A stretch of DNA of 64,000 nt, from the NCBI RefSeq assembly GCF_002934365.1, contig NZ_PTIY01000005.1:1-64000 (forward strand). The letters are read 5' to 3'. The translations under genes were made by a program, and so were the position numbers. Below are positions 1-64,000 of the stretch, piece after piece (the stretch's first letter is position 1; each line of letters starts with the position of its first letter). Under the pieces are notes generated by a model. It searched no databases and was not told the origin of the DNA. It worked only from the letters and a program-made list of their open reading frames with translations. This DNA is from Methylobacter tundripaludum. Lineage in GTDB: Bacteria > Pseudomonadota > Gammaproteobacteria > Methylococcales > Methylomonadaceae.

Positions 1-28
1 GAAATATGCGGACATAGTAACGTCAGTT

Positions 29-69
29 CTGTTACTTGGCCAGGTAAATAAAAGCCTGGCTAGTAACAG
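29..69. repeat. Strong hairpin at the left end of prophage 1
   Basis: CTGTTACTTGGCCAGG (29-44) pairs with CCTGGCTAGTAACAG (55-69), with one bulged base and a 10-base A-rich loop. It lies just downstream of the Zot gene on the minus strand. It could be the terminator of the morphogenesis operon or the viral packaging hairpin; the sequence does not decide. No gene was found in 1-162. Confidence 0.6.
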
Positions 70-162
70 AAAGACCAAACGCCGCAGAATTCAAACGGAC
101 TGAATGACCGGAGCAAAAGACCAAGTGTTTTTTTGTAACGCGTTACTATAAATCCTATAGCT

Positions 163-1365
163 CTATAGCTTGGCGTTTAAAAGCGGCGTGGCATTTAGCT
201 TCTTTTCACTTTTGCAAAAAACAGGGAAAGGCTTTTGATCTTTATAGGTCACTTCGACGTGACATTGATCGATGTACTGGACATTGTAGCCGTAACCATT
301 TAGGCCCGTAGTATTAATGAAAATTTCTTCGTCATCGTTTTTAATATAAAAATATTGGGAAATACGATGCTTATCAAGAAAAGCGGAAGTTTCAAGTTTT
401 ACCGTCACCCCGGCGAGCCGCCATTTGTAAGCAGAAAACGGCGAATTGTTTACAGGATCAACCGCAGGAGCTGCGACACCACCCACATTGTTAGCAGCAG
501 CAGTAGCAGGCGAGCCAGAAGTTTTTGGACTATCCACCTTATCGGACGAAGCAGCGGTTTTGCCAGAGATAATAGCCGGAGCGTGACGGAACGCAAGAAA
601 AGTATAAAGGCTGGCAAGCAAGACCAGAAAAAATAATACACGAGGGTTCGCCCATATCGGAGTGCCCGCGATGGTGTCGGAATGAGTGCCGGTTGCCGTG
701 CTTGCGTAGAGTTGCCAGACATGTTTTTTTATCCTACGGTTACGAATAGATAGAAATTGAGACGAGGAACTACCGTTATCATCCGCCAAATGGAACGCCT
801 CAAGATAAATGCCTTTAAAGCCGATCAAAGCTTGGTTTTTATGTTTATAAGCACCCTCAGAACAGCCCCTTATATCTTTTCTGATTTTGTCTATATTGGG
901 TGTCGTTAACACCATATCCCAACCATAATGCCTGTGCTTCTCAAAGGCAATCAGGAAATTTTGCGGGCGATTATCTATAACAGCCGCATCATAACCGCCA
1001 GGATAATCCAGCCGCTTAAGGTCCGACTCTTTCCAAGCCAACGGCCAAACCGTTTGCGCCTCATCAACCAGCAAAAAAGCGCCGTGTGGCGCCCAATGAA
1101 AAAATGAAGCCAATTTTTGACGACCTTCGAGGGTTTCGGTATCAATCCAAATAATATCAAAGCTGTCAGGAACAGCATGAAATTTCCAAAATTTAGGGAA
1201 CTTGCGCAATTTGCTGATGGTATCGATAACTTTTCGACGATCATTAAGTCCACGAACATTTGTAATTACCACCCTGCCCGCTTTGGCTGCGACAATAAAG
1301 TCGTCCATAACTGCGCCCGATGTCTTGAAAGAACCCGGTGAACCATGATGTATTTTTATGCTCAT
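163..1365 (-). CDS. zot: Zot/pI-like inovirus assembly ATPase (prophage 1)
   Basis: This 400-residue protein is the inner-membrane ATPase that drives filamentous virion assembly and extrusion (Zot family, pI of Ff phages). A Walker A variant, GSPGSFKTS, lies at residues 8-16, and a Walker B, FLLVDEAQ, at about 97-104. A single membrane segment (VLFFLVLLASLYTFLAF) near residues 245-262 separates the cytoplasmic ATPase from a Cys-containing periplasmic tail. It is the last gene of the prophage 1 operon and starts 7 bases after the DUF2523 gene. The family name comes from a Vibrio toxin, but the general role is phage assembly; no toxin activity is implied. Confidence is high from motif, topology and neighbours. 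Confidence 0.9.
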   Translation of the reverse strand: MSIKIHHGSPGSFKTSGAVMDDFIVAAKAGRVVITNVRGLNDRRKVIDTISKLRKFPKFWKFHAVPDSFDIIWIDTETLEGRQKLASFFHWAPHGAFLLVDEAQTVWPLAWKESDLKRLDYPGGYDAAVIDNRPQNFLIAFEKHRHYGWDMVLTTPNIDKIRKDIRGCSEGAYKHKNQALIGFKGIYLEAFHLADDNGSSSSQFLSIRNRRIKKHVWQLYASTATGTHSDTIAGTPIWANPRVLFFLVLLASLYTFLAFRHAPAIISGKTAASSDKVDSPKTSGSPATAAANNVGGVAAPAVDPVNNSPFSAYKWRLAGVTVKLETSAFLDKHRISQYFYIKNDDEEIFINTTGLNGYGYNVQYIDQCHVEVTYKDQKPFPVFCKSEKKLNATPLLNAKL

Positions 1366-1372
1366 AAAGTAC

Positions 1373-1726
1373 TCATGTAAATGGAATAAACTTCAAAACA
1401 AATTTAGTAAAGTACGCAGAAATAATAAGATTCAAAGAATCGGGCAAGCGTAAAACCGTCAAATAAGCCAACGCTTTTGAGTCAATAGATGACCACGCAC
1501 TAGATAACAAAGACGTAATACCCAAATCATTAATAATATTTTTAGCCACACCCCAAACAAAAGGCAAAACCCAAAGCATAAAATTCAAATAGGCCAATGT
1601 TGAAGCCTCAACAAACTGAGTAAAAGCCCACGTTGCAAAGGTATAAAGCCCATCAGTCAAAAAACGATAAGTAAAGGTGAAAAAGGTATAAACTGAATCA
1701 AAGAGATAGTTTAATAAATCAATCAT
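1373..1726 (-). CDS. DUF2523/pVI-like minor virion membrane protein (prophage 1)
   Basis: A 117-residue hydrophobic protein with about three membrane segments (FFTFTYRFLTDGLYTFATWAF, LNFMLWVLPFVWGVA, and a C-terminal stretch). It sits between the adhesin and Zot genes, the place held by the DUF2523 or pVI-type minor coat protein in inoviruses. pVI caps the adhesin end of the virion together with pIII. Its ATG follows the pIII stop codon (TAA) by three bases, so the two are probably translationally coupled. The assignment rests on position, size and hydrophobicity, because these proteins diverge quickly. Confidence 0.75.
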   Translation of the reverse strand: MIDLLNYLFDSVYTFFTFTYRFLTDGLYTFATWAFTQFVEASTLAYLNFMLWVLPFVWGVAKNIINDLGITSLLSSAWSSIDSKALAYLTVLRLPDSLNLIISAYFTKFVLKFIPFT

Positions 1727-1729
1727 AAT

Positions 1730-3085
1730 TTATGCCAACAGAATAACCAACGCAGCAAAAGCCGCCAAAAAATAAATGGCATTACCAATCAATGGCAGAT
1801 ACTGCGCCAACTGTTCATCAGGACAAAAATTTATATTAATATTCAACGAAGAAATATGAATACCACTACCACAAGAAATACCAGATCCACCTGAAAATGT
1901 TGGCGTCATTCCATTAAATTGACCTTTTATATTGGTCATCAAAGCTTGAAGCTCTAATTTTTTTCCGTCAATCTGCGCCAGCATAGTATCTGCAGGAGCA
2001 GCTCCGGGCGCATTGCTAGAAAAGGCGGTTTTGCTCGACGGCTTGTTGATGGAATCATTAATTGTCTTTAAAGACGAATCTTGAGCGAGCCCCGTAGTAT
2101 CAAAAGTCATTTTAGTTTCACTAGGCGCTTGCGTAGTCGTAGATTGCGTTGTTGTAGAGCCATCAGGATTGGCGACAGTTATTGCCGTGGTCGTCTGAAC
2201 GCCATTAGTTGTTGTAGCCGTTGCGGTGTTTTTTACCGGTATTACACCGTCTGGCGCATCAATTGAACCGCTTTGCTGACACGTAGTAACGCCGTTTATA
2301 GTGCCTGGACGCGTACCAGGCGGGCAGGCTTTAGGATCATCAGCAATACAACTAGCATTATCTAGTGAAGCGTGCTGACCAACTGGACAAGCTAATTGAA
2401 TATCCTTAGCGCAAGTCTTACTGTCAGGCGCTAAATGAGAGCCAGTAGGGCATGTCGGAGGCAACGGACAGACGGGAGTGACGGCAATTGAACCATTCTC
2501 GTTACCACAATATTGCTCAACAGTTGAACAAATCAAACCGCCTACAGGACAAGCAGCAGGCAAAGGATAACATCCACCGACAGGATTAGAGGGAGAAGAC
2601 AAATACATTTGACCATCAGGACAGGTTACCTTAATACAAGTGTTCGTATTAGGGTTTAACGTATAACCAAGCTCCGAGCAATCAGCAGGTATCTGACATT
2701 GCCCTGTGATGGGATTACGCATTTGAGGAGCCACACACGCAATCACGTTAATACAATTTGAACCGGAAACAGTACCCCCGTAAGGACACGAATAAAGACC
2801 GCCATAAGTATATGCAACAGAGAGAATACCCAGCGTATTATGCAAACGCATACATTTCAACAATAAAATATCTGAAGAATCTAAATAATATGAATAAGTC
2901 GAATCAGAATGGTCCGTACAAGACTCATCAGGATATGAAAGATGATTCCCCAAATGATCATAATATTTTAAGGTAGCCGAGTAAGTATCTGCATAAGAAA
3001 CGCCAAAACAAAAAAATAAAATGGCGACCAATAAAGGCCGCCAAAAAATCAAATAGCTGTACATCGAAAACCGGCAACAAAACAT
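1730..3085 (-). CDS. pIII/TspB-like adsorption protein (prophage 1)
   Basis: Candidate receptor-binding protein at the virion tip. The open frame extends to 3208, but that would overlap the coat protein gene, so an ATG at 3085 or 3064 is more likely. Either gives a signal peptide ending FGVSYA before DTYSA. The middle is Cys-rich, with many repeated C-P-x-G units. A Thr/Gln-rich linker follows, and the end has two Cys (ISCGSG, FCPDE) and one C-terminal membrane anchor. This matches the TspB type of neisserial filamentous phages: Cys-rich head, low-complexity stalk and C-terminal anchor. The receptor is unknown; type IV pili are usual for pIII. Confidence 0.75.
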   Translation of the reverse strand: MFCCRFSMYSYLIFWRPLLVAILFFCFGVSYADTYSATLKYYDHLGNHLSYPDESCTDHSDSTYSYYLDSSDILLLKCMRLHNTLGILSVAYTYGGLYSCPYGGTVSGSNCINVIACVAPQMRNPITGQCQIPADCSELGYTLNPNTNTCIKVTCPDGQMYLSSPSNPVGGCYPLPAACPVGGLICSTVEQYCGNENGSIAVTPVCPLPPTCPTGSHLAPDSKTCAKDIQLACPVGQHASLDNASCIADDPKACPPGTRPGTINGVTTCQQSGSIDAPDGVIPVKNTATATTTNGVQTTTAITVANPDGSTTTQSTTTQAPSETKMTFDTTGLAQDSSLKTINDSINKPSSKTAFSSNAPGAAPADTMLAQIDGKKLELQALMTNIKGQFNGMTPTFSGGSGISCGSGIHISSLNININFCPDEQLAQYLPLIGNAIYFLAAFAALVILLA

Positions 3086-3131
3086 AAACACCACGCCGTC
3101 CCAATTAAATAAGCGATATACAGAGACATTG

Positions 3132-3356
3132 TTAGATTTTACGAACGATTGCGATAACCACGCCGACAACAGCAAGACCAGCGACAGCCGCAACAACGCC
3201 GCCGCCAACGGTCAAACCATCAGCACCGGCCGCAGTGACTGCGGCAGTAGCGTCCGAAACCAAAGTCGCAGAAGCGGTTGAAATCGAAATAGCGGTAGCG
3301 GCAGCAGTTGAGCCAATGACAATCAAAACACGTTTTGTTTTCTGAAATATTTTCAT
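3132..3356 (-). CDS. Major coat protein pVIII-like (prophage 1)
   Basis: A 74-residue precursor with a basic N-terminus and a hydrophobic signal peptide likely cut after ISTASA. The mature peptide of about 45 residues has an acidic start (TLVSDATAA), a Gly/Val/Ala membrane helix and a basic C-terminus (VRKI). That is the exact plan of inovirus major coat proteins, whose basic tail contacts the ssDNA. It sits between a small membrane protein gene and the adhesin gene, as expected. No strong terminator follows it, unlike the coat gene of prophage 2. Confidence 0.88.
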   Translation of the reverse strand: MKIFQKTKRVLIVIGSTAAATAISISTASATLVSDATAAVTAAGADGLTVGGGVVAAVAGLAVVGVVIAIVRKI

Positions 3357-3358
3357 GT

Positions 3359-3664
3359 TTAAATCCTAAATTTACGAACAATGTTATAAAGAAGCCCGAC
3401 ACCCAAACCGGTGGCGAACATGAGTAAAGACATGCCGAATGCGTCATACACGGCTTGCCAATCAAACGAATCACCTTGAAAGAGCGTTTGATATTCTGTT
3501 GATGTCAAACCAATAAAATGACCCGCCACCGTAGCCCCATAAGGGTTCTGAGCTGAAACGGTCATGCAATTAGCAACATCGGTTATTACTGGATAAACGG
3601 TATTACCCAAAAATGAAGTCGGGACACTTACCGGTGAAACCAATAATTCAAAACATTGAGCCAC
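3359..3664 (-). CDS. Small minor coat-like membrane protein (prophage 1)
   Basis: A 101-residue protein with two or three Cys, an extracytoplasmic-looking N-terminal domain and one C-terminal membrane helix (LLMFATGLGVGLLYNIV) ending in the basic tail RKFRI. It has the same length, position and topology as the protein at 11796-12101 in prophage 2; both share the motif VSVPTS near the N-terminus. The start is GTG, overlapping the upstream stop as TAGTG. A minor virion role at the tip (pVII/pIX-like) is plausible but unproven. Confidence 0.65.
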   Translation of the reverse strand: MAQCFELLVSPVSVPTSFLGNTVYPVITDVANCMTVSAQNPYGATVAGHFIGLTSTEYQTLFQGDSFDWQAVYDAFGMSLLMFATGLGVGLLYNIVRKFRI

Positions 3665-3954
3665 TACGCAGCCTTAGAGGATAAAGAAGGAACAATATTG
3701 ACAACGGTTTCAACGAATTGACCTTTGCCGGTAGCGCGGGCCTCAGTTTCAACCTCACACTGAATAATTCCGGTAAATTCAATTTTTCGGAGCTTTTCAA
3801 CAAGCGAGGAATCGCCGCGCATATCAATACCGGCGGCACCGCGCTGAATGTCTTTTTGCTCCATTCTGGAGATACAATAAATAACAACATAGTCATAAGA
3901 CCGACCGTCAAAGTCACCTTTTTTATGAGACCAACCGCAAACATTCATTTTCAT
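3664..3954 (-). CDS. Probable phage ssDNA-binding protein, pV-like (prophage 1)
   Basis: A 96-residue soluble protein directly after the replication gene (ATGA overlap), the usual place of the pV ssDNA-binding protein that coats new viral strands. It has alternating beta-type hydrophobics (YDYVVIYCIS, EFTGIIQCEVE, FVETVVNIV), consistent with a small OB-like barrel, and no membrane segment. No diagnostic motif was recognised, so the function comes from position and size. It overlaps the next gene by one base. Confidence 0.55.
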   Translation of the reverse strand: MKMNVCGWSHKKGDFDGRSYDYVVIYCISRMEQKDIQRGAAGIDMRGDSSLVEKLRKIEFTGIIQCEVETEARATGKGQFVETVVNIVPSLSSKAA

Positions 3955-5264
3955 AAGAGCATTTCCTTTAGTGGAGTGGGTAAAAAGTGCTGAGTGTGAA
4001 GATAAGACAGCTCATCGAATTGAGCATGCGTATCAAACTTAAGGAGCTTGGGCAACTCTTCCTTGCCAGTAGTCAAAGCCTCTAACGCTTTTTCTACGCC
4101 GAGAATTTGAACGTGAGTCCAGATATGCTTACCATATTGATGCCTTACGGTGGCCAATGATTTTTCAAAGGTGCTTTGCACCGTCTTTTTGGCTGTTTTA
4201 ATGGTTTCCTGCACCTTGTGCATGTTGACAAGGGCGGGATAAGCACCGGCAAGGTATTGTCCAGGACGAAGCAAGACATCAAACGGAATAACGCGATCTT
4301 GATTTTTTAATTCAAGCTCGACGCGTAGCCAATTCGGGAACTTTTCGTGAAAACCATTGGCTAACTGCAAACCCTTTTCATAGATACGCAGCAACTTACC
4401 GCTTTTACGGTTGCCGATGTAAAGGGTTCGCCCCTTGCCGTTCGGGGTTATCCAGTTGCCAAGCTGTTCAACATTGGGCGGACGACCGCGAGAAGTAAAC
4501 AAATCAGCCTTGTACATAGCAAGGTAATCATCCATTGACACCTTGGAATTAAAATTGTCATTGGCTAAGTCAACGCGGGTAAGCTTCGAGCCGGGAATAG
4601 TCTTTAACAGGTCATATAACCGTTGCTCCCAACCGGGCTTGGCAGCAAGCAACCCCTGCCCTTTTACAGTGACAGAACAAGAACCGTTTTGACCACCGAT
4701 ACAGACAAGACCCCAGCCGTTATGACCGAGATTAAATGACGACTTATAAAAATTCATGCCGGACTCGCGCTGACCGGTAACGCCATAACCAAACACATCA
4801 AAAAGAACGGCGGATAACGAGACAACATAGTCAAAATCAAATGTGACGGGTAAATGCGTGTCAAGATACAAAGGCATCTGATCGACCTTAAACGTGAAAT
4901 TGACCCAATCGATGAAACTATGACGAACTGATCGAGACTTATCAGGACGAGGCGTTGCAACAAGCTGATATTTGCCACGGGCACCCAAAGGAACTATTTC
5001 AAGAAATTCCAAGGACTCAAACGAGGGTAACGTTTGACCGCCTGACTTTCCCCCCCTGTTAGTAATAGGGGGGCATCCGCCGTCCTGCGCTACCTGCTCC
5101 TCGTACCTCGTCGCAGTCCGCTTGGCGCTTTCAGCTGTTTTTAAATGCACTGGGAAGATAGAGGCCTCAAGCGCAAGCTTGCGAGCCTCATCAATAGGTT
5201 TCAACTTCTTAGGTGGAAGAATTTTATTTTTGAGGCGAGACGGCAAACCGTAAAACTTATCCAT
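3951..5264 (-). CDS. Rep_trans/RstA-type replication initiation protein (prophage 1)
   Basis: About 437 residues. This is the rolling-circle initiator that nicks the viral plus origin. The conserved block SKLTRVDLANDNF lies in the middle, followed by RTLYIGNRKSGKLLRIYEKG and NWLRVELELK, the signature order of the Rep_trans (RstA, PF02486) family; the Tyr of LLRIYEKG is a candidate active residue. The frame opens at 5273 with GTG, but the ATG at 5264 has an AAAGGTGG ribosome site. The gene overlaps the upstream small gene by 8 bases. It is a different family from the replication protein of prophage 2, so the two prophages are not recent duplicates. Confidence 0.85.
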   Translation of the reverse strand: MDKFYGLPSRLKNKILPPKKLKPIDEARKLALEASIFPVHLKTAESAKRTATRYEEQVAQDGGCPPITNRGGKSGGQTLPSFESLEFLEIVPLGARGKYQLVATPRPDKSRSVRHSFIDWVNFTFKVDQMPLYLDTHLPVTFDFDYVVSLSAVLFDVFGYGVTGQRESGMNFYKSSFNLGHNGWGLVCIGGQNGSCSVTVKGQGLLAAKPGWEQRLYDLLKTIPGSKLTRVDLANDNFNSKVSMDDYLAMYKADLFTSRGRPPNVEQLGNWITPNGKGRTLYIGNRKSGKLLRIYEKGLQLANGFHEKFPNWLRVELELKNQDRVIPFDVLLRPGQYLAGAYPALVNMHKVQETIKTAKKTVQSTFEKSLATVRHQYGKHIWTHVQILGVEKALEALTTGKEELPKLLKFDTHAQFDELSYLHTQHFLPTPLKEMLL

Positions 5265-5466
5265 GAAAACCACCTTTCAAGACAACGCCAGATGGATTTG
5301 GATTTTGCTCAATAGCGATTTGAGTATCTACAATCGGATTCCAAAACAACAACCGAAGTATCTCATCGTAAATCTCAAGATATTGATCCAATTCCATCAG
5401 CGTAGCGGAGGCTGAATAAACGGTAATGCAGAACTGGTTGTAATCGGAAGGCTTTAGATTTTCCAT
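5257..5466 (-). CDS. Small hypothetical protein upstream of Rep (prophage 1)
   Basis: A 69-residue acidic soluble protein starting MENLKPSD. The frame can be extended to 5481, but the ATG at 5466 overlaps the stop of the 23-residue peptide gene as TAATG, which marks it as the natural, coupled start. It contains no recognised domain; a Leu/Asp-rich helical middle (MELDQYLEIYDEILRLL) is visible. It is the third gene of the early block and may help replication or control, but no function can be given. Confidence 0.6.
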   Translation of the reverse strand: MENLKPSDYNQFCITVYSASATLMELDQYLEIYDEILRLLFWNPIVDTQIAIEQNPNPSGVVLKGGFHG

Positions 5467-5537
5467 TAGAGATTTACCCACAAAACAAAAGCAACCGTTA
5501 GAAAAAAAGATGCAAGAAAAAAAGCTAAGTTACGCAT
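5466..5537 (-). CDS. 23-residue membrane peptide (prophage 1)
   Basis: The tiny frame encodes MRNLAFFLASFFLTVAFVLW followed by VNL: one hydrophobic helix with an Arg at the N-side. Its ATG lies inside the stop region of the 108-residue gene (cATGcgTAA) and its stop overlaps the next start (TAATG), so it is stitched into a coupled gene chain. A ribosome site AGGGTGG lies about 6 bases upstream. Size and topology resemble pVII/pIX minor coat peptides, but its place before the replication gene is unusual. Gene finders would normally miss it. Confidence 0.6.
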   Translation of the reverse strand: MRNLAFFLASFFLTVAFVLWVNL

Positions 5538-5856
5538 GGTTGCCACCCTGCCCTTTATCAGCCTCATCATAAAAATCTAAATAAGTTCTGCAAACATCAC
5601 AAACACAATAAAAAGGATGCGATGAAACATCAATTTGAGTAGTGCCATCCTGCCCCGGAGCCTCGGGGATATGAGCAGAATAGCGGCAAGCGTCCCCGAT
5701 GTTCGTAAAAAGAAAATGAAGCTTGTTGTAAAGTGCGTAATGACCGTTTAAATAAAACTTAGTGTCTTCTAAACTACGAAGCAGCATATCTTGCTCTTCG
5801 GATGTTAAAGTAAACGTGATCGATTCACGCGCTGTTGGGGTTTGGGTTGGTTTCAT
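5530..5856 (-). CDS. First early gene of prophage 1, unknown function
   Basis: A 108-residue soluble protein. The N-terminal third (ITFTLTSEEQDMLLRSL) looks helical; the C-terminal part has a Cys pair in YCVCDVCRTY plus a further Cys (GDACRYS), which might bind a metal. It is the first gene on the minus side of the divergent control region. No family was recognised. Confidence 0.6.
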   Translation of the reverse strand: MKPTQTPTARESITFTLTSEEQDMLLRSLEDTKFYLNGHYALYNKLHFLFTNIGDACRYSAHIPEAPGQDGTTQIDVSSHPFYCVCDVCRTYLDFYDEADKGQGGNHA

Positions 5857-5881
5857 AGGCTTGCCTCTATGGTTTGAAAAC

Positions 5882-5898
5882 GTTCAATTGATTTGAAC
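5882..5898. promoter_or_regulatory. Inverted repeat in the divergent control region of prophage 1
   Basis: GTTCAA, five bases, TTGAAC, with a further overlapping GAACCGTTC at 5895-5903. It lies between the divergent early operon (start 5856) and the regulator gene (start 5977), so it is a natural operator candidate for that regulator. Binding is inferred. Confidence 0.5.
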
Positions 5899-5976
5899 CG
5901 TTCAAAAAAGGATAACCGTTGTTTTATAAGCGTGTCAAGACTATAGTTCACATGAAACTTACTAGAGGATTACACA

Positions 5977-6399
5977 ATGAAAACAGTACTTGAATATCTT
6001 GATGATTTAAAAGCAAAAACTGGAAGCGACTACAGAAGCGCAAAACTACTAAATATTGAAAAATCCTCTATTTCAATGATTAGATCACGCGGAAAAATGA
6101 GCGACGAAACAGCAATAAAAATGGCCGACCTATTGGGAATCGATAGAAACGAAGTTGTTATAGCGGCGACAATCGCCAGAAGCGAAGGCGAAGTTAAAAA
6201 GACATGGGAAAATATTTCCAAGCTATCAGGCATAGCAGCAAGCGTTGCAATTGCCTGTATTCTAACGGGAAATGAAGTTGAATCGGCCGACTTCGACAAT
6301 ATTAACAATAATCAACATGTTATACATTATGCGAAGTCTTTAACTGTTACTTGGGACGCTAAAAACAGCGTATCTAACTTTAATATCAAATGCTTATGA
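5977..6399 (+). CDS. DUF3693-like phage regulator, divergent from the early operon
   Basis: A 140-residue protein. Residues 1-70 resemble a helix-turn-helix protein of the DUF3693 type (YLDDLKAKTGSDYRSAKLL, then SSISMIRSRGKMSDETAIKMADLLGI), found in filamentous phages of gammaproteobacteria. A hydrophobic helix (IAASVAIACIL) follows. It is divergent from the replication operon and so is the likely repressor of prophage 1. An AGAGGA ribosome site precedes the ATG. The last 30 codons run across a dif-like site (6310-6337), so the C-terminus is partly made by whatever DNA was joined there; in the circular phage it may end differently. Confidence 0.7.
   Translation: MKTVLEYLDDLKAKTGSDYRSAKLLNIEKSSISMIRSRGKMSDETAIKMADLLGIDRNEVVIAATIARSEGEVKKTWENISKLSGIAASVAIACILTGNEVESADFDNINNNQHVIHYAKSLTVTWDAKNSVSNFNIKCL
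6310..6337 (-). other. dif-like XerC/D site A, junction of prophage 1
   Basis: On the minus strand: XerC arm ACTTCGCATAA, centre TGTATA, XerD arm ACATGTTGATT. By eye the whole matches the gammaproteobacterial dif consensus at about 24 of 28 positions. A partial inverted XerC arm (GACTTCG) lies at 6289-6295. It is the best full dif match in the window and is likely an attachment junction, or a remnant of chromosomal dif. Confidence 0.75.
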
Positions 6400-6470
6400 C
6401 GTTTTTTAAGGGTGCAAGCAAGACAATTTCAGCGTGAGCGCAAGACAGCTTCAGCGCGGATAACTTTAGT

Positions 6471-6498
6471 CATCAGCTGCGCGCACATTATGCGAAGT
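6471..6498 (-). other. dif-like site B, left attachment site of prophage 2
   Basis: The XerC arm ACTTCGCATAA is identical to sites A and C and in the same orientation, but the XerD arm is degenerate, as in phage-derived attP halves. It is 161 bp from site A; the interval holds no gene. Confidence 0.65.
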
Positions 6499-6510
6499 CT
6501 TGTTGGGTAT

Positions 6511-6557
6511 TTTTGTCGACAAAAGTCTTTGCCTGCGAAAAAATTTTGTCGACAAAA
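6511..6557. repeat. Two 14-bp palindromes TTTTGTCGACAAAA
   Basis: Perfect palindromes at 6511-6524 and 6544-6557, each followed by GTC. They are 33 bp apart centre to centre, close to three helical turns. They lie just inside the left end of prophage 2, in its non-coding region. Confidence 0.8.
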
Positions 6558-6814
6558 GTCGCCGACAAACTTGGTTTGAATACCTGAACGCTGGCTGCTT
6601 CGCTGCCGACTATTGCGCGTTGGCAATCTTTAAAGCGGCTGTATAGGGTGTGGAATGGCGCAGCCGATTGATAGCATTGTGTGATGTTGTGAAGGTGTCG
6701 AATTGAGCCATTACCCACGCGCAGCATGGGCGCGAAGCGCCACTATTGGACAAGTTAAATGACGCAAGCGCCAGTTGCTTACGCCGAGACGGCTAACGCC
6801 TGTCTACATACGAT

Positions 6815-6996
6815 AATTACCGTAATTTTGTGTATAGGCAAAAATTTTCGCGGGCGCGAAAATGATTATTTGGTCATGACCAAATTTTTCAACAAGAAAT
6901 GGGCTTCAAGTCTGCCGATAAACTCAAATTTTAGCGGCTAAAATTAGAAAAGAATTTTTCGCGGGCGCGAAAACTATTATTTGGTCATGACCAAAT
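6815..6996. repeat. Palindrome array with a 111-bp repeated pair
   Basis: TTTTCGCGGGCGCGAAAA (6845-6862 and 6956-6973) and ATTTGGTCATGACCAAAT (6868-6885 and 6979-6996) form an ordered pair present twice, offset by exactly 111 bp. Between them is AATTTTAGCGGCTAAAATT (6927-6945), and before them AATTACCGTAATT (6815-6827). All have A/T-rich outer arms and a G/C core. The 6400-7094 interval, about 690 bp, has no convincing gene. Confidence 0.85.
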
Positions 6997-7022
6997 TTCT
7001 CAGAAAAATGCTTAGCATAACT

Positions 7023-7081
7023 CCACACCCCAAAACCTCGTCCTCGCGCTTGCGCACTCCGGGCGAAGTTTCGGGGTGTGG
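7023..7081 (-). promoter_or_regulatory. Long hairpin after the pIV gene, candidate packaging signal
   Basis: CCACACCCC at 7023-7031 pairs with GGGGTGTGG at 7073-7081. The stem extends to about 18 pairs, and the two irregular positions become G-T wobbles only on the minus (gene-sense, viral) strand. An inner GCGC/GCGC stem is also visible. In Ff phages the packaging hairpin lies directly after gene IV, as here. A terminator role is possible as well. Confidence 0.6.
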
Positions 7082-7094
7082 AATTGGATACCCC

Positions 7095-8390
7095 TTAAAC
7101 CTTTGTTATTTGCAAGATCAAAATAATTTCAGACTCGCTCTTATCTTCAGTATGAGAAAAAAACCAATCGGGGATAAAGGAAAAACCGGCATCTGTCTCG
7201 GTTGACTTGGTTTCGTTCAAGCCGCCCAATATGATGACATCACCAGTATTCGTTGAAACATTCGTCGATATTTCCCGTTTTGTCAGTGTCGGCGAGTTAT
7301 TAACGCCGGTATTTGTTTGCACAAAACTAGAGACTTGTTGATTGATTTTAAGATCGATCACCGATTCACGAACAGACGGAGTTAAATCGAACAACACGCC
7401 AGCGGAACGATACTGGACAGATTGAACCGCCTGCCCTGCCCCCTGGGGAAACGATAAAGCGCCCAAAATTGGCACATCCTGACCTATGGTGATATGAGCC
7501 GTTGAGCCGGATAAAACCCGCAATGACGGCGAGGAAACGACCTTAAAGCGTGTGTCGGTCGAAAGTGCCTGCATGACGGCATCGACTGAGACACCGGCCA
7601 CAGGGGAACCCTTGTAATGCAAATAGCTATTCATAGCTGTAGATACAACGGGAGCGATAGGACCGCCAAAGCCGGTCATCAGAGCGCCGGAAAGAAGCGA
7701 AGCGGCCAGCTGTATACCGGTGCCTTGTTGATTGCCCGTGTTAACCTCGTAAAGCAAACCACGTACCAGCACCTCACCGCTTGACGTATCGACCTCAACC
7801 AGCAATTTTTTCAGTTTTTCAATTTCCTTATCGGTGCCGGAGAAAACAAGCGTATCCGATTTTCTATCAACCATTGCGGCAGCGGAACCAGGTGGAACCA
7901 TGCTGTTATCTTGTTTTGATGATTCCGGGGCGTGTACGGCTCGTGAAGCGGTAAATGAACCCTTAAGCAATGGAGAAAGTAAATCAGCCAAATACGAGCC
8001 ATCACGAAAACGAGGATGATAGACAAACGTTTCTTTCTCGACTTCCGGCTTCTCTACTTCTTTAACTTCCTGTTTAGTGCTTATCAGATCAACGCCAGAC
8101 ACCGTTTTAATCTGGTAGCCCATCAAATCCAAAAAAGCCAGGAGAAAAGGCCGAACGCTACCCGTTTCAGAATTCCAACGGAAAGAGGCGGGGCGAGTAT
8201 CGGCTATTATCGCCGGATCGAGAACGTATTGAGTTTTCACGACTTCGGTAAATATCACGCGCACAATCTCAGATACTGGTACAGAATCAAGCTCAAACGA
8301 AACGCCGCCGCCTGGGATCGCCTTTTTGTGTTCAGCACCATAAACAGAGAAAGCCAAAAAAAAAGCCATCACGAAAATAAAGACTTTCAT
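7095..8390 (-). CDS. pIV-like phage secretin (prophage 2)
   Basis: A 431-residue outer-membrane secretin through which the virion exits. The signal peptide is MKVFIFVMAFFLAFSVYGA. An N-domain follows (VPVSEIVRVIFTEVVKTQYV), then a KH-like N1 repeat (DTLVFSGTDKEIEKLKKLL), then the C-terminal secretin core with VPILGALSF and TGDVIILGGLNE, both family hallmarks. It overlaps the Zot stop as ATGA. It is smaller than GspD or PilQ, as phage pIV proteins are. Prophage 1 shows no such gene inside this window. Confidence 0.9.
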   Translation of the reverse strand: MKVFIFVMAFFLAFSVYGAEHKKAIPGGGVSFELDSVPVSEIVRVIFTEVVKTQYVLDPAIIADTRPASFRWNSETGSVRPFLLAFLDLMGYQIKTVSGVDLISTKQEVKEVEKPEVEKETFVYHPRFRDGSYLADLLSPLLKGSFTASRAVHAPESSKQDNSMVPPGSAAAMVDRKSDTLVFSGTDKEIEKLKKLLVEVDTSSGEVLVRGLLYEVNTGNQQGTGIQLAASLLSGALMTGFGGPIAPVVSTAMNSYLHYKGSPVAGVSVDAVMQALSTDTRFKVVSSPSLRVLSGSTAHITIGQDVPILGALSFPQGAGQAVQSVQYRSAGVLFDLTPSVRESVIDLKINQQVSSFVQTNTGVNNSPTLTKREISTNVSTNTGDVIILGGLNETKSTETDAGFSFIPDWFFSHTEDKSESEIILILQITKV

Positions 8391-9484
8391 TTTTTTAACC
8401 CTACGGAAGAACCAGAAAAAGACGTTACCTTACTGCCGTCCACATCCCCAACCGAAGCAAGGCCGGAATTATGAAAAACAGAAGGTGACTCAAAGCGAAC
8501 ATGGCCAGAGGAACCCATAACAACCGAATAGGTCGTATTCGGCAGCTTTAGTTGTCCGACATAACGCCAGGATTCAGAAAAAGCAGGAGCGGCAGGAACC
8601 GGCGCCGGATTGACCGCAGCATATTGAGTTGTACCAGGAACAGCGGCAGAAGCGGAACCCTTGCCGTTTAAGCCTTTGGCATCCGATGTTTTAGTATCGG
8701 CAACAACGGCAACGGGCGTTGGATGGAAAAACCCCCAGATAGTACGAAGCGAAAAAAAACCAACCACAAAAAGCGCCACGATCCCAAGCCATAGCTTAGG
8801 ATTATTGAATATGTTTTGACGGCTATCGACGTTGACCATCTTGCCATCAGCGCCACCCTTGAAACTGCTATACAGCGGAAAAACCTTTTTATCGTAACGA
8901 CGAACCCAAGAACCAATTAACGAACCCTTGACCATTTTGGAGCCTTCCCACATGGTCACGCTGTAAGTGTTACCCATGCCCAGGGAAACTTTCTTATGTG
9001 TGCGAAAAGAGAAAGCAACAACCGCTTTTATCGACCGGTGCAGCGTTCCCATATCCTGAATCATCATTACCAAATCGCAAGCAATACCAGTATCTGGATG
9101 AGTGAAATGGCCGTGCTCAAGAAAGAAAGATTTGTGATTATTTAAAATCTTGCTGCCAGAACCCCAAAAACGCCACGCTTCATCGATACAAACTAAATCC
9201 CCTGGTTGAACTATAGTGTCCGTATGTTCGCCCCTATGGTCATCAAAATAAGGAAAAAAATCAGCCTTAAAAACATCCTCATTAACAACGTGAAAAACGT
9301 GGCCAAGCTCATCAATATCAATTTTTCTCTTTTCTGAGACATATTCACGAACAAGATCATTAGAAATTCCGTCAACATTAGTAACAACGCGACGACCCAA
9401 GGCAATAGCCTCAACGATCACTTCTGAAACAACCTCATAACTTTTGCCAGAACGCATAAGACCGGTGTAAACATTAATTGGCAT
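8387..9484 (-). CDS. zot: Zot/pI-like assembly ATPase (prophage 2)
   Basis: About 365 residues from the ATG at 9484, which has a very strong GGGGGGAGG ribosome site; the frame opens further upstream at 9505 but that start is less likely. Walker A is GLMRSGKSYE and Walker B is LVCIDEAWRFWG. A membrane helix (LGIVALFVVGFFSL) divides the cytoplasmic ATPase from an Ala/Pro-rich periplasmic part. It should dock with the pIV secretin encoded next to it. It keeps the canonical GKS, unlike the GSFKT form in prophage 1. Confidence 0.9.
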   Translation of the reverse strand: MPINVYTGLMRSGKSYEVVSEVIVEAIALGRRVVTNVDGISNDLVREYVSEKRKIDIDELGHVFHVVNEDVFKADFFPYFDDHRGEHTDTIVQPGDLVCIDEAWRFWGSGSKILNNHKSFFLEHGHFTHPDTGIACDLVMMIQDMGTLHRSIKAVVAFSFRTHKKVSLGMGNTYSVTMWEGSKMVKGSLIGSWVRRYDKKVFPLYSSFKGGADGKMVNVDSRQNIFNNPKLWLGIVALFVVGFFSLRTIWGFFHPTPVAVVADTKTSDAKGLNGKGSASAAVPGTTQYAAVNPAPVPAAPAFSESWRYVGQLKLPNTTYSVVMGSSGHVRFESPSVFHNSGLASVGDVDGSKVTSFSGSSVGLKK

Positions 9485-9497
9485 CGAAACCTCCCCC

Positions 9498-9791
9498 CTA
9501 TCCAATCACCGGAATGCGCCTAATAATGAACCGAGCGACAAAAGCAGCTAAACCCGTTGAAAATCCCATTGAGAAATTAAAAAGATCGAGAAAATACCAA
9601 ACCCCCGCAGGAATGCCACCAAAAACACCATTTAAAGACGACGCAGTAGGAAGTAAGCCAGAACTAACCAAAACTTGAATGAACTCTGTAGTAATGAAGA
9701 AAAGACCAAAAAACAACACAAACTTAACGATGATCGACCGAAAAACAAAGCCGAGTGCAACGTTAAAAGCAGACGTTAAAATCCCAAACAT
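9498..9791 (-). CDS. DUF2523/pVI-like minor virion membrane protein (prophage 2)
   Basis: A 97-residue protein with about three hydrophobic segments (IIVKFVLFFGLFFITTEFI, GVWYFLDLFNFSMGF, AAFVARFIIRRI). It sits between the adhesin and Zot genes, the same place as the 117-residue protein of prophage 1. It is probably a tip protein partnering the adhesin. The basic C-terminus (FIIRRIPVIG) is typical of cytoplasm-facing ends. Confidence 0.75.
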   Translation of the reverse strand: MFGILTSAFNVALGFVFRSIIVKFVLFFGLFFITTEFIQVLVSSGLLPTASSLNGVFGGIPAGVWYFLDLFNFSMGFSTGLAAFVARFIIRRIPVIG

Positions 9792-9801
9792 AAAGCCCCC
9801 C

Positions 9802-11349
9802 TTAAGCCTTTAAAACAATGAAAAGACCTACCATTGTCCAAACCAAAGCCATCACAGCATAAAGCGTATCGCGGACAGCAGGAGCATCAAGCAAATCACA
9901 GTGACCGGATAAAGTGAGTGTCTTGCCCCAAACCGAAGCCGTAGGCCGTGGACAAGTCGCCGTATGAGACGGAACAACAAAAGACTTAAGATCAGGCATC
10001 AAACCCAAAATAGGAGAAAGAATCTGTGAAGCCGTAGGAGTGGATTCAAGACCAGGTGCAGGAATAGCAGGATCAGGCCCCAAATCTAAAACCGGTGGCG
10101 TTGAAGTCGAAACAGCAGGAGCCGCAGGAGCATAGGGATTAGGAATAGTAACAGTTGAACCAATTGGCGACATTGCATCAGTCATAGTAGGAACGCTAGT
10201 TGGATTCAAAGTTGACCACGTCGAAACATCAGAAGCTGTAACAGGATCAGTTAACGAATACGGAAAAATCTTACCGGCATTAGCAGGATCGGCAGCGGCT
10301 TTTTGATAAACAGCATCGGCTACGTCGGCCAAACTTCCATTACTCAAAGGAGCGGATGCTTGAGCAGCCGTAAGAGTAGCCATTAAATGATCGAAAGAAC
10401 CAGACTCAGGAGGTTTAACGTATGCCTGATTAGGATTAGCCTGCGCCCAATATGTCGAAAAATAACCGTCAGTACGCGCAATATAAGTTTTATACCCAGC
10501 TGAATCATAATTACCAGACCAAGCCCAATCCATAACCAAATTCGCTTGAGCATACATGCCGCCATAAGACCCAAAAGGATGAGGATCAGCAGAAGAAACA
10601 GACGGCGCAGTAATCCAAACAACATGACCGATAGCAGCAGGAACATTAGGATTGCCAGGATCAGCAACAGCACCGCTTAAAGATTGTGAAATATTATAAT
10701 TAACATAAGTCACAAAATCGCCAATCGTTGTAAACGGAATAGCTCCATAACCATCCGAATTTCCTAAATAAGGATAATTAGCAGAACTCGGAAGAGAAGC
10801 GCACTGTGAATAATAAGAACACATCGGCATTGTCATCGCCTGGACTTTAGGAAAAACAACAGTTGCCGCAGGATACTGAAAAGAAGTCGTCGAAGAGGCC
10901 GGAGGGGGCGCAACAGCCAAAGCAGCGGCCTTAAGATCGGCAACACTCTGGGTTGACGTACCAATAACAAACTTTTTAGAAACAACACCGGTAACGGGAT
11001 CAGTTACCGTAACAGGATCAGTCAATAATTTATAAGCCCCAAAAGTCAATGCTCCAATACCAAGGCCAACCGCAACAGTAGCCCAAGCAGGAAAACCAGC
11101 AACACCAGCCGCCGCCATCCCAACAGTTCCAGCAGCATTAAAAACGGCATCATTAGCAGCAACACCCACAGCATCTAAAGTAGCTTGAAAAAGCGGATCA
11201 TTAGCAGCAAACCCGCGCCGAACAAGTTGCTTTTCAATAACACCCGCAACACCCACAGAAACACGAGCAGCGGCGGTCGCAGCAGAAGCACAAACATAAC
11301 CACTCACAAGCAAAGAAATAACCAAAAAAACAACCAAAAAACGCCGCAT
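9802..11349 (-). CDS. pIII-like adsorption protein (prophage 2)
   Basis: A 515-residue secreted protein with a signal peptide (FLVVFLVISLLVSGYVCASA). An Ala/Gly/Val-rich N-terminal region with a hydrophobic stretch follows, then a Tyr/Trp-rich middle domain (GMYAQANLVMDWAWSGNY), a Pro/Thr linker and a C-terminal Cys pair (TATCPRP, SGHCDLL) before a membrane anchor. The C-terminal plan equals that of the prophage 1 adhesin but the head is unrelated by eye, suggesting a different receptor. The ATG has a GGGGTGGTGAT site and starts 12 bases after the 27-residue peptide gene. Confidence 0.75.
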   Translation of the reverse strand: MRRFLVVFLVISLLVSGYVCASAATAAARVSVGVAGVIEKQLVRRGFAANDPLFQATLDAVGVAANDAVFNAAGTVGMAAAGVAGFPAWATVAVGLGIGALTFGAYKLLTDPVTVTDPVTGVVSKKFVIGTSTQSVADLKAAALAVAPPPASSTTSFQYPAATVVFPKVQAMTMPMCSYYSQCASLPSSANYPYLGNSDGYGAIPFTTIGDFVTYVNYNISQSLSGAVADPGNPNVPAAIGHVVWITAPSVSSADPHPFGSYGGMYAQANLVMDWAWSGNYDSAGYKTYIARTDGYFSTYWAQANPNQAYVKPPESGSFDHLMATLTAAQASAPLSNGSLADVADAVYQKAAADPANAGKIFPYSLTDPVTASDVSTWSTLNPTSVPTMTDAMSPIGSTVTIPNPYAPAAPAVSTSTPPVLDLGPDPAIPAPGLESTPTASQILSPILGLMPDLKSFVVPSHTATCPRPTASVWGKTLTLSGHCDLLDAPAVRDTLYAVMALVWTMVGLFIVLKA

Positions 11350-11361
11350 ATCACCACCCCT

Positions 11362-11445
11362 TTACTTTAAACCCTCAACAACCGCCCAGGCCGACACCAA
11401 GCCCCAAACGAAAACAAACAAATACCAAAGATCATTAATCGTCAT
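11362..11445 (-). CDS. 27-residue membrane peptide (prophage 2)
   Basis: The tiny frame encodes MTINDLWYLFVFVWGLVSAW followed by AVVEGLK: one helix with an acidic N-side and a basic end. It lies between the coat-gene terminator and the adhesin gene with tight spacing, and a GGTGG site precedes the ATG. Size and topology fit the pVII/pIX class of virion tip peptides (about 30 residues in Ff). It is too short for usual gene calling. Coding status is inferred from position and the aromatic, hydrophobic composition. Confidence 0.6.
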   Translation of the reverse strand: MTINDLWYLFVFVWGLVSAWAVVEGLK

Positions 11446-11486
11446 AAAACCACCAAAAAAATGAACAACCTCACTTTTTTAAAATC

Positions 11487-11523
11487 AAAAAAAAGGGGAG
11501 CGCCGAATAAGGACACTCCCCTT
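11487..11523 (-). terminator. Rho-independent terminator after the major coat gene
   Basis: On the minus strand the stem AAGGGGAG/CTCCCCTT (11516-11523 with 11493-11500) is followed by an unbroken run of eight T. It lies 15 bases after the coat gene stop. Filamentous phages use a terminator here to give high coat mRNA with low read-through to the adhesin genes. Confidence 0.9.
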
Positions 11524-11538
11524 CCGATCCGCAGTAAA

Positions 11539-11745
11539 TTATTTACTACGAAGCATTGCCAAACCAATTGATGCGCCTTTTACGGCAACATAAACAACGG
11601 CCAACATGCCAGCGATAGCAAGAACAGCGGTTGTTACGGTGCCGAAATCAACAGAAGTGGTTAAGCCAGTCATATCAGGGCCAGCAGCAAACGCACTTGA
11701 ACCAAAAACGAAAGAGAAAAGTAAAACAAAAAAGATTTTCAACAT
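11539..11745 (-). CDS. Major coat protein pVIII-like (prophage 2)
   Basis: A 68-residue precursor. The signal peptide MLKIFFVLLFSFVFGSSAFA is cut before AGPDMTG, leaving a mature peptide of about 48 residues with an acidic start, a membrane helix (AVLAIAGMLAVVYVAV) and a basic end (MLRSK). This is the standard inovirus major coat design, and the strong terminator right after it supports high expression. A short CCCGG/CCGGG hairpin lies upstream at 11769-11784. Confidence 0.9.
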   Translation of the reverse strand: MLKIFFVLLFSFVFGSSAFAAGPDMTGLTTSVDFGTVTTAVLAIAGMLAVVYVAVKGASIGLAMLRSK

Positions 11746-11795
11746 GGTAAAACATCCTTACAAAAAAACCCGGAAAACGCCGGGACGCTCTTTAA

Positions 11796-12101
11796 TCAGG
11801 TGCGACCCCGAATAAAATTAATGACGATTCCCGATGATCGGGCAACCAAAAACAAAGCGACAACAAAGGTAAATGACAACGACCAAAGACCAGCAGCGTA
11901 AACATAATCAAATGGGCCTAAAGAAGCTTCGATTGAAGCGGCCATAGACGAATCGAGCATGTAAGCTGAAACAACAGAAGTAGTTTGATATTGAGTAACC
12001 CCGTTGTTGAAATAAGGAGGGCAAGCTTCAAGTATCCAAGCGGAGGTAGGGACCGAAACACTATCCACACAAACCAAAACACGTTGAGTAGTTCCGCTCA
12101 T
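11796..12101 (-). CDS. Small minor coat-like membrane protein (prophage 2)
   Basis: A 101-residue protein and counterpart of the protein at 3359-3664: same length, same VSVPTS motif, two N-terminal Cys, and a C-terminal membrane helix (LWSLSFTFVVALFLVA) with a basic tail (FIRGRT). It lies between the ssDNA-binding and coat genes in both prophages. A minor virion role is likely by synteny with other inoviruses. The conserved pair between two otherwise divergent prophages argues that it is structural. Confidence 0.65.
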   Translation of the reverse strand: MSGTTQRVLVCVDSVSVPTSAWILEACPPYFNNGVTQYQTTSVVSAYMLDSSMAASIEASLGPFDYVYAAGLWSLSFTFVVALFLVARSSGIVINFIRGRT

Positions 12102-12117
12102 TGTTTAAGCCCCAGTC

Positions 12118-12468
12118 TTATGAGTTTTTAGAGGCAGTAGACGCACCAAGAGGCCGTGACTTATCGCTAGCCGGATCAAGTTCTTTAAATGGGTTAACAG
12201 ACGAAATCGGTTGAGCGCCGACCAAGGGGATAATTTCACCTGGTTGAAGTGCCAAGAAAGCTTGGCCGTTCATCATGCCGTCACGGGCCGGAACCATCGC
12301 GGTACAACCCACTAAACCTTTCAACTGGTTGATAATGGTCGCATCCGCCTTGGACAGGTTCATTTTGTACTCGCGTGGTTTGACTTCGACGACCTCGGCC
12401 CGAATGCGGGGTTTGCCTTCGAATTCATCCTCGACGATGTCTTTAATTAATAAATGGAAATAAGCCAT
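12118..12468 (-). CDS. Phage ssDNA-binding protein, pV-like (prophage 2)
   Basis: A 116-residue soluble protein following the replication gene. It begins AYFHLLIKDIVEDEFEGKPR, with further beta-type segments (RIRAEVVEVKPREYKMNL, GCTAMVPARDGMMNGQAF) and a Pro/Ser-rich acidic tail. Size and position fit the helix-destabilising protein that coats single-stranded progeny DNA and blocks complementary-strand synthesis. A clear ribosome site (AGAGGAATCACC) precedes the ATG. Confidence 0.65.
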   Translation of the reverse strand: MAYFHLLIKDIVEDEFEGKPRIRAEVVEVKPREYKMNLSKADATIINQLKGLVGCTAMVPARDGMMNGQAFLALQPGEIIPLVGAQPISSVNPFKELDPASDKSRPLGASTASKNS

Positions 12469-12490
12469 GGTGATTCCTCTGAAAGTGAAA

Positions 12491-13696
12491 TTAAGCTACA
12501 AGACGTAGCGGGTTTGGAATGTAGATGTGTTTAGGGGCCGGTTGCACGTAGCCATCAGGAAATTGAGCTGCAAAATCGACCTGGATAAAGCGGACAAAAG
12601 GGATGATCTTGGAACCATCGTCTAAGCCATTCATGTTCTGCAAAGCGGCACGAGAAAGGCCACATTCGGTCAGCATTTTGATGTGACGATAAAAAGTCGG
12701 CCGAGTCATAGATTCCATCGTAATAGACCAGCCATCACGGCGAATATCCCGATAAGTCCTAAAAGCCGCATCAGGTGCAGCAGTCGACACTTTGCCGGTT
12801 TTGCCAGTCTTGGAAAACTTAGCCCTTAAGGCGTCTTTAATATCATCGTCGTTAATCACTTTCATGGTCTGCCCTCTCAGTGCATTAAATAAATCTGATG
12901 TGGCTAACAGCCAGTAATTCATCAGTTGCTGTGGCGATAAAGCGTTAGTAAAAAAAATCTGTTTTAACAGGATCGGAATGCCCAAGCGTTCAAAGTAGCG
13001 GTGATACAAGGACACTTCCCAGCGGACTAGGCCATCAGCAAATTGCAGAAGGTCAGGCGTATAGATTGCGTTTAAGAGTTCGCCGTCAACACGGCGGGCA
13101 TTGCCTTTGATCGTCTCCAGGACTTCGGGGCCTTTGGAATACACCTTGATCTTCTTTAACCGGCTATTCTTCTTACCGAAGTAAGCAGTACCGTCATAGC
13201 CGGTACGGCTCTTGGTCTGACCGAACGAGACATTGCCCAGAGCGTTGATGAATGCCCTCGCCTCTTGGCTATCCTTAGCTCGGCTGGAATAAGTAATGTC
13301 GATCTGTGCTAATGCCCAAGACTCGTGATCCAATTGATCAGCCAGAGATGGATATGTCATGCAAAGCAAAGACATAAGGTGCATACAGCAGTCGTAAAAA
13401 TCAGAAGAGCCATACACATTGTGACCTTGCATCAACTTAGCCGGACTGGCCTTGATCTCAATATAAAACTTATCTAACGGATCAAAACGGTGATCGAAGA
13501 CTTTAAAGGCCATACCTTCATAGCTGCTGGGGATGGACTCCCAGGGATGCCGAGTGTTGTAAACCTGCCCTTCGGCATCGATGGACTGCTCGAGCGGAAT
13601 ACCCAACGCGGCCAGTTGAAAATCCGGCCAACGATCATCACCGAGGCCGCCTCGAACCCGCAAAAAGTCGCAGCGCAAAACGAGCTTATCGATCAT
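12491..13696 (-). CDS. Gene II/X-type phage replication protein (prophage 2)
   Basis: A 401-residue rolling-circle initiator of the filamentous phage gene II/X family. It begins MIDKLVLRCDFL and has the family blocks YIEIKASPAKLMQGHNVYG, LAQIDITYS and RLKKIKVYSKGPEV; the Tyr of KVYSKG is a likely catalytic residue. The C-terminal part contains a winged-helix-like region (TRPTFYRHIKMLTECGL). It nicks the plus origin, probably in the non-coding region. It is unlike the RstA-type protein of prophage 1. Confidence 0.88.
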   Translation of the reverse strand: MIDKLVLRCDFLRVRGGLGDDRWPDFQLAALGIPLEQSIDAEGQVYNTRHPWESIPSSYEGMAFKVFDHRFDPLDKFYIEIKASPAKLMQGHNVYGSSDFYDCCMHLMSLLCMTYPSLADQLDHESWALAQIDITYSSRAKDSQEARAFINALGNVSFGQTKSRTGYDGTAYFGKKNSRLKKIKVYSKGPEVLETIKGNARRVDGELLNAIYTPDLLQFADGLVRWEVSLYHRYFERLGIPILLKQIFFTNALSPQQLMNYWLLATSDLFNALRGQTMKVINDDDIKDALRAKFSKTGKTGKVSTAAPDAAFRTYRDIRRDGWSITMESMTRPTFYRHIKMLTECGLSRAALQNMNGLDDGSKIIPFVRFIQVDFAAQFPDGYVQPAPKHIYIPNPLRLVA

Positions 13697-13709
13697 AAAA
13701 ATGCTTGGG

Positions 13710-13756
13710 TTGTCTCACCATGAGACAAGAGTCCACTGGTTATAGTATGTGGACTC
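13710..13756. promoter_or_regulatory. Operator-like palindrome and hairpin upstream of the replication gene
   Basis: TTGTCTCA, three bases, TGAGACAA (13710-13728) is followed directly by the hairpin GAGTCCAC/GTGGACTC (13729-13756) and, on the plus strand, seven T at about 13763. The first palindrome repeats the core seen at 14062-14077. Candidate regulator-binding site and/or replication-origin hairpin. Confidence 0.6.
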
Positions 13757-13890
13757 GCGGCCTTTTTTTAAAAACATACGACAAATATTAGAATCTAAGT
13801 TTTTAGAATGTGTGCATTTATAACAAACTTAGAAATGAGATGTCAAGAAATTAGAAAAACAGATTATGATAAATAGAAGGAGGTTTAAAA

Positions 13891-14058
13891 ATGCCAACAA
13901 AACATATTGATGAAAAAACTTGGAAAAAAATCCAAGATTTAACAGTAAAAGCAGTAATAGCGACTCAAAAGCCGATTAAAGAAGGGGATGTCTTGCACTT
14001 CTTAATAAAAAGAGGTTTGGAAGACTTAACAACGGAAGAGTTAAAAAAAATAAAATAA
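13891..14058 (+). CDS. 55-residue putative ribbon-helix-helix regulator (prophage 2)
   Basis: The short frame begins MPTKHIDEKTWKKIQDLTVK and ends EELKKIK, with an excellent AGGAGG site 7 bases before the ATG. A short polar strand followed by two helices (EKTWKKIQDLTVKAVIA, EGDVLHFLIKRGLEDL) is the layout of ribbon-helix-helix DNA-binding proteins. It is divergent from the replication gene and flanked by two GTCTCA/TGAGAC palindromes, so it is the likely repressor of prophage 2. Fold assignment is by pattern only. Confidence 0.65.
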   Translation: MPTKHIDEKTWKKIQDLTVKAVIATQKPIKEGDVLHFLIKRGLEDLTTEELKKIK

Positions 14059-14061
14059 AAA

Positions 14062-14077
14062 GTCTCATTTTTGAGAC
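14062..14077. promoter_or_regulatory. GTCTCA/TGAGAC palindrome after the regulator gene
   Basis: GTCTCA, TTTT, TGAGAC. It shares its six-base arms with the palindrome at 13710-13728 and lies four bases after the regulator stop codon. It may be a second operator that controls the downstream cargo gene, or a weak terminator. Confidence 0.5.
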
Positions 14078-14147
14078 AAAAGGACAGTACTACTTACCCC
14101 TGTCCTTGCATTTGTTGTGAATCGTTCTTAATTGAAAGGAAAAAATA

Positions 14148-14579
14148 ATGGAATACAACTTGGGATTTTTGACATTTTTAAGTGCAGTAATTTTATATGT
14201 TGCGTATCAACAATGGAAAACAACTAAAAAGAAATTCAATCTTGATTGTTATGATCGACGAATCAAAGTGTATGAAGAAGTTCGAAAATTTATCGAACTT
14301 GTTAACCAAAACGGCAGCCCAACCAGTGATGAAATAAGAAATTTTGATTCAGCCACTCATGAAGCAGAGTTTCTGTTTGGTTCGGAAATTTCACAATATA
14401 TCTCTACAATTTCTCGTCACGGACTGGAACTTATGAGCACGAAGCACAGCGAAAAAATAGATGAACAATACAAAGACGATAGAATCCCTAAGATAATAAA
14501 AATTAACTCTGAATGGTTCAGGGAACAAATCAACGGGGCAAAAATGGAATTCAAAAAATATCTTGATATAAGCGGTTAA
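14148..14579 (+). CDS. Membrane-anchored cargo protein at the end of prophage 2
   Basis: A 143-residue protein with one N-terminal membrane helix (LGFLTFLSAVILYVAYQQW) and a charged helical cytoplasmic part (YDRRIKVYEEVRKFIELV). A good AAAGGAAAA site precedes the ATG. It lies between the regulator and the attachment site, is transcribed opposite to the virion genes, and has no equivalent in prophage 1, all features of a lysogenic-conversion or superinfection-exclusion gene. Similar N-anchored proteins are scattered in bacterial genomes without known function. Confidence 0.65.
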   Translation: MEYNLGFLTFLSAVILYVAYQQWKTTKKKFNLDCYDRRIKVYEEVRKFIELVNQNGSPTSDEIRNFDSATHEAEFLFGSEISQYISTISRHGLELMSTKHSEKIDEQYKDDRIPKIIKINSEWFREQINGAKMEFKKYLDISG

Positions 14580-14594
14580 GCATAAACAAAATAG

Positions 14595-14688
14595 ACCTCG
14601 CATAATGCGCCCTATGCAAAAAAGCCCTGGCGGGATCTCATTTTCCACCAGGGCTTTTCTACATAAGCCTGTGTGTATTATGCGAAGT
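14595..14688. other. CTX-type folded attachment site: two inverted dif-like arms joined by a hairpin
   Basis: XerC arm ACCTCGCATAA (14595-14605) and its inverted partner TTATGCGAAGT (14678-14688) can pair over 12 bases with one mismatch. The central stem AAAAGCCCTGG (14620-14630) / CCAGGGCTTTT (14648-14658) joins them. This is the arrangement of CTX-phage attP, where single-stranded DNA folds to form the recombination site. Site C (14661-14688) is the right junction with host DNA. Confidence 0.7.
14620..14658. terminator. Bidirectional terminator hairpin
   Basis: An 11-bp perfect stem with A-tract before and T-tract after, so it can terminate the cargo gene from the left and the efflux operon (ending 14748) from the right. 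It is also the stem of the folded attachment site. Confidence 0.75.
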
Positions 14689-14747
14689 ATAATGATGGCG
14701 TTCATCGCTTTTCCAAGTGCTTGCCGTGCGATCTTATCCACCGTTGA

Positions 14748-16202
14748 TTACCGTATCGAGGCTTTATCGATACCACTATGAATTGTCCAACCGCCACCGA
14801 AAGCCCGGTAAAGCGACACCATCGCCACGCTGACTGCGGTTTCGGCTTTTGCACGTTCGTCGCTGACGGCCAGTTTGCTGCGCTGCGCATCCAGAACGAC
14901 CAAATAATCGCCTGCACCACGTTGATACATCGCGTCGACCAGCCGGTAAGCTTTTTCCGCCGACCCTTCCGCTTCAGTCAATTGGCTGAATCGATCCCTG
15001 GCGGAACGATGCGCGACGAAGGCGTTTTCCACGTCCTCCAGGGCTAGCAAAAAGGTAAGCTCGTAATTGGCAGCGACCTGATCCAGCCGCGCATCGGCTG
15101 CGGCAATATGGGCGCGGATGCGTCCGGCGTTGAATATCGGCGCCGAAAGCCCTGAGCCTAGCGCGTAAACGCTCTCAGCTAGACTCGGAAAACCGCCGAC
15201 CGCCAGCGCGCCGACACCACCACTGGCCGACACTACCAGCTTTGGATATAGATCGGCCCGCGCAGAACCCAGGCTGGCCGCCGCCGCACTGACTTCGGAT
15301 TGCGCCAGACGCAAATCGGGACGTTGCACCAGTAAATCGGACGGCAACAGGTTTGGCATAGTAGGCGTTGCCTTCGGCAACGGGCCGACGCCAGCCAGTC
15401 GGTTTTCTAGGTTTTCCGGCGGCTCTCCCAGCAACACGCCCAAACGATGGATCAGATTTTGCTTGGCGTTGGTCAGTACCGGTAGTGTCGCTTCCGTGCT
15501 CTGCAACAGCGTTTGCTGACGGACCATATCCGCCTCGTTAGCCAGTCCGGCTTTAAGAAATACCTGCAAAGTCCTCAATCGTTCGCGTTGCAACTCGATA
15601 TTTCTTTGCAAAATGCCGGTACGTTGCTGCACGCCGCGCAGCTCCAGATAGTTTGTCGCCACCTGAGCTAGCAGGCCGACTTGCGCCGCATGCAAGCCTT
15701 CTTGACTGCCTTCGGCTTGCGCGGCGGCGGCTTCCGCTTCCAAATGCCGGCCTCCGAACAAGTCGATTTCCCAGCGTGCCGCCAATCCGCCGCTAACGGC
15801 ATCGGCAGTGGGCGTAATCAATTTGATGCCTTGCCCGCTCGGTACGCCGACTATACGGTCTATGCGTTTTTCCCGGCCGCCGGAGAGTGAGAAATCGAGG
15901 CTGGGATACAACGCCGCTTCGGCACCGGTCACCATCGCGTTGGCTTCGCGGACGCGAGCAGTGGCGATCTTGAGGTCGTGGTTGGCGGCCAAGGCTTTGT
16001 CTATCAACTCGTTCAGCAAGGGATCGTTGAATCCTTGCCACCAAGTCTTCAGGTCCGCCGTTTCGGCGCTTTGGGCGTTGGCCGCATGTTGCCATTGCGC
16101 CGGGCTATCGATCGACACCTGATTACTGACACGGGTCGGCGTACAGGCGCTTAGCCAAGCCAAGGACATAATAGTTAGTGGTGTTAAATATCGGCTATTC
16201 AT
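14748..16202 (-). CDS. RND outer-membrane efflux lipoprotein (NodT/OprM family)
   Basis: A 484-residue TolC-like outer-membrane channel, last gene of the first RND operon. The signal peptide has lipobox LSAC (Cys at residue 20). Two repeated helical hairpin regions follow, with the family signatures DPLLNELIDKALAANHDL, LFGGRHLEAEAAAAQ, LLVQRPDLRLAQSEV and YLVVLDAQR. It should join the periplasmic adaptor and permease encoded upstream to form an envelope-spanning pump. The gene ends 60 bases from the prophage attachment site and appears intact. Confidence 0.92.
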   Translation of the reverse strand: MNSRYLTPLTIMSLAWLSACTPTRVSNQVSIDSPAQWQHAANAQSAETADLKTWWQGFNDPLLNELIDKALAANHDLKIATARVREANAMVTGAEAALYPSLDFSLSGGREKRIDRIVGVPSGQGIKLITPTADAVSGGLAARWEIDLFGGRHLEAEAAAAQAEGSQEGLHAAQVGLLAQVATNYLELRGVQQRTGILQRNIELQRERLRTLQVFLKAGLANEADMVRQQTLLQSTEATLPVLTNAKQNLIHRLGVLLGEPPENLENRLAGVGPLPKATPTMPNLLPSDLLVQRPDLRLAQSEVSAAAASLGSARADLYPKLVVSASGGVGALAVGGFPSLAESVYALGSGLSAPIFNAGRIRAHIAAADARLDQVAANYELTFLLALEDVENAFVAHRSARDRFSQLTEAEGSAEKAYRLVDAMYQRGAGDYLVVLDAQRSKLAVSDERAKAETAVSVAMVSLYRAFGGGWTIHSGIDKASIR

Positions 16203-16216
16203 TATTAGACTCCAAA

Positions 16217-19200
16217 TTAGACTCTAGGGTCAGTGAGTGCGGCATCATCCAGCAGCAAACCGGCTGGGGCCGATTCGGCATACGACTGCCCACGCTCCAC
16301 CCTGAACCACGCCGCATACAGCGCCGGCAGGAAGAACACCGTCAACGCGGTCGCCACCGTCAGCCCGCCCATGATGGCGATGGCCTGCGGACCGAAGAAA
16401 TCGTTGTGCGACAACGGGATCATCGCCAAGATGGCTGCCGCCGCAGTCAGCATGATCGGCCGGAAACGCCGCACCGTCGATTCGACGATGGCCGACCAGG
16501 TGTCGAGTCCCGACTGTTCGTCCTGATCGATCTGATCCACCAGAATCACCGAGTTGCGCATGATCATGCCGGCCAGCGCCAGGATGCCGAGCAAGGCCAC
16601 GAAACCGAACGGCGCTCCGAACAACAGCAAGGCGAAGGCTGCGCCGATCACGCCCAGCGGCGCGGTGCTGAACACCATGAAAGTCCTGGACAAATTCTGC
16701 AACTGCATCATCAACAAGATCAGCGTGACGATCAGCACCAGCGGAATCCAGACCAGGATAGATTTTTGCGCGGTCACCGCGTCTTCCTTGGAGCCGCCGG
16801 TTTCCAGAAAATAGCCGGCCGGCAGGCTATCCTGAATCGGTTTAAGTTTAGGGATGATTTCCGCCGCCACGTCCGGGGCCATCTTGCCGTCGGCCACGTC
16901 GGCACGTACCGAGATGGACGGGAAGCGGTTGCGCCGCCAACGCACGCCGTCCTCGAACACGGTTTCGAACTTGACGAACTGCGATAGCGATACCGACTTG
17001 CCATTAGCCGTGCGAACCGCGACGTCCGGCAGTTCGTCGGCGGCGGTGCGCAATTCGGGACTGGCCCGCCAAACGATGTCGATCAATTTATCCTGCTCGC
17101 GCAATTGCCCGACCGGGATGCCGGTGTAATGCGCCTGCAAGGCTTGCGACAAGCTGGCCGTCGAAACGCCGAGGGCGCGTGCCTTGTCCTGATCCAAAGC
17201 CAGGCGGAACGAAGGCATGCGGTCATGCCAGTCGTCGTTGACATCCACAGTGCCGGGATGGTCGCGTACAACCTCGGCTACCCGGTCGGCAATGCCGCGC
17301 ACGATGTTGGGGTTTTCGCCGAGCACCCTGAATACCAACGGATAATCCATCGGTGGCCCGACATTCAGGCGCTTCACCCGGCCGCGGACATTCGGGAAAT
17401 CCGTCGCAAGAATCTGCCGGACGTGCTGCATCACCCGTTCGCGCGCCCTATTATCCTTAGTCATCACCACCAATTCGGCCAGATTGGTATTCGCCAGTTG
17501 CTGCACGATCAACATGAAAAACCTCGGCGTGCCGTTGCCGATATAGCTGGCAACATGTTCCACGTCCTCGTCCTTAGCCAGTAAAGCCTCCATGCGGCTG
17601 GCGGCGGCTTCGGTTTGTTCGAAGGAACTTCCCTCCGGTAGCCACAGGTCGACGATGACTTCCGGCCGGTTGGATAGTGGGAAGAACTGTTCGGGGACAT
17701 GGGCTAAAGCCACCACACCGAGACCGAACAACGCCAGCGTGGCGATAATGACTTTCTTGCGGTGCGCCACGCAGGCATCCACCCAACGGCGCAAGCGGGT
17801 GTAGAACGGCGTGTCGAACAGGTCGTGGACCGGGCCATCGGCATTGGTATGCACCTTGAGTATCAAAAATCCTAAATACGGGGTGAACACCACCGCGCCT
17901 ATCCACGACAGTATCAGCGAAATGCCCACCACCTGAAAAATCGCCACGGTATATTCACCGGCCGAGGATTGGGCCAAACCCACCGGCAAGAAACCGGCGA
18001 TGGTGATTAAAGTGCCGGTCAGCATCGGAAAGGCCGTGGCACGATAGGCATACGTCGCGGCGCGCATTCGGTCCCAGCCTTCTTCCAGCTTGCGGGCCAT
18101 CATCTCGACGGCAATCATCGCATCGTCCACCAGCAGGCCCAGCGCCAGAATCAAAGCGCCCAATGAAATCCGTTGCAGATCAATGCCGCACAGCAGCATG
18201 ACCCACAAGGTGGCAGCCAGCACCAGTGGCACGGTCAGCGCCACCACGGACCCGGTGCGCCAGCCCAGACTCAAAAAGCTCACCACCAACACGGTGGCCA
18301 GGGCTTCGAAGAAGGTACGGCCGAATTCCGCCATCTGATTTTTAACCACCTGCCCTTGATTGGCGACCGGCTCCACGTCCAAACCGATCGGCAACTCAGT
18401 TGTGACACGGGTCAGCGTCTCGTCCAAGGCTTTTTCCAGGTCGATGACATTGCCTTTCTTGTTCATCGTCACACCCAGACCAAGCGCCTGCTTGCCGTTG
18501 AAACGCATCTTAAATTCCGCAGGATCGACATAGCCGCGCGTCACCTTGGCAAAATCGCCGACCTTGAAAGTTCGATTTTCGATGCGTACCGCCAGATTGG
18601 CAACACTATCCACCGAGTCGAAAGAGCCGGTCAGGCGTATCGGTAGATTGCGCTGCGCGGAAAATACCGTGCCAGCCGGTGCCATGCCGTTCTGCGCCTG
18701 CAAGGCTTGGGCAACCGCCGAAGCATCCAGGCCCAGTTCGGCCAGCTGCTTGTCGGAAAATCCGACGAAAATCTTTTCGTCCTGAACGCCGATCAGGTCG
18801 ATCTTTTCGACATCTTTGACCCGCAACAGCTGTTGGCGAACCGAATCGGCAGCCAATTTCAGATCGGCATAATTAAAGCCCTCGCCGGAAAAGGCGTAGA
18901 TCAGGCTATAGGTATCGCCGAATTCGTCGTTGAAAAACGGCCCGATGCTGCCGGGCGGCAACGTCATGCGGATATCGTCGACTTTTTTACGCACTTGATA
19001 CCAAAGCTCGGGAATGTCCTTGGGCCGTGTATCTTCGCGCGGCGTCACGAAAATGACCGATTCGCCGGGTTTGGAGTAACTGCGCAGATAATCCAGGTTA
19101 GGCAACTCCTGGATTTTCTTTTCCAGCCTATCGGTCAACTGCCGTTCCACTTCCAGCGCGGTGGCTCCGGGATAAAGGGTTTTGACGACCATGATTCGGA

Positions 19201-19333
19201 ACGTGAACGGCGGATCTTCCTGCTGGCCCAGCCGGTAATAAGCGAATAGGCCGCCAAGCACTACCAGTGCGATCATAAAACCGGTAAAGGAGCGATGTTT
19301 AAGGACCCATTCGCTGAGATTAAATGCTTTCAT
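16217..19333 (-). CDS. RND efflux permease (AcrB superfamily)
   Basis: A 1038-residue inner-membrane proton-driven pump with twelve expected membrane segments and two large periplasmic loops. The TM4 proton-relay Asp pair is visible in LGLLVDDAMIAVEMM. The N-terminus (WVLKHRSFTGFMIALVVLGG) and the sequence QQEDPPFTFRIMVVKT resemble the TriC-type branch of pumps. It overlaps the adaptor gene by 4 bases and is 14 bases before the outer-membrane gene. Substrates cannot be read from sequence. Confidence 0.93.
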   Translation of the reverse strand: MKAFNLSEWVLKHRSFTGFMIALVVLGGLFAYYRLGQQEDPPFTFRIMVVKTLYPGATALEVERQLTDRLEKKIQELPNLDYLRSYSKPGESVIFVTPREDTRPKDIPELWYQVRKKVDDIRMTLPPGSIGPFFNDEFGDTYSLIYAFSGEGFNYADLKLAADSVRQQLLRVKDVEKIDLIGVQDEKIFVGFSDKQLAELGLDASAVAQALQAQNGMAPAGTVFSAQRNLPIRLTGSFDSVDSVANLAVRIENRTFKVGDFAKVTRGYVDPAEFKMRFNGKQALGLGVTMNKKGNVIDLEKALDETLTRVTTELPIGLDVEPVANQGQVVKNQMAEFGRTFFEALATVLVVSFLSLGWRTGSVVALTVPLVLAATLWVMLLCGIDLQRISLGALILALGLLVDDAMIAVEMMARKLEEGWDRMRAATYAYRATAFPMLTGTLITIAGFLPVGLAQSSAGEYTVAIFQVVGISLILSWIGAVVFTPYLGFLILKVHTNADGPVHDLFDTPFYTRLRRWVDACVAHRKKVIIATLALFGLGVVALAHVPEQFFPLSNRPEVIVDLWLPEGSSFEQTEAAASRMEALLAKDEDVEHVASYIGNGTPRFFMLIVQQLANTNLAELVVMTKDNRARERVMQHVRQILATDFPNVRGRVKRLNVGPPMDYPLVFRVLGENPNIVRGIADRVAEVVRDHPGTVDVNDDWHDRMPSFRLALDQDKARALGVSTASLSQALQAHYTGIPVGQLREQDKLIDIVWRASPELRTAADELPDVAVRTANGKSVSLSQFVKFETVFEDGVRWRRNRFPSISVRADVADGKMAPDVAAEIIPKLKPIQDSLPAGYFLETGGSKEDAVTAQKSILVWIPLVLIVTLILLMMQLQNLSRTFMVFSTAPLGVIGAAFALLLFGAPFGFVALLGILALAGMIMRNSVILVDQIDQDEQSGLDTWSAIVESTVRRFRPIMLTAAAAILAMIPLSHNDFFGPQAIAIMGGLTVATALTVFFLPALYAAWFRVERGQSYAESAPAGLLLDDAALTDPRV

Positions 19334-20508
19334 GGCTGCCCCTCGCCGCCGCGATTCTTAGGTAATCCCGGTTCTTCCGGCAAGCGGACAGCCTGCCCCT
19401 CGGCGAGGCGCTGAACGCCGGCGCTGACCAGTAATTGGCCGGCGGCAAGTCCCTCAACGGCAATGCGTTCGCCATCCAGCGTTTCGCCCAACCGAACCGG
19501 CATGGATTTGACCGTGGCAGCCTGCTCGTCAACCAGCCAGACCGAGGGATGATCGGGCTGGTTTTGCAGGGTATAGACGGCGGAAAGCGGGATGGCGATG
19601 CGGGAAGCGGTGTTCGCTGCTATATGAACGGTCGCCGTCATGCCTAATTGCGCGGCGTCCATGCCTTCGAGCAAGGTCGCCTTGACACGATAGGTGCGGC
19701 TGGCCGGATCGGCTGCCGAGGCGATCTCGCGAATTTTTGCCTTGAGTAGCCGTTCGTCGTCGGACCATAAAGACACGCTAACGGCTTGTTGGCGCTGGAT
19801 TTCCGGCAGGCGATGCTCGGGTACGTCGAAATGGATTTCCTTTTCGTCGAGCTGGGCCAGAGTAACCACAGTCTGGCCGGCAGCCAGCACCTGCCCTGCC
19901 TCGACTTCCAACGCCGTAACGACGCCGTCGCGGTCGGCATGCAGCTCGGTGTAAGTCAGTTGGTTAAGCGCTTGGGCCAATTGCGCCTCCAGCGCCGCCG
20001 TCCGCTCCCGCGCCGTGGTATAAGCGGTCTCATGCCGCTCGAACTCCGGCGGACTGATGACTTGCTGTGTCAGCAGCTCGCGGTATCTCGCCAGATCGTC
20101 GTGCAGGAAATTGCTGTCGGCCTGTGCGGAAGCCAGTTGGGCCTTAAGGCTTTGAGCGGCAAGGCGGTAATCGTTGCCGTCCAATATCGCCAAAAGCTGG
20201 CCTTTGCGCACCTGGTCGCCAACGTCTACTTTCCGCTCCAGCAGTTTACCGGCCACCCGAAAGGATAACGGCGTCTCGATTCTCGCCCTGATTTCCCCGG
20301 CGAAATGCTTAGTGCCAGAGGCGGCCGGTTCTCCGACTCGAAATACTTTGACCGGGCGGGAAACCGCTTGCGTTTGTCTGTCCTTATCGCTGCATCCGAC
20401 GCTTATCGTCAGCGGCAGCAACCCTGCCAGCAGCCAGCCTTTGATTGCGAACCGGAATTGAAGCCGGCCACAGGTGGCGGACATTAATGGAGTTTTGTGT
20501 TTCGGCAT
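19330..20508 (-). CDS. RND periplasmic adaptor lipoprotein (HlyD/AcrA family)
   Basis: About 392 residues from the ATG at 20508, which has a GAAGGAAGAA site; the frame extends to 20547. Lipobox TISVGC, then the biotinyl-lipoyl half motif DVGDQVRKGQLLAIL, a long coiled coil (LTQQVISPPEFERHETAYT), the second half (VEAGQVLAAGQTVVTL), and beta-barrel and membrane-proximal domains. It links the permease to the outer-membrane channel. First gene of the three-gene operon; the operon's own regulator is not obvious, although an HxlR gene lies upstream beyond the SDR gene. Confidence 0.92.
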   Translation of the reverse strand: MPKHKTPLMSATCGRLQFRFAIKGWLLAGLLPLTISVGCSDKDRQTQAVSRPVKVFRVGEPAASGTKHFAGEIRARIETPLSFRVAGKLLERKVDVGDQVRKGQLLAILDGNDYRLAAQSLKAQLASAQADSNFLHDDLARYRELLTQQVISPPEFERHETAYTTARERTAALEAQLAQALNQLTYTELHADRDGVVTALEVEAGQVLAAGQTVVTLAQLDEKEIHFDVPEHRLPEIQRQQAVSVSLWSDDERLLKAKIREIASAADPASRTYRVKATLLEGMDAAQLGMTATVHIAANTASRIAIPLSAVYTLQNQPDHPSVWLVDEQAATVKSMPVRLGETLDGERIAVEGLAAGQLLVSAGVQRLAEGQAVRLPEEPGLPKNRGGEGQP

Positions 20509-20547
20509 TTTGCTTCTTCCTTCGGTAGCCGTGCTATAAATCTTCAA

Positions 20548-20710
20548 CGGGAGTGCAAGCTTTGCTTGCGCTTGCAGGCGAAGCTTCCGCTCCTCGGCAA
20601 CTGCTCCTGCGTTGCTCTACCTCCTGCATCCATGCAGTCGTGCTCGCGCCCCTCGCCTGCGTCCATGCAGGCGAAGCCTGCACACTCCAGTCATGGGCTA
20701 TTTTGGCCAC
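20548..20710. repeat. Intergenic repeat region between the SDR gene and the efflux operon
   Basis: Short imperfect palindromes of GCAAGC, GCCTGC and CATGCAGG type. The segment from about 20595 to 20650 (CGGCAACTGCTCCTGCG, then CTGCATCCATGCAG) is closely matched at about 62615-62665. Frames across it are not credible genes. Confidence 0.6.
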
Positions 20711-21523
20711 TCAGGCCGGCAAATTATTGATCTTGCGCAGGTTCTTATCGACGATGCTTTCGGGTAGGAATCGGCGCATAAAGCTGATCTGATGCGCTAA
20801 TTTTCCGGCGGCGTAACGCCTTCTGGGGGCTGCGGCGGTCGCTGCTTTCAACACTCTAACTGCCACCACTTCCGGGGCATCGCCTGCATTCACCCCATTC
20901 CGCATGAACACTTCCATGCCAGCACGCACCGAGTCATAGACCGCAAGCGGCTGATCAGGCCTTGTTATGCTTGCTTCGAACGAGGTCCGGGTAAATCCTG
21001 GCTCAACCAGCACCACCCGGATGCCGAAGGTGCGCAGTTCGTGGTCGAGCGATTCCGAATAGCCTTCAACCGCATGCTTGGTCGCGACATAGAGCGCGTT
21101 GTAAGGCGATGGGATCAGCCCAAGGACCGAGCTGATATTGACGATTCTGCCTCTTCTTTGGCTGCGCATGGTCGGCAACACGGCGTTGGTCACGCGGGTG
21201 ATGCCGAACACGTTCACATCGAACATGGCTTGGGCCTGCGCGGTGGATGACTCTTCCGCCCCGCCGAGAAGGCCGATGCCGGCATTGTTAACCAGCAAGT
21301 CGATGCGCCCAGCCTGTTTCAAGACCTCGGCTACCGCGCTCTTTACCGACACTTCGTCGGTTACGTCGCAGCTCAGCATCGTGATACCATCGGCACTTGC
21401 TACCGCCCTGCGACTGGTTCCGAATACGCGGTAACCCGCTTGCTGAAGTGCCTTGGCCGTTGCCAGTCCAATGCCTGAAGAGGCACCTGTAATCAGGGCT
21501 ACACCAATTTCTTTATTGCTCAT
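20711..21523 (-). CDS. Short-chain dehydrogenase/reductase
   Basis: A 270-residue classical SDR. The cofactor-binding TGASSGIG lies near the N-terminus, NNAG in the middle, and the catalytic Ser (ISSVLGL) and Tyr-x3-Lys (YVATK) follow. Arg after the first strand (GTSRRA) suggests NADP(H). The substrate is unknown. It is divergent from an HxlR regulator, a pairing common for redox- or electrophile-responsive reductases; that regulator probably controls it. Confidence 0.9.
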   Translation of the reverse strand: MSNKEIGVALITGASSGIGLATAKALQQAGYRVFGTSRRAVASADGITMLSCDVTDEVSVKSAVAEVLKQAGRIDLLVNNAGIGLLGGAEESSTAQAQAMFDVNVFGITRVTNAVLPTMRSQRRGRIVNISSVLGLIPSPYNALYVATKHAVEGYSESLDHELRTFGIRVVLVEPGFTRTSFEASITRPDQPLAVYDSVRAGMEVFMRNGVNAGDAPEVVAVRVLKAATAAAPRRRYAAGKLAHQISFMRRFLPESIVDKNLRKINNLPA

Positions 21524-21555
21524 GTCAAATCTCCTTGGGGGTGGATAGTCTACCG

Positions 21556-21609
21556 ACTAAGTGTTACTATCATTTCGAAACCAATGTTACTATCAATTTG
21601 ATACTAAGT
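21556..21609. promoter_or_regulatory. Divergent promoter/operator region of the SDR-HxlR pair
   Basis: GTTACTATCA occurs twice (21563-21572 and 21586-21595), 23 bp apart, flanked by ACTAAGT at 21556-21562 and 21603-21609. Direct repeats in the 101-bp divergent region are likely regulator-binding sites. Confidence 0.5.
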
Positions 21610-21624
21610 CACTACTAAAAGAGT

Positions 21625-22068
21625 ATGAACGATAAAAATATTTGCGATGACCCTTGCCCAATCGCGCGCAGCCTGGCTTTCCTGGGCGATGCGTGGAGCT
21701 TATTGATTCTGCGGGACGCACATTTGGGCCTCACTCGCTTCGACCAGTTTCGGAAAAGTCTCGGCATCGCGCCGACGATCCTGACCCGGCGGCTGGCTAT
21801 GTTGACGGAGGAAGGAATGCTGGAAAAACGGCTCTACTCGGAGCGCCCTCCGCGAGAGGAGTATGTGTTGACTGCCGCCGGCCGCGACTTTCTGCCGGTG
21901 CTCGTCATGATTGGCGCCTGGGGGCACCAGTATCGCGGTGGTGGCCGGTTGGTGCGCATCCAGGATGCTGAAACGGGAGAGGAAATTAAACCGGTGGCCA
22001 TCGACGAGGTCACAGGGGCAAAGATCGGGACTCGCCCGCTACGCTTTGTCCTGCCGGATGGCGGCTGA
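21625..22068 (+). CDS. HxlR-family transcription regulator
   Basis: A 147-residue winged-helix protein. The conserved early Cys (CPIARSLAFLGDAWSLLIL) and the HxlR core (LTRFDQFRKSLGIAPTILTRRL, then LTEEGMLEKRLYSERPPREEY) are clear. HxlR proteins are dimeric repressors or activators, many sensing electrophiles or oxidants through that Cys. It probably controls the divergent SDR gene and perhaps the efflux operon beyond it. About 340 bp after it (22069-22405) holds no gene or clear repeat. Confidence 0.9.
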   Translation: MNDKNICDDPCPIARSLAFLGDAWSLLILRDAHLGLTRFDQFRKSLGIAPTILTRRLAMLTEEGMLEKRLYSERPPREEYVLTAAGRDFLPVLVMIGAWGHQYRGGGRLVRIQDAETGEEIKPVAIDEVTGAKIGTRPLRFVLPDGG

Positions 22069-22405
22069 TGACATGACTGCTTGCTCTACCCTTATTAATG
22101 AAGAACTAAGCATGAGTTTTGCAACCGAGATAATCTACTTTTTATTCAATGTGTTATTGAATATATTGTTGATGAATTTAAAATAGATATTTCGACTGCA
22201 AACCAGTGATACCCAGAGTAACAGAGGGATAGCGGGATAGCGGGACAACCGGGGAGTCGCTATTTTTGCGAAAGCTTTTATGCGCATCCCTGCACAACAA
22301 GCGGCAAAAACTACGCGACCGCTCATGCCTGTGGCGGCCCCAGCCGTCCTGCTTCATACAGGCTGAACATTATATCAATGCGCTCTAAATCAGTAGCTCA
22401 AAACT

Positions 22406-25400
22406 TCAAAATCCTGCATCGGATGGCTTGGCGCCGGCATAGCGCCGCCAAAACATCTTGATCCAAGTATTGAAATCATCCAAATAGGTATAAGCCACCG
22501 GGATCACCAACAAGCTCAGAAAAGTTGAGGTCACCAGGCCGCCGATTACGGCGACCGCCATAGGGCTGCGGAAAGATGTATCCGCATTTCCCGCGCCGAT
22601 CGCAATCGGCAACATGCCGGCTCCCATCGCAATGGTGGTCATCACGATAGGACGGGCGCGTTTCCGGCAGGAGTCCAGCAGCGCGTCCATTCGCGACATG
22701 CCATGATCCCGCCGTGCAACAATGGCATACTCGACCAGCAATATGGAGTTTTTGGTGGCAATGCCCATCAGCATAATCAGGCCTATCAGGGATGGCATGG
22801 AAAATGCTTTTCCGGTCAATAGCAGCGCGACAAAACCGCCGCCGAAAGAAAGCGGCAACGCCGCCAAGATGGTGATCGGCTGCAAAAACTCTTTGAACAG
22901 CAGTACCAGTACGATGAATATGCACAACACGCCGGTGAGCATGGCAAGGCCGAAACTGGCGAAAAGCTCAGACATCATTTCGGCGTCACCGATATTGATC
23001 CGCTTTACTCCGGCCGGCAGATTGCTGATGCTCGGCAAGTTTTGCACTGCTGAAGTCACATCCCCTAACGGCAAACCGGATAGCTCAACTTCAAAATTAA
23101 TATTACGCGAGCGATCATAACGATCGATGACTGCGGGCCCGCTGGAAAGCTCCAGATTGGCCACTTGGCTTACCATCACTGCCCCGGAGCCAGCTTTGCC
23201 GGATGGAACTGCAAGCCGTTCCAACACCGACAGATCGCTTCGCCCATCCGCGGACAGTTTCACTACCACCGGCACCTGACGTTGGGCCAGATTGAGTTTG
23301 GGCAAAGACCAGTCGTAATCCCCTAACGTGGCGATACGCAGGGTTTCTGCGATAGCCGCAGTGGTGACGCCCAGATCGGCTGCACGGGCAAAATCGGTTC
23401 GTACCGCAATTTCCGGCCTTACCAGCGACGCACTGGATGCGATGCTGCCGAGTCCCGGGATGGTCCGAAGATCACGCTCCACGTTACGGGCGGCGGCGCT
23501 TAACGCCTGCGGATCGTCGCCGCTGAGCACCAAGACGTATTTCTCGCCCGAGCTGCCCAGCCCCACTTTGGTGCGCACACCGGGCAGGTTTTGCAGCGCC
23601 TGCCGGATGTTTTGCTCGATGACTTGCTTAAGCACGGGCCGATCTTGCCGGTTAGCCAGCGTAATTGTCAACGTGGCTTTACGCACTTCACCGCTTTGAG
23701 AGCCTGCAAAAGGGTCGCCGCCGGCTGAACCGCTGCCGATGGTGGTGTAAACCGAGTTCACATAAGGTACGTTTGCCACCAGTTGGCGGGCGGCTTCCGC
23801 CGAAGCCTGGGTTTGGGCAAGACTGGCGCCGGGCGATAATTCGACGAAAACCTGGGTCTGCGGATTGTCATCCGGCGGTATGAATCCCGTGGGCAGCAAT
23901 GGAATCAGAAACAATGAGCCGATAAAAAATATCGCAGCCGCCGCTATCGTGGTCAGGCGATGGGTCAAACACCAGGCCGCCAGTTTCATATAGTTTTGCA
24001 TGATCCGCCCTTCGGCTGGCTCGGAGTGGCCGCTGTCTTTCAACATATAAGCGGCCATCATCGGCGTCAACATCCGCGCCACCACCAACGAAGCCAAAAC
24101 GGCCAGCGCCGCCGTCCAGCCGAATTGCTTGAAGAAGCGCCCGGCAATCCCGCTCATGAAAGCCGTGGGCAGGAATACTGCAACCAGGGCGAACGTGGTA
24201 GCGACCACCGCCAAACCGATTTCGTCCGCGGCCTCCATCGCAGCCTGATAAGGTGTTTTACCCATGTGCAAATGGCGCACGATGTTTTCCACTTCGACGA
24301 TCGCATCATCGACCAGAATGCCGACCACCAACGATAACGCCAACAAGGTGACCCCGTTCAGGGAAAAGCCCAAATAGTCCATGCCTAAAAAAGCCGGGAT
24401 TATTGATAGCGGCAGGGCGACAGCGGAGATGAAGGTCGCCCGCCAATCCTTTAAAAACAGCCATACGACCAACACGGCGAGCAAGGCGCCTTCATAAAGC
24501 ATGGTCATGGAATTCTGGAATTCTTCCTGCACCGGGGTGACAAAATTGAACGCTTCGGTAAATTCTATATCCGGGTTGGACATGCGCAATTCCGCTAACG
24601 CTTTTTGCACGCCGGCGCCAACCTCCACGTCGCTGGCGCCGCGGCTGCGAGTGACTTCAAATCCCACCACCGGCTTGCCGTTGAGCAAAGCCAGAGCGCG
24701 AGGTTCAGCTACGGTATCGTCAATCGTAGCGACCTGGTCGAGCCGAATGTGGCGGCCGTCCGCTAAAGAAAGTTGCAGCGGACGGAGTTCTTCTACTGAA
24801 GCAACGTTGGCCAAGGCACGCACCGGCTGCTCGCCGCTGCCCAGATTGGTGCGTCCGCCGGCGCTTTCTCTTTGTATCGCGCGCAACTGCCGGGAAATAT
24901 CGGCAGCCGTCGCACCCAGCGATTGCAGCTTGACCGGATCCAGAGCAATGGTCACTTCCCTGCTGACGCCGCCAACCCGGCTAACCTGGCCCACGCCACG
25001 CACACTGAGCAGTTTTTTGGCGACGGTATCCTCGACAAACCAGGACAGCGCTTCATCATCGCGCTGCGTGGAAGCGACCGTAATGGCCAAGATCGGCGAG
25101 CTCGCCAGATCCAGTTTGTTGACGACAGGATCGCGAAGATCGCCCGGCAAGTCGGTGCGTACTTTGGTAACGGCGGAGCGTACATCGTCTACCGCTTCCT
25201 GTACCGGCTTTTCCAGTCGAAACTCGACAGTAATGGTGACGCTGCCGTCCTGTATTTTGGTCGTGATGTGCTTTAGGCCCTGCAAGGTAGCGATAGCGTT
25301 TTCGATTTTACGCGCCACCTCGGTTTCCAGTTGAGCGGGCGAGGCGCCGGGTAATGATGCTGAGACCGTTACCGTGGGCAGATCCAGATCCGGCATGTTC

Positions 25401-25504
25401 TGAACCTTCATCGCCCGAAAACTCAATAATCCGCCGAAACTCAGCATCACAAACAGCATCATCGCCGGAATAGGGTTGCGGATACACCAGGCGGAGACGT
25501 TCAT
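22406..25504 (-). CDS. RND efflux permease (MdtB/AcrB-like, HAE1 type)
   Basis: A 1032-residue permease of the second RND operon. It starts MNVSAWCIRNPIPAMMLFVM and carries the TM4 Asp pair in LVVGILVDDAIVEVENIVRH, plus the conserved NPDIEFTEAFNFVTPVQEEF region and a C-terminal TM block with GIATKNSILLVEYAI. Only one permease is encoded, unlike MdtBC. It overlaps the adaptor gene by 4 bases and is the last gene of the operon. Confidence 0.93.
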   Translation of the reverse strand: MNVSAWCIRNPIPAMMLFVMLSFGGLLSFRAMKVQNMPDLDLPTVTVSASLPGASPAQLETEVARKIENAIATLQGLKHITTKIQDGSVTITVEFRLEKPVQEAVDDVRSAVTKVRTDLPGDLRDPVVNKLDLASSPILAITVASTQRDDEALSWFVEDTVAKKLLSVRGVGQVSRVGGVSREVTIALDPVKLQSLGATAADISRQLRAIQRESAGGRTNLGSGEQPVRALANVASVEELRPLQLSLADGRHIRLDQVATIDDTVAEPRALALLNGKPVVGFEVTRSRGASDVEVGAGVQKALAELRMSNPDIEFTEAFNFVTPVQEEFQNSMTMLYEGALLAVLVVWLFLKDWRATFISAVALPLSIIPAFLGMDYLGFSLNGVTLLALSLVVGILVDDAIVEVENIVRHLHMGKTPYQAAMEAADEIGLAVVATTFALVAVFLPTAFMSGIAGRFFKQFGWTAALAVLASLVVARMLTPMMAAYMLKDSGHSEPAEGRIMQNYMKLAAWCLTHRLTTIAAAAIFFIGSLFLIPLLPTGFIPPDDNPQTQVFVELSPGASLAQTQASAEAARQLVANVPYVNSVYTTIGSGSAGGDPFAGSQSGEVRKATLTITLANRQDRPVLKQVIEQNIRQALQNLPGVRTKVGLGSSGEKYVLVLSGDDPQALSAAARNVERDLRTIPGLGSIASSASLVRPEIAVRTDFARAADLGVTTAAIAETLRIATLGDYDWSLPKLNLAQRQVPVVVKLSADGRSDLSVLERLAVPSGKAGSGAVMVSQVANLELSSGPAVIDRYDRSRNINFEVELSGLPLGDVTSAVQNLPSISNLPAGVKRINIGDAEMMSELFASFGLAMLTGVLCIFIVLVLLFKEFLQPITILAALPLSFGGGFVALLLTGKAFSMPSLIGLIMLMGIATKNSILLVEYAIVARRDHGMSRMDALLDSCRKRARPIVMTTIAMGAGMLPIAIGAGNADTSFRSPMAVAVIGGLVTSTFLSLLVIPVAYTYLDDFNTWIKMFWRRYAGAKPSDAGF

Positions 25505-26613
25505 GGCTGCACCACTTGCACATTATCGCCATCGGCAAGGAAAGAAGAACCGCCGGCTACCAGACGATCCTCGGGATTGAGTCCCGAAAGTATTTCCAAA
25601 CTGTCATCGGTTCTTCGGCCCAATTGAACTTTGACCTGGGAGACCTTGACCAGTTCGCCGTTCTGCTCACCCAGTTTGAAGACATAGCTGAAACCTTCCC
25701 GCAGGGAAAGTGCAGTCTGAGGCACGGTGAGACCGGCCTTGACGCCTATATCGAATTCACCCCTGGCGAACATTCCCGCGCGCAAGCCGTGCCGGGCGGC
25801 GTCGGGCAGATCAACGTAAGCCAGACCGTTGCGGCTCTGGACATCCAGGGTCGGCGCCAGTGAGCGGATCTTGCCATTGATATTGCCAACGTTGGGTACC
25901 TCGACGCTGACCGTCATGCCCGGTTTGAGCTGCGCCATTTCAGCGGCAGTGACTTCGCCACGCCATTCCAACCGGTTTTGCCGGATCATCCGAAACAATT
26001 CCTGCCCCTTTGCAGCGATCGCCCCCAAGGTGGCGCTGCGGGAAGAAATAACGCCGTCGTCGCTGGCTAAAACTTTGGTGTATTTCAGCCGCAACAATTG
26101 CGAATCCAGCTGTGCTTTGGCCGACTGCACCTTGGCGTTAGCCGTTTTTTCGCCGGTCAGATATTGGTTCACCTGCTGGCTGCTGAGCGCCCCGGAAGCC
26201 GAGATTTGTTGAGCCCGTTCGGCGTTAACGCGGGCATCGGCCAGGTTCGCCTCGGCTTCGGCCAGCGCGGCCCGGCTTTGGGCGACATCGGCTAGAACGG
26301 TTTCGTCAGAAAAAACCGCCAGTACCTGCCCTTTCTTTACGGCGTCGCCCACCTGCACATTCACTTCAGTCAAGTGCAAGTCGCTTACTTCAGCGCCAAT
26401 AATGGCCTCCTGCCATGCCGCTATCGAACCGTTGGCGGTCAACGTCATCGGAATATCGCGGATGGACGGCTGAATTACTGTAACGCTAAGTGCGGGCTTG
26501 GGCGCGGAAGCTGTATCGTCGGCCGCAGACTGGTTACTGCACCCGGCGATGAAGCCAACGCCGGTCAGTACGCTTAAGACTGCCAGCACAGCGTTTATTT
26601 TTCCTTTTATCAT
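25501..26613 (-). CDS. RND periplasmic adaptor lipoprotein
   Basis: A 370-residue membrane-fusion protein. Lipobox FIAGC, then the lipoyl half motif VQVGDAVKKGQVLAVF, a coiled-coil hairpin rich in Ala, Gln and Glu (AALAEAEANLADARVNAERA), the second half motif and beta-barrel domains ending NPEDRLVAGGSSFLADGD. It overlaps both neighbours by 4 bases, so the operon is tightly coupled. Confidence 0.92.
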   Translation of the reverse strand: MIKGKINAVLAVLSVLTGVGFIAGCSNQSAADDTASAPKPALSVTVIQPSIRDIPMTLTANGSIAAWQEAIIGAEVSDLHLTEVNVQVGDAVKKGQVLAVFSDETVLADVAQSRAALAEAEANLADARVNAERAQQISASGALSSQQVNQYLTGEKTANAKVQSAKAQLDSQLLRLKYTKVLASDDGVISSRSATLGAIAAKGQELFRMIRQNRLEWRGEVTAAEMAQLKPGMTVSVEVPNVGNINGKIRSLAPTLDVQSRNGLAYVDLPDAARHGLRAGMFARGEFDIGVKAGLTVPQTALSLREGFSYVFKLGEQNGELVKVSQVKVQLGRRTDDSLEILSGLNPEDRLVAGGSSFLADGDNVQVVQP

Positions 26614-28148
26614 GATTTTCCTCCGGTGAAATCGGTTTGATGATTTACGTGATCTGTTTTTTCGGGGTCGCCGCTGTTCGGAGCAGCGGAACTTGGGCCA
26701 GCTTTCCGGGCATCCTCATGCTGTTCCCAGCTGCCGCCGGCTGCGCGGTAGAGCGCGATCCAGGCGCTGACCCGCTCCTGCTCTATCTCTTTAAGCGCCA
26801 TTTCGGCGGACAGCACGTTACGCCTTGATGTTTCGACATCAATCAAATTACCTAAGCCGACTTGGTACAGCTCACGGACAGCCAAAAAATTTGCCCGGTA
26901 ACCGGTGACGGCGTTGCGGCCTTGGGGTAAGCGTTGGCTGGCGCTATCTAATCGCACCAAGGCTTCTTCCACTTCTTTGACCGCCGTGCGCACCTTGCTG
27001 CGAAAGTTGCTTGCGGCAGCCTGGTATTGGGCTCGCGCCGCTTCCACATCGGCAGCCCGCTTGCCGGCATCGAACAGCGGCAAGCTGAGCGTCGGGCCGA
27101 TCGCCCAGGTTTCCGCGAGCAAAAGCGCCGAGCCGTTAATGCTTTGCAAGGTCGGCGTGATGTTTCCCGACAGGCTCAACTTAGGAAACCGTTTGGCCAG
27201 CTCGACGCCGATATTGGCGCTGGCCTCCGCGACATTGCGCTCGGCGGCGGCGATGTCGGGCCGTTGCAGCAGCACTTGGGCAGGCAGGGAATCAATCCTG
27301 AACGCCGGCGGACTGGGCAATTTTGCGACCCGGTCCGGTGCTCCGGTTAATAACTTACGAACCTCTGTTTCTTGTAAGCCGGTCATTGCGACGATACCTT
27401 TGATCGAGCGTTCGCATTGCGCTTGTTGTTGCAGCAGCGTTCTATTGCCTTCGGCGGCGCTGGCATTGGCGAGTGCGATGTCGCCCGGCGCACGGAATCC
27501 GGCTTTACCTGCGATTTCCGAGAGCCTGGCCGATTCCCGGCGCGACTCGGTGTCGGCCTGCACTATTTGCACTTGGCCTTCGCAATAACGATAAGCCAGA
27601 TGAGCATTGGCGACTTCTGCCGCTACCGACACGCGGGCGTCGTGCCAAGCTGCGTTCTTCGATTCCAGCTGGCTGAGGGCCGCCTGCTCCTGACGCGCCA
27701 AGCCGCCGAACAAGTCGATTTCCCAGCTGGATTGCAGTCCGGCCGGGAATTGGTTCCATACGAACGGATCGCTCCCGAAGGACGAAGAGGAACGTTTGGC
27801 CTCTATGCTGGAGCCTATATTAGGCAATAAGGCGGCATCGGCGCCGACGAGGTTTGCCCTGGCTTTTTCAATGCGCGCGGCGGCATCGGCTACGGAGGCG
27901 CTTTCTTGTTCGGCGGCTGCTAAAAAGCGGTTCAGAACCGGATCGTTAAAGCGCTCCCACCACCGGTTAAGATCGGCCGGGTCTCCCTGGTGAGCAACGG
28001 GCTGGGGAGCTTGCCAGTTGGCCGCCGCTTTCAACGGCTCGGTTTGGTAATCGGGGCCGACCGTGGTCAGCAAACCGCTGGAGCCGCATGCCGGAAGCAG
28101 CAACGGCAGCAGGCTCAGGCTGAGTGATTGCAGGTTTTTATGTCTCAT
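26610..28148 (-). CDS. RND outer-membrane efflux lipoprotein (NodT family)
   Basis: A 512-residue TolC-like channel with lipobox LLPAC. Family signatures are visible: WWERFNDPVLNRFLAAAEQ, WEIDLFGGLARQEQAALSQ, LLQRPDIAAAERNVAEASA and GLGNLIDVETSRRNVLSAE. It has a Pro/Ser-rich C-terminal tail after the conserved domain (AGPSSAAPNSGDPEKTD). It comes directly after the TetR gene with a 4-base overlap. Confidence 0.92.
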   Translation of the reverse strand: MRHKNLQSLSLSLLPLLLPACGSSGLLTTVGPDYQTEPLKAAANWQAPQPVAHQGDPADLNRWWERFNDPVLNRFLAAAEQESASVADAAARIEKARANLVGADAALLPNIGSSIEAKRSSSSFGSDPFVWNQFPAGLQSSWEIDLFGGLARQEQAALSQLESKNAAWHDARVSVAAEVANAHLAYRYCEGQVQIVQADTESRRESARLSEIAGKAGFRAPGDIALANASAAEGNRTLLQQQAQCERSIKGIVAMTGLQETEVRKLLTGAPDRVAKLPSPPAFRIDSLPAQVLLQRPDIAAAERNVAEASANIGVELAKRFPKLSLSGNITPTLQSINGSALLLAETWAIGPTLSLPLFDAGKRAADVEAARAQYQAAASNFRSKVRTAVKEVEEALVRLDSASQRLPQGRNAVTGYRANFLAVRELYQVGLGNLIDVETSRRNVLSAEMALKEIEQERVSAWIALYRAAGGSWEQHEDARKAGPSSAAPNSGDPEKTDHVNHQTDFTGGKS

Positions 28149-28804
28149 AAAGCACCCTGTGCGCGACGCCGGGCCTCCCCTTCGATCATCGAAACGGCGT
28201 AACCGGCCAGACGTTCGGCCAGGACATCAATTGCGTTGGCGGTGGTCAACAGCTGCGGCGCAATAGCCGAAACAACATCTTGCCCGACATAAAAATGCAC
28301 GGCCATACCGACGATGGCGAAAGCCAACCGCTGAACATCGGTATCAATCCGCTGCAATCCTAAATGCTTTTTGAGCAGCGAAACCAACACTTCATGTTGC
28401 GGTTTAATCTCTGTATCGATTACCTGCTGCCAGGCTCCGGTCGGCTCGATCATTTCCCGGAAGTGCAACTTCATGACCAACCAAATCTCCTCGCCTTTTT
28501 TCAGCGGTTCGAGAAATTCGGTGAAAAATTTGCCTAGCGCTTCGTCCAGCGACAAGCCGACATAAGCCTGGAGCTCAGAATGGCAGGGCGTTTCCCCCAT
28601 CGGTTCGGTAAATGCCGCTCGATAAAGGCCCGCCTTATCGCCGAAGTAGTAGCGGATGGATGAAATATTGATTTCCGCCGCCTCACAGATTTCCCGGGTG
28701 GAGGCGGCCTTGTAGCCTTTTTCGGCAAACAGCCGTAGCGCCGACATTACAAGTCTGCTGCGTGCGTCGTGAGTTTCTGTGTCGGGATTTTCGTTAGTGC
28801 CCAT
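28145..28804 (-). CDS. TetR-family regulator of the second RND operon (CecR-like)
   Basis: A 219-residue protein. The N-terminal helix-turn-helix (RLFAEKGYKAASTREICEAA, then NISSIRYYFGDKAGLYRAAF) is typical of TetR; the C-terminal domain looks like the CecR/DUF1956 type, whose members control efflux genes. As first gene of the operon it should repress itself and the pump. A perfect 16-bp inverted repeat just upstream is the probable operator. Confidence 0.9.
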   Translation of the reverse strand: MGTNENPDTETHDARSRLVMSALRLFAEKGYKAASTREICEAAEINISSIRYYFGDKAGLYRAAFTEPMGETPCHSELQAYVGLSLDEALGKFFTEFLEPLKKGEEIWLVMKLHFREMIEPTGAWQQVIDTEIKPQHEVLVSLLKKHLGLQRIDTDVQRLAFAIVGMAVHFYVGQDVVSAIAPQLLTTANAIDVLAERLAGYAVSMIEGEARRRAQGAL

Positions 28805-28833
28805 GCTGCCTCGGGAGTTGTTTGCAAGAAATA

Positions 28834-28876
28834 AATCAAACGATTGATTGTTACAATATCAATCAATCGTTTGATT
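28834..28876. promoter_or_regulatory. Perfect operator palindrome upstream of the TetR-RND operon
   Basis: AATCAAACGATTGATT (28834-28849) and its exact inverted copy AATCAATCGTTTGATT (28861-28876) are separated by 11 bases. They start 30 bases before the TetR gene. The TTACAATAT between them could contain the minus 10 element. Confidence 0.8.
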
Positions 28877-28990
28877 GTCAACTCTACGCAGCATGCGAAG
28901 CGCGTATTGGAATAAATTTAGCGGGTCAAAAAAAACGTGCCGGTCATTGGACACGCCCCTCACCCGGTCAACCCATAAACCGTGACCGTT

Positions 28991-29623
28991 TTAGTTTCGG
29001 TTTAACGCGGCGGCGGCATCCTGATCGTTACCGGCCAGATGCGCATCCCGGGGCGGCAATACATCCGCTACAGCTTCCAGACGTTTCCAGGCCGGCGCAG
29101 GTGTTTCGCAATGTTCTTTGGGTACGAATGCCGACTCTTCGACCAGGGCCATTTTGTGAATATAGCGCGGACAGTTGGGGAACATTTCCCGCACCGTTAC
29201 CCGCAACACCATTTGCGCTTCGGGCCAGTGGTTCATTAAAGGATCGTCCTCCAGTATGAAAACGCTGCCGTTCAATCGAAGCCGGGCTTGCCGCTGAAAG
29301 TCGACGAATAACAGGCCGACATGCGGGTTAACCAATACATTACCGGCCGACAAGTACATGCCGCTGCCGTCGTAAAGCGGAAAAGCCAGGGTCTGTTCGT
29401 CGATAACCCTGACCAAACCGACGCTGCCGCCTTTGTAAGAACAATTGGGCCGCCCTTCCCCATCGACTGTGGCAAAGAAAAACATGTTCTGTTCTTCGAT
29501 AAACGCCTTGTCTTCCGGGCTGATCTTGTTGCTGACAATCGCCTCGACCAGACGGTCTGCCATAGGCCGGGTTTCAAAACGGTCTTGCAGTTGTCGGCTG
29601 CCTTCATGGAAAAATTCACTCAT
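28991..29623 (-). CDS. Pyridoxamine 5'-phosphate oxidase-like (PPOX family) flavoprotein
   Basis: About 210 residues from the ATG at 29623, chosen for its AGGAGGAG site and its 8-base overlap with the TetR gene; the frame runs on to 29686. A split-barrel fold is indicated by NMFFFATVDGEGRPNCSYKG, then LAFPLYDGSGMYLSAGN, NPHVGLLFVDFQ and RLRLNG. Such proteins bind FMN or related cofactors and reduce small molecules. It forms an operon with the preceding TetR regulator, which presumably controls it. Confidence 0.85.
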   Translation of the reverse strand: MSEFFHEGSRQLQDRFETRPMADRLVEAIVSNKISPEDKAFIEEQNMFFFATVDGEGRPNCSYKGGSVGLVRVIDEQTLAFPLYDGSGMYLSAGNVLVNPHVGLLFVDFQRQARLRLNGSVFILEDDPLMNHWPEAQMVLRVTVREMFPNCPRYIHKMALVEESAFVPKEHCETPAPAWKRLEAVADVLPPRDAHLAGNDQDAAAALNRN

Positions 29624-30230
29624 CGCTCCTCCTGGAGTCATTGGTTGGCAAAGATATATCGGGAATGTGGCTTGAACTTCCTTCAATAAGAATAATGGCG
29701 GCTTGCTTGGCTTGTCCGGCGGCGCCCGAATGGCGTTTCATCTGCTCCGAGACGATGGCGCCTTCGATCAGCAGGCTTAATTGCAGCGCCAGTGTTTCCG
29801 GGGATTTGGAACCGTACTGCCCGGCGAGATCGGCAATATAGCTTCGGAAATGTTCGTAAAACTCGGCGGACACCTGATGCACGGGGTTGCCCTCCAGCGG
29901 AAATTCAGCCGCGGCATTGATAAAGGCGCAACCGCGAAATTCGGGAATCGCCATCCATTCGCCGATGACGTCAAAAATCGCCAGTAACTTAGTCTTGGGC
30001 GTATCCGCCTTAGCGTCAACCTGGCCGGCAAACCAGACTCGAAAGTCCTCATCCCGCTTGCGCAGAAAGGCAAGCACCAAATCGTCCTTGGACGGGAAAT
30101 ATTTATAGAGACTCATCTTGGTCGTGTTTGCCGCTTTGACAATCGCATCGACGCCGGTCGCACGAATGCCCTGGCTATAAAACAGCTCCGATGCAGCTTG
30201 CAGGATTTTTTCCGGCAGAGTTAAGGTCAT
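29616..30230 (-). CDS. TetR-family regulator upstream of the PPOX gene
   Basis: A 204-residue protein. The DNA-binding part is ELFYSQGIRATGVDAIVKAA, then NTTKMSLYKYFPSKDDLVL. The ligand domain contains GCAFINAAAEFPLEGNPVH, seen in TetR regulators that respond to electrophiles or quinones. It is divergent from the small membrane protein gene at 30344, and two palindromes lie between them. Confidence 0.9.
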   Translation of the reverse strand: MTLTLPEKILQAASELFYSQGIRATGVDAIVKAANTTKMSLYKYFPSKDDLVLAFLRKRDEDFRVWFAGQVDAKADTPKTKLLAIFDVIGEWMAIPEFRGCAFINAAAEFPLEGNPVHQVSAEFYEHFRSYIADLAGQYGSKSPETLALQLSLLIEGAIVSEQMKRHSGAAGQAKQAAIILIEGSSSHIPDISLPTNDSRRSDE

Positions 30231-30263
30231 AATAAGAACAGCAGAAAACAGGTTGATTGAGAC

Positions 30264-30311
30264 TATACCGGTCGGTATACTGCAATGTCAATATACCGAC
30301 CGGTCTGTATA
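30264..30311. promoter_or_regulatory. Paired TetR operators
   Basis: TATACCGGTCGGTATA (30264-30279) and TATACCGACCGGTCTGTATA (30292-30311) are two related palindromes in the divergent promoter region. The spacing and the shared ATACCG half-site suggest two dimers of the adjacent TetR protein. Confidence 0.75.
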
Positions 30312-30343
30312 TTTTTTATAACTACAATAAATGAGACAACACG

Positions 30344-30733
30344 ATGGAAATATTATTAATTGGCGCCGTACTGATGATTTTTGCCGTTTTGGCTTCGGCC
30401 TGGCTGATGACTTTTGCGCGATGGTTTCCCGTTAAAGGCATTGATGGCGAATTCCTTACGGACTATAAAACCTTGATCAGGGCGCATATCGATTTTGCCT
30501 TAATGGCGTTGTTCTGCCTGGGGTTTTACGCGGTCAAGGTGCCGTTATCCGTTACCGCCTGTTGGCTGGTGGTGATCGGCGGCATAACGAATCCCTGTGT
30601 CTTTGTTGTTGCTGCATTTGATCCGAGCTTTTGGGAGAAAACGGCCTGGAGGCTTTACTCGGCTGTCAGCTTTATCGTCACTACGATAGGCTTTGGCTGG
30701 GTGTGCATCAGCTTGCTGGATTACGCTTTATAA
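30344..30733 (+). CDS. Small four-helix membrane protein, unknown
   Basis: A 129-residue protein with about four membrane segments (ILLIGAVLMIFAVLASAWLM, IDFALMALFCLGFYAV, TACWLVVIGGITNPCVFVVA, FIVTTIGFGWVCISLL). It is divergent from the TetR/PPOX operon and shares its operator region, so it is probably co-regulated. No transporter family was recognised. Confidence 0.75.
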   Translation: MEILLIGAVLMIFAVLASAWLMTFARWFPVKGIDGEFLTDYKTLIRAHIDFALMALFCLGFYAVKVPLSVTACWLVVIGGITNPCVFVVAAFDPSFWEKTAWRLYSAVSFIVTTIGFGWVCISLLDYAL

Positions 30734-30782
30734 CTGCGCCTATCAGGGAGCGGCGGATCGGAATTCCGGCGCTCCCGCAGTA

Positions 30783-31127
30783 TTATTTTGTCCTGAAAAT
30801 AAAATAGGCCGCACCGATCAGGCAAAAGCCCGCCCACAAATAATCGAGCTTTAACTGTTCTTTCAGATACAAAACCGAGAACGGAACAAATACCGACAAA
30901 GCGATCATTTCCTGGAGCACTTTAAGCTGCCCGACATTCATGACCGAATAACCGATTCGGTTGGCGGGTACCTGCAAGGCATATTCAAAAAATGCGATCC
31001 CCCAGCTCAGCAGCGCGGCAATAAACCACGGCTTGTTGTTCAGATCTTTCAAATGGGAGTACCATGCAAACGTCATGAAGACATTGCTGCCGCACAGCAG
31101 CAGTATGGTTGACAGCGTTACGTTCAA
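30783..31127 (-). CDS. DUF486 family small membrane protein (DMT-like)
   Basis: A 114-residue protein with four membrane segments. The conserved stretches MTFAWYSHLKDL, SWGIAFFEYALQVPANRIGY and LKVLQEMIALSVFVPFSVLY are typical of DUF486, a half-size relative of drug/metabolite transporters. It is likely to act as a dimer; the substrate is unknown. It stands alone, convergent with the gene at 30344. Confidence 0.88.
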   Translation of the reverse strand: MNVTLSTILLLCGSNVFMTFAWYSHLKDLNNKPWFIAALLSWGIAFFEYALQVPANRIGYSVMNVGQLKVLQEMIALSVFVPFSVLYLKEQLKLDYLWAGFCLIGAAYFIFRTK

Positions 31128-31359
31128 AATTCATGTTCCTGTTCAGATTAATGTGATGATGATTTCGCGTAATAGTTTACCGTTCTTGACGGGGTTGAAT
31201 CACCTGTTTTTATCCGCGGCGGATTGGTTTCATCACTTGCATGATATGTTAGTAGACGCCCTGTCGCCGCCAATTCGTGATAGTTTTTTGCTTGGAAATA
31301 ATGTTAAATAACAAGATGCTTTAAGCATCCAATTACTTATTAAAAACGGGAGAGCAGCT

Positions 31360-31941
31360 ATGAACACAGTTGAAATTGCAGTCGTTATTGTTTTATTGAT
31401 AGCCGTACTGATTTTCTTAAAAAAACGAAAAAAATGCTCAGCCTGTTCATCAAAAGAAACGCTCGCCGACAAACCTAAAGCTCCAAAGCAGGAAAATCAA
31501 CACCCGGAAGTTAAATTGGAAAGCAACCCCTTAGTGAGCGCTATACCTACAGCTGTCAATGGGCAAATAACCGATGCGGTGACGGAGCAACAACCCGCAA
31601 GTGATGTTGAAGCGAATGCTTTCCCTACCGCTATAAATGATCAAATCACCGATACAGCGATTGCTTCTGCTTCCCTCGAACCACAACCCGCCAATAAGCC
31701 CACTGGCGTTAGTGAGCTGCCTGCAAAGCCTGAAGCCGTTAGCCTTCCTGAAGATTCAATACTGAAACGGCATTATATGACCCATTTATGCACGATGATC
31801 GAATCGATTGTTCCCCCTCGGCCTACGGAATCCGTCTTGTGCCGTCATTATGATGCGATGGTGGTTACCCGAATAGGACGGTGCTTAAACGATAAAAAAG
31901 CCATGGAACAACTGATCCATGATTATGAAAATAAAAAATAA
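31360..31941 (+). CDS. Membrane-anchored protein with internal repeats, unknown
   Basis: A 193-residue protein. One N-terminal helix (VEIAVVIVLLIAVLIFL) is followed by KKRKK and a Cys pair (CSAC), then a Pro/Ala/Thr-rich linker. Two internal duplications are visible: IPTAVNGQITDAV / FPTAINDQITDTA in the linker, and DSILKRHYMTH / ESVLCRHYDAM in the folded C-terminal part. GGGAGAG precedes the ATG. The duplicated S-x-L-x-RHY motif suggests a small two-repeat helical domain. Function unknown. Confidence 0.75.
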   Translation: MNTVEIAVVIVLLIAVLIFLKKRKKCSACSSKETLADKPKAPKQENQHPEVKLESNPLVSAIPTAVNGQITDAVTEQQPASDVEANAFPTAINDQITDTAIASASLEPQPANKPTGVSELPAKPEAVSLPEDSILKRHYMTHLCTMIESIVPPRPTESVLCRHYDAMVVTRIGRCLNDKKAMEQLIHDYENKK

Positions 31942-31969
31942 CGACTGACAAATTATCTGGGCAAATTTA

Positions 31970-32023
31970 CAAAGCCGGCTTTGCACTCCAGCTTGTTTTT
32001 TGGGAGTTGCAAAGCCGGCTTTG
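31970..32023. repeat. Paired CAAAGCCGGCTTTG palindromes
   Basis: CAAAGCCGGCTTTG occurs at 31970-31983 and 32010-32023, and flanking CACTCC/GGGAGT extend this into one larger inverted repeat. It lies between convergent genes and could end transcription from both. Confidence 0.75.
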
Positions 32024-32056
32024 CCGCTTAAAAAAACATGATTTGTAGCGTCGCTA

Positions 32057-32767
32057 TTAAAAGTTGATAAACAACGATCCCATAATCAAGTGATGCATGG
32101 TGTTATTGGTGTGTGTCGCATCATCCAGATACTGGTTCAGATAACCGGCTTCAGCCCGGAAGCTTTTATTAAAGGTCCAACCCAATCCTGCAAACGCGCG
32201 GTTCTGATCGAAACCGGACTGGCCGCCGAATTGGGTTGAGTTAACCCTGATGAAAAACTCGTCCCAGGTAATCAGGCTCAAACGCGGCTCGAACGCTAAA
32301 GGATGCATGAATCGCAGCATCTGACGCGGGCGGAAACGAACGTCATTGCCATTTAGGTAGTTGCTTTCGAATAGAGTCCTAAAAGTAAAAGTTCCGACAC
32401 TGGTGGGCAGGACATAGCGAAACGCCGGCCAGACATCTTGTTGGGAAACATAACTCTTCCCGCTATTTTGTGTAGGCAGCCATGTGTAGCCTGCCCAGAT
32501 GGTTGCCCGATCACTGAGCGAATAACCCACTGCGGCGCGAACCATACCTTGATTCCAATGATTCCAGTTGTCGTCGAATCGGGATTGGCCTTCCAGCCAG
32601 AGTCGTCCTTTTTCCAGTTTTGGATCCACGACTTTCAGGCTGCCCTCGCCCACGATTTGCATCCAGCTGCCGGCATCCTCAAGCAAGTCACCGGCCATAG
32701 CGGGCATGCTGACAGAACCCACCATCACGGCGGCGATTCCCCCTAGCTGCATTTTTTTCTTGATCAT
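32057..32767 (-). CDS. DUF2490 outer-membrane beta-barrel-like protein
   Basis: A 236-residue secreted protein with a signal peptide ending SMPAMA before GDLLEDA. Alternating aromatic beta-strands (GRLWLEGQSRFDDNW, AAVGYSLSDRATIWAGYTW, TFRTLFESNY) and a terminal strand ending LFINF are typical of an outer-membrane barrel. The DUF2490 pattern (WLEGQ.R near the start, YLNQY near the end) fits. Function unknown; it is not obviously part of the downstream hyf operon. Confidence 0.8.
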   Translation of the reverse strand: MIKKKMQLGGIAAVMVGSVSMPAMAGDLLEDAGSWMQIVGEGSLKVVDPKLEKGRLWLEGQSRFDDNWNHWNQGMVRAAVGYSLSDRATIWAGYTWLPTQNSGKSYVSQQDVWPAFRYVLPTSVGTFTFRTLFESNYLNGNDVRFRPRQMLRFMHPLAFEPRLSLITWDEFFIRVNSTQFGGQSGFDQNRAFAGLGWTFNKSFRAEAGYLNQYLDDATHTNNTMHHLIMGSLFINF

Positions 32768-32876
32768 ATCGCTTTCCTACTATGGTTTTAATGGGAGCCT
32801 AAAGTCCCAATACTGTCGCCTTGGAAGCTCGCCAAAAACAACGTCCGCTTATGCTTCCCACGCGGAGCGCTCATCG

Positions 32877-32925
32877 CGAAGCTGGAGCTTCGCTAACTGG
32901 GTTACCAAGCCAGAGCTTGGGAACC
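32877..32925. repeat. Dispersed palindromic repeats before the hyf operon end
   Basis: CGAAGCTGGAGCTTCG (32877-32892) and GGTTACCAAGC / GCTTGGGAACC (32900-32925) lie side by side in the gap between the DUF2490 and hyfI genes. They belong to the same style of element as the one inside hyfI at 33393. Confidence 0.7.
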
Positions 32926-32943
32926 AGCGCAATGCGTTTTTTT

Positions 32944-33477
32944 TCATTTTTCAACGGTCATCAATCCCAGCAATCCCTTCATCAACGCCACTGGCGTAGG
33001 CGGGCAGCCGGGAATCACCGCATCGACCGGAATGACATTGGATACCGTGCCGCAACTGGCGTAAGACACGCCGAATTCGCCGCCGCAGGCCGCGCAATCA
33101 CCGGCAGCAACCACCCATTTCGGGTTGGGCGTCGCTTCATAAGTGCGCAGCAGGGCGGTTTGCATGTGTCTTGATACCGGCCCGGTGACCAACAGCACGT
33201 CGGCGTGTCTTGGCGAGGCGACAAAATGAACGCCGAAACGCTCAATATCGTAAAAGGAATTATTCAGCGCGTGAATCTCCAGTTCGCAGCCGTTACAGGA
33301 GCCCGCATCGACCTGCCTTATCGCAATGCTGCCGGAAAACCGCTTGTCTATGTGTCGTTTGATCTGAATGCCCAAAGCCTCCAGCTCGTCCTCGTTCCCA
33401 CGCTCTGCGTGGGAACGCATGCTAATCCGTTCGGTGACAATACCCGTGGTCAGGATTTTTTTAAAAAGTCTCAGCAT
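32944..33477 (-). CDS. hyfI: HyfI/NuoB-like [4Fe-4S] subunit with an in-frame repeat insertion
   Basis: A 177-residue protein of the NuoB/HycG family that carries the terminal iron-sulfur cluster of complex-I-like enzymes. Ligand motifs are present: GSCNGCELE (Cys61, Cys64), GDCAACGG (Cys128, Cys131), Cys142 and PGCPP (Cys158). Residues 20-29 read MRSHAERGNE, the translation of a dispersed palindrome (33393-33417) inserted in frame in the N-terminal linker. It is the last gene of the operon. Confidence 0.85.
   Translation of the reverse strand: MLRLFKKILTTGIVTERISMRSHAERGNEDELEALGIQIKRHIDKRFSGSIAIRQVDAGSCNGCELEIHALNNSFYDIERFGVHFVASPRHADVLLVTGPVSRHMQTALLRTYEATPNPKWVVAAGDCAACGGEFGVSYASCGTVSNVIPVDAVIPGCPPTPVALMKGLLGLMTVEK
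33393..33417. repeat. Dispersed palindrome inside the hyfI coding region
   Basis: CGTTCCCACGC, TCT, GCGTGGGAACG: a perfect 11-bp stem with a 3-base loop. It keeps the reading frame of hyfI open. Confidence 0.9.
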
Positions 33478-33486
33478 TTTCCGGTC

Positions 33487-35061
33487 CTATAGATCATTGC
33501 CTGAATAAGAGCCGTTCAGGGATTTGTTGCACACGGGAAAATCCGGCACGATATTATTCAATACCAGCTTTTCCAACGCGGGCCAGTTCAATTGGCTGGG
33601 ATCGCGCGGATAAAAACGGGCGATTTTATTGTCGGCGTCAAAGCGAATGTGGCTGATAATCTCGCCTCGCCAACCCTCGACAATGCCAAGGCCTTCACTG
33701 CCCGCCTCAGGCGTTCGCCATTCGCTGCGTAGTTCACCGGTTGCCAGCTTGTCGATAAAGTTTTCTATCAGCCGCAAAGCCGTCCTGATTTCCTTGTACC
33801 TAATCCATACTCTGGAGGCAATATCGCCCTGATTTTCCAGTGCGACTTTAACCGTTACCCGATCATAAGGCGCATAAGGCGCATCGCGGCGCACATCCCT
33901 ATCCTGGCCGCTGGCCCGTCCGACGTAACCCACGACGCCAAAAGCCGTAGCGGTTTGTTCGGACAAAAAACCGGCCGTGTACAGCCGGTCTTCCAGCGAT
34001 GAATTAAGATCCATAGCCAGTATGACTTCCGTCAGTTCGGTTCTTAATTCGTCTATTTCCTTCTTGATTAAACTACAGGATGCATCCGGCAAGTCGCAGG
34101 CAACGCCGCCGGGAACGATTTTATCCATCAACAGCCGATGGCCGAACACCGTCGCATTGGTGCGCAGCCAAAGTTCGCGCAAACGGGTGAACTGCATTTG
34201 CGCGAATACAAAAGCGACATCATTACAGATTGCGCCGATATCGCCCATGTGGTTGGCGACGCGTTCCCGTTCGGCCAGAATGCCGCGTATCAAAGCCGCG
34301 CGGGGCGGTATTTCAACGCCCGCCGCCTGTTCCATAGCCATGCAGGCGGCCCAGCAATGTCCGACCGTGGTATCGCCGGAGACGCGTCCGGCGAGCTTGG
34401 CTAAAGACTCGGGCGTTCTGCCTTCGGCGATTTTCTCTATGCCTTTATGCACATAACCCAAACGTTCTTCCAAATTCAGGATAAGTTCTCCGACGGCCTG
34501 AAACCTGAAATGTCCGGGCTCGATGATGCCTGCATGCACAGGACCTACCGGAATTTCATAAACGCCCGCGCCGTGGGATTTGATGAACGGATAATGCATA
34601 TCTGGCGGCGTGACGCCTACCGGCGCACCCTGAACAGGAAAGTCTTTCCGTAACGGATAGCTGTTTTCGATCCAGGCTTGATGCCGCGTCCAACGCCGGT
34701 TATCGGGATGTCCGACAAATTTAATCCCGAATAGGTCTTGCGTATGCCGCTCGCTGCGGTTGGCCGCAGGATAGACCGTGGCTTGGCTCGGCAGCTCCGG
34801 GTTGGTCTCGTCAATGATCGTGCGCAGCAGGACATACTCGCCTTGTTTTTCAAAACAGCTATTGACGAAGAATTGCTTATCAAGCTGTTCCGCCCATCCG
34901 GCGGCCCAACGCAGGTTTTGCTGCTGGGCCAATTCTGCAAATCGCCGCCATGTGCGGCTTTCGATTTGCCACAGCGTAATTGAAGGTACGTCGATACGGT
35001 CAACCCTTATGTCGGCACTTAAGCGGCTTAGAAAATCCGCAGTCCAGTTTGAAGAACTCAT
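33487..35061 (-). CDS. hyfG: HyfG/NuoCD-like large subunit lacking NiFe ligands
   Basis: About 524 residues from the ATG at 35061, which overlaps the hyfF stop as ATGA; the 112-residue frame extension upstream is a shadow of hyfF. The N-terminal third is NuoC-like (ERHTQDLFGIKFVGHPD, PLRKDFP); the rest is NuoD/HycE-like (GPVHAGIIEPGHFRF, YVHKGIEKIAEGR). Where hydrogenases have CxxC after RV, this protein reads RVSGDT, and its C-terminus reads NGSYSGNDL in place of DPCxxC. All four NiFe ligands are therefore absent, so it is not a hydrogenase. Confidence 0.88.
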   Translation of the reverse strand: MSSSNWTADFLSRLSADIRVDRIDVPSITLWQIESRTWRRFAELAQQQNLRWAAGWAEQLDKQFFVNSCFEKQGEYVLLRTIIDETNPELPSQATVYPAANRSERHTQDLFGIKFVGHPDNRRWTRHQAWIENSYPLRKDFPVQGAPVGVTPPDMHYPFIKSHGAGVYEIPVGPVHAGIIEPGHFRFQAVGELILNLEERLGYVHKGIEKIAEGRTPESLAKLAGRVSGDTTVGHCWAACMAMEQAAGVEIPPRAALIRGILAERERVANHMGDIGAICNDVAFVFAQMQFTRLRELWLRTNATVFGHRLLMDKIVPGGVACDLPDASCSLIKKEIDELRTELTEVILAMDLNSSLEDRLYTAGFLSEQTATAFGVVGYVGRASGQDRDVRRDAPYAPYDRVTVKVALENQGDIASRVWIRYKEIRTALRLIENFIDKLATGELRSEWRTPEAGSEGLGIVEGWRGEIISHIRFDADNKIARFYPRDPSQLNWPALEKLVLNNIVPDFPVCNKSLNGSYSGNDL

Positions 35062-36521
35062 AACGGCGTGCTCCCGGAGATTAACAGTGTCGCTTGTGAA
35101 AACCAGTGCGCCAAGAAGCCGGGGATGGCCAGCCCCAGCCATAGCACCAAGGCCAGATGTATCGTGACCGGCCATAAGTTGGCTGTAATCGGTTTTTGAC
35201 CTTCGGGGCTGTCGCCGTAAACCATCGGTTGTATATGCCTGAACAGTCCCGCAAAGGCGATGCCGATACCCAGCAACAGCAACGGCGCCAACCAGGGATA
35301 ACTGTGCATGGTCGCCAGCAGCACCAGAAACTCGCTGGTAAACACGCCGAACGGCGGAAATCCGGCAATCGAAATAGTACCGATCAACAGCCCCCAACCG
35401 ATCTTGGGCTGGGTTTTAATCAAGCCGCGGATCTGTTCTATACGCTGGGTTCCGGCAAGCTGCGCCGCATGGCCTACCGTCACAAAGATGGCCGACTTGG
35501 TTAGCGAATGTACGGTCATGTGCAGCAACGCGGCAAACGTGGCCAAGGGGCCGCCGATGCCGAACGCAAACGTCATCAGCCCCATGTGCTCGATGGACGA
35601 GTAACTGAACAATCGTTTAATATCTTTCTGCCGGTGCAGCAGTATCGCGGCCACCAGAAACGACAGCATGCCGAAGCCCATCATCAGGTAACCCGCCATA
35701 CTGGAATGCGCGGCGCCATCGACCAGCATTTTATTGCGCACCACGGCGTACAGGGCGTCGTTTAACAGTAATCCCGATAACACAGCAGACATCGGCGTCG
35801 GGCCTTCGGAATGGGCATCGGGCAACCAGTTATGCAAAGGTACCAAACCGATTTTTGTACCGTAACCGATCAGCAAGAAAACGAAGGCGATTTCAAGAAT
35901 TTCCGGGTTTAATTTATCGGCGTTTTCGTAAAGCACCGACCACAGCAAGGCGTTTTCCCCGTCGCCGATCTGCACCGCCGCGTAATACAGCAAGATGGTG
36001 CCGAACAGGGCTTGGGCAATGCCCACGCCGCAGAGAATAAAGTACTTCCACGCCGCCTCGATAGACTCCGGCGTGCGGTACAAACTGACCAGCAACACGG
36101 TTGCCAGCGTTGCGCCTTCCATCGCCACCCACATGATGCCCATGTTATTGGTCGTCAACACCAGATACATGGCCAGCATAAAACCCTGGAACATCGAGTG
36201 GTACAGTTTCAAGCGGTTGTCGGTGAGCTTGCCGATTTCCTTTTCATGCGCCATATAGGGCGAGGAAAATATCGACGTGGTGAAGCCGACGAAAGCCGTC
36301 AACACAATCAGATACACATTAAACGGATCGATTAAAAAAGCTTTGCCCGACGAGATGATCGTGCCTTGATTGAGCACGTTGATTGCCAGCCAGACAGTCG
36401 CCAATAAACAGACGCCGTTGAACCGGACATTGAGCTTGCCGCTGTCCGTCCTGTGCCCTGCCAGCGCAAAATAGAATATGCCGACCAAGGGTATCAGTAA
36501 GACCAAATAAGCGGCGATCAT
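35058..36521 (-). CDS. hyfF: HyfF-like proton-channel subunit (NuoN/L family)
   Basis: A 487-residue antiporter-like membrane subunit with about 13-14 helices. The characteristic Lys-containing segment GYGTKIGLVPLHNWLPDAH and the following PTPMSAVLSGLLLNDALY are clear, so a proton path is probably intact. It overlaps the upstream hyfE by 4 bases and the downstream hyfG. One of two such pumps in the operon, the other being HyfB. Confidence 0.9.
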   Translation of the reverse strand: MIAAYLVLLIPLVGIFYFALAGHRTDSGKLNVRFNGVCLLATVWLAINVLNQGTIISSGKAFLIDPFNVYLIVLTAFVGFTTSIFSSPYMAHEKEIGKLTDNRLKLYHSMFQGFMLAMYLVLTTNNMGIMWVAMEGATLATVLLVSLYRTPESIEAAWKYFILCGVGIAQALFGTILLYYAAVQIGDGENALLWSVLYENADKLNPEILEIAFVFLLIGYGTKIGLVPLHNWLPDAHSEGPTPMSAVLSGLLLNDALYAVVRNKMLVDGAAHSSMAGYLMMGFGMLSFLVAAILLHRQKDIKRLFSYSSIEHMGLMTFAFGIGGPLATFAALLHMTVHSLTKSAIFVTVGHAAQLAGTQRIEQIRGLIKTQPKIGWGLLIGTISIAGFPPFGVFTSEFLVLLATMHSYPWLAPLLLLGIGIAFAGLFRHIQPMVYGDSPEGQKPITANLWPVTIHLALVLWLGLAIPGFLAHWFSQATLLISGSTPL

Positions 36522-37195
36522 TTATCCACCTCGTTTAACTTGTTTAACAGATCGACATCCAGCGAGTCGATACTGGTGCGTATATGCAGGAAAAAAATGC
36601 CGAACAGCACCGCAGCCACCAATACGTCGAACGCAACGCCCAGCTCAACGACCATCGGCATGCCGTTGGTGGCGACGATGGCCGCGAAAAACAAACCGTT
36701 TTCTATCGACATAAAGCCGACCACATGAGCGATAGCCTGCCGGTGTGAAATCATCAGCAACATGCCCAGCAGCATGACCGAAAGACTGACCGCCAACGCA
36801 TTCAGCATGACGACCGATGAGGATTGCACAACAGGATGCAGCACGTAATAACTGAACACCATCAGACTGGCTCCGCCCATCATCACGGCGGTGTTGTTTT
36901 TTAAGGCTTCAATATCGCGATGCATATTCATTTGCAAAACCTGCCGCCTTAACATCCACGGGATAAAAATCACTTTCAGCACCAGAGTCAGCACCGCGGA
37001 AATATACAGATGATTGTTATTCAGGCTGTATGCCGCCACCGCCGTGGTCAGGGTTAATAAAAAGCCCTGCAACGCAAACACAAAGATCAGCCGCAGCAAC
37101 CTTCCCTGCCCTAGCATAAGGAATGATGTCAGTCCGACCAATGCGGCCATCGATAAAATAGCCTGGGTATAAAAATCCAATTGTTCAATGTTCAT
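36518..37195 (-). CDS. hyfE: HyfE-like membrane subunit (NuoK-related)
   Basis: A 225-residue protein with about seven membrane segments. The second half (AIAHVVGFMSIENGLFFAAI) carries the NuoK-type conserved Glu in a membrane helix, and the end is a charged tail (DSLDVDLLNKLNEVDK). It sits between the hyfC and hyfF genes as in hydrogenase-4 operons. A 97-base gap with a large hairpin separates it from hyfC. Confidence 0.88.
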   Translation of the reverse strand: MNIEQLDFYTQAILSMAALVGLTSFLMLGQGRLLRLIFVFALQGFLLTLTTAVAAYSLNNNHLYISAVLTLVLKVIFIPWMLRRQVLQMNMHRDIEALKNNTAVMMGGASLMVFSYYVLHPVVQSSSVVMLNALAVSLSVMLLGMLLMISHRQAIAHVVGFMSIENGLFFAAIVATNGMPMVVELGVAFDVLVAAVLFGIFFLHIRTSIDSLDVDLLNKLNEVDK

Positions 37196-37219
37196 GAGTA
37201 AGATTCCAAAAAGGCGAAG

Positions 37220-37281
37220 GGCAAAGGACGAAAGGCTAAAGGCCGGATTTGATGCTCGGTTTTCGCCTTTCGTCCTTTGCC
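37220..37281. repeat. 17-bp perfect inverted repeat within the hyf operon
   Basis: GGCAAAGGACGAAAGGC (37220-37236) pairs exactly with its inverted copy at 37265-37281. It is in the only sizeable intercistronic gap of the operon, between hyfC and hyfE. Confidence 0.85.
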
Positions 37282-37292
37282 TTTTGCCTTCT

Positions 37293-38237
37293 TCATCGCG
37301 CCGCCTCCAAAATGATGTGGCTCAACATCCCCAATAACCCCAACAAATAAGCGAAACTCAAATATTCCTGCACCCGGAACAGGCGCATTTTGGCAAACAG
37401 CGTCTCCGCTATCGCCAGGAATATCGACAACACCGCAAGCTTAGCGATGATAGCCAGCAGGCCGTAGCCTAAGGCTTGAGCGCCCAGGGTATCGGCGATG
37501 CCCCAGGGGAGAAAGATATTGGCGATCAGTACGCCGTACAGCATCAGCTTCAACTGACTCGCCCACTCGATCAGCGCCAGATGACGGCCGCTGTATTCGA
37601 GAATCATCGCTTCATGAATCATGGTCAGCTCCAGATGCGTCGCCGGATTATCCACCGGAATGCGCCCGGTTTCAGCGACGGCGACCAGTACCAGGGCTGC
37701 TAACGCGAATACAAACGAAGGCCGCAAAACCAAGCCTTCATTGAGTACATGGCTGATAGCGAACGATAAATTGGTCGTTGAGGCGGTCATGGTCAGTGTA
37801 AAAACAGCCATCAACATCGCAGGTTCCGCCAGCGATGAGATGGTCATTTCCCGCGAAGAACCCATACCGCCGAATGCGGTGCCGACGTCGAGGCCCGCCA
37901 GCGCCAGGAAAAATCGGGCGAACGCGAAAAAACCCACCATCACAATCACATCGGCGCTGGCCGAAGTCGGCAAATCGACCGCAATCAGCGGCACAACCGT
38001 CGCCGCCAGCACGGTTGCCGAAAAGATAATGTACGGCGCTTTGATAAACAGCCATGAGGCCTGTTCCGAGACTACCGGCTGTTTATTGGTTAATTTAATT
38101 AAGTCCCGGTAAGGCTGGAATAAGGACGGCGCTTTACGGTTTTGCAACCGGCATTTGCAGCACTTGACCCACCCCGCCAATAACGGCGCCAGCGCGACAA
38201 ACAGCGTGGTTTGTAAAATAGCGATTAACCAGTTCAT
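37293..38237 (-). CDS. hyfC: HyfC-like membrane subunit (NuoH family)
   Basis: About 314 residues from the ATG at 38237, which overlaps the hyfB stop as TGATG; an ATG at 38252 is an alternative. About eight membrane helices. It holds the NuoH-type loop RKAPSLFQPYRDLIKL and the acidic segments VAVAETGRIPVDNPATHLELTM and HEAMILEYSGRHLALIEW. It anchors the peripheral arm (HyfG, HyfI) to the membrane pumps. In complex I this subunit helps form the quinone cavity. Confidence 0.9.
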   Translation of the reverse strand: MNWLIAILQTTLFVALAPLLAGWVKCCKCRLQNRKAPSLFQPYRDLIKLTNKQPVVSEQASWLFIKAPYIIFSATVLAATVVPLIAVDLPTSASADVIVMVGFFAFARFFLALAGLDVGTAFGGMGSSREMTISSLAEPAMLMAVFTLTMTASTTNLSFAISHVLNEGLVLRPSFVFALAALVLVAVAETGRIPVDNPATHLELTMIHEAMILEYSGRHLALIEWASQLKLMLYGVLIANIFLPWGIADTLGAQALGYGLLAIIAKLAVLSIFLAIAETLFAKMRLFRVQEYLSFAYLLGLLGMLSHIILEAAR

Positions 38238-40360
38238 CAGCTGATCACCCATAACATAATAATTAAGGTCACAAACGAATAACCCAGATAAACCCGGATA
38301 TTTCCGGTTTGAATGCGCCCGACCAGTTTGGCTAAACGGTTTACCGCGTGTTCAATCGGTTCATATAAACGCGGCCAACTATGATCCTGAACCTCCAAGT
38401 GATAATGAACCGCCGCCACATCCTGGTTCATCGCGCCTTGCATGTCTTTTTCTATCCGTTCGTCAATAATCCAGACGCTGCGGAAAATACGCCGGAACGG
38501 CATCGTAAAAGCGCTGCTGGTGTATTGCATTTTCGATGTCAAACCGCCAAAACCGCAATCCCAGGTTTCGGCGGTACGCAACGCCGTTGCGGGATTGCGC
38601 CGCAAGTACCAAAAACTGATGCAGCCGGCAATCAGCGCACCGATCAAAACCAAAGGCGGGGCGTAAGACGCTTGCTGACTGGAAACCGGCGCCAGCCACA
38701 ACCAGCTTAAAGCCGCATCATTCGGCAGGGTTTCGCCTAACAATTGCCCGGCGACATTATTGATCAGGCCGATAATCAAGCCGGGGAAAATGCCGAACAA
38801 AAAACACAAACCGGCCAGCAAAGAAGGCCCGGCCAGCATGCCTTTATCCTGAATCTCGTGCGCTTTCTCACAATGCTGCGAACGGGGCAGTCCCAAGAAG
38901 ATCAAGCCGAATACCTTGACAAAACAGGCGGCCGCCAATGCCGCGGTCAGCGCTAATGCCGCGGCGGCGACCGGTATCAAGCTGCGCAACACGCCGTTGT
39001 CGAGCACATCGACCTGCAATGCGGTCTGAAAAGCCAGCCATTCCGAAACAAAACCGTTGAACAAAGGTAATGACGAAATACTCATACAGCCGATCAAAAA
39101 CAGCATGCTGGTTTTCGGCATCTTGTTAATCAGCCCGCCCATCATGTCGATGTTTAGCTGATGGGTTTGATGGTGAATAATGCCCGCGCCCAGAAACAGC
39201 AGATTCTTGAACAGCGCATGATTGAAGGCATGAAGCAACGCCGCCAAAAAACCCAGCGCCGCCAGTTGCGGATGGCCGTTGGCCATGAAGATCATCGACA
39301 GCCCCAGCACCATAAAAATAATGCCGATGTTTTCGACCGAACTGTAGGCCAAAAGCCGCTTTAAATTGGGTTGCATCATCGCATACAAGATGCCGCCCAG
39401 CGCCGATACGGCGCCCAATACCAACAACACCACGCCCCATTGCCAATGCACCTCGCCGAGTAAATCGAAGCAAAAACGGATCAGCCCGTAGACTGCGACT
39501 TTAAGCATCACTCCGCTCATCAACGCGGAAATATGAGAAGGCGCAACCGGATGCGCTTCCGGCAACCAGACATGCACCGGGACAATCCCGGCTTTCATGC
39601 CGAATCCCAGCAGCGCCAGCATAAAGGCGATGCCGGCCCAGGTTGTCGACAGCTTCGCCTCACGCAAGGCGTCGAAGGTAAAGCCGTCGGAAAAAGCGGC
39701 CAGTACGCCAAAGCCCAGAATAATGGCCAGGGCGCCGACTTCCGCCATCAATAAATAGATAAAAGCGGCGCGGCGATTGGCCGGATTTTCATGTTGGAAC
39801 GCGACCAGGAAATAACTGGCGACCGACATCAACTCCCAGGCGATCATGAAAAAGAACGCATCATCGGCCAGCAGCACCAGCAACATCCCGGCAACAAACA
39901 GTCCGGTAAATAAGCCCAGAACCGCAAAAGGATGTCGGTTTTCGTCGTAACTGTTCGCGTAGCCGGGCCCGTAAAGGCTGACTGCGCTCACAGCGATACC
40001 GATAATTAGAAAGAAGAAGCCGGACAAACTGTCAAAACGCACATGCCAGGGCAGCCAGGGCAACCCCAAACTGATCTGGTCGGTAATAACCGTTTTGCCG
40101 ATCAGTACACCCAACCCGGCCAATACCGCGAACACACCGGACAAACCCAGTAAAACAAACACCGAGAATCTTAGAAAAGGCGGAAAACGCTGTTCTTCAA
40201 GATTTTTACCAAGCCAATCCGGGCCATGCCCGGCTTTAAAGAATGTCTTAACAGCGTACCGCTTTACGGCTAACAGCATGTCCCGCCGATTCATCAGCAA
40301 CGCCAGCAAGCCGGACGCAAAGCTTAACAGTACCGCACAATAAGCGGATATAAGGATCAT
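38237..40360 (-). CDS. hyfB: HyfB-like proton-channel subunit (NuoL family)
   Basis: About 707 residues from the ATG at 40360, with GGAGAG upstream; the longer frame would use TTG. About 16 membrane helices. LLGFGMKAGIVPVHVWLPEAH and SHISALMSGVMLKVAVYG hold the conserved Lys/His path, and AWELMSVASYFLVAFQ the conserved Glu. A C-terminal extension with amphipathic regions follows. It starts 47 bases after the SulP gene, consistent with one transcript. Confidence 0.9.
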   Translation of the reverse strand: MILISAYCAVLLSFASGLLALLMNRRDMLLAVKRYAVKTFFKAGHGPDWLGKNLEEQRFPPFLRFSVFVLLGLSGVFAVLAGLGVLIGKTVITDQISLGLPWLPWHVRFDSLSGFFFLIIGIAVSAVSLYGPGYANSYDENRHPFAVLGLFTGLFVAGMLLVLLADDAFFFMIAWELMSVASYFLVAFQHENPANRRAAFIYLLMAEVGALAIILGFGVLAAFSDGFTFDALREAKLSTTWAGIAFMLALLGFGMKAGIVPVHVWLPEAHPVAPSHISALMSGVMLKVAVYGLIRFCFDLLGEVHWQWGVVLLVLGAVSALGGILYAMMQPNLKRLLAYSSVENIGIIFMVLGLSMIFMANGHPQLAALGFLAALLHAFNHALFKNLLFLGAGIIHHQTHQLNIDMMGGLINKMPKTSMLFLIGCMSISSLPLFNGFVSEWLAFQTALQVDVLDNGVLRSLIPVAAAALALTAALAAACFVKVFGLIFLGLPRSQHCEKAHEIQDKGMLAGPSLLAGLCFLFGIFPGLIIGLINNVAGQLLGETLPNDAALSWLWLAPVSSQQASYAPPLVLIGALIAGCISFWYLRRNPATALRTAETWDCGFGGLTSKMQYTSSAFTMPFRRIFRSVWIIDERIEKDMQGAMNQDVAAVHYHLEVQDHSWPRLYEPIEHAVNRLAKLVGRIQTGNIRVYLGYSFVTLIIMLWVIS

Positions 40361-40407
40361 AAAATTCTCACTCTCCAAAGGCCGGGTTACGACAACCCAA
40401 CCGAAAT

Positions 40408-42009
40408 CTACAATTGTTTTCTATCATCAGGAGTCATCAGTCTCGCTGCGAGCGCATGGTCTGAAAACGTTTCCAAGGCTTTGCCGACTTTCCTGCATTG
40501 GCCGCCCTGAGCCTCATAGTTCCGCTTGAAGTCATGGATAAACTCCATAACGGTATGATCGATCATGTAGCCGTCTGTAAAATCGAAAATAATCGTTTTG
40601 CCTTTTTCCAACTGGTTCAGCGCTTTTTTCAGCGGCAGGAAATTCGAAAACAGCGCCGAACCCAATAGCTTGATAACCAGCGTATCGTTATCTTGTCGCT
40701 GGACAGTAAAGTGAATCTTGAACAAGTTGTTGGGCCAAACGCCCCTGACCAGATTAATCGCAAGTTTTACAACAATTCCCAAAGCGACGCCGACCAGCAA
40801 GTCTGTCGCCAATACGCCGATAATCGTGACCACAAATATAAACAATTGTTCCTTGCCGACCTCTTTTACCCGGTAAAAGGTTTCAGGCGAAGCCAAACGA
40901 TAGCCGGTGTAAACCAGCAATGCGGCCAAAGAGGCTAACGGAATGCTGTTGATAAGGCCTGGAAACAGAACCACAAACACCAACAAGAACAAGCCGTGAA
41001 AGAAATTGGACCACGTTGTTTTGGCGCCGTTATTGACATTCTCCGAACTGCGCACAATTTCGGCGATCATCGGCAAGCCGCCAATGAAACCGGCAACGAT
41101 ATTACCCAGCCCGACTGCCGTTAAATCGCGGTCAAGATCGGAAGAGCGCTTGCAAGGATCGAGCTTGTCTATCGCCGTCGTGCTCAGCAAGCTTTCAAGA
41201 CTGCCGACTAGGCTGATGCTGAACACGGCTTCCCAAAAAGCTAGGCTGAACAGCTTGGAAAAATCGGGAAAATAAAAGTCGGCCGAAAAGTCTTCGGAAA
41301 TAGACACCAGGAATTTCGCCCCGCCAACAGCCGCATCCTGAGCCAGGTTAAAATGCCAGGCAAATACGACCCCCACCAGCACGACAATGATCGGAGCGGG
41401 AATCTTGCTGCCGATGAACGGCCAAATAACGAGTACGAGTAAACCTAAGAAGCTGATCAGGCCGATTTCCGCATTCATGCCAAGCAAACTGTGCGGAATC
41501 TGCGCGATAACCGAAAACAGGTTGCCGGACTCCGGCGTTACGCCGAGCATGACGTGGGTTTGCGTGGCGATGATAATAATGCCGATCGCCGCCAGCATTC
41601 CATGCACCACCGAGGTGGGGAAAAATGAGCTGAGTTGTCCCAGTTTAAACACCCCCATCAGAACCTGTAAAACGCTGGCCACCACAATCGCCGCCAGGGT
41701 ATAACGGTAACCGGCCATCGCATCGCCTTCGCCCAACGCTTGTACCGCCGCCAAAACCACCACAATCAGCCCGGCGGCCGGGCCGTTGATGGTCAAGTAC
41801 GAGCCGCTGATACGCGATACCAATACCCCGCCGATAATCGCCGTGATAATGCCGGCCGACGGCGGAAAACCTGAAGCCACGGATATGCCCAGGCACAGCG
41901 GCAAAGCGATCAGAAAGACCAGGAATCCTGATTGTAAATCGCCAAGCCAGTTTTCTTTTAAGCCCGCTAGGCCGGTTTTAGGTGCAGCCGATAGGGATGA
42001 TTCATTCAT
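40408..42009 (-). CDS. SulP-family anion transporter with STAS domain (copy 1)
   Basis: A 533-residue protein. The transport domain begins LPLCLGISVASGFPPSAGII and contains YLTINGPAAGLIVVVLAAVQ, the SulP signature. The C-terminal STAS domain is degenerate but present (KGKTIIFDFTDGYMIDHTVM). SulP proteins move sulfate, bicarbonate or other anions. The gene lies between a close paralogue and the hyfB-I genes. A bicarbonate role is inferred from the known association of SulP (BicA) and complex-I-like proteins with inorganic carbon uptake. Confidence 0.88.
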   Translation of the reverse strand: MNESSLSAAPKTGLAGLKENWLGDLQSGFLVFLIALPLCLGISVASGFPPSAGIITAIIGGVLVSRISGSYLTINGPAAGLIVVVLAAVQALGEGDAMAGYRYTLAAIVVASVLQVLMGVFKLGQLSSFFPTSVVHGMLAAIGIIIIATQTHVMLGVTPESGNLFSVIAQIPHSLLGMNAEIGLISFLGLLVLVIWPFIGSKIPAPIIVVLVGVVFAWHFNLAQDAAVGGAKFLVSISEDFSADFYFPDFSKLFSLAFWEAVFSISLVGSLESLLSTTAIDKLDPCKRSSDLDRDLTAVGLGNIVAGFIGGLPMIAEIVRSSENVNNGAKTTWSNFFHGLFLLVFVVLFPGLINSIPLASLAALLVYTGYRLASPETFYRVKEVGKEQLFIFVVTIIGVLATDLLVGVALGIVVKLAINLVRGVWPNNLFKIHFTVQRQDNDTLVIKLLGSALFSNFLPLKKALNQLEKGKTIIFDFTDGYMIDHTVMEFIHDFKRNYEAQGGQCRKVGKALETFSDHALAARLMTPDDRKQL

Positions 42010-42079
42010 AAAAACCCTCGTTAATTGTGAAAATAGTATGTCTATAAATAATCACTATATCACGTAGCATTGGCAGGTT

Positions 42080-43765
42080 TTATACGCCATGATGATCACT
42101 CTTGCGGCGGCTCATGTTATTCCGCTTCATTCTGCGTGCGGACAAAGGATGTTCTGAAAAAGTATCATGATATTCCATGCCAAAAAACCTGCATTGTCCT
42201 CCCTGCCTTTCGTAGTTATGCTGAAAATCATGAATAAATTCCATTACGGTATGATCGATCAGGTAGGCGTTATTCAATTGGAATATCACCGTTTTGCCGC
42301 TTTCCAGATTGGCCAGCGCGTCTTTTAAGGACATGAAGTTGGAGAAAATCGCCGCGCCGACTATCGAGACGACAACAGAATCGGCGTCTTTCGGTTCAAC
42401 AACAAAGTGAATCTTGAACAGGTTATTCGGCCTGACGCCGCGCAGCATGTGGATAGCGAACTTGGTTAAAATGCCGATGCCGACACCGACTAATAAATCG
42501 GTCTGCAAGACGCCGATAATCGTCACCACGAACATAAACAACTGTTCCTTGCCGACGCCCATGACCTTGGCGAATTCTTTAGGCGAAGCCAGACGAAAGC
42601 CGGTAAATACCAGCAATGCAGCCAACGCAGCCAACGGAATACTGTGAATCAAGCGCGGAAACAACACCACAAACAGCAACAAAAATGCGCCGTGAAAAAA
42701 GTTGGCCCAGCCGGTCTTCGCGCCATTATTTATATTGGCCGAACTACGCACGATCTCCGCTATCATCGGCAAGCCGCCGATCAAACCGGCCAGCAGATTG
42801 CCTGCGCCCACCGCCGTTAAATCGCGGTCGAAATCCGAATGGCGTCTATAAGGATCAAGTTTGTCTACCGCCATCGCGCTGAGTAAACTTTCAAGACTGC
42901 CGACCAAACAAATACTGACCACCGCCTCCCAGAATTCAAGAGTCGCCCCTTTAGAAAAGTCGGGAAAGTAAAAGCTGGACATGAAATTATCGGAAATCGC
43001 GACCAGGAATTTCGGCCCGACGGTTTCCTCGTGATGCGGCAGAAAATGGGCGTCCGGCAGGAACAGATACATGTGCTCATGCTCCAGGTCGAAATACCGG
43101 GCCAACCCCATGCCGACCAATACCACGATAAGAGGGGCCGGAATCATCTTTAAGGTTGGATTTTTTATCATCGTCCAGGCCGTCAGTATCACCAATCCCG
43201 AACCGCCGATAATGGCGATTTCAGGATTGAGATTGGCAATGCTGTGCGGAATTTGCGCGATAGTCGAAAACAGGCTGCTGCCTTTCTCCGGCGTAGTGCC
43301 CAGCACCACGTTGATTTGCTTGGCCATGATAATAATGCCGATAGCCGCCAACATGCCATGCACCACCGATGCCGGGAAAAAGGAACTGAGCCTGCCCGCT
43401 TTAAAGACGCCCATCAAAACCTGAAGCGCACTGGCGACGACGATAGCCGCCAATGCATAGCGGTAACCGGCCATCGCATCGCCTCCGCCCAGTTCCTGAA
43501 CCGCCCCCAAAACCACCACGATCAATCCGGCAGCCGGGCCGTTAATAGTTACAAATGAGCCGTTGATGCGCGAAACCAGCATCCCGCCGATAATAGCCGT
43601 GATCAGCCCCGCCGACGGCGGAAAACCGGAAGCCATTGAAATACCCAGGCACAACGGCAGAGCAATAAGAAAAACCAGAAAACCGGACAGTAAATCGCTA
43701 CGCCAGTTTTCTTTTAAACCGGCTAGACCGGATTTTGGTATCCCTGACAATGATGGCTCACTCAT
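42080..43765 (-). CDS. SulP-family anion transporter with STAS domain (copy 2, His-rich insert)
   Basis: A 561-residue close paralogue of the adjacent SulP, first gene of the probable operon. Both begin with the motif SGLAGLKENW or TGLAGLKENW and share the STAS end (IDHTVMEFIHDF). This copy carries an extra loop of about 25 residues rich in His, Glu and aromatics (EHEHMYLFLPDAHFLPHHEE) before the conserved GPKFLVAISDNF, plus a basic/His C-terminus (RRKSDHHGV). The tandem pair may form a heterodimer or give different affinities. Confidence 0.88.
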   Translation of the reverse strand: MSEPSLSGIPKSGLAGLKENWRSDLLSGFLVFLIALPLCLGISMASGFPPSAGLITAIIGGMLVSRINGSFVTINGPAAGLIVVVLGAVQELGGGDAMAGYRYALAAIVVASALQVLMGVFKAGRLSSFFPASVVHGMLAAIGIIIMAKQINVVLGTTPEKGSSLFSTIAQIPHSIANLNPEIAIIGGSGLVILTAWTMIKNPTLKMIPAPLIVVLVGMGLARYFDLEHEHMYLFLPDAHFLPHHEETVGPKFLVAISDNFMSSFYFPDFSKGATLEFWEAVVSICLVGSLESLLSAMAVDKLDPYRRHSDFDRDLTAVGAGNLLAGLIGGLPMIAEIVRSSANINNGAKTGWANFFHGAFLLLFVVLFPRLIHSIPLAALAALLVFTGFRLASPKEFAKVMGVGKEQLFMFVVTIIGVLQTDLLVGVGIGILTKFAIHMLRGVRPNNLFKIHFVVEPKDADSVVVSIVGAAIFSNFMSLKDALANLESGKTVIFQLNNAYLIDHTVMEFIHDFQHNYERQGGQCRFFGMEYHDTFSEHPLSARRMKRNNMSRRKSDHHGV

Positions 43766-44448
43766 ACAAATCCTCGTAATTATAAAAAGGTTCTGACGGG
43801 GTTGTAAGCGATTACCGTGCCAAGCTGATTTATTTTTATAATGGTCTGATTTTAATGGGAGTTTTTATTGTCAGGATAAAAGCCAGGAACTGCGGTGGTG
43901 TAAAACAACCTCTCGGTTGTTGTTTTGCACCGGTGCCGGATACTGTTGAGGGTGTTTGTTGCGCTAAGGATGTGGTTAAAAATAACTTCCCGAAATCACC
44001 ATTTTCGCTCGTCAAGCCGTTCGTGCTGAGCCCTTCGGCTACTCTCAGGAGAGCCTTGTCGAAGCATGATCGGCTTGACGCGGCGGGACGAAATTTTTCC
44101 GCCCACCCTTCGACAAGCTCAGGGCGAACGGAAAAATTTCATCCGTTCAATATCGGGAAGTTATTACTGACCATATCCTAAAGTAAATCTGGCGATATTG
44201 CGCCTTGCAGAAGCTTTATACCGGCCAAAGGCTACGGGCAGCACATGCAAAAATAGGCGGGGGATTAGGTGGAGAAAATGCGGATGCGGGCGGATCAATA
44301 AATCCGTCTTAACAATCTTGCTTAAATCGATGGAGCCACGAAAAACACGAAAACATTCAACAGGTAACCCGTGTCAGCCGAAGTGAATGGCTACTCAGCA
44401 TATGGAGCTTCGTGATTTTCGTGTCTTTCGCGGAAATCGTTCTTAAAG
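43766..44448. repeat. 683-bp non-coding region with nested inverted repeats
   Basis: It holds hairpin GGTGTAAAACAACC / GGTTGTTGTTTTGCACC (43897-43931), then CGTCAAGCCG/CGGCTTGACG (44010-44019 and 44071-44080), then GAAATTTTTCCG/CGGAAAAATTTC (44090-44101 and 44129-44140). The last encloses a common dispersed motif, CCCTTCGACAAGCTCAGGGC (44106-44125). A degenerate CACGAAAAACACGAAA-type repeat follows at about 44337. No credible gene. The operon promoter for the SulP-hyf genes should be near its left end. Confidence 0.7.
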
Positions 44449-45342
44449 TTAATCGAGAGCCAGGTTCTTTAAATATTCCCGGAAATCGCTCTTTAACTCG
44501 TCATGCTTCAAACCGTATTCAACGGTTGCCTGCAAATAACCGAGTTTTGCGCCGCAATCATAACGCTTGCCTTCAAACTCGTAGGCTAACACCTGCTCGT
44601 CGCTCATCAATGAGGCGATCGCATCGGTCAGCTGAATTTCACCGCCGGCGCCGCGCTCCGTGGTTTCAATCTTTTCAAAAATTGCGGGCGTCAGAATATA
44701 ACGTCCGACTACCCCGAGATTTGACGGAGCGCGCTCAGGAGCGGGCTTTTCAACAATCAGTTCAACCTGGCCTACCGATGGCGACACCTCCTTGGTTTTG
44801 ACGATGCCGTATTTATCGGTTTCCTGTGGATTAACCCGCTCTACGCCCAAGATGCTGCACTGATTTTTGTCGTATTGCTCGACCATTTGCGCCATGCAGC
44901 CCTCACCGGCGTCGCTGTTCGCGATCAAGTCATCGGCCAGGATAACGGCAAACGGCTCATCGCCGACCGCAGACTTCGCGCAAAGCACGGCATGGCCCAG
45001 TCCCAACGCCTCAGGCTGACGAATGAACACGAATGACACATTCGGCGGCATCATCTCCCGCACCATTTTCAATATTCCTGTCTTGCCGCGGATGGTCAGC
45101 TCATTTTCCAACTCATAAGCCTTGTCAAAGTGATCCATGATGACGTTTTTGGTGCGGCCCGTTACAAATATCATCGTATCAATACCGGCAGCTACAGCCT
45201 CTTCAACGCAATATTGAATCAAGGGCTTATCCACAATCGGCAACATTTCCTTGGGGCTGGCTTTAGTAGCGGGTAAAAAGCGGGTTCCGAGACCCGCAAC
45301 CGGAAAAACTGCTTTTCTTATTTTTTGATTCATCTGTGGCAT
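44449..45342 (-). CDS. galU: UTP-glucose-1-phosphate uridylyltransferase
   Basis: A 297-residue enzyme making UDP-glucose from UTP and glucose-1-phosphate for envelope polysaccharides and glycogen. The N-terminal nucleotide-binding motif GLGTRFLPATKASPKEML, then PLIQYCVEEA, ILADDLIAN, and NLGVVGRYIL with EIQLTDAI are diagnostic. Full length for the family. It stands alone between the repeat region and the hydrolase gene. Confidence 0.95.
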   Translation of the reverse strand: MPQMNQKIRKAVFPVAGLGTRFLPATKASPKEMLPIVDKPLIQYCVEEAVAAGIDTMIFVTGRTKNVIMDHFDKAYELENELTIRGKTGILKMVREMMPPNVSFVFIRQPEALGLGHAVLCAKSAVGDEPFAVILADDLIANSDAGEGCMAQMVEQYDKNQCSILGVERVNPQETDKYGIVKTKEVSPSVGQVELIVEKPAPERAPSNLGVVGRYILTPAIFEKIETTERGAGGEIQLTDAIASLMSDEQVLAYEFEGKRYDCGAKLGYLQATVEYGLKHDELKSDFREYLKNLALD

Positions 45343-45451
45343 TCTCGACTATACAGATCATTAAAAAATCAGATGCTGGGGCAGCATTTGATCATCCCTG
45401 CTCTTCAACAAGAGCGATTCATTTTAAGCTTTTTCCCGGTTTCGGCTCTAT

Positions 45452-46240
45452 TTATCTTTGCGTCCAACCTGGAGCTAAAAAATCTTCAACCAGCGCCGCA
45501 AAAGCATCCGCTTGTTGTACGTGCAGCCAATGTCCGGCATTGGCTATCGTGCTAAAAGCCGCTTTGGGAAATAATGAGTTTATATCTCCCGGCTGAACGA
45601 AGTCTGAATCGCCTCCTGCAATAAATAACGCATTACCGGTAAAAGGCGCTAAATAATCGGCGTCGGGAAAAGCTGCAATATTGGGCGCCGCCCGCTGAAA
45701 AATATCCAGATCAAGCCGCCAGCAATATTTGCCGTCTTTTAGCACCAGATTCTGCAACAGAAATTGGCGGTAACTCAACTCGGCTATACGCGGAGCCAGC
45801 AGTGTTTCGGCCTGTTTGCGGTTGCTGAGTTCGTCCAGCGGCAGCTCTTTTAAGGCCAGCACGGTGTTGTCAAAGCTGTGTTTGTAGCTGACCGGCGCAA
45901 TATCGGCCACAATCAGTTTGTTGACCCTAGCAGGCAATCCAAGCGCAAACCACATCGCCACCTTGCCGCCCATGCTGTGTCCCAGAAGATTAGCTGTCTC
46001 CAACCCGCGATCATCGATAAAGCGCAACAAATCAGCGGCCATGACCGGGTAGTCCATAACCGGATGATGCGGCGATGCGCCGTGATTGCGCATATCCGGC
46101 GCATAAACATGAAACCGGTCGGATAGACGCTGCGCTATTTGCCGCCAGTTACGCGAGGAGGCAAAAAAGCCATGCAAAATAATCAGCGCGCTGTCATCCG
46201 GGTCGCCGAATTGCTCAAAAGCGAGTTCCACCGTTTCCAT
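45452..46240 (-). CDS. Alpha/beta hydrolase (YbfF-like esterase)
   Basis: About 262 residues from the ATG at 46240, which overlaps the DUF445 stop as TGATG; the frame extends to 46291. Oxyanion region LHGFFASSRNWR, nucleophile elbow GHSMGGKVAM, acid near GGDSDFVQPGDI and His in NAGHWLHVQ form a full triad. Similar enzymes are short-chain acyl esterases. Coupled in one operon with DUF445 and lpd; no functional link to either is clear. Confidence 0.88.
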   Translation of the reverse strand: METVELAFEQFGDPDDSALIILHGFFASSRNWRQIAQRLSDRFHVYAPDMRNHGASPHHPVMDYPVMAADLLRFIDDRGLETANLLGHSMGGKVAMWFALGLPARVNKLIVADIAPVSYKHSFDNTVLALKELPLDELSNRKQAETLLAPRIAELSYRQFLLQNLVLKDGKYCWRLDLDIFQRAAPNIAAFPDADYLAPFTGNALFIAGGDSDFVQPGDINSLFPKAAFSTIANAGHWLHVQQADAFAALVEDFLAPGWTQR

Positions 46241-46965
46241 CAGGCGAAATCGAACAATGCGCCCATCAAACCGCCGAAAATGCCACCCCAAACCACCAGC
46301 CAGCCCAGATGCTGACGGATGATAGCCTGGACCATTTCCTTAACCAGTTGCGGGGTGAGTTCGCTCAGGCGTTTGTCGATTACCGATTCGATTTTGCCGA
46401 CAATGTCGCCGCCGATTTTGTGCGCATCCAAGCCCTGCTTTAAGGCGGCTTTAAAGCGGTCGGACTCGACCATTTCGGTCAGGGTGACTTTCATTTTTTC
46501 GGTAAACGGGTCTTTTAGCGGTATCAACGCTTCTTCGCCGCCCATCATCATCAACATACCGCCAAAAGACGATCCCATAATCGATGACACCAAGCCTTCG
46601 TAAACCTTGTCGTAATCGACCGCATTCAGTAAAGGCTCCAGGTTCAGCAGGTCTTTACCTTGCTGTTCCTCGTTTTCAATAAACTGTTCGATGTTGTTTG
46701 CGGTAAAAAATTGCACCATCATCAGCTGCTTGATCGACAGTTTGAATTCTTCAAACCGGGCCGGTATAACGCCTGAACCGTAAAGATAAGGCACTTTCTC
46801 GAACAGCATGTAAATTGCGAGCCAATTGGTAATGGCACCGGAAAGGGCAAAAAAACCGATGGATTTGATTAACTCCGGTTGTATCGGGCTGGCATAACCG
46901 ATTGCAATGATTACAACCGATAGAAAATTGGTCATGAAGCTTTTGTTTAAAAATTTTTCTTTCAT
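46240..46965 (-). CDS. DUF445 family membrane protein
   Basis: A 241-residue protein with membrane helices at both ends (LSVVIIAIGYASPI, IGFFALSGAITNWLAIYMLF, and VVWGGIFGGLMGALFDFA) and a charged helical middle (VIPARFEEFKLSIKQL). The motif GAITNWLAIYMLFEKVPYLYGSG is typical of DUF445. It overlaps the lpd stop as ATGA. Function unknown. Confidence 0.88.
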   Translation of the reverse strand: MKEKFLNKSFMTNFLSVVIIAIGYASPIQPELIKSIGFFALSGAITNWLAIYMLFEKVPYLYGSGVIPARFEEFKLSIKQLMMVQFFTANNIEQFIENEEQQGKDLLNLEPLLNAVDYDKVYEGLVSSIMGSSFGGMLMMMGGEEALIPLKDPFTEKMKVTLTEMVESDRFKAALKQGLDAHKIGGDIVGKIESVIDKRLSELTPQLVKEMVQAIIRQHLGWLVVWGGIFGGLMGALFDFA

Positions 46966-48371
46966 CGTTTCTTAATCAATAAATCAGTAATAGTGCCTTC
47001 AATCATTTCAGCCGAAAAACCCAGGGTTTCGGCTAAAGTCGGATGCGCATGTACCGTTAATGCCAAATCTTCAACATCGGCGCCCATTTCCAAAGCCAAG
47101 ACGGCTTCCGCAATCAGTTCCCCTGCATTGGTGCCGACGATGCCCGCGCCGAGAATACGGCCGGTTTGTTTGTCGGACAGCAATTTGGTTGCGCCTTCCT
47201 TACGCCCGATACTTAATGACCGCCCGCTTGCCGCCCACGGGAAAGCGGCTTTCTCATAAGCGATGCCTTGCGCTTTGGCTGCATTTTCAGTCAAGCCCAT
47301 CCAGGCTATTTCAGGATCGGTATAAGCCACGGAAGGAATCGTCAACGCCTGCCACTCGGTTGCCATTCCGGCAATCGCCTCGGCCGCTATTTTACCTTCG
47401 TGCGTCGCCTTATGCGCCAGCATCGGGTTGCCCACCACATCGCCGATCGCAAAAATATGTTTCACGTTGCTGCGCTGTTGTTTATCGACGCCGATAAAAC
47501 CGCGTTCATCGACATTAACCCCGGCTTTGTCGGCATCGATTAAATGGCCGTTGGGACGTCTGCCTACGGCAACCAACACTTTGTCGAACACGTCGGATTC
47601 GGGGGCGTCTTTGCCGCTGAGTCTGACTTTCAAGCCTTCCGGCAATGCTTCAATATTTGTTACCTGGGTTTCAAGAAAGATATTGTCGTATTGCTTTTTG
47701 ATCCGTTGCATTAACGGCCTGACCAGATCCTTGTCGCAACCGGGGATAATCTGATCCTGCATTTCCACCACGGTGATCTTGCTACCCAACGCGTTATAGA
47801 CCGTCGCCATTTCCAGGCCGATGATGCCGCCGCCGATAATCAGCAGTTTTTTCGGGATGCTTTCAAGATTCAGCGCATCGGTGGAATCCATCAGCCGGGG
47901 ATCGTCATTTGGGAATGACGATATTTTTACCGGCTGGGAGCCGACGGCGATAATGGCCTGTTTAAACTCGATGGTCTCGGTGTTGTCGCCGTCTTCAACC
48001 AGCACTTGCGTGTCGGAAACAAATCGCCCGATACCTTTAACAACCGTTACGTTGCGCTGCTTAGCCAGTGCCGCCAAGCCTGCGGTTAGCTGAGAACTAA
48101 TGTTGTTTTTCCAATTGCGCAGCTTTTCCAGATCGATGCCGGGTTCGGTAAAACTGATCCCGGCCGAACTGATTTCTTTGGCTTCATTCAGTACCGCGGC
48201 CACATGCAATAAGGTTTTTGAAGGAATGCAGCCGACATTTAAACAAACCCCGCCCAACACCGGATAACGCTCAACCAATGTGACTTGTTTGCCTAAATCG
48301 GCCGCACGAAACGCCGCCGTGTAACCTCCAGGGCCACCGCCCAGCACCAGGACTTCTGTTTTCAATTGCAC
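46962..48371 (-). CDS. lpdA: Dihydrolipoyl dehydrogenase (E3)
   Basis: A 469-residue flavoprotein, the E3 part of 2-oxoacid dehydrogenase complexes and the glycine cleavage system. FAD motif VLGGGPGGYTAAFRAADLG, redox disulfide GGVCLNVGCIPSK, NAD motif IIGGGIIGLEMATVYNALG, and C-terminal His-Glu pair in HAHPTLAETLGFS. No E1 or E2 gene is adjacent. Full length. Confidence 0.95.
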   Translation of the reverse strand: MQLKTEVLVLGGGPGGYTAAFRAADLGKQVTLVERYPVLGGVCLNVGCIPSKTLLHVAAVLNEAKEISSAGISFTEPGIDLEKLRNWKNNISSQLTAGLAALAKQRNVTVVKGIGRFVSDTQVLVEDGDNTETIEFKQAIIAVGSQPVKISSFPNDDPRLMDSTDALNLESIPKKLLIIGGGIIGLEMATVYNALGSKITVVEMQDQIIPGCDKDLVRPLMQRIKKQYDNIFLETQVTNIEALPEGLKVRLSGKDAPESDVFDKVLVAVGRRPNGHLIDADKAGVNVDERGFIGVDKQQRSNVKHIFAIGDVVGNPMLAHKATHEGKIAAEAIAGMATEWQALTIPSVAYTDPEIAWMGLTENAAKAQGIAYEKAAFPWAASGRSLSIGRKEGATKLLSDKQTGRILGAGIVGTNAGELIAEAVLALEMGADVEDLALTVHAHPTLAETLGFSAEMIEGTITDLLIKKR

Positions 48372-48431
48372 ACCTTCAATTTAGAGTGATGGAAATTTAT
48401 CGGTATCTGAAAAGCCGATGAACGTAAGGCT

Positions 48432-48662
48432 TTATTTTAGTTTTTTGATATTGACGAATTTGTTTTCGGGGGTTAATTCCATTTCAAAATAACCGTTGAT
48501 GCCCTGCTTGGTCAAAAAGGACTGAATTCTGCCTGCTGGAAAAGCGATTCTCCTGCCGTCATCGGCGACCACGGTAACATTTTTGGCAATGCCTTGATAG
48601 ACCTTGAGGTATTGGTCATAAGACAGTTTTAGCGCAAAGCGGATGTGTTGATGTTGGGTCAT
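48432..48662 (-). CDS. DUF2835 family small protein
   Basis: A 76-residue soluble protein. The pattern FALKLSYDQYLKVYQGIAKN, then VVADDGRRIAFPAGRIQSFL and GINGYFEMEL, matches DUF2835, a small beta-rich family of gammaproteobacteria. Role unknown. It stands before lpd with a 60-base gap. Confidence 0.85.
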   Translation of the reverse strand: MTQHQHIRFALKLSYDQYLKVYQGIAKNVTVVADDGRRIAFPAGRIQSFLTKQGINGYFEMELTPENKFVNIKKLK

Positions 48663-48680
48663 GATATAGGCAGTAAATTA

Positions 48681-48743
48681 ACCACGAAGGACACGAAGTT
48701 TTTACCTTGAATTTTCTTCGTGTCCTTCGTGTTCTTCGTGGTT
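48681..48743. repeat. CACGAAG-type inverted repeat
   Basis: ACCACGAAGGACACGAAG (48681-48698) faces CTTCGTGTCCTTCGTG followed by TTCTTCGTGGT (48716-48743). This is a widespread bacterial intergenic repeat. A degenerate relative lies near 44337-44440. Confidence 0.8.
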
Positions 48744-48759
48744 TTATGCTTTTAGTTAA

Positions 48760-49635
48760 TTAACGGCTGTTTTGCAGCGCGGCAATGCGCTCTTCCAATG
48801 GCGGATGGCTCATAAACAACTTGCTTACGCCACCGCCGTTGATGCCGAAAGCCGCCAATTGTCCGGGCAGGTCTTCCGCTTCGTGTCCGCGCTGTAAGGC
48901 ACGCAGGGCGCCGATCATTTTTTCCCGTCCGGCCAGGTTTGCGCCACCGGCATCGGCCTTAAATTCGCGGTAGCGGGAGAACCACATGACCAGCATAGAG
49001 GCCAAAATCCCCAGAACAATTTGCGCCACCATCTGGGTAATGTAATAAGCCGGGCCGTAACCGCGTTCTGTTTTAAACACAACCCGATCGATAACATGAC
49101 CGATAATGGTCGCAAAAAAGTAAACAAAGGTGTTGACCACGCCCTGCATTAAAGCCATTGTTACCATATCGCCGTTGGCGACGTGACTGATTTCATGACC
49201 GACAACCGCTTCCACTTCATCGGCATCCATGTTTTGCAACAAACCGGTGCTGACCGCTACCAACGCACTGTCGCGGCTCATGCCGGTAGCAAAGGCATTG
49301 GACTCAGGCGTCTGGAATATCCCGACTTCCGGCATGCCGATCCCGGCCTGCTTGGCTTGCTTGGCTACGATGTTGAGCAGCCATTGCTCGGTTTGATTTT
49401 GCGGGCGTTCAATTACATGTACGCCCATCGCATTTTTTGCCGACCATTTGGACATCGCCAAAGAAATAACGGAACCGGTCATGCCGATGATGGCCGACAT
49501 GACTAAAAGCGCATTCAGGTTAAGGTCTACGCCTTGAGCATCCAAAGTGCCGCTTAAGCCTAAAACATTAAAAATAATACTGACCACAACCAATATAGCC
49601 GCATTGGTTGCAAGAAAAAGGAAAATACGCATCAT
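48760..49635 (-). CDS. htpX: HtpX membrane zinc protease
   Basis: A 291-residue heat-shock membrane metalloprotease in inner-membrane quality control. Two N-terminal membrane helices, zinc site HEISHVANGDM with the third ligand Glu in REFKADAGGA, two further helices between them, and a C-terminal tail (SHPPLEERIAALQ). Length and motifs match HtpX exactly. Confidence 0.95.
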   Translation of the reverse strand: MMRIFLFLATNAAILVVVSIIFNVLGLSGTLDAQGVDLNLNALLVMSAIIGMTGSVISLAMSKWSAKNAMGVHVIERPQNQTEQWLLNIVAKQAKQAGIGMPEVGIFQTPESNAFATGMSRDSALVAVSTGLLQNMDADEVEAVVGHEISHVANGDMVTMALMQGVVNTFVYFFATIIGHVIDRVVFKTERGYGPAYYITQMVAQIVLGILASMLVMWFSRYREFKADAGGANLAGREKMIGALRALQRGHEAEDLPGQLAAFGINGGGVSKLFMSHPPLEERIAALQNSR

Positions 49636-49748
49636 GGTTGAGCCTTTTGACTAAGTTAAGGTTTAATCGATATGGGGATCGAATAAATAAATTCAATCCG
49701 TTTTTAGGGTGCTAATATAGCTTAAGTTTATTGAGGGAGGGTATTTTC

Positions 49749-50873
49749 ATGCCTATTAAAATAATACTGTCTGTTTTGTTTTTAATTCATCCTTGCACAG
49801 CCTTTGCGCTACAAAACACTCATCAGGACATTATAAAGCAGCTGCATGCACCCGCAGGTTTCACCCTGTCTATTTTTGCCGACAATCTGCCCAATGCCCG
49901 CAGTTTGGCTTTGGGCGATAACGGCGTGGTATTTGTAGGCACCGGATCGGAAGGTACGGTTTACGCCGTACAAGACAGCAATAACGATGGCGTGGCGGAT
50001 AAACGTTATGTGATCGCCAGCCATTTATATATGCCCAACGGCGTTGCTTACAAGGACGGTTCGCTCTATGTAGCGGAAATTAACCGCATTATTCGTTTCG
50101 ACCATATCACGCAGCAGTTAACCAACCCGCCCAAACCCACTGTGGTTTACGATCAATTTCCGTCAGAGCGGCATCACGGTTGGAAATATCTGCGCTTTGG
50201 CCCTGACCATAAGCTGTACACCTCAGTCGGAGCGCCGTGCAATATTTGCGAGCCTGAAAAAGCGATCTTTAGCTCGCTGGTCAGATTAAATGCCGACGGC
50301 AGTGGTTTTGAGATTCTTGCCAAAGGTATCAGAAGTTCGGTCGGTTTTGACTGGCAACCGGAAACTGACGCCTTATTTTTTACCGATAATGGCCGCGATT
50401 ATTTGGGCGACGATTTGCCGCCCGATGAACTTAATCAATGGACTGCTAGCGGAGAACATTTCGGTTTTCCTTATTGCCACGGCGGTTACATTCCCGACCC
50501 CGAGCTTGGCGCAGATAAAAAATGCCGACAATTTACTGCGCCTGCGTGGAAATTTAAGGCGCATATAGCACCGTTGGGACTGCGTTTTTATCGGGGCGAG
50601 CAATTTCCGTCCGAATTCAAATATCAGTTATTTGTCGCAGAACATGGTTCATGGAACCGGTCTGAACCGCAAGGCTACCGCGTTGCCTCGATAAAATTCA
50701 AGCAAGGCAAACCCGTTTCGGAACAGGTTTTTATCGACGGCTGGTTAACCAAAGACGGCAATGTATTGGGACGTCCTGTTGATATTCTGGAAATTCAGGA
50801 CGGCAGCCTGTTGATTAGCGATGATGCTCTTGGCGTTATTTATAAAATTGACTACAAAGGCAATCATGGATAA
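49749..50873 (+). CDS. Exported PQQ-type sugar (sorbosone) dehydrogenase-like beta-propeller
   Basis: About 374 residues from the ATG at 49749, with GGGAGG just upstream; the longer frame would use TTG. Signal peptide ending PCTAFA. Propeller blades include NARSLALGDNGVVFVGTG, YMPNGVAYKDGSLYVAE, WKYLRFGPDHKLYTSVG and LFFTDNGRDYLGDDLPPDEL. Cys pairs (CNIC; YCHGG, KKCRQF) suggest disulfides. Family members oxidise sugars in the periplasm with PQQ; the substrate is unknown and no cytochrome partner is adjacent. Confidence 0.85.
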   Translation: MPIKIILSVLFLIHPCTAFALQNTHQDIIKQLHAPAGFTLSIFADNLPNARSLALGDNGVVFVGTGSEGTVYAVQDSNNDGVADKRYVIASHLYMPNGVAYKDGSLYVAEINRIIRFDHITQQLTNPPKPTVVYDQFPSERHHGWKYLRFGPDHKLYTSVGAPCNICEPEKAIFSSLVRLNADGSGFEILAKGIRSSVGFDWQPETDALFFTDNGRDYLGDDLPPDELNQWTASGEHFGFPYCHGGYIPDPELGADKKCRQFTAPAWKFKAHIAPLGLRFYRGEQFPSEFKYQLFVAEHGSWNRSEPQGYRVASIKFKQGKPVSEQVFIDGWLTKDGNVLGRPVDILEIQDGSLLISDDALGVIYKIDYKGNHG

Positions 50874-51465
50874 GCAGGTTGAAATTTTAAGCAAGGAGAT
50901 CGTTTATCAGGGCTTTTTCCGCATGGAAAAATACCGTCTTAGACACACTTTGTTTGGCGGTGGATGGAGCGCTGAAATAACTCGCGAATTATTCATGCGC
51001 GGCAGCTGCGTTGCGGTTCTATTATATGATCCCTATGCCGATAAGGTGGTATTGATCGAACAGTTCAGGACAGGCGCGATTTTAAATCCTGATAGGGCTT
51101 GGTTAGTGGAAATTGTTGCGGGAGCCATTGAGGACGGCGAATCGGCCGAAGAAGTCGCTTACCGGGAATCCTTGGAAGAAGCGGGCTGTGAAATTCAGCA
51201 ATTAATGGTTATCAATGAATTCTATAGCACGCCGGGCGCTTTCTCAGAGTGGATCACCCTGTATTGCGGCAAAGTGGATAGCACACATGTGGGCGGTATT
51301 CACGGTTTGGATCATGAGGGCGAGGATATATTGGTACGCGCTGTTGATTTTGATGAGACGTATCTTATGCTGGAAAATGGCGAGATAGAGTCGGCAATAT
51401 CCATTATTGCAATTCAATGGCTGGCATTGAACAGACAAAAACTTAAACGGCAGTGGGGAGGCTAA
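50866..51465 (+). CDS. nudF: NUDIX hydrolase, ADP-ribose pyrophosphatase type
   Basis: About 199 residues from the ATG at 50866, which overlaps the preceding stop by 8 bases. The Nudix box GAIEDGESAEEVAYRESLEE followed by AGC is complete (G-x5-E-x7-RE-U-x-EE-x-G-U). ADPRase features flank it: VVLIEQFRTGA, then STPGAFSEWITLYCGKVD. It hydrolyses ADP-ribose to AMP and ribose-5-phosphate in the cytoplasm. Confidence 0.9.
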   Translation: MDKQVEILSKEIVYQGFFRMEKYRLRHTLFGGGWSAEITRELFMRGSCVAVLLYDPYADKVVLIEQFRTGAILNPDRAWLVEIVAGAIEDGESAEEVAYRESLEEAGCEIQQLMVINEFYSTPGAFSEWITLYCGKVDSTHVGGIHGLDHEGEDILVRAVDFDETYLMLENGEIESAISIIAIQWLALNRQKLKRQWGG

Positions 51466-51500
51466 AAAAGGAGGGGTTATATTGAAAAACTGCAACATCA

Positions 51501-51527
51501 AAGCTCTGCATAAATTTTACAGAGCTT
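51501..51527. terminator. Hairpin between convergent nudF and ihfB
   Basis: AAGCTCTG (51501-51508) and CAGAGCTT (51520-51527) form a perfect 8-bp stem between convergent genes. The T-tract is weak. Confidence 0.5.
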
Positions 51528-51541
51528 CAACGCAGTAGCGA

Positions 51542-51847
51542 TTAATCGACTATCTTACATTTCTCCCGTGAAGCATCTACCCGATCACGGAGCTCTTTGC
51601 CAGGCTTAAAATGCGGCACATATTTTTTGGATAATGCTACAGATTCACCTGTTTTAGGATTACGTCCCATGCGAGGAGGACGCAAATGCAGCGAAAAACT
51701 ACCAAAACCTCTAATCTCGATTCTTTCGCCGGAAGATAACGCCTGATTCATTTGTTCAATGATACATTTTACCGCTATCTCTACATCTTTCTGCGCCAGA
51801 TGCGGTTGATGTTTGGCAAGTGCCTCAATTAATTCTGATTTTGTCAC
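51542..51847 (-). CDS. ihfB: Integration host factor beta subunit
   Basis: About 101 residues from a GTG at 51847 with AGGACAG upstream; the frame runs to 51877 but the family begins [16 protein letters not shown]. The DNA-bending arm region [20 protein letters not shown] and the [13 protein letters not shown] core are diagnostic. It follows rpsA as in most gammaproteobacteria. Forms a heterodimer with IhfA, encoded elsewhere. Confidence 0.93.
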
Positions 51848-51877
51848 ATTCTGTCCTGCGAAAACAAATAAACACAA

Positions 51878-51901
51878 GGGGTATGTACGGATACATACCC
51901 C
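51878..51901 (-). terminator. Stable hairpin with UCCG tetraloop between rpsA and ihfB
   Basis: GGGGTATGTA (51878-51887) and TACATACCCC (51892-51901) form a perfect 10-bp stem. In the minus-strand transcript the loop is UCCG, a member of the very stable UNCG class, followed by a U-rich stretch. It could terminate or attenuate rpsA read-through into ihfB. Confidence 0.7.
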
Positions 51902-51910
51902 CTCATGGCT

Positions 51911-53581
51911 TTATTTTTCCATTTGCTTAAAGATGTCAGCAAAAGTAGGTGTAGATACGCCCGCTGATGATTGCTGAGAATGATCTTTAATAGAATGAGA
52001 CTCTTCGTCGCTATCTTTTGCTTTAATAGACAAAGAAATTGATTTGCTTTTCTTGTCTACGCCGATGAACTTGGCTTCAAGTTCGTCGCCTTCTTTTAAC
52101 AAGGTTCTGGCGTCTTCAACGCGGTCACGTTGAATTTCGGAAGCGCGTAGATAGCCTTCAACATGATCGGCTAAAGTGACAACAGCGCCTTTAGCATCAA
52201 CTTCTTTAACAGTTCCTTTTACCAAGCTGCCTTTTTCGTGAGTAGCCAGGAAGTTTTGGAATGGATCCTGTTCAAGTTGTTTGATACCTAAAGAGATACG
52301 TTCACGCTCGGAGTCAACTGCAAGAATAACGGTTTCCAGCTCATCGCCTTTCTTGAAATCGCGAACTGAGGCTTCGCCTTCTTCAGCCCAGGAAATGTCG
52401 GACATGTGAACCAAGCCGTCGATGCCGCCATCCAAGCCGATGAAAATGCCAAAATCAGTAATCGATTTGATTTTTCCTGAGATTTTATCGCCTTTGTTAT
52501 GTGTTGCTGCAAACTCATCCCAAGGATTGGTTTTGCACTGTTTCATGCCTAAAGAAATACGACGACGTTCTTCGTCGATTTCCAGAACCATCACTTCGAC
52601 TTCATCGCCCAGCTGAACAAGTTTAGAAGGGTTGACGTTTTTGTTAGTCCAGTCCATTTCAGAAACGTGAACCAAACCTTCTACGCCTTCTTCAATTTCA
52701 ACAAAGCAACCGTAATCGGTCAGGTTGTTGACTTTACCGAATACGCGTGTGCCGGCAGGGTAACGACGGGCTATGTTTTGCCATGGATCTTCACCCATTT
52801 GCTTCATGCCTAATGAAACGCGATTTTTATCTTTGTCGTATTTCAGGACTTTAACTTTAATTTCCTGGCCGATTTCTACACACTCGGACGGATGACGCAC
52901 GCGTCTCCATGCCATATCGGTGATGTGTAATAGACCGTCGATACCGCCAAGGTCGATAAACGCACCGTAATCGGTCAGGTTTTTAACCACACCGGTAACC
53001 ACTGCGCCTTCTTCCAGCGTTTTCAGCAATTCTTCTCTTTCTGCGCTGTATTCTTTTTCTACAACAGCACGGCGAGACAGAACAACGTTGTTGCGTTTTT
53101 GATCGATTTTTATAACTTTGAATTCCAGGTCACGATTTTCCAGGAAAGTCGTGTCTCTGATTGGGCGAACGTCAACCAATGAGCCAGGCAAGAAAGCACG
53201 TAATGCGCCAACAGCCACGGTGAAACCACCGCGAACTTTACCGGTAATACGACCGATAATGGTTGCTTCTTTTTCGAACGCATGTTCAAGTTCGGACCAA
53301 GCTTTATTTTTCTTCGCTTTATCACGAGAAAGAAGTGTGGCACCCAAGCCGTCTTCAAATAAATCAAGGGCAACCTCGACTTCGTCGCCAATGGCAACTT
53401 CTAATTCGCCATCGTTATTTAGAAACTGCCATTTTGGAATGACACCTTCTGATTTAGAATGGGTGCTGACGATGATCATATCGTTTTCTATATCAACAAC
53501 CGTACCCATTAACATGGCACCAGGACGCATTTCCGTCTTGATTAGACTTTCTTCAAATAATTCAGCAAAGCTTTCGCTCAT
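51911..53581 (-). CDS. rpsA: 30S ribosomal protein S1
   Basis: A 556-residue protein with six S1 RNA-binding domains: the N-terminal two bind the ribosome, the others mRNA. Repeats are visible as [60 protein letters not shown] and a last [17 protein letters not shown]. Needed for translation initiation on structured mRNAs. Placed between cmk and ihfB, the classical order. Confidence 0.96.
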
Positions 53582-53683
53582 TTTCTATTCCCAAGCCTGT
53601 CGAAACAACAACAAGCCTTTTCTTTATCAAAGTTAAAAAAAAGATCACACAAACAATTTACAATGTGATCACGTAAAAAATCC

Positions 53684-54340
53684 TTAACGGATTAAATTCA
53701 GCACTTCTTCTATGACGGAATCCAATGTCATATCCGAAGAATCGATATAAAGCGCGTCACTGGCCATCGCTAACGGAGCGGCCTTACGCTCCATATCCCG
53801 ACGATCACGTTCTTCTATCTCATTGGTAATCTGCGCTAGGTTAGCATCATTCCCTTTTTCTATCAACTGTTTATATCGCCTCTTAGCCCTTTCGGCTGCG
53901 CTGGCCGTTAAAAACACTTTATATCCAGCCTCAGGAAAAACCACCGTTCCCATGTCCCGTCCGTCTGCAACCAAGCCTGGCAGCTGCTTGAAATCTTTTT
54001 GTTTTTGCAACAAAACACGCCTGACTTCAGGCAGCGCCGCAACGATAGAGGCTACATTGCCGGTGCTTTCAAGGCCTAATTGGGCGGTTATGTCTTCACT
54101 ATCCAACCTGACGACCAATTCATCATTGCAATCAAACTCCAGCGTCATCGTCTGGGCCACATTAACAACGGCTGTTTCATCTTCCAGATCAACAGCCTGT
54201 TTTAACACCGCAATTGCCAACGAGCGATAGATAGAACCGCTATCCAGATAGTTCCAGCCCAGTTTTTTCGCTACCGCCCGGCTAACCGTGCCTTTTCCGG
54301 CACCGCTAGGGCCATCAATAGTCAATACCGGAATACTCAC
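53684..54340 (-). CDS. cmk: Cytidylate kinase
   Basis: About 218 residues from a GTG at 54340 directly after the aroA stop (TAGTG) with AAGGAAG upstream; the frame runs to 54355. P-loop IDGPSGAGKGTVSRAVAKKL, the CMP-binding DGRDMGTVVFPEA and lid ERDRRDMERKAAPL are present. Phosphorylates CMP and dCMP. Confidence 0.94.
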   Translation of the reverse strand: MSIPVLTIDGPSGAGKGTVSRAVAKKLGWNYLDSGSIYRSLAIAVLKQAVDLEDETAVVNVAQTMTLEFDCNDELVVRLDSEDITAQLGLESTGNVASIVAALPEVRRVLLQKQKDFKQLPGLVADGRDMGTVVFPEAGYKVFLTASAAERAKRRYKQLIEKGNDANLAQITNEIEERDRRDMERKAAPLAMASDALYIDSSDMTLDSVIEEVLNLIR

Positions 54341-55659
54341 TATGCTTCCTTGCAAACCAGATCAAGACCCAAACGCTTTGCCAAGTCTCTAAATTCCGGG
54401 AACGAGGTATTGACGTTTTCACAATCATGGATGGTAATCGGCGCATTAGCGCGCAAACCGGCAATTGAAAACGACATCGCAATTCGGTGGTCGCCATGCG
54501 ATATAACTTCGCCGCCGCCAATTGTTCCGCCTTGAATGATCATGCCATCCTCGGTCGACTGGGCATCCACGCCCAAGATTTGCAAGCCGTCCGCCATCAC
54601 CTGAATGCGATCCGATTCTTTTACTCTGAGTTCTTCCGCCCCGGTTAACCGGGTTTGACCTTCCGCACAGGCTGCGGCGACAAACAACACAGGGAACTCG
54701 TCAATAGCCAGCGGCACCAGATGCTGGGGAATATCTATGCCTTTAAGAGGGCTGTAAACAACGTGCAGGTCGGCTACCGGCTCGCCGCCGACCGTGCGCT
54801 CGTTAAGGACCTCAATGTTCGCGCCCATTAATCTCAGGATGTCGATGACGCCGGTACGCGTAGGGTTAACACCGACATGCTTCAACAACAGGTCGGAACC
54901 CGGCGCAATGGATGCCCCGACCAAGAAAAATGCCGCCGATGAAATATCGCTGGGTACATCAATATCGGTCGCTGTCAAGCTACCTTCGGCAGTAATGCTG
55001 ACCTTGTTACCTTCCTGTTTTACCGGATAATTAAAGCCGGTCAGCATGCGTTCGGTATGGTCGCGGGTCGGCGCGGGCTCGGTAACGGTAGTTACGCCTT
55101 GTGCGTACATGCCCGCCAGCAACAAACAGGATTTGACTTGGGCGCTGGCGATCGGCATCGCATAATCAATGCCGGTCAACTGCCCCGCTCTGCCGGTAAT
55201 GTGCAGGGGAGCGGTGCCTTTTTCAGTGGTTTTGATGTCGGCACCCATCGCCGCCAACGGCTCGGTGACGCGTTTCATCGGCCTGCCGGACAATGATTTG
55301 TCGCCGGTTAATACCGAGTTGAATGCCTGACCGGCCAATAAACCGCTCAGCAATCGCATCGATGTACCCGAGTTACCCAGATACAAATCATTTTTAGGCG
55401 CTTTCAAGCCGTGCTTGCCGACGCCGTGTATAGTCAATTCACCATTGACCGGACCTTCGATTTCAACCCCCATATCACGAAAAGCCTGCAAGGTTGCCAG
55501 CGCATCTTCCGCTTCGAGAAAGCCTTTGACATGAGTCACGCCTTCGGCCAGCGAGCCCAGCATGATTGATCGGTGCGACATGGATTTATCGCCAGGCACG
55601 CGGGCCTCGCCTTGTAATTTACCGCCGGGTTGAACGTAAAATGTGATTGATTTTGACAT
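54340..55659 (-). CDS. aroA: 3-phosphoshikimate 1-carboxyvinyltransferase (EPSP synthase)
   Basis: About 439 residues from the ATG at 55659, one base after the tyrA stop; the longer frame is a shadow of tyrA. Substrate motifs PGDKSMSHRSIMLGSLAEG, LGNSGTSMRLLSGLLAGQ, TGDKSLSGRPM and DEFPVLFVAAACAEG are clear. Sixth step of the shikimate pathway. GNSGTSMR has Thr and Ser rather than the TAMR of class I enzymes, suggesting a class II form, typically less sensitive to glyphosate. Confidence 0.95.
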   Translation of the reverse strand: MSKSITFYVQPGGKLQGEARVPGDKSMSHRSIMLGSLAEGVTHVKGFLEAEDALATLQAFRDMGVEIEGPVNGELTIHGVGKHGLKAPKNDLYLGNSGTSMRLLSGLLAGQAFNSVLTGDKSLSGRPMKRVTEPLAAMGADIKTTEKGTAPLHITGRAGQLTGIDYAMPIASAQVKSCLLLAGMYAQGVTTVTEPAPTRDHTERMLTGFNYPVKQEGNKVSITAEGSLTATDIDVPSDISSAAFFLVGASIAPGSDLLLKHVGVNPTRTGVIDILRLMGANIEVLNERTVGGEPVADLHVVYSPLKGIDIPQHLVPLAIDEFPVLFVAAACAEGQTRLTGAEELRVKESDRIQVMADGLQILGVDAQSTEDGMIIQGGTIGGGEVISHGDHRIAMSFSIAGLRANAPITIHDCENVNTSFPEFRDLAKRLGLDLVCKEA

Positions 55660-55660
55660 A

Positions 55661-56539
55661 TTAATTATTATAGAACTGGTCAAGAAAGCGTTGCCGTGCG
55701 TTTTTGGCATACGTAAAGGTTTCAAAAAGCTGCTGGCTATCATTCGTTTCCAGCAAACGTTGTATTTTATCCAATTCTCCCTTCAACTGCTCGATTAAAG
55801 GGATGATTTCGTCTTTATTGGCGGCGCAAATGTCCTTCCACATCGTCGGGTCGCTGGACGCAATCCGGGTAAAATCCTTGAATCCGCCGGCCGCATATTG
55901 AAAAATCTCGCTCTGCTCGTCTTTATGACCGAGCATGTCGACCAACGCAAAGGCCAGAATATGCGGCAAATGGCTGGTTGCGGCCAACACGCTGTCATGA
56001 TGCTGCACATCCATCACCGACACCAGCGAGCCCAGCCGTTCCCAGAAGACTTGAATTTTTTGCACCGCTTCGGGGCTGGCATTGTCAGCTGGTGTGATGA
56101 TCAGGCGCTTGTTCAGAAATAAATCATCGACCGACGCGGTCACGCCACTGTTCTCGGCTCCGGCAATCGGATGAGCCGGAACCAGGTTATCCGGCACGAC
56201 ACCGAAAACCTTCTGTGCTGCGGCGATTACACTGCCCTTGGTGCTGCCGACATCGGTATAAATCGCGTCATTCGACCACAGCGGCTTAAGCTGCGTAAAA
56301 ATGCTTTCGATGCTTGCAACCGGCGTCGCAATGACCACGCAATCGACGTCCTGGACGGCTTTGTCCAGCTCCAGTGTATAGTCGTCAATGACGCCCAGGC
56401 TTTTTGCCGTTTTCAGGTTTTGCTCATCGAGCTTTCTTCCATACCCGACTATGTTGTTGCATAAACCCTGCTGCCTTGCCGCGCGGGCTATAGACCCGCC
56501 AATCAGGCCGACGCCGATAATGCAAAGCCGGTTAAACAT
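55661..56539 (-). CDS. tyrA: Prephenate dehydrogenase
   Basis: A 292-residue NAD-linked enzyme of tyrosine synthesis. Rossmann motif IGVGLIGGSIARAA, then DVGSTKGSVI, and catalytic VPAHPIAGAENSGV. It lacks a fused chorismate mutase, which in this operon is fused to PheA instead. Overlaps hisC by 8 bases. Confidence 0.94.
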   Translation of the reverse strand: MFNRLCIIGVGLIGGSIARAARQQGLCNNIVGYGRKLDEQNLKTAKSLGVIDDYTLELDKAVQDVDCVVIATPVASIESIFTQLKPLWSNDAIYTDVGSTKGSVIAAAQKVFGVVPDNLVPAHPIAGAENSGVTASVDDLFLNKRLIITPADNASPEAVQKIQVFWERLGSLVSVMDVQHHDSVLAATSHLPHILAFALVDMLGHKDEQSEIFQYAAGGFKDFTRIASSDPTMWKDICAANKDEIIPLIEQLKGELDKIQRLLETNDSQQLFETFTYAKNARQRFLDQFYNN

Positions 56540-57647
56540 TGCCCGATAGAACTTCGGTTAATGCCTGTAAAAACAGCTGATTTTCCGCCTGTGTGCCTAT
56601 AGTAATGCGCAGATGATTGGGTAATTCATAGACCCCAACCGGCCTGACGATAACCCCTTTGCGCAACAAAGCCTCATAAATCGGCATTGCCGGCTGTTTC
56701 AAGTCAACCAGCACAAAATTACCCGCCGATGGAATCCATTCCAGGCCCAGTTTTTTAAAGCCTTCGGTGATAAACTGCATGCCTTGTGCATTAACCGCAA
56801 TGGTATTTTGCAAGTGCTCGGTATCCGTCAACGCCGCTTCGGCGGCGGCCAAGGCCAGCATGTTATTATTGAAAGGCTGGCGCACCCGGTTCAGGATGTC
56901 GGCCAATTGCGGACTGGATAAGCCATAGCCGACGCGCAATCCGGCCAGGCCGTAGGCTTTGGAAAAGGTGCGGGTAATTAATAGATTCGGATATTTTTTC
57001 AGCCAGGCGATTGAATTGTCCGCACTACCGTCACCGACAAATTCGCAATAGGCCTCATCGAGCACGCACACGCAAGTGTCCGGCAGCGCTCCAATAAATG
57101 CTTCCAAGTAGGCGTGATTCAGCAATGTGCCGGTTGGATTATTAGGGTTCGCTATAAATACCAGCCGTGTTTTGTCGGTCACCCTTTGCAGCATCGCGCC
57201 AAGATCGTGACCGTAATCCAATGCAGGAGCTACAACCGCCGTAGCACCGACTGCTTGAGTTACGATTGGATACACGGCAAAAGCATGCTGCGAAAAAACC
57301 ACCTCAAGCTCAGGCGTTAAAAACGCCCTGGCCACCAGCTCCAGAATCTCATTGGAGCCGTTGCCCAATGTAATCTGGCTCATGTCGACTGCATACTTGT
57401 CGGCTAATGCGCGCTTTAAATTAAAGCCGTTGCCGTCCGGGTACAAGGCCAAGTCCTTTAAAGTCGCTTGTATCGCAGCCAAGGCTTTTTTTCCAGGCCC
57501 TAAAGGATTTTCATTAGACGCAAGCTTTATGATGTTGGAAAGCCCCAGCTCGCGCTCAAGTTCTTCGATCGGCTTGCCGGGCGTATAAGGAATCAGCTTT
57601 TGTACGCCGGACACGGCAAGGTTATAGATTTTATCAGCGTTGTTCAT
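56532..57647 (-). CDS. hisC: Histidinol-phosphate/aromatic aminotransferase
   Basis: About 371 residues from the ATG at 57647 (frame to 57677). PLP enzyme of fold type I with LASNENPLGPG, NPNNPTGTLL, DEAYCEF and the PLP Lys in TRTFSKAYGLAGLRVGYG. Placed between pheA and tyrA, so it probably also transaminates prephenate or aromatic keto acids (the HisC2 or HisHb type) rather than serving histidine synthesis only. Confidence 0.92.
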   Translation of the reverse strand: MNNADKIYNLAVSGVQKLIPYTPGKPIEELERELGLSNIIKLASNENPLGPGKKALAAIQATLKDLALYPDGNGFNLKRALADKYAVDMSQITLGNGSNEILELVARAFLTPELEVVFSQHAFAVYPIVTQAVGATAVVAPALDYGHDLGAMLQRVTDKTRLVFIANPNNPTGTLLNHAYLEAFIGALPDTCVCVLDEAYCEFVGDGSADNSIAWLKKYPNLLITRTFSKAYGLAGLRVGYGLSSPQLADILNRVRQPFNNNMLALAAAEAALTDTEHLQNTIAVNAQGMQFITEGFKKLGLEWIPSAGNFVLVDLKQPAMPIYEALLRKGVIVRPVGVYELPNHLRITIGTQAENQLFLQALTEVLSGNV

Positions 57648-57698
57648 GGTATTTGTTTGAGAGCTTGTAATACTCACTCGAAGAATGAGAAAGAAATT

Positions 57699-58799
57699 TT
57701 AGAGTACGGCTTTAGGATAAGAACCCAAAAGCTTCAGCATGTTAACGTTGTCGTTCAATATTGCCAAAGCCTTAGCGACATCGTCATCTTCACTGTGGCC
57801 TTCAATGTCGATAAAAAACACATAGTCCCATAATCCCTGGCGTGACGGCCTGGACTCGATATGCACCATGCCGATATTAAATCTCGCAAAAGGCTCCAAT
57901 ATCCGGTACAGCGCGCCGGGCTGGTTGCCCGTGGAAACGACCAACGAGGTTTTGTCGTTGCCGGTGGAAGCGGATATTTGCTGCCCGATAATGATAAAAC
58001 GGGTGGTATTATTGGATTCGTCTTCGATATTTTTTTCGATGACATTCAATTGATAAATTTCAGCGGCAACGATGCCCGCTATTGCAACGGCCCTTTTATT
58101 GGTTGACGCTAATCTTGCGGCCTCGGTGTTGCTGTTGACCGCAGTCCGCTTGGCGTTCGGCAAATGGTTATCCAGCCATTGCCGACACTGCGCCAGGGAT
58201 TGCTGGTGGGAAAACACCTCGGTCACTTGATCCAGGCTATCCACCAACCCCAACAAGTTTTGATGCACCCTGATTTCAACTTCTCCGCATATCTTTAGCG
58301 GCGAATTCAAAAACCGGTCCAGCGTATGGCTGATAACGCCTTCGGTGGAATTTTCGACCGGCACGACGCCGAACTGGCAGTTGCCGTTCTCCACCGCATT
58401 AAAAATATCGTTAATGGTTGCCGCCGGTACGGTTTTAACCGCGGAGCCGAAATGCTTAATTGCAGCTTGCTGAGTAAATGTACCCTCAGGGCCTAAATAC
58501 GCCACATCCAGCGGTTTTTCCAGCGCCAAACATGCCGACATCAATTCCCTGAAAAAATGGGCCGCAGTATCATCCGATAAAGGCCCCTGATTCAAGTCCT
58601 TGATGCGCCGCAACACCAATGATTCGCGGTCCGGGCGGTAAAACGACCCTTGTTCACCCTGCGCAATCTTGGTTTTGGCAACTTCCATTGCGTAAGACGC
58701 GCGTTGATTGATCAATTGCAGAATCTGCTTATCGATTGCATCAATTTTGTCTCTTAATTCTGAAAGTGGGGTGACGGATGGCATAGCGGCCTGATTCAA
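57699..58799 (-). CDS. pheA: Bifunctional chorismate mutase/prephenate dehydratase
   Basis: A 366-residue fusion. Chorismate mutase at 1-95 (LRDKIDAIDKQILQLINQRA, and FRELMSACLALEKPL), prephenate dehydratase at about 97-275 (AYLGPEGTFTQQAA, VPVENSTEGVISHTLD), and a C-terminal ACT domain (GALYRILEPFARFNIGMVHI followed by ESRPSRQGLW) for phenylalanine feedback. No leader-peptide attenuator was seen. Confidence 0.95.
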   Translation of the reverse strand: MNQAAMPSVTPLSELRDKIDAIDKQILQLINQRASYAMEVAKTKIAQGEQGSFYRPDRESLVLRRIKDLNQGPLSDDTAAHFFRELMSACLALEKPLDVAYLGPEGTFTQQAAIKHFGSAVKTVPAATINDIFNAVENGNCQFGVVPVENSTEGVISHTLDRFLNSPLKICGEVEIRVHQNLLGLVDSLDQVTEVFSHQQSLAQCRQWLDNHLPNAKRTAVNSNTEAARLASTNKRAVAIAGIVAAEIYQLNVIEKNIEDESNNTTRFIIIGQQISASTGNDKTSLVVSTGNQPGALYRILEPFARFNIGMVHIESRPSRQGLWDYVFFIDIEGHSEDDDVAKALAILNDNVNMLKLLGSYPKAVL

Positions 58800-58814
58800 T
58801 TGTTAGGTTTTCGA

Positions 58815-59894
58815 TTAATGAGTACGTTCAAACTCTGCCATGAAATCAATCAAGGCCTGCACACCGGCCTCCGGTATCGCATTGTAAATACTTGCCCGCA
58901 TGCCGCCCACTGAACGATGCCCCTTCAACTCGAACAAGCCATTAGCTTCCGCAGCAGCCAAAAACGGCTTATCCAGGCTTTCATCGGCCAGAATAAACGG
59001 CACATTCATCCGCGAACGCGACGCTGTTTCTACCGGATTGGAATACAAAGCCGACTGGTCGATGGCCTGATAGAGTTTCGCCGCTTTAGCGATATTGCGT
59101 TGCTCGATACCGTCAACACCGCCCTGCTCTTTTAACCATTTCAGCACCAATCCGCACAGATACCAACTATAAGTTGCCGGCGTATTCAGCATGGACTGGT
59201 TTTTAGCCTGCTCGGCATAGTTGAAAACCGGAGGCACCGATTTCGACGCATGACCGATCAAATCGTCCCTGACGATGACCACGGTAACGCCTGCCGGGCC
59301 CATGTTTTTTTGCGTTCCGGCATAAATCAAGCCGTATTGGCTGACATCGATCTTCCGCGATAAGATGTTCGACGACATGTCCGACACCAGCGGCAGACCA
59401 AAGCTGTCGGGGCAAGACTGGAACTCGACGCCGTGTATGGTCTCATTCGAGGTATAATGCAGATAAGCCGCCTGACTGTCGATGAGCCAACTTGAAGCCT
59501 CGGGAATCGATGTGAATTTTGTATCTTCCGAACTGGCGCTGACCACCGCATTGCAATAAGCCCCTGCGTCCTTGATGGCCTTTTCCGACCATGCGCCGGT
59601 TTTCAGGTAACAGGCCTTGCTTTTGCCGTTCAGGATATTTTGCGGTATCAGCGAAAACTGCGCCGATGCGCCGCCTTGCAGAAACAAAACCTTATAGTTT
59701 TCAGGAACAGCCAGCAGCGCTCTTAAATCGCTTTCCAGCTCTTCGGCAATAATTGAGAAATGCTTGCCGCGATGGCTCATTTCCATAACCGACATGCCGC
59801 TATCCCGCCATTCCAGCATTTCCTGCTGTGCTTGCTTTAATACCGACTCAGGGAATGCAGACGGGCCTGCGCTAAAATTATAAACTCTGGACAT
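58815..59894 (-). CDS. serC: Phosphoserine aminotransferase
   Basis: A 359-residue PLP enzyme making phosphoserine, also used in pyridoxine synthesis. It begins VYNFSAGPSAFPESVL, with PLP Lys in GLIYAGTQKNMGPAGV and the C-terminal GGMRASIYNA. The ATG overlaps the last base of the gyrA stop codon. Standard gyrA-serC-pheA order. Confidence 0.95.
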   Translation of the reverse strand: MSRVYNFSAGPSAFPESVLKQAQQEMLEWRDSGMSVMEMSHRGKHFSIIAEELESDLRALLAVPENYKVLFLQGGASAQFSLIPQNILNGKSKACYLKTGAWSEKAIKDAGAYCNAVVSASSEDTKFTSIPEASSWLIDSQAAYLHYTSNETIHGVEFQSCPDSFGLPLVSDMSSNILSRKIDVSQYGLIYAGTQKNMGPAGVTVVIVRDDLIGHASKSVPPVFNYAEQAKNQSMLNTPATYSWYLCGLVLKWLKEQGGVDGIEQRNIAKAAKLYQAIDQSALYSNPVETASRSRMNVPFILADESLDKPFLAAAEANGLFELKGHRSVGGMRASIYNAIPEAGVQALIDFMAEFERTH

Positions 59895-62524
59895 TACGAT
59901 TCCTCACCTGATTCACTATCGTCATTTGTTGTTTCATCCGATACATCTAATTCCGACTCGGCATCGTCTGAAAGCTCATCGTCGGCGTCATCGACCCCGG
60001 CCAAGCCTTCGATACGGTCAACGCCGATCACTTTTTCATTCTTGTCCGGCTTGATAATCGTCACGCCCTGGGTGTTTCGGCCAACCACCGAAATGCCGTC
60101 AACCCGGGTGCGCACCAAGGTGCCGCCGTCGGTAATCAGCATGATTTCGTCATGGTCGTTGACCAGTACCGCACCAACCACGGCGCCGTTGCGCGCTGAT
60201 GTTTGTATCGCAATCAGCCCCTGTCCGCCGCGCTTATGGCAGGTAAATTCTTCCAGCTTGGTCCGCTTGCCGAAACCGTTCTCGGTGATATTCAGCACCG
60301 TGCCTTCGGTCGCGATAATCAGCGAAATGACTTTTTGCCCTTCCTGCAACCGGATTCCTCGCACCCCGGACGCCGTTCTGCCCATCGAACGTACATCTTC
60401 TTCATTAAAGCAGACTGCCTTGCCGGTGCTGCTGAATAACAGCACGTTTTGATGGCCGTCGGTCACCGCAACGCCGACCAGCGTATCGCCTTCCCTTAAA
60501 TCGATCGCGATTTTACCGTTAGCGCGTTGGTTCTCGAATTCTTTTAGTGGGGTCTTTTTAACGGTGCCCGCCGTTGTCGCCATAAAGATGAACTTACTGT
60601 CGGTAAATTCGCGGATCGGCAACATCGCATTGATTTTTTCGCCTTCTTCCAACGGCAGCAGATTGACGAAAGGTTTGCCCCTGGCCGCCCGGCTTGCAAC
60701 CGGCAACTGATAGACTTTTAGCCAGTAAATCTTGCCCCGAGAGGAGAAACACAAAATAGTATCGTGGGTATTGGCGACGATCAGCTTGTCTACATAATCC
60801 TGTTCTTTGGTTTGCGTCGCCGATTTGCCGCGGCCGCCGCGCCGTTGCGCCTTGTAATCGCTGAGCGGTTGGGACTTGACATAGCCTTCGTGCGACATGG
60901 TAACGACCATATCTTCCTCGGTAATCAGGTCTTCATCGGATAAATCCGAATGATTCTGGATGATTTCGGTGCGCCGTTCGTCGGAATACTGCTCCTTAAT
61001 AGCGACCAATTCTTCCCTGATAATTTCCATCAAACGCACATCGCTACCCAGAATAAACAGATATTCGTCAATCTGCTCCAGCAACTGCTTGTATTCATTG
61101 ACGATCTTGTCCTGCTCCAGACCGGTCAAGCGATGCAGGCGCAACTCAAGAATGGCCTGGGCCTGGGTTTCCGACAGGCGGTAAATTCCGTCATGAATGC
61201 CGAACTCCATACCCAAATCTTCCGGCCTGGAACGGTCCGCATCGGCGCGATCCAGCAACGCCGCAACCAGTCCTGCATCCCAGCTCTTTTCCAGCAAGCC
61301 GACTTTCGCGTCAGCCGGCGTGGCGGCCGCCTTAATCAGCGCAATCATTTCGTCGATATTGGCTAACGCAACCGCCAACCCTTCCAAGATATGCGCCCTT
61401 TCCCTGGCTTTCCGCAAGTTGTAAATCGTTCTGCGGGTGACAATTTCCCGCCGGTGATTGATAAAGGCGCTGATAATCTCGCGGAGATTCATGCAGTGCG
61501 GACGGCCATCCAGCAGCGCGACCATATTGATGCCGAACACAGTCTGGAATTGCGTCTGCTTGTACAGGTTGTTTAACACCACCTCCGGCACTTCGCCGCG
61601 GCGCAGTTCAATCACCATGCGCATGCCGTCTTTGTCCGATTCGTCGCGCAAACCGGAAATGCCTTCAAGCTTGCCTTCCTTGACCAGCTCGGCAATTTTC
61701 TCCAGCAACCTGGCTTTGTTGACCTGATAGGGCAACTCGGTCGCGATAATCGCCTGCCGGCTGCTGTCGCCGATGTCCTCGAAATGACAGCGCGCGCGCA
61801 GATAAATCTTGCCGCGTCCGGTGGTGTAAGCGCTGTAGATGCCGGAAGCGCCGTTGATAATGGCTGCGGTAGGAAAATCAGGCCCTGGGATATGAGCCAT
61901 CAAGTCATGCACGGTCAGATCGGGTTGGTCTATCATCGCCAGACAGGCGCTGATCACTTCGGATAAATTATGCGGCGGAATATTGGTCGCCATGCCCACC
62001 GCGATGCCGGACGAGCCGTTAACCAATAAAGTCGGCACCCGTGTGGGCAATACTTTGGGTTCGGATTCCGATTCGTCATAGTTCGGCGCAAAATCGACTG
62101 TCTCCTTGTCCAGGTCGGCCATCAATTCATGAGCGATTTTCGCCATGCGCACTTCGGTATAACGCATCGCCGCAGGCGAATCGCCGTCGACCGAACCGAA
62201 ATTGCCCTGCCCGTCGATCAGCATGTAGCGCATCGAAAAATCCTGCGCCATCCGCACCATCGTGTCGTAAACCGCAGTATCGCCGTGAGGATGATATTTA
62301 CCGATCACGTCACCAACCACACGCGCCGATTTTTTATAAGGTTTATTCCAGTCGTTGCCCAACTCGCTCATCGCATACAATACACGGCGGTGAACCGGCT
62401 TAAGGCCGTCTCTGACATCTGGAAGGGCTCGACCGACGATAACGCTCATGGCGTAATCGAGATAGGACTGCTTCATCTCGTCTTCGAGATTGACAGGTAT
62501 TATTTCTTTAGCGAAGTTTGACAT
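59894..62524 (-). CDS. gyrA: DNA gyrase subunit A
   Basis: An 876-residue type II topoisomerase subunit. The catalytic Tyr lies in [10 protein letters not shown]. The quinolone region reads [17 protein letters not shown]: Thr at the position equal to E. coli Ser83 and Asp at 87, a natural susceptible-type pair. The GyrA box QRRGGRGK marks the C-terminal DNA-wrapping propeller, followed by a long acidic Asp/Glu/Ser tail that may modulate supercoiling. Confidence 0.96.
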
Positions 62525-62829
62525 TGATCCCTATATACACAGTGTGCCGTTAATACATACCGGCATGGTTTCGTGACTTAAGTTCGAACACACTTTTTCC
62601 TGGTTTCCTTGTTACGGCAATTGCTCCTGCGATCCTATCCGCCGCATCCGTGCAGCCGTAAGCGTGACGACTATATGGCATGAAATAAGCTGGTAATTAT
62701 AGCAAATTGTCTGAATAGTGTCGAAGCCGATAGTGTTTTATTCATGACGACTGGGGTAAGCGCCGCCATTGCAGCGTTTTGGAATAATCCTTTTTCTGGC
62801 GCCGCGAAATACCGCGTTAACACACTTCG
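62525..62829. other. 305-bp non-coding region upstream of gyrA
   Basis: It should hold the gyrA promoter. It also contains, at about 62615-62665, a relative of the repeat at 20595-20650 (CGGCAATTGCTCCTGCG, then CCGCATCCGTGCAG). No gene was recognised. Confidence 0.6.
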
Positions 62830-63549
62830 TCAAGCGAATATTTCAGTTAAGAAATTTTGCATCGCGGTCCAGGAACGCCGGTCCGCATCGGGCTGATAAA
62901 CAGTGCCGAATGCCGGATCATTGGCCAGCGGATTGGTGAAGGCATGCATGGTGTTGCCGTAAGCATGCAGCTGCCAGTCCGCGCCTGCTTCGGTCATTTC
63001 CTGTTCGAAAGCAAGCACTTGTTCAGCCGGAACCAGCGGATCGTCCCGTCCACACAAAGCCAGGATCTTTGCCTTGATGGCGGTACCCTGCGTATTGCCG
63101 GGCGGTACCAGCAAACCATGAAAACTAACTACGCCTTTAATATCGGCGCCGGTTCTGGCCAAATCGAGCGAACACAAGCCGCCGAAACAAAAACCGATCG
63201 AGGCGATTTTACTGTCGTCAACCCAAGGCATCAGCTTCACCGCCGCCAAAGCCGCTTTCATGCGCTGTTGCAGCATAGCCCGGTCATCCATAAAAGGCTG
63301 CATGAGCTTCATGTTTTGTTCCGGGCCGGAGCCTAAAACGCCTTTGCCGTACATATCGACCGCAAAGCCGACATAGCCCAAAGCAGCAAGTTTTTTGGCC
63401 TTTTCGGCGACAAACTCGTCCCGTCCGACCCAGGTATGATTGATTAAAACCGCCGGCCTGCGGCCTGAAAGCGCATCGTCAAATGCAAAAAAGGCTTCCA
63501 GCACCACGTCGCCATCCAGATAAGTTACGGTATTCGATATTATTGTCAT
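62830..63549 (-). CDS. Dienelactone hydrolase family protein
   Basis: A 239-residue alpha/beta hydrolase with a Cys nucleophile in IGFCFGGLC, Asp in CGRDDPLVPAEQV and His in GNTMHAFTNP, the DLH-family triad. It also has HTWVGRDEFVAEKAKKLAAL and VDMYGKGVLG. Many such proteins act on lactones or esters of unknown identity; no catechol pathway genes are nearby. Confidence 0.9.
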   Translation of the reverse strand: MTIISNTVTYLDGDVVLEAFFAFDDALSGRRPAVLINHTWVGRDEFVAEKAKKLAALGYVGFAVDMYGKGVLGSGPEQNMKLMQPFMDDRAMLQQRMKAALAAVKLMPWVDDSKIASIGFCFGGLCSLDLARTGADIKGVVSFHGLLVPPGNTQGTAIKAKILALCGRDDPLVPAEQVLAFEQEMTEAGADWQLHAYGNTMHAFTNPLANDPAFGTVYQPDADRRSWTAMQNFLTEIFA

Positions 63550-63576
63550 GGCATTACTCTCGTTACTAAGTCGTTG

Positions 63577-64000
63577 TTATTTTATGCCGCCCGATTCGCG
63601 CAAGGCTTTTAAAAAACCGGCGGAGGCTTCTTCCACCATGTCCAACACCCGTTCAAAGCCGTATTGACCGCCATAATAGGGATCCGGCACTTGGCGTTCA
63701 TTCAAATGCGGAGCGTAATCAAGGAAATATTTAATTTTGGCTTGATGGTGTTCGGGGCAGGCGTTGATCAGGATTGAATAGTTTTCATCATCCATCGCCA
63801 ATAAAAAATCGAAATCCTCGAAGTCGCCATAAGTGACTTGTCTGGCCCGCAAATGGGATAAATCGATGCCGCGCTCAAGAGCGGCCGATTGTGCCCGCAA
63901 GTCCGGCTCATTACCGGTATGATGCGCATGCGTACCGGCTGAATCGATAGCAAAATGCGTTTCCAGATCATGTTCCTTGATCAGCTTTGTAAAAACGCCT
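63577..64000 (-). CDS. Low-molecular-weight protein-tyrosine phosphatase (5' part cut by window edge)
   Basis: The frame is open through the right edge; the in-frame TTG at 63900 is not the start. Upstream codons read AIDSAGTHAHHTGNEPDLRA, the family region after the missing CxGNxCRSP loop. The general acid Asp is in VPDPYYGG, and DFLLAMDDEN and RVLDMVEEA are typical. It is at least 141 residues long here. Either a stand-alone phosphatase or part of a polysaccharide system beyond the window. Confidence 0.88.
   Translation of the reverse strand, partial: GVFTKLIKEHDLETHFAIDSAGTHAHHTGNEPDLRAQSAALERGIDLSHLRARQVTYGDFEDFDFLLAMDDENYSILINACPEHHQAKIKYFLDYAPHLNERQVPDPYYGGQYGFERVLDMVEEASAGFLKALRESGGIK

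Follow-up and report, generated by a model that had tools for sequence, protein, structure and literature searches.

A SulP-linked, Ehr-type hyfBCEFGI operon in Methylobacter tundripaludum and its possible role in inorganic-carbon acquisition

The window analyzed here is a 64,000-nucleotide stretch of Methylobacter tundripaludum DNA, and the features of the locus under study are shown in Table 1. On the minus strand, two SulP genes were followed by hyfB, hyfC, hyfE, hyfF, hyfG, and hyfI, and then by a DUF2490 gene, in a nearly gapless order. The intergenic gaps from SulP1 to HyfI were, in order, 70, 29, -16, 97, -4, -4, and 9 bp. The DUF2490 gene, which belongs to the conserved unit, started 176 bp downstream of the HyfI gene.

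Table 1. Features of the SulP-hyf locus (window coordinates)
Feature	Description	Coordinates	Strand	Evidence
SulP1	SulP-family anion transporter, 561 aa	42080..43765	-	PF00916, E 1e-64
SulP2	Second SulP, 533 aa	40408..42009	-	PF00916, E 5e-59
HyfB	NuoL-like antiporter subunit	38237..40378	-	NF005086, 809 bits (cut-off 667)
HyfC	NuoH-like	37293..38252	-	PF00146, E 2.5e-36
HyfE	Hydrogenase-4 membrane subunit-like	36518..37195	-	NF008556, E 2e-22, below cut-off
HyfF	NuoM/N-like antiporter subunit	35058..36521	-	NF005045, 783 bits (cut-off 543)
HyfG	NuoCD/HycE-like large subunit without NiFe ligands, 524 aa	33487..35061	-	Pfam, motif census, AlphaFold model
HyfI	NuoB-like, four cluster cysteines	32944..33477	-	PF01058, E 1.3e-31
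DUF2490 protein	Conserved downstream partner	32057..32767	-	PF10677, E 1.7e-46
hyfC/hyfE spacer	97 nt with strong hairpin	37196..37292	-	-44.4 kcal/mol, z -5.5
Promoter-like site	Upstream of SulP1, 10/12 match	43779..43808	-	Weak

The start codon of HyfB is uncertain (TTG, or ATG six codons later), and HyfE had no Pfam match. The PF00916 transmembrane domain was present in both SulP proteins; the STAS domain of SulP1 scored below the Pfam cut-off. Judged by eye, the DUF2490 protein carries a signal peptide. The hyfC-hyfE spacer differs in length among relatives. The promoter-like site of SulP1 is considered weak because 14 such sites were observed in the region versus 11.5 expected, and the promoter and terminator scans were near chance. 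Neither an Rfam family nor a tRNA was detected anywhere in the window.

Within the operon, hyfA, hyfD, hyfH, and hyfJ were not found; its ORFs included no ferredoxin-type or NADH-module genes, and a Pfam search of it revealed no DabA (PF10070). The initial annotation had described two SulP genes heading a same-strand hyfBCEFGI run with neither a HyfA/HyfH-type ferredoxin subunit nor an NADH module, a HyfG without hydrogenase cysteine motifs, and a HyfI with its cluster ligands kept. Its coordinates and strand were right, Pfam and NCBIfam agreed on the genes, and the other points were confirmed in the ORFs and residues. Its statement that the complex has no known electron entry holds for the operon, while the need of the complex for electrons is not readable from sequence.

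HyfG reads R-V-S-G-D-T at the first NiFe motif and ends in S-Y-S-G-N-D-L. Alignment to E. coli HycE and HyfG placed S228, T231, S518, and G521 at the four NiFe cysteine positions. In a motif census of 145 HyfG sequences, a cysteine occurred at position 228 in two and at positions 231, 518, and 521 in none. The maturation peptide was also missing: none of the 145 sequences extended past L524, and E. coli HyfG and HycE are 32 residues longer. G229 (G in 143 of 145) stands where E. coli NuoCD has a tyrosine, which we take to be the quinone-site residue of complex I. HyfI C61, C64, C128, and C158 were retained in all 92 sequences, and HyfB E182, K262, K293, and K391 were conserved. The AlphaFold model of HyfG matched E. 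coli HycE (7z0s_E) with a TM score of 0.90. In a tree without L032, L051-L053 (hence G013), and matches below 1100 nt or 37% identity, the 145 sequences, including those of Geobacter and Nitrospirae loci, grouped on a single branch, separate from E. coli HyfG/HycE. An active hydrogenase was dropped as an explanation because the NiFe cysteines are absent from the host HyfG and its relatives.

By predicted subunit make-up and lost ligands, HyfBCEFGI is a module of the Ehr (energy-converting hydrogenase-related) type, hydrogenase-4-like with no NiFe site: membrane and arm subunits are group-4-like and the NiFe ligands are gone. A group 4 [NiFe] hydrogenase would have two CxxC pairs, a maturation peptide, and HyfA/HyfH in the operon, all missing here; of respiratory complex I, NuoEFG are absent from the operon and the quinone tyrosine of NuoD is absent. 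The B-C-E-F-G-I order of E. coli hydrogenase-4 and -3 (Hyf, FHL-1) is kept, but, unlike those systems, the operon lacks A, D, H, J, the NiFe cysteines, and the maturation peptide. The six-gene set is already in print from other genera, with no settled function. The Ehr clusters of Cupriavidus and Acidithiobacillus ferrooxidans, likened to ours by names and descriptions, have the same six gene names and, in the available parts of the reports, are hydrogenase-4-like but not hydrogenases (PMC2864759, PMC7735108, PMC10284858). Where these accounts treat function, it is either not decided or conjectured to involve formate, and it is called unknown in PMC10284858; the parts consulted tie the clusters to neither SulP, DAB, nor DUF2490. 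A literature search, mainly of titles and abstracts and with few subscription journals, likewise found no link of hyf or Ehr to SulP or DAB.

The pairing of SulP with hyf was examined in relatives, whose hyf loci were read from codon-scored ORF maps. Of 61 Methylococcales genomes, 35 had HyfG and 26 did not. SulP lay directly upstream of hyfB at 23 of the 29 readable loci (in two of these 23 the contig ends inside SulP; a further six of the 35 loci run into contig ends and were unreadable), and six had hyf without an intact SulP upstream. With six SulPs in 4.18 Mb, we roughly estimate chance adjacency at about 0.2% per locus. All 35 of the 35 genomes with HyfG had a SulP of ≥49% identity, versus 11/26 without it (Fisher 1e-7, uncorrected for kinship); kinship inflates all our co-occurrence tests. 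Outside Methylococcales, SulP was found at 5 of 75 readable hyf loci and at none of the other 70: it lay beside hyf in L175, L116, and L085 (between G and I), and one gene away in L061 and L122. Also outside the order, SulP adjoined a HyfB-like gene in L209. In L075 SulP stood inside the hyf run, between F and G. In a Pfam tally of 64 same-strand hyf neighbors, picked from a list of 86 and almost all lying outside Methylococcales (one was from L075), helix-turn-helix families occurred in at most 7 and other families in at most two; one member was the RuBisCO of L108.

The conservation of the pairing that had been proposed as a check was found within Methylococcales. SulP as an obligate part of the complex is not supported, given the six Methylococcales loci without intact SulP, the 11 HyfG-less genomes with it, and the 70 loci outside the order. 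SulP as an ancestral subunit was dropped as well, since 76 of 110 labelled HyfG rows had no SulP (in another 35 rows the DNA upstream was unreadable, and these were left unlabelled). The best reading is that SulP is an operon partner and not an obligate subunit.

SulP2 is 70% identical to SulP1. Other genomes of the genus carry SulP1 copies of 86-93% identity ahead of hyf, and the second SulP occurs at only some of the hyf loci. This SulP clade is a separate set at ≥49% identity, with 33-42% to other SulPs of the order, some of them linked to carbonic anhydrase (CA). The best-scoring solved relative by sequence was 6ki1 (E 2.5e-23), listed as a low affinity sulfate transporter, which we take to be BicA-type; the SulP scores were far below the NCBIfam BicA cut-off. 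PF00916 is common to the SulP bicarbonate transporters (BicA, CA-adjacent SulP), but no beta-CA was found adjoining here.

SulPs of the same clade stand beside dabA/dabB in four genomes (L192, L195, L202, L203), and DUF2490 is also present at L192, L195, and L203. Copies of DUF2490, 67-75% identical, follow SulP or SulP-dabAB in L192, L193, and L195. On the SulP tree, built from SulPs of at least 48% identity and at least 400 aa with the duplicates L051-L053 removed, the four dab-linked rows require four changes, three of them forced by starred branches. Of 20 loci retrieved because a clade SulP lies there away from known hyf runs, only 4 had it directly beside dabA; across the 61 genomes, some SulP lay within 10 kb of at least 17 of 58 DabA places. 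DAB/DAC (DabA-DabB) thus stands in a similar operon with same-clade SulP and partly DUF2490, and the NuoL-like channel subunit is common to both; however, it has no counterpart of HyfC, E, F, G, or I, and the operon here has no DabA-like protein. The same-clade SulP beside a CO2-capturing complex in some relatives suggests a role in inorganic-carbon uptake.

When 150 hyf stretches (some duplicates) were searched with DabA, RuBisCO, CbbQ/O, and two beta-CA queries, matches appeared only in L099 and L108. In Thiomonas L108, hyfBCEFGI is followed by form II RuBisCO and two more genes, taken as cbbQ and cbbO; in Accumulibacter L099, dabA and NuoL-like pieces follow hyfI. CA as a regular hyf neighbor was dropped, the two beta-CA queries having given no match in the 150 stretches; the accessible text of PMC3826726 places a beta-CA next to hyf in A. 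caldus. Ehr-type complexes are common: among 398 genomes sampled from the host's phylum, 63 had one, 10 of 73 matches, weaker than 1.3e-88, having been set aside as true hydrogenases by score alone. RuBisCO was present in 40 of the 63, versus 76 of 335 others, and absent in the remaining 23; when family f47 was left out of this test, those of its genomes that lack both genes stayed among the negatives.

RuBisCO, whose presence the initial annotation had proposed to check, was found in none of the 37 genomes of the host family, host included. A RuBisCO-feeding role is therefore unlikely here, and a RuBisCO-linked CCM in the host was dropped. A long DabA (contig C34) and a SulP-CA fusion (C5) are already present in the host, so the need for another system for dissolved inorganic carbon (DIC) is less evident. 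The only PF00346 match in the genome is this HyfG; therefore, no NDH-1 NuoD was found. As to distant NiFe-type genes, also raised earlier, PF00374 matches exist on C23 and C4, but as separate genes.

Our favored reading, for which belief and doubt weigh about equally, is that the locus is a DIC acquisition operon, in the place that DAB otherwise takes. The SulP proteins would import an anion, with bicarbonate the likeliest. In the Ehr-type complex, B and F would be antiporter-like and C and E coupling subunits, and the G/I arm may have a conserved Ser/Asp-rich pocket in place of the [NiFe] site, beside one iron-sulfur cluster site that has been kept; here the subunits and residues are observed, and pocket position and cluster are placed by homology. 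The complex might do the job of DabA/DabB in the sister operons, using membrane energy to increase the bicarbonate level in the cell; it would either drive the hydration of CO2 or power uptake through SulP. Electron input through HyfI is possible, and the host, a methanotroph, would use the bicarbonate for carboxylations other than RuBisCO. The DAB-like anion uptake suggested initially thus stands in its carbon theme (23/29 pairing, SulP-dabA in four genomes) and not with SulP as an obligate part. Against DIC acquisition are the missing RuBisCO in the host family genomes examined, the DabA and SulP-CA fusion that the host has elsewhere, the two matching stretches among 150, the few SulP-hyf pairs outside Methylococcales, the mere 4 of 20 loci beside dabA, and the 23 Ehr genomes lacking RuBisCO; the kept cluster cysteines also suggest redox work, which the consulted portions of the DAB2 literature do not describe.

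A rival reading is a redox-driven Ehr ion pump. It would oxidize a reduced carrier, for example formate or ferredoxin, and SulP would just be co-regulated or supply an anion such as sulfate or formate. The invariant HyfI cysteines and the conserved channel residues fit this, the available parts of PMC7735108 and PMC6349859 suggest formate for such complexes, and at many alpha- and betaproteobacterial loci the six genes have no same-strand partners. Yet the operon has no dehydrogenase or ferredoxin-type gene, the quinone tyrosine is absent, and the exchange for dabAB beside the same SulP clade is left unexplained; we regard the pump as somewhat unlikely. Decidedly unlikely is pH or ion homeostasis, in which H+ or Na+ would pass through the complex while charge is balanced by SulP exchanging bicarbonate or some other anion. 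It accords with two antiporter-like subunits with conserved Lys/Glu and with a proposal that SulP and a CA control pH in A. ferrooxidans (PMC6458275, in the part available), but the retained HyfG/HyfI arm with its invariant residues would be superfluous for a plain antiporter. That SulP and hyf are neutral neighbors, inherited within Methylococcales with no functional link, is very improbable. This reading is favored by the tight grouping of SulP-labelled rows on the HyfG tree, by strong kinship, and by genomes, several in number, where the partners are apart, but the pair stays together while flanking genes vary, it recurs in other lineages (L175, L209), and SulP lies inside the hyf run in L075 and L085.

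DIC acquisition could take a further form. The cyanobacterial NDH-1MS is a complex-I relative serving CO2 uptake. It is named in the available parts of PMC10880623 and PMC6458275, and no CupA/CupB gene was recognized among the annotated operon genes here. We think it unlikely, though conceivable, that Ehr-type HyfBCEFGI represents a third kind of energized pump for inorganic carbon, next to NDH-1MS and DAB. What was once the NiFe cavity (S228, D230, T231, N270, H271, D274, D281, D523) would then be a CO2-handling site with its cycle tied to HyfB/F proton flow, and SulP and DUF2490 would complete the route across both membranes. If Ehr serves inorganic-carbon acquisition, an orphan family gains a job, carbon-concentrating biology a new part, and methanotroph CO2 use a testable gene set. 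Since hyf and dabAB are exchanged beside one SulP clade, the question is directly testable by complementation.

The minus-strand order in the window was SulP1, SulP2, hyfB, hyfC, hyfE, hyfF, hyfG and hyfI, with successive gaps of 70, 29, -16, 97, -4, -4 and 9 bp, and a DUF2490 gene followed in the same run, 176 bp downstream of hyfI. HyfB and HyfF exceeded the hydrogenase-4 cut-offs of NCBIfam, and HyfG started at 35061. The spacer between hyfC and hyfE was nearly missing in some relatives (e.g., locus L038) and may therefore be a lineage-specific insert. The host genome (4.18 Mb, 45 contigs, 99.92% complete) has Methylobacter MAGs as its closest named relatives among the 80 top matches, out of at least 583. 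Searches of this genome with PF00346 and with HyfG revealed no NDH-1 NuoD or NuoCD besides HyfG; a NuoCD-like match was present in many relatives, and the host strain may be devoid of complex I.

Features and gene orders at the hyf locus and at related loci
Feature	Coordinates	Strand	Description
hyfC-hyfE spacer (window)	37196-37292	minus	very stable hairpin, -44.4 kcal/mol, z -5.5
L086	11581-12429		foreign gene between hyfG and hyfI
L114	9620-10609		foreign gene between hyfG and hyfI
L195			SulP-dabA-dabB-DUF2490
L203			SulP-dabA-dabB-DUF2490
L202			SulP-dabA-dabB
L192			dabA divergent; SulP-DUF2490 on other strand

A HyfG orthologue (at least 59% identity) was encoded in 35 of 61 Methylococcales genomes. 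A same-strand SulP lay directly upstream of hyfB in 23 of them, two being cut within SulP by a contig end; six had none (G023, G027, G029, G039, G046, and G051), and six loci ended before that point. The pairing of SulP with hyf, which the initial annotation had noted at this locus, is conserved in Methylococcales (23 with and six without) and mostly absent outside the order, where 70 of 75 readable HyfG rows had no SulP. The five exceptions were L175, L116, L085, L061, and L122. The L175 SulP was 61% identical to a window SulP, and its HyfG grouped with that of L177, from its own family; the SulPs of L116 and L085 were divergent, that of L085 being placed between hyfG and hyfI, and in L061 and L122 one gene separated SulP from hyf. 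The hyf-linked SulPs formed a set at 49% identity or more, compared with 33-42% for other SulPs of Methylococcales, and a member of this set occurred somewhere in 35/35 HyfG-positive versus 11/26 HyfG-negative Methylococcales genomes. Among 398 sampled genomes of the phylum, SulPs of at least 55% identity were found only in the host (G000), G247, and G252, all with HyfG. The Methylocaldum locus L075 had SulP between hyfF and hyfG. Degenerate SulP fragments were seen directly upstream of hyfB in G023 (L042). In G004 (L148, contig C100) the SulP1 orthologue was kept, followed by a short remnant of HyfG; here the hyf run seems to have been deleted while SulP stayed.

We fetched 20 places holding SulPs of the hyf-linked set that were not known to adjoin hyf; one, L209, from outside Methylococcales, proved to have a HyfB-like gene next to SulP, at the contig end. 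In four, dabA adjoined SulP (see table). The DUF2490 protein was 74-75% identical to that of the window in L192 and L195, 29% in L203, and 67% in L193, which held SulP-DUF2490. A histidine kinase was encoded downstream of SulP in L201, L204, and L207, with a sigma-54 regulator too in the latter two. In L205 the kinase and the regulator adjoined DUF2490, on the other strand from SulP. The same pair also followed hyf-DUF2490 in L040, L057, L060, and L062 (Pfam was applied to the L040 and L204 pairs only). Next to SulP in the other ten places there was no dabA, DUF2490, histidine kinase, sigma-54 regulator, or HyfB-like gene. The four dab-linked rows were scattered among hyf-linked and unlinked ones in the SulP tree (four changes, three forced by starred branches), so the same operon frame contains either hyf or dabAB, or lacks both. 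Vicinity of DabA and SulP is more general in Methylococcales: at least 17 of 58 DabA places had a SulP, of whatever kind, no more than 10 kb away.

The closest solved relative of HyfG by sequence was E. coli HycE (7z0s, E 8e-66), and the AlphaFold model of HyfG (mean pLDDT 85; residues 1-3, 157-202, and 519-524 below 50) matched the HycE chain with a TM of 0.90. We aligned 145 HyfG sequences with E. coli HyfG, HycE, and NuoCD; in a tree rooted on NuoCD they formed a single branch separate from E. coli HyfG/HycE. At the first NiFe cysteine position, 139 had S and two had C. At the second, 138 had S or T; at the third, 136 had S; and at the fourth, 143 had G. None of the 145 had Cys at the second, third, or fourth position, or a C-terminal extension. 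D230 and D274 were each present in 145/145, D281 and N270 in 144, and D523 in 143. HyfI kept C61, C64, C128, and C158 in 92/92. HyfB E182, K262, K293, and K391 (80 sequences) and HyfF E135, K223, and K342 (93 sequences) were kept in at least 97% of those with a letter there. The HyfG/HyfI arm is thus not decaying and carries invariant new residues at former metal-ligand sites. HyfG has glycine at the position of the quinone tyrosine of complex I in NuoCD.

Energy-converting hydrogenase-related (Ehr) complexes were reportedly defined by Marreiros in 2013 and Coppi in 2005. All six of hyfB, C, E, F, G, and I were present in 121 of 150 mapped stretches; bearers among the best 80 of at least 583 matches include Methylococcales, Chromatiales, Nitrospirae, Geobacter, Rhodocyclaceae, Burkholderiaceae, Azospirillum, and Mesorhizobium. 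Of the 398 sampled genomes, 73 matched at E 1e-60 and 63 were counted as Ehr. By match span, L085, L154, and L159 had a tandem hyfB-like pair ahead of hyfC, and further downstream L085 and L114 had another hyf set, which was more divergent. By eye, the start of the L086 foreign gene resembles formyltetrahydrofolate deformylase. A short helix-turn-helix gene lay right upstream of hyfB in L066, L069, L074, L080, L106, L109, and L126, and is perhaps its regulator.

For the SulP-hyf locus we favour a role in dissolved inorganic carbon (DIC), with belief and doubt evenly balanced. SulP would carry bicarbonate, and Hyf would stand in for DabAB in function, driven by proton flow or by electron flow through HyfI. 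Against this role count the finding of RuBisCO in none of 37 genomes of the host family, the DabA and the SulP-carbonic anhydrase fusion encoded elsewhere in the host genome, and the fact that most hyf loci stand in a bare context. Passages of published work describe DAB2 as a carbonic anhydrase that is driven by the proton motive force and has a NuoL-like subunit (PMC13144422), predict bicarbonate as the cargo of SulP adjoining carbonic anhydrase (PMC6458275), and propose bicarbonate import by SulP in M. capsulatus (PMC11423575). Others judge a role of the Cupriavidus six-gene hyf cluster in lithotrophy very unlikely (PMC2864759), give the A. ferrooxidans six-gene cluster as classed non-hydrogenase by HydDB (PMC7735108), and say that Nitrospira Ehr complexes are without CxxC, calling their function unknown (PMC10284858). 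In A. caldus, according to such passages, one hyf cluster adjoins a beta-carbonic anhydrase, and a different one reportedly occurs together with genes for carbon fixation (PMC3826726).

Two of 150 searched hyf stretches had RuBisCO or dabA. In a Thiomonas MAG, hyfBCEFGI was followed by a form II-type RuBisCO (NF010002, 909 bits) and two further genes, presumably cbbQ and cbbO by position, names that NCBIfam did not return for either. In Accumulibacter (L099), dabA (PF10070, 796 bits) and NuoL-like matches lay behind hyfI. RuBisCO was encoded in 40/63 Ehr-positive versus 76/335 other genomes, an odds ratio of 5.9 that ignores kinship; it was 6.0 after the nameable members of family f47 were taken out.
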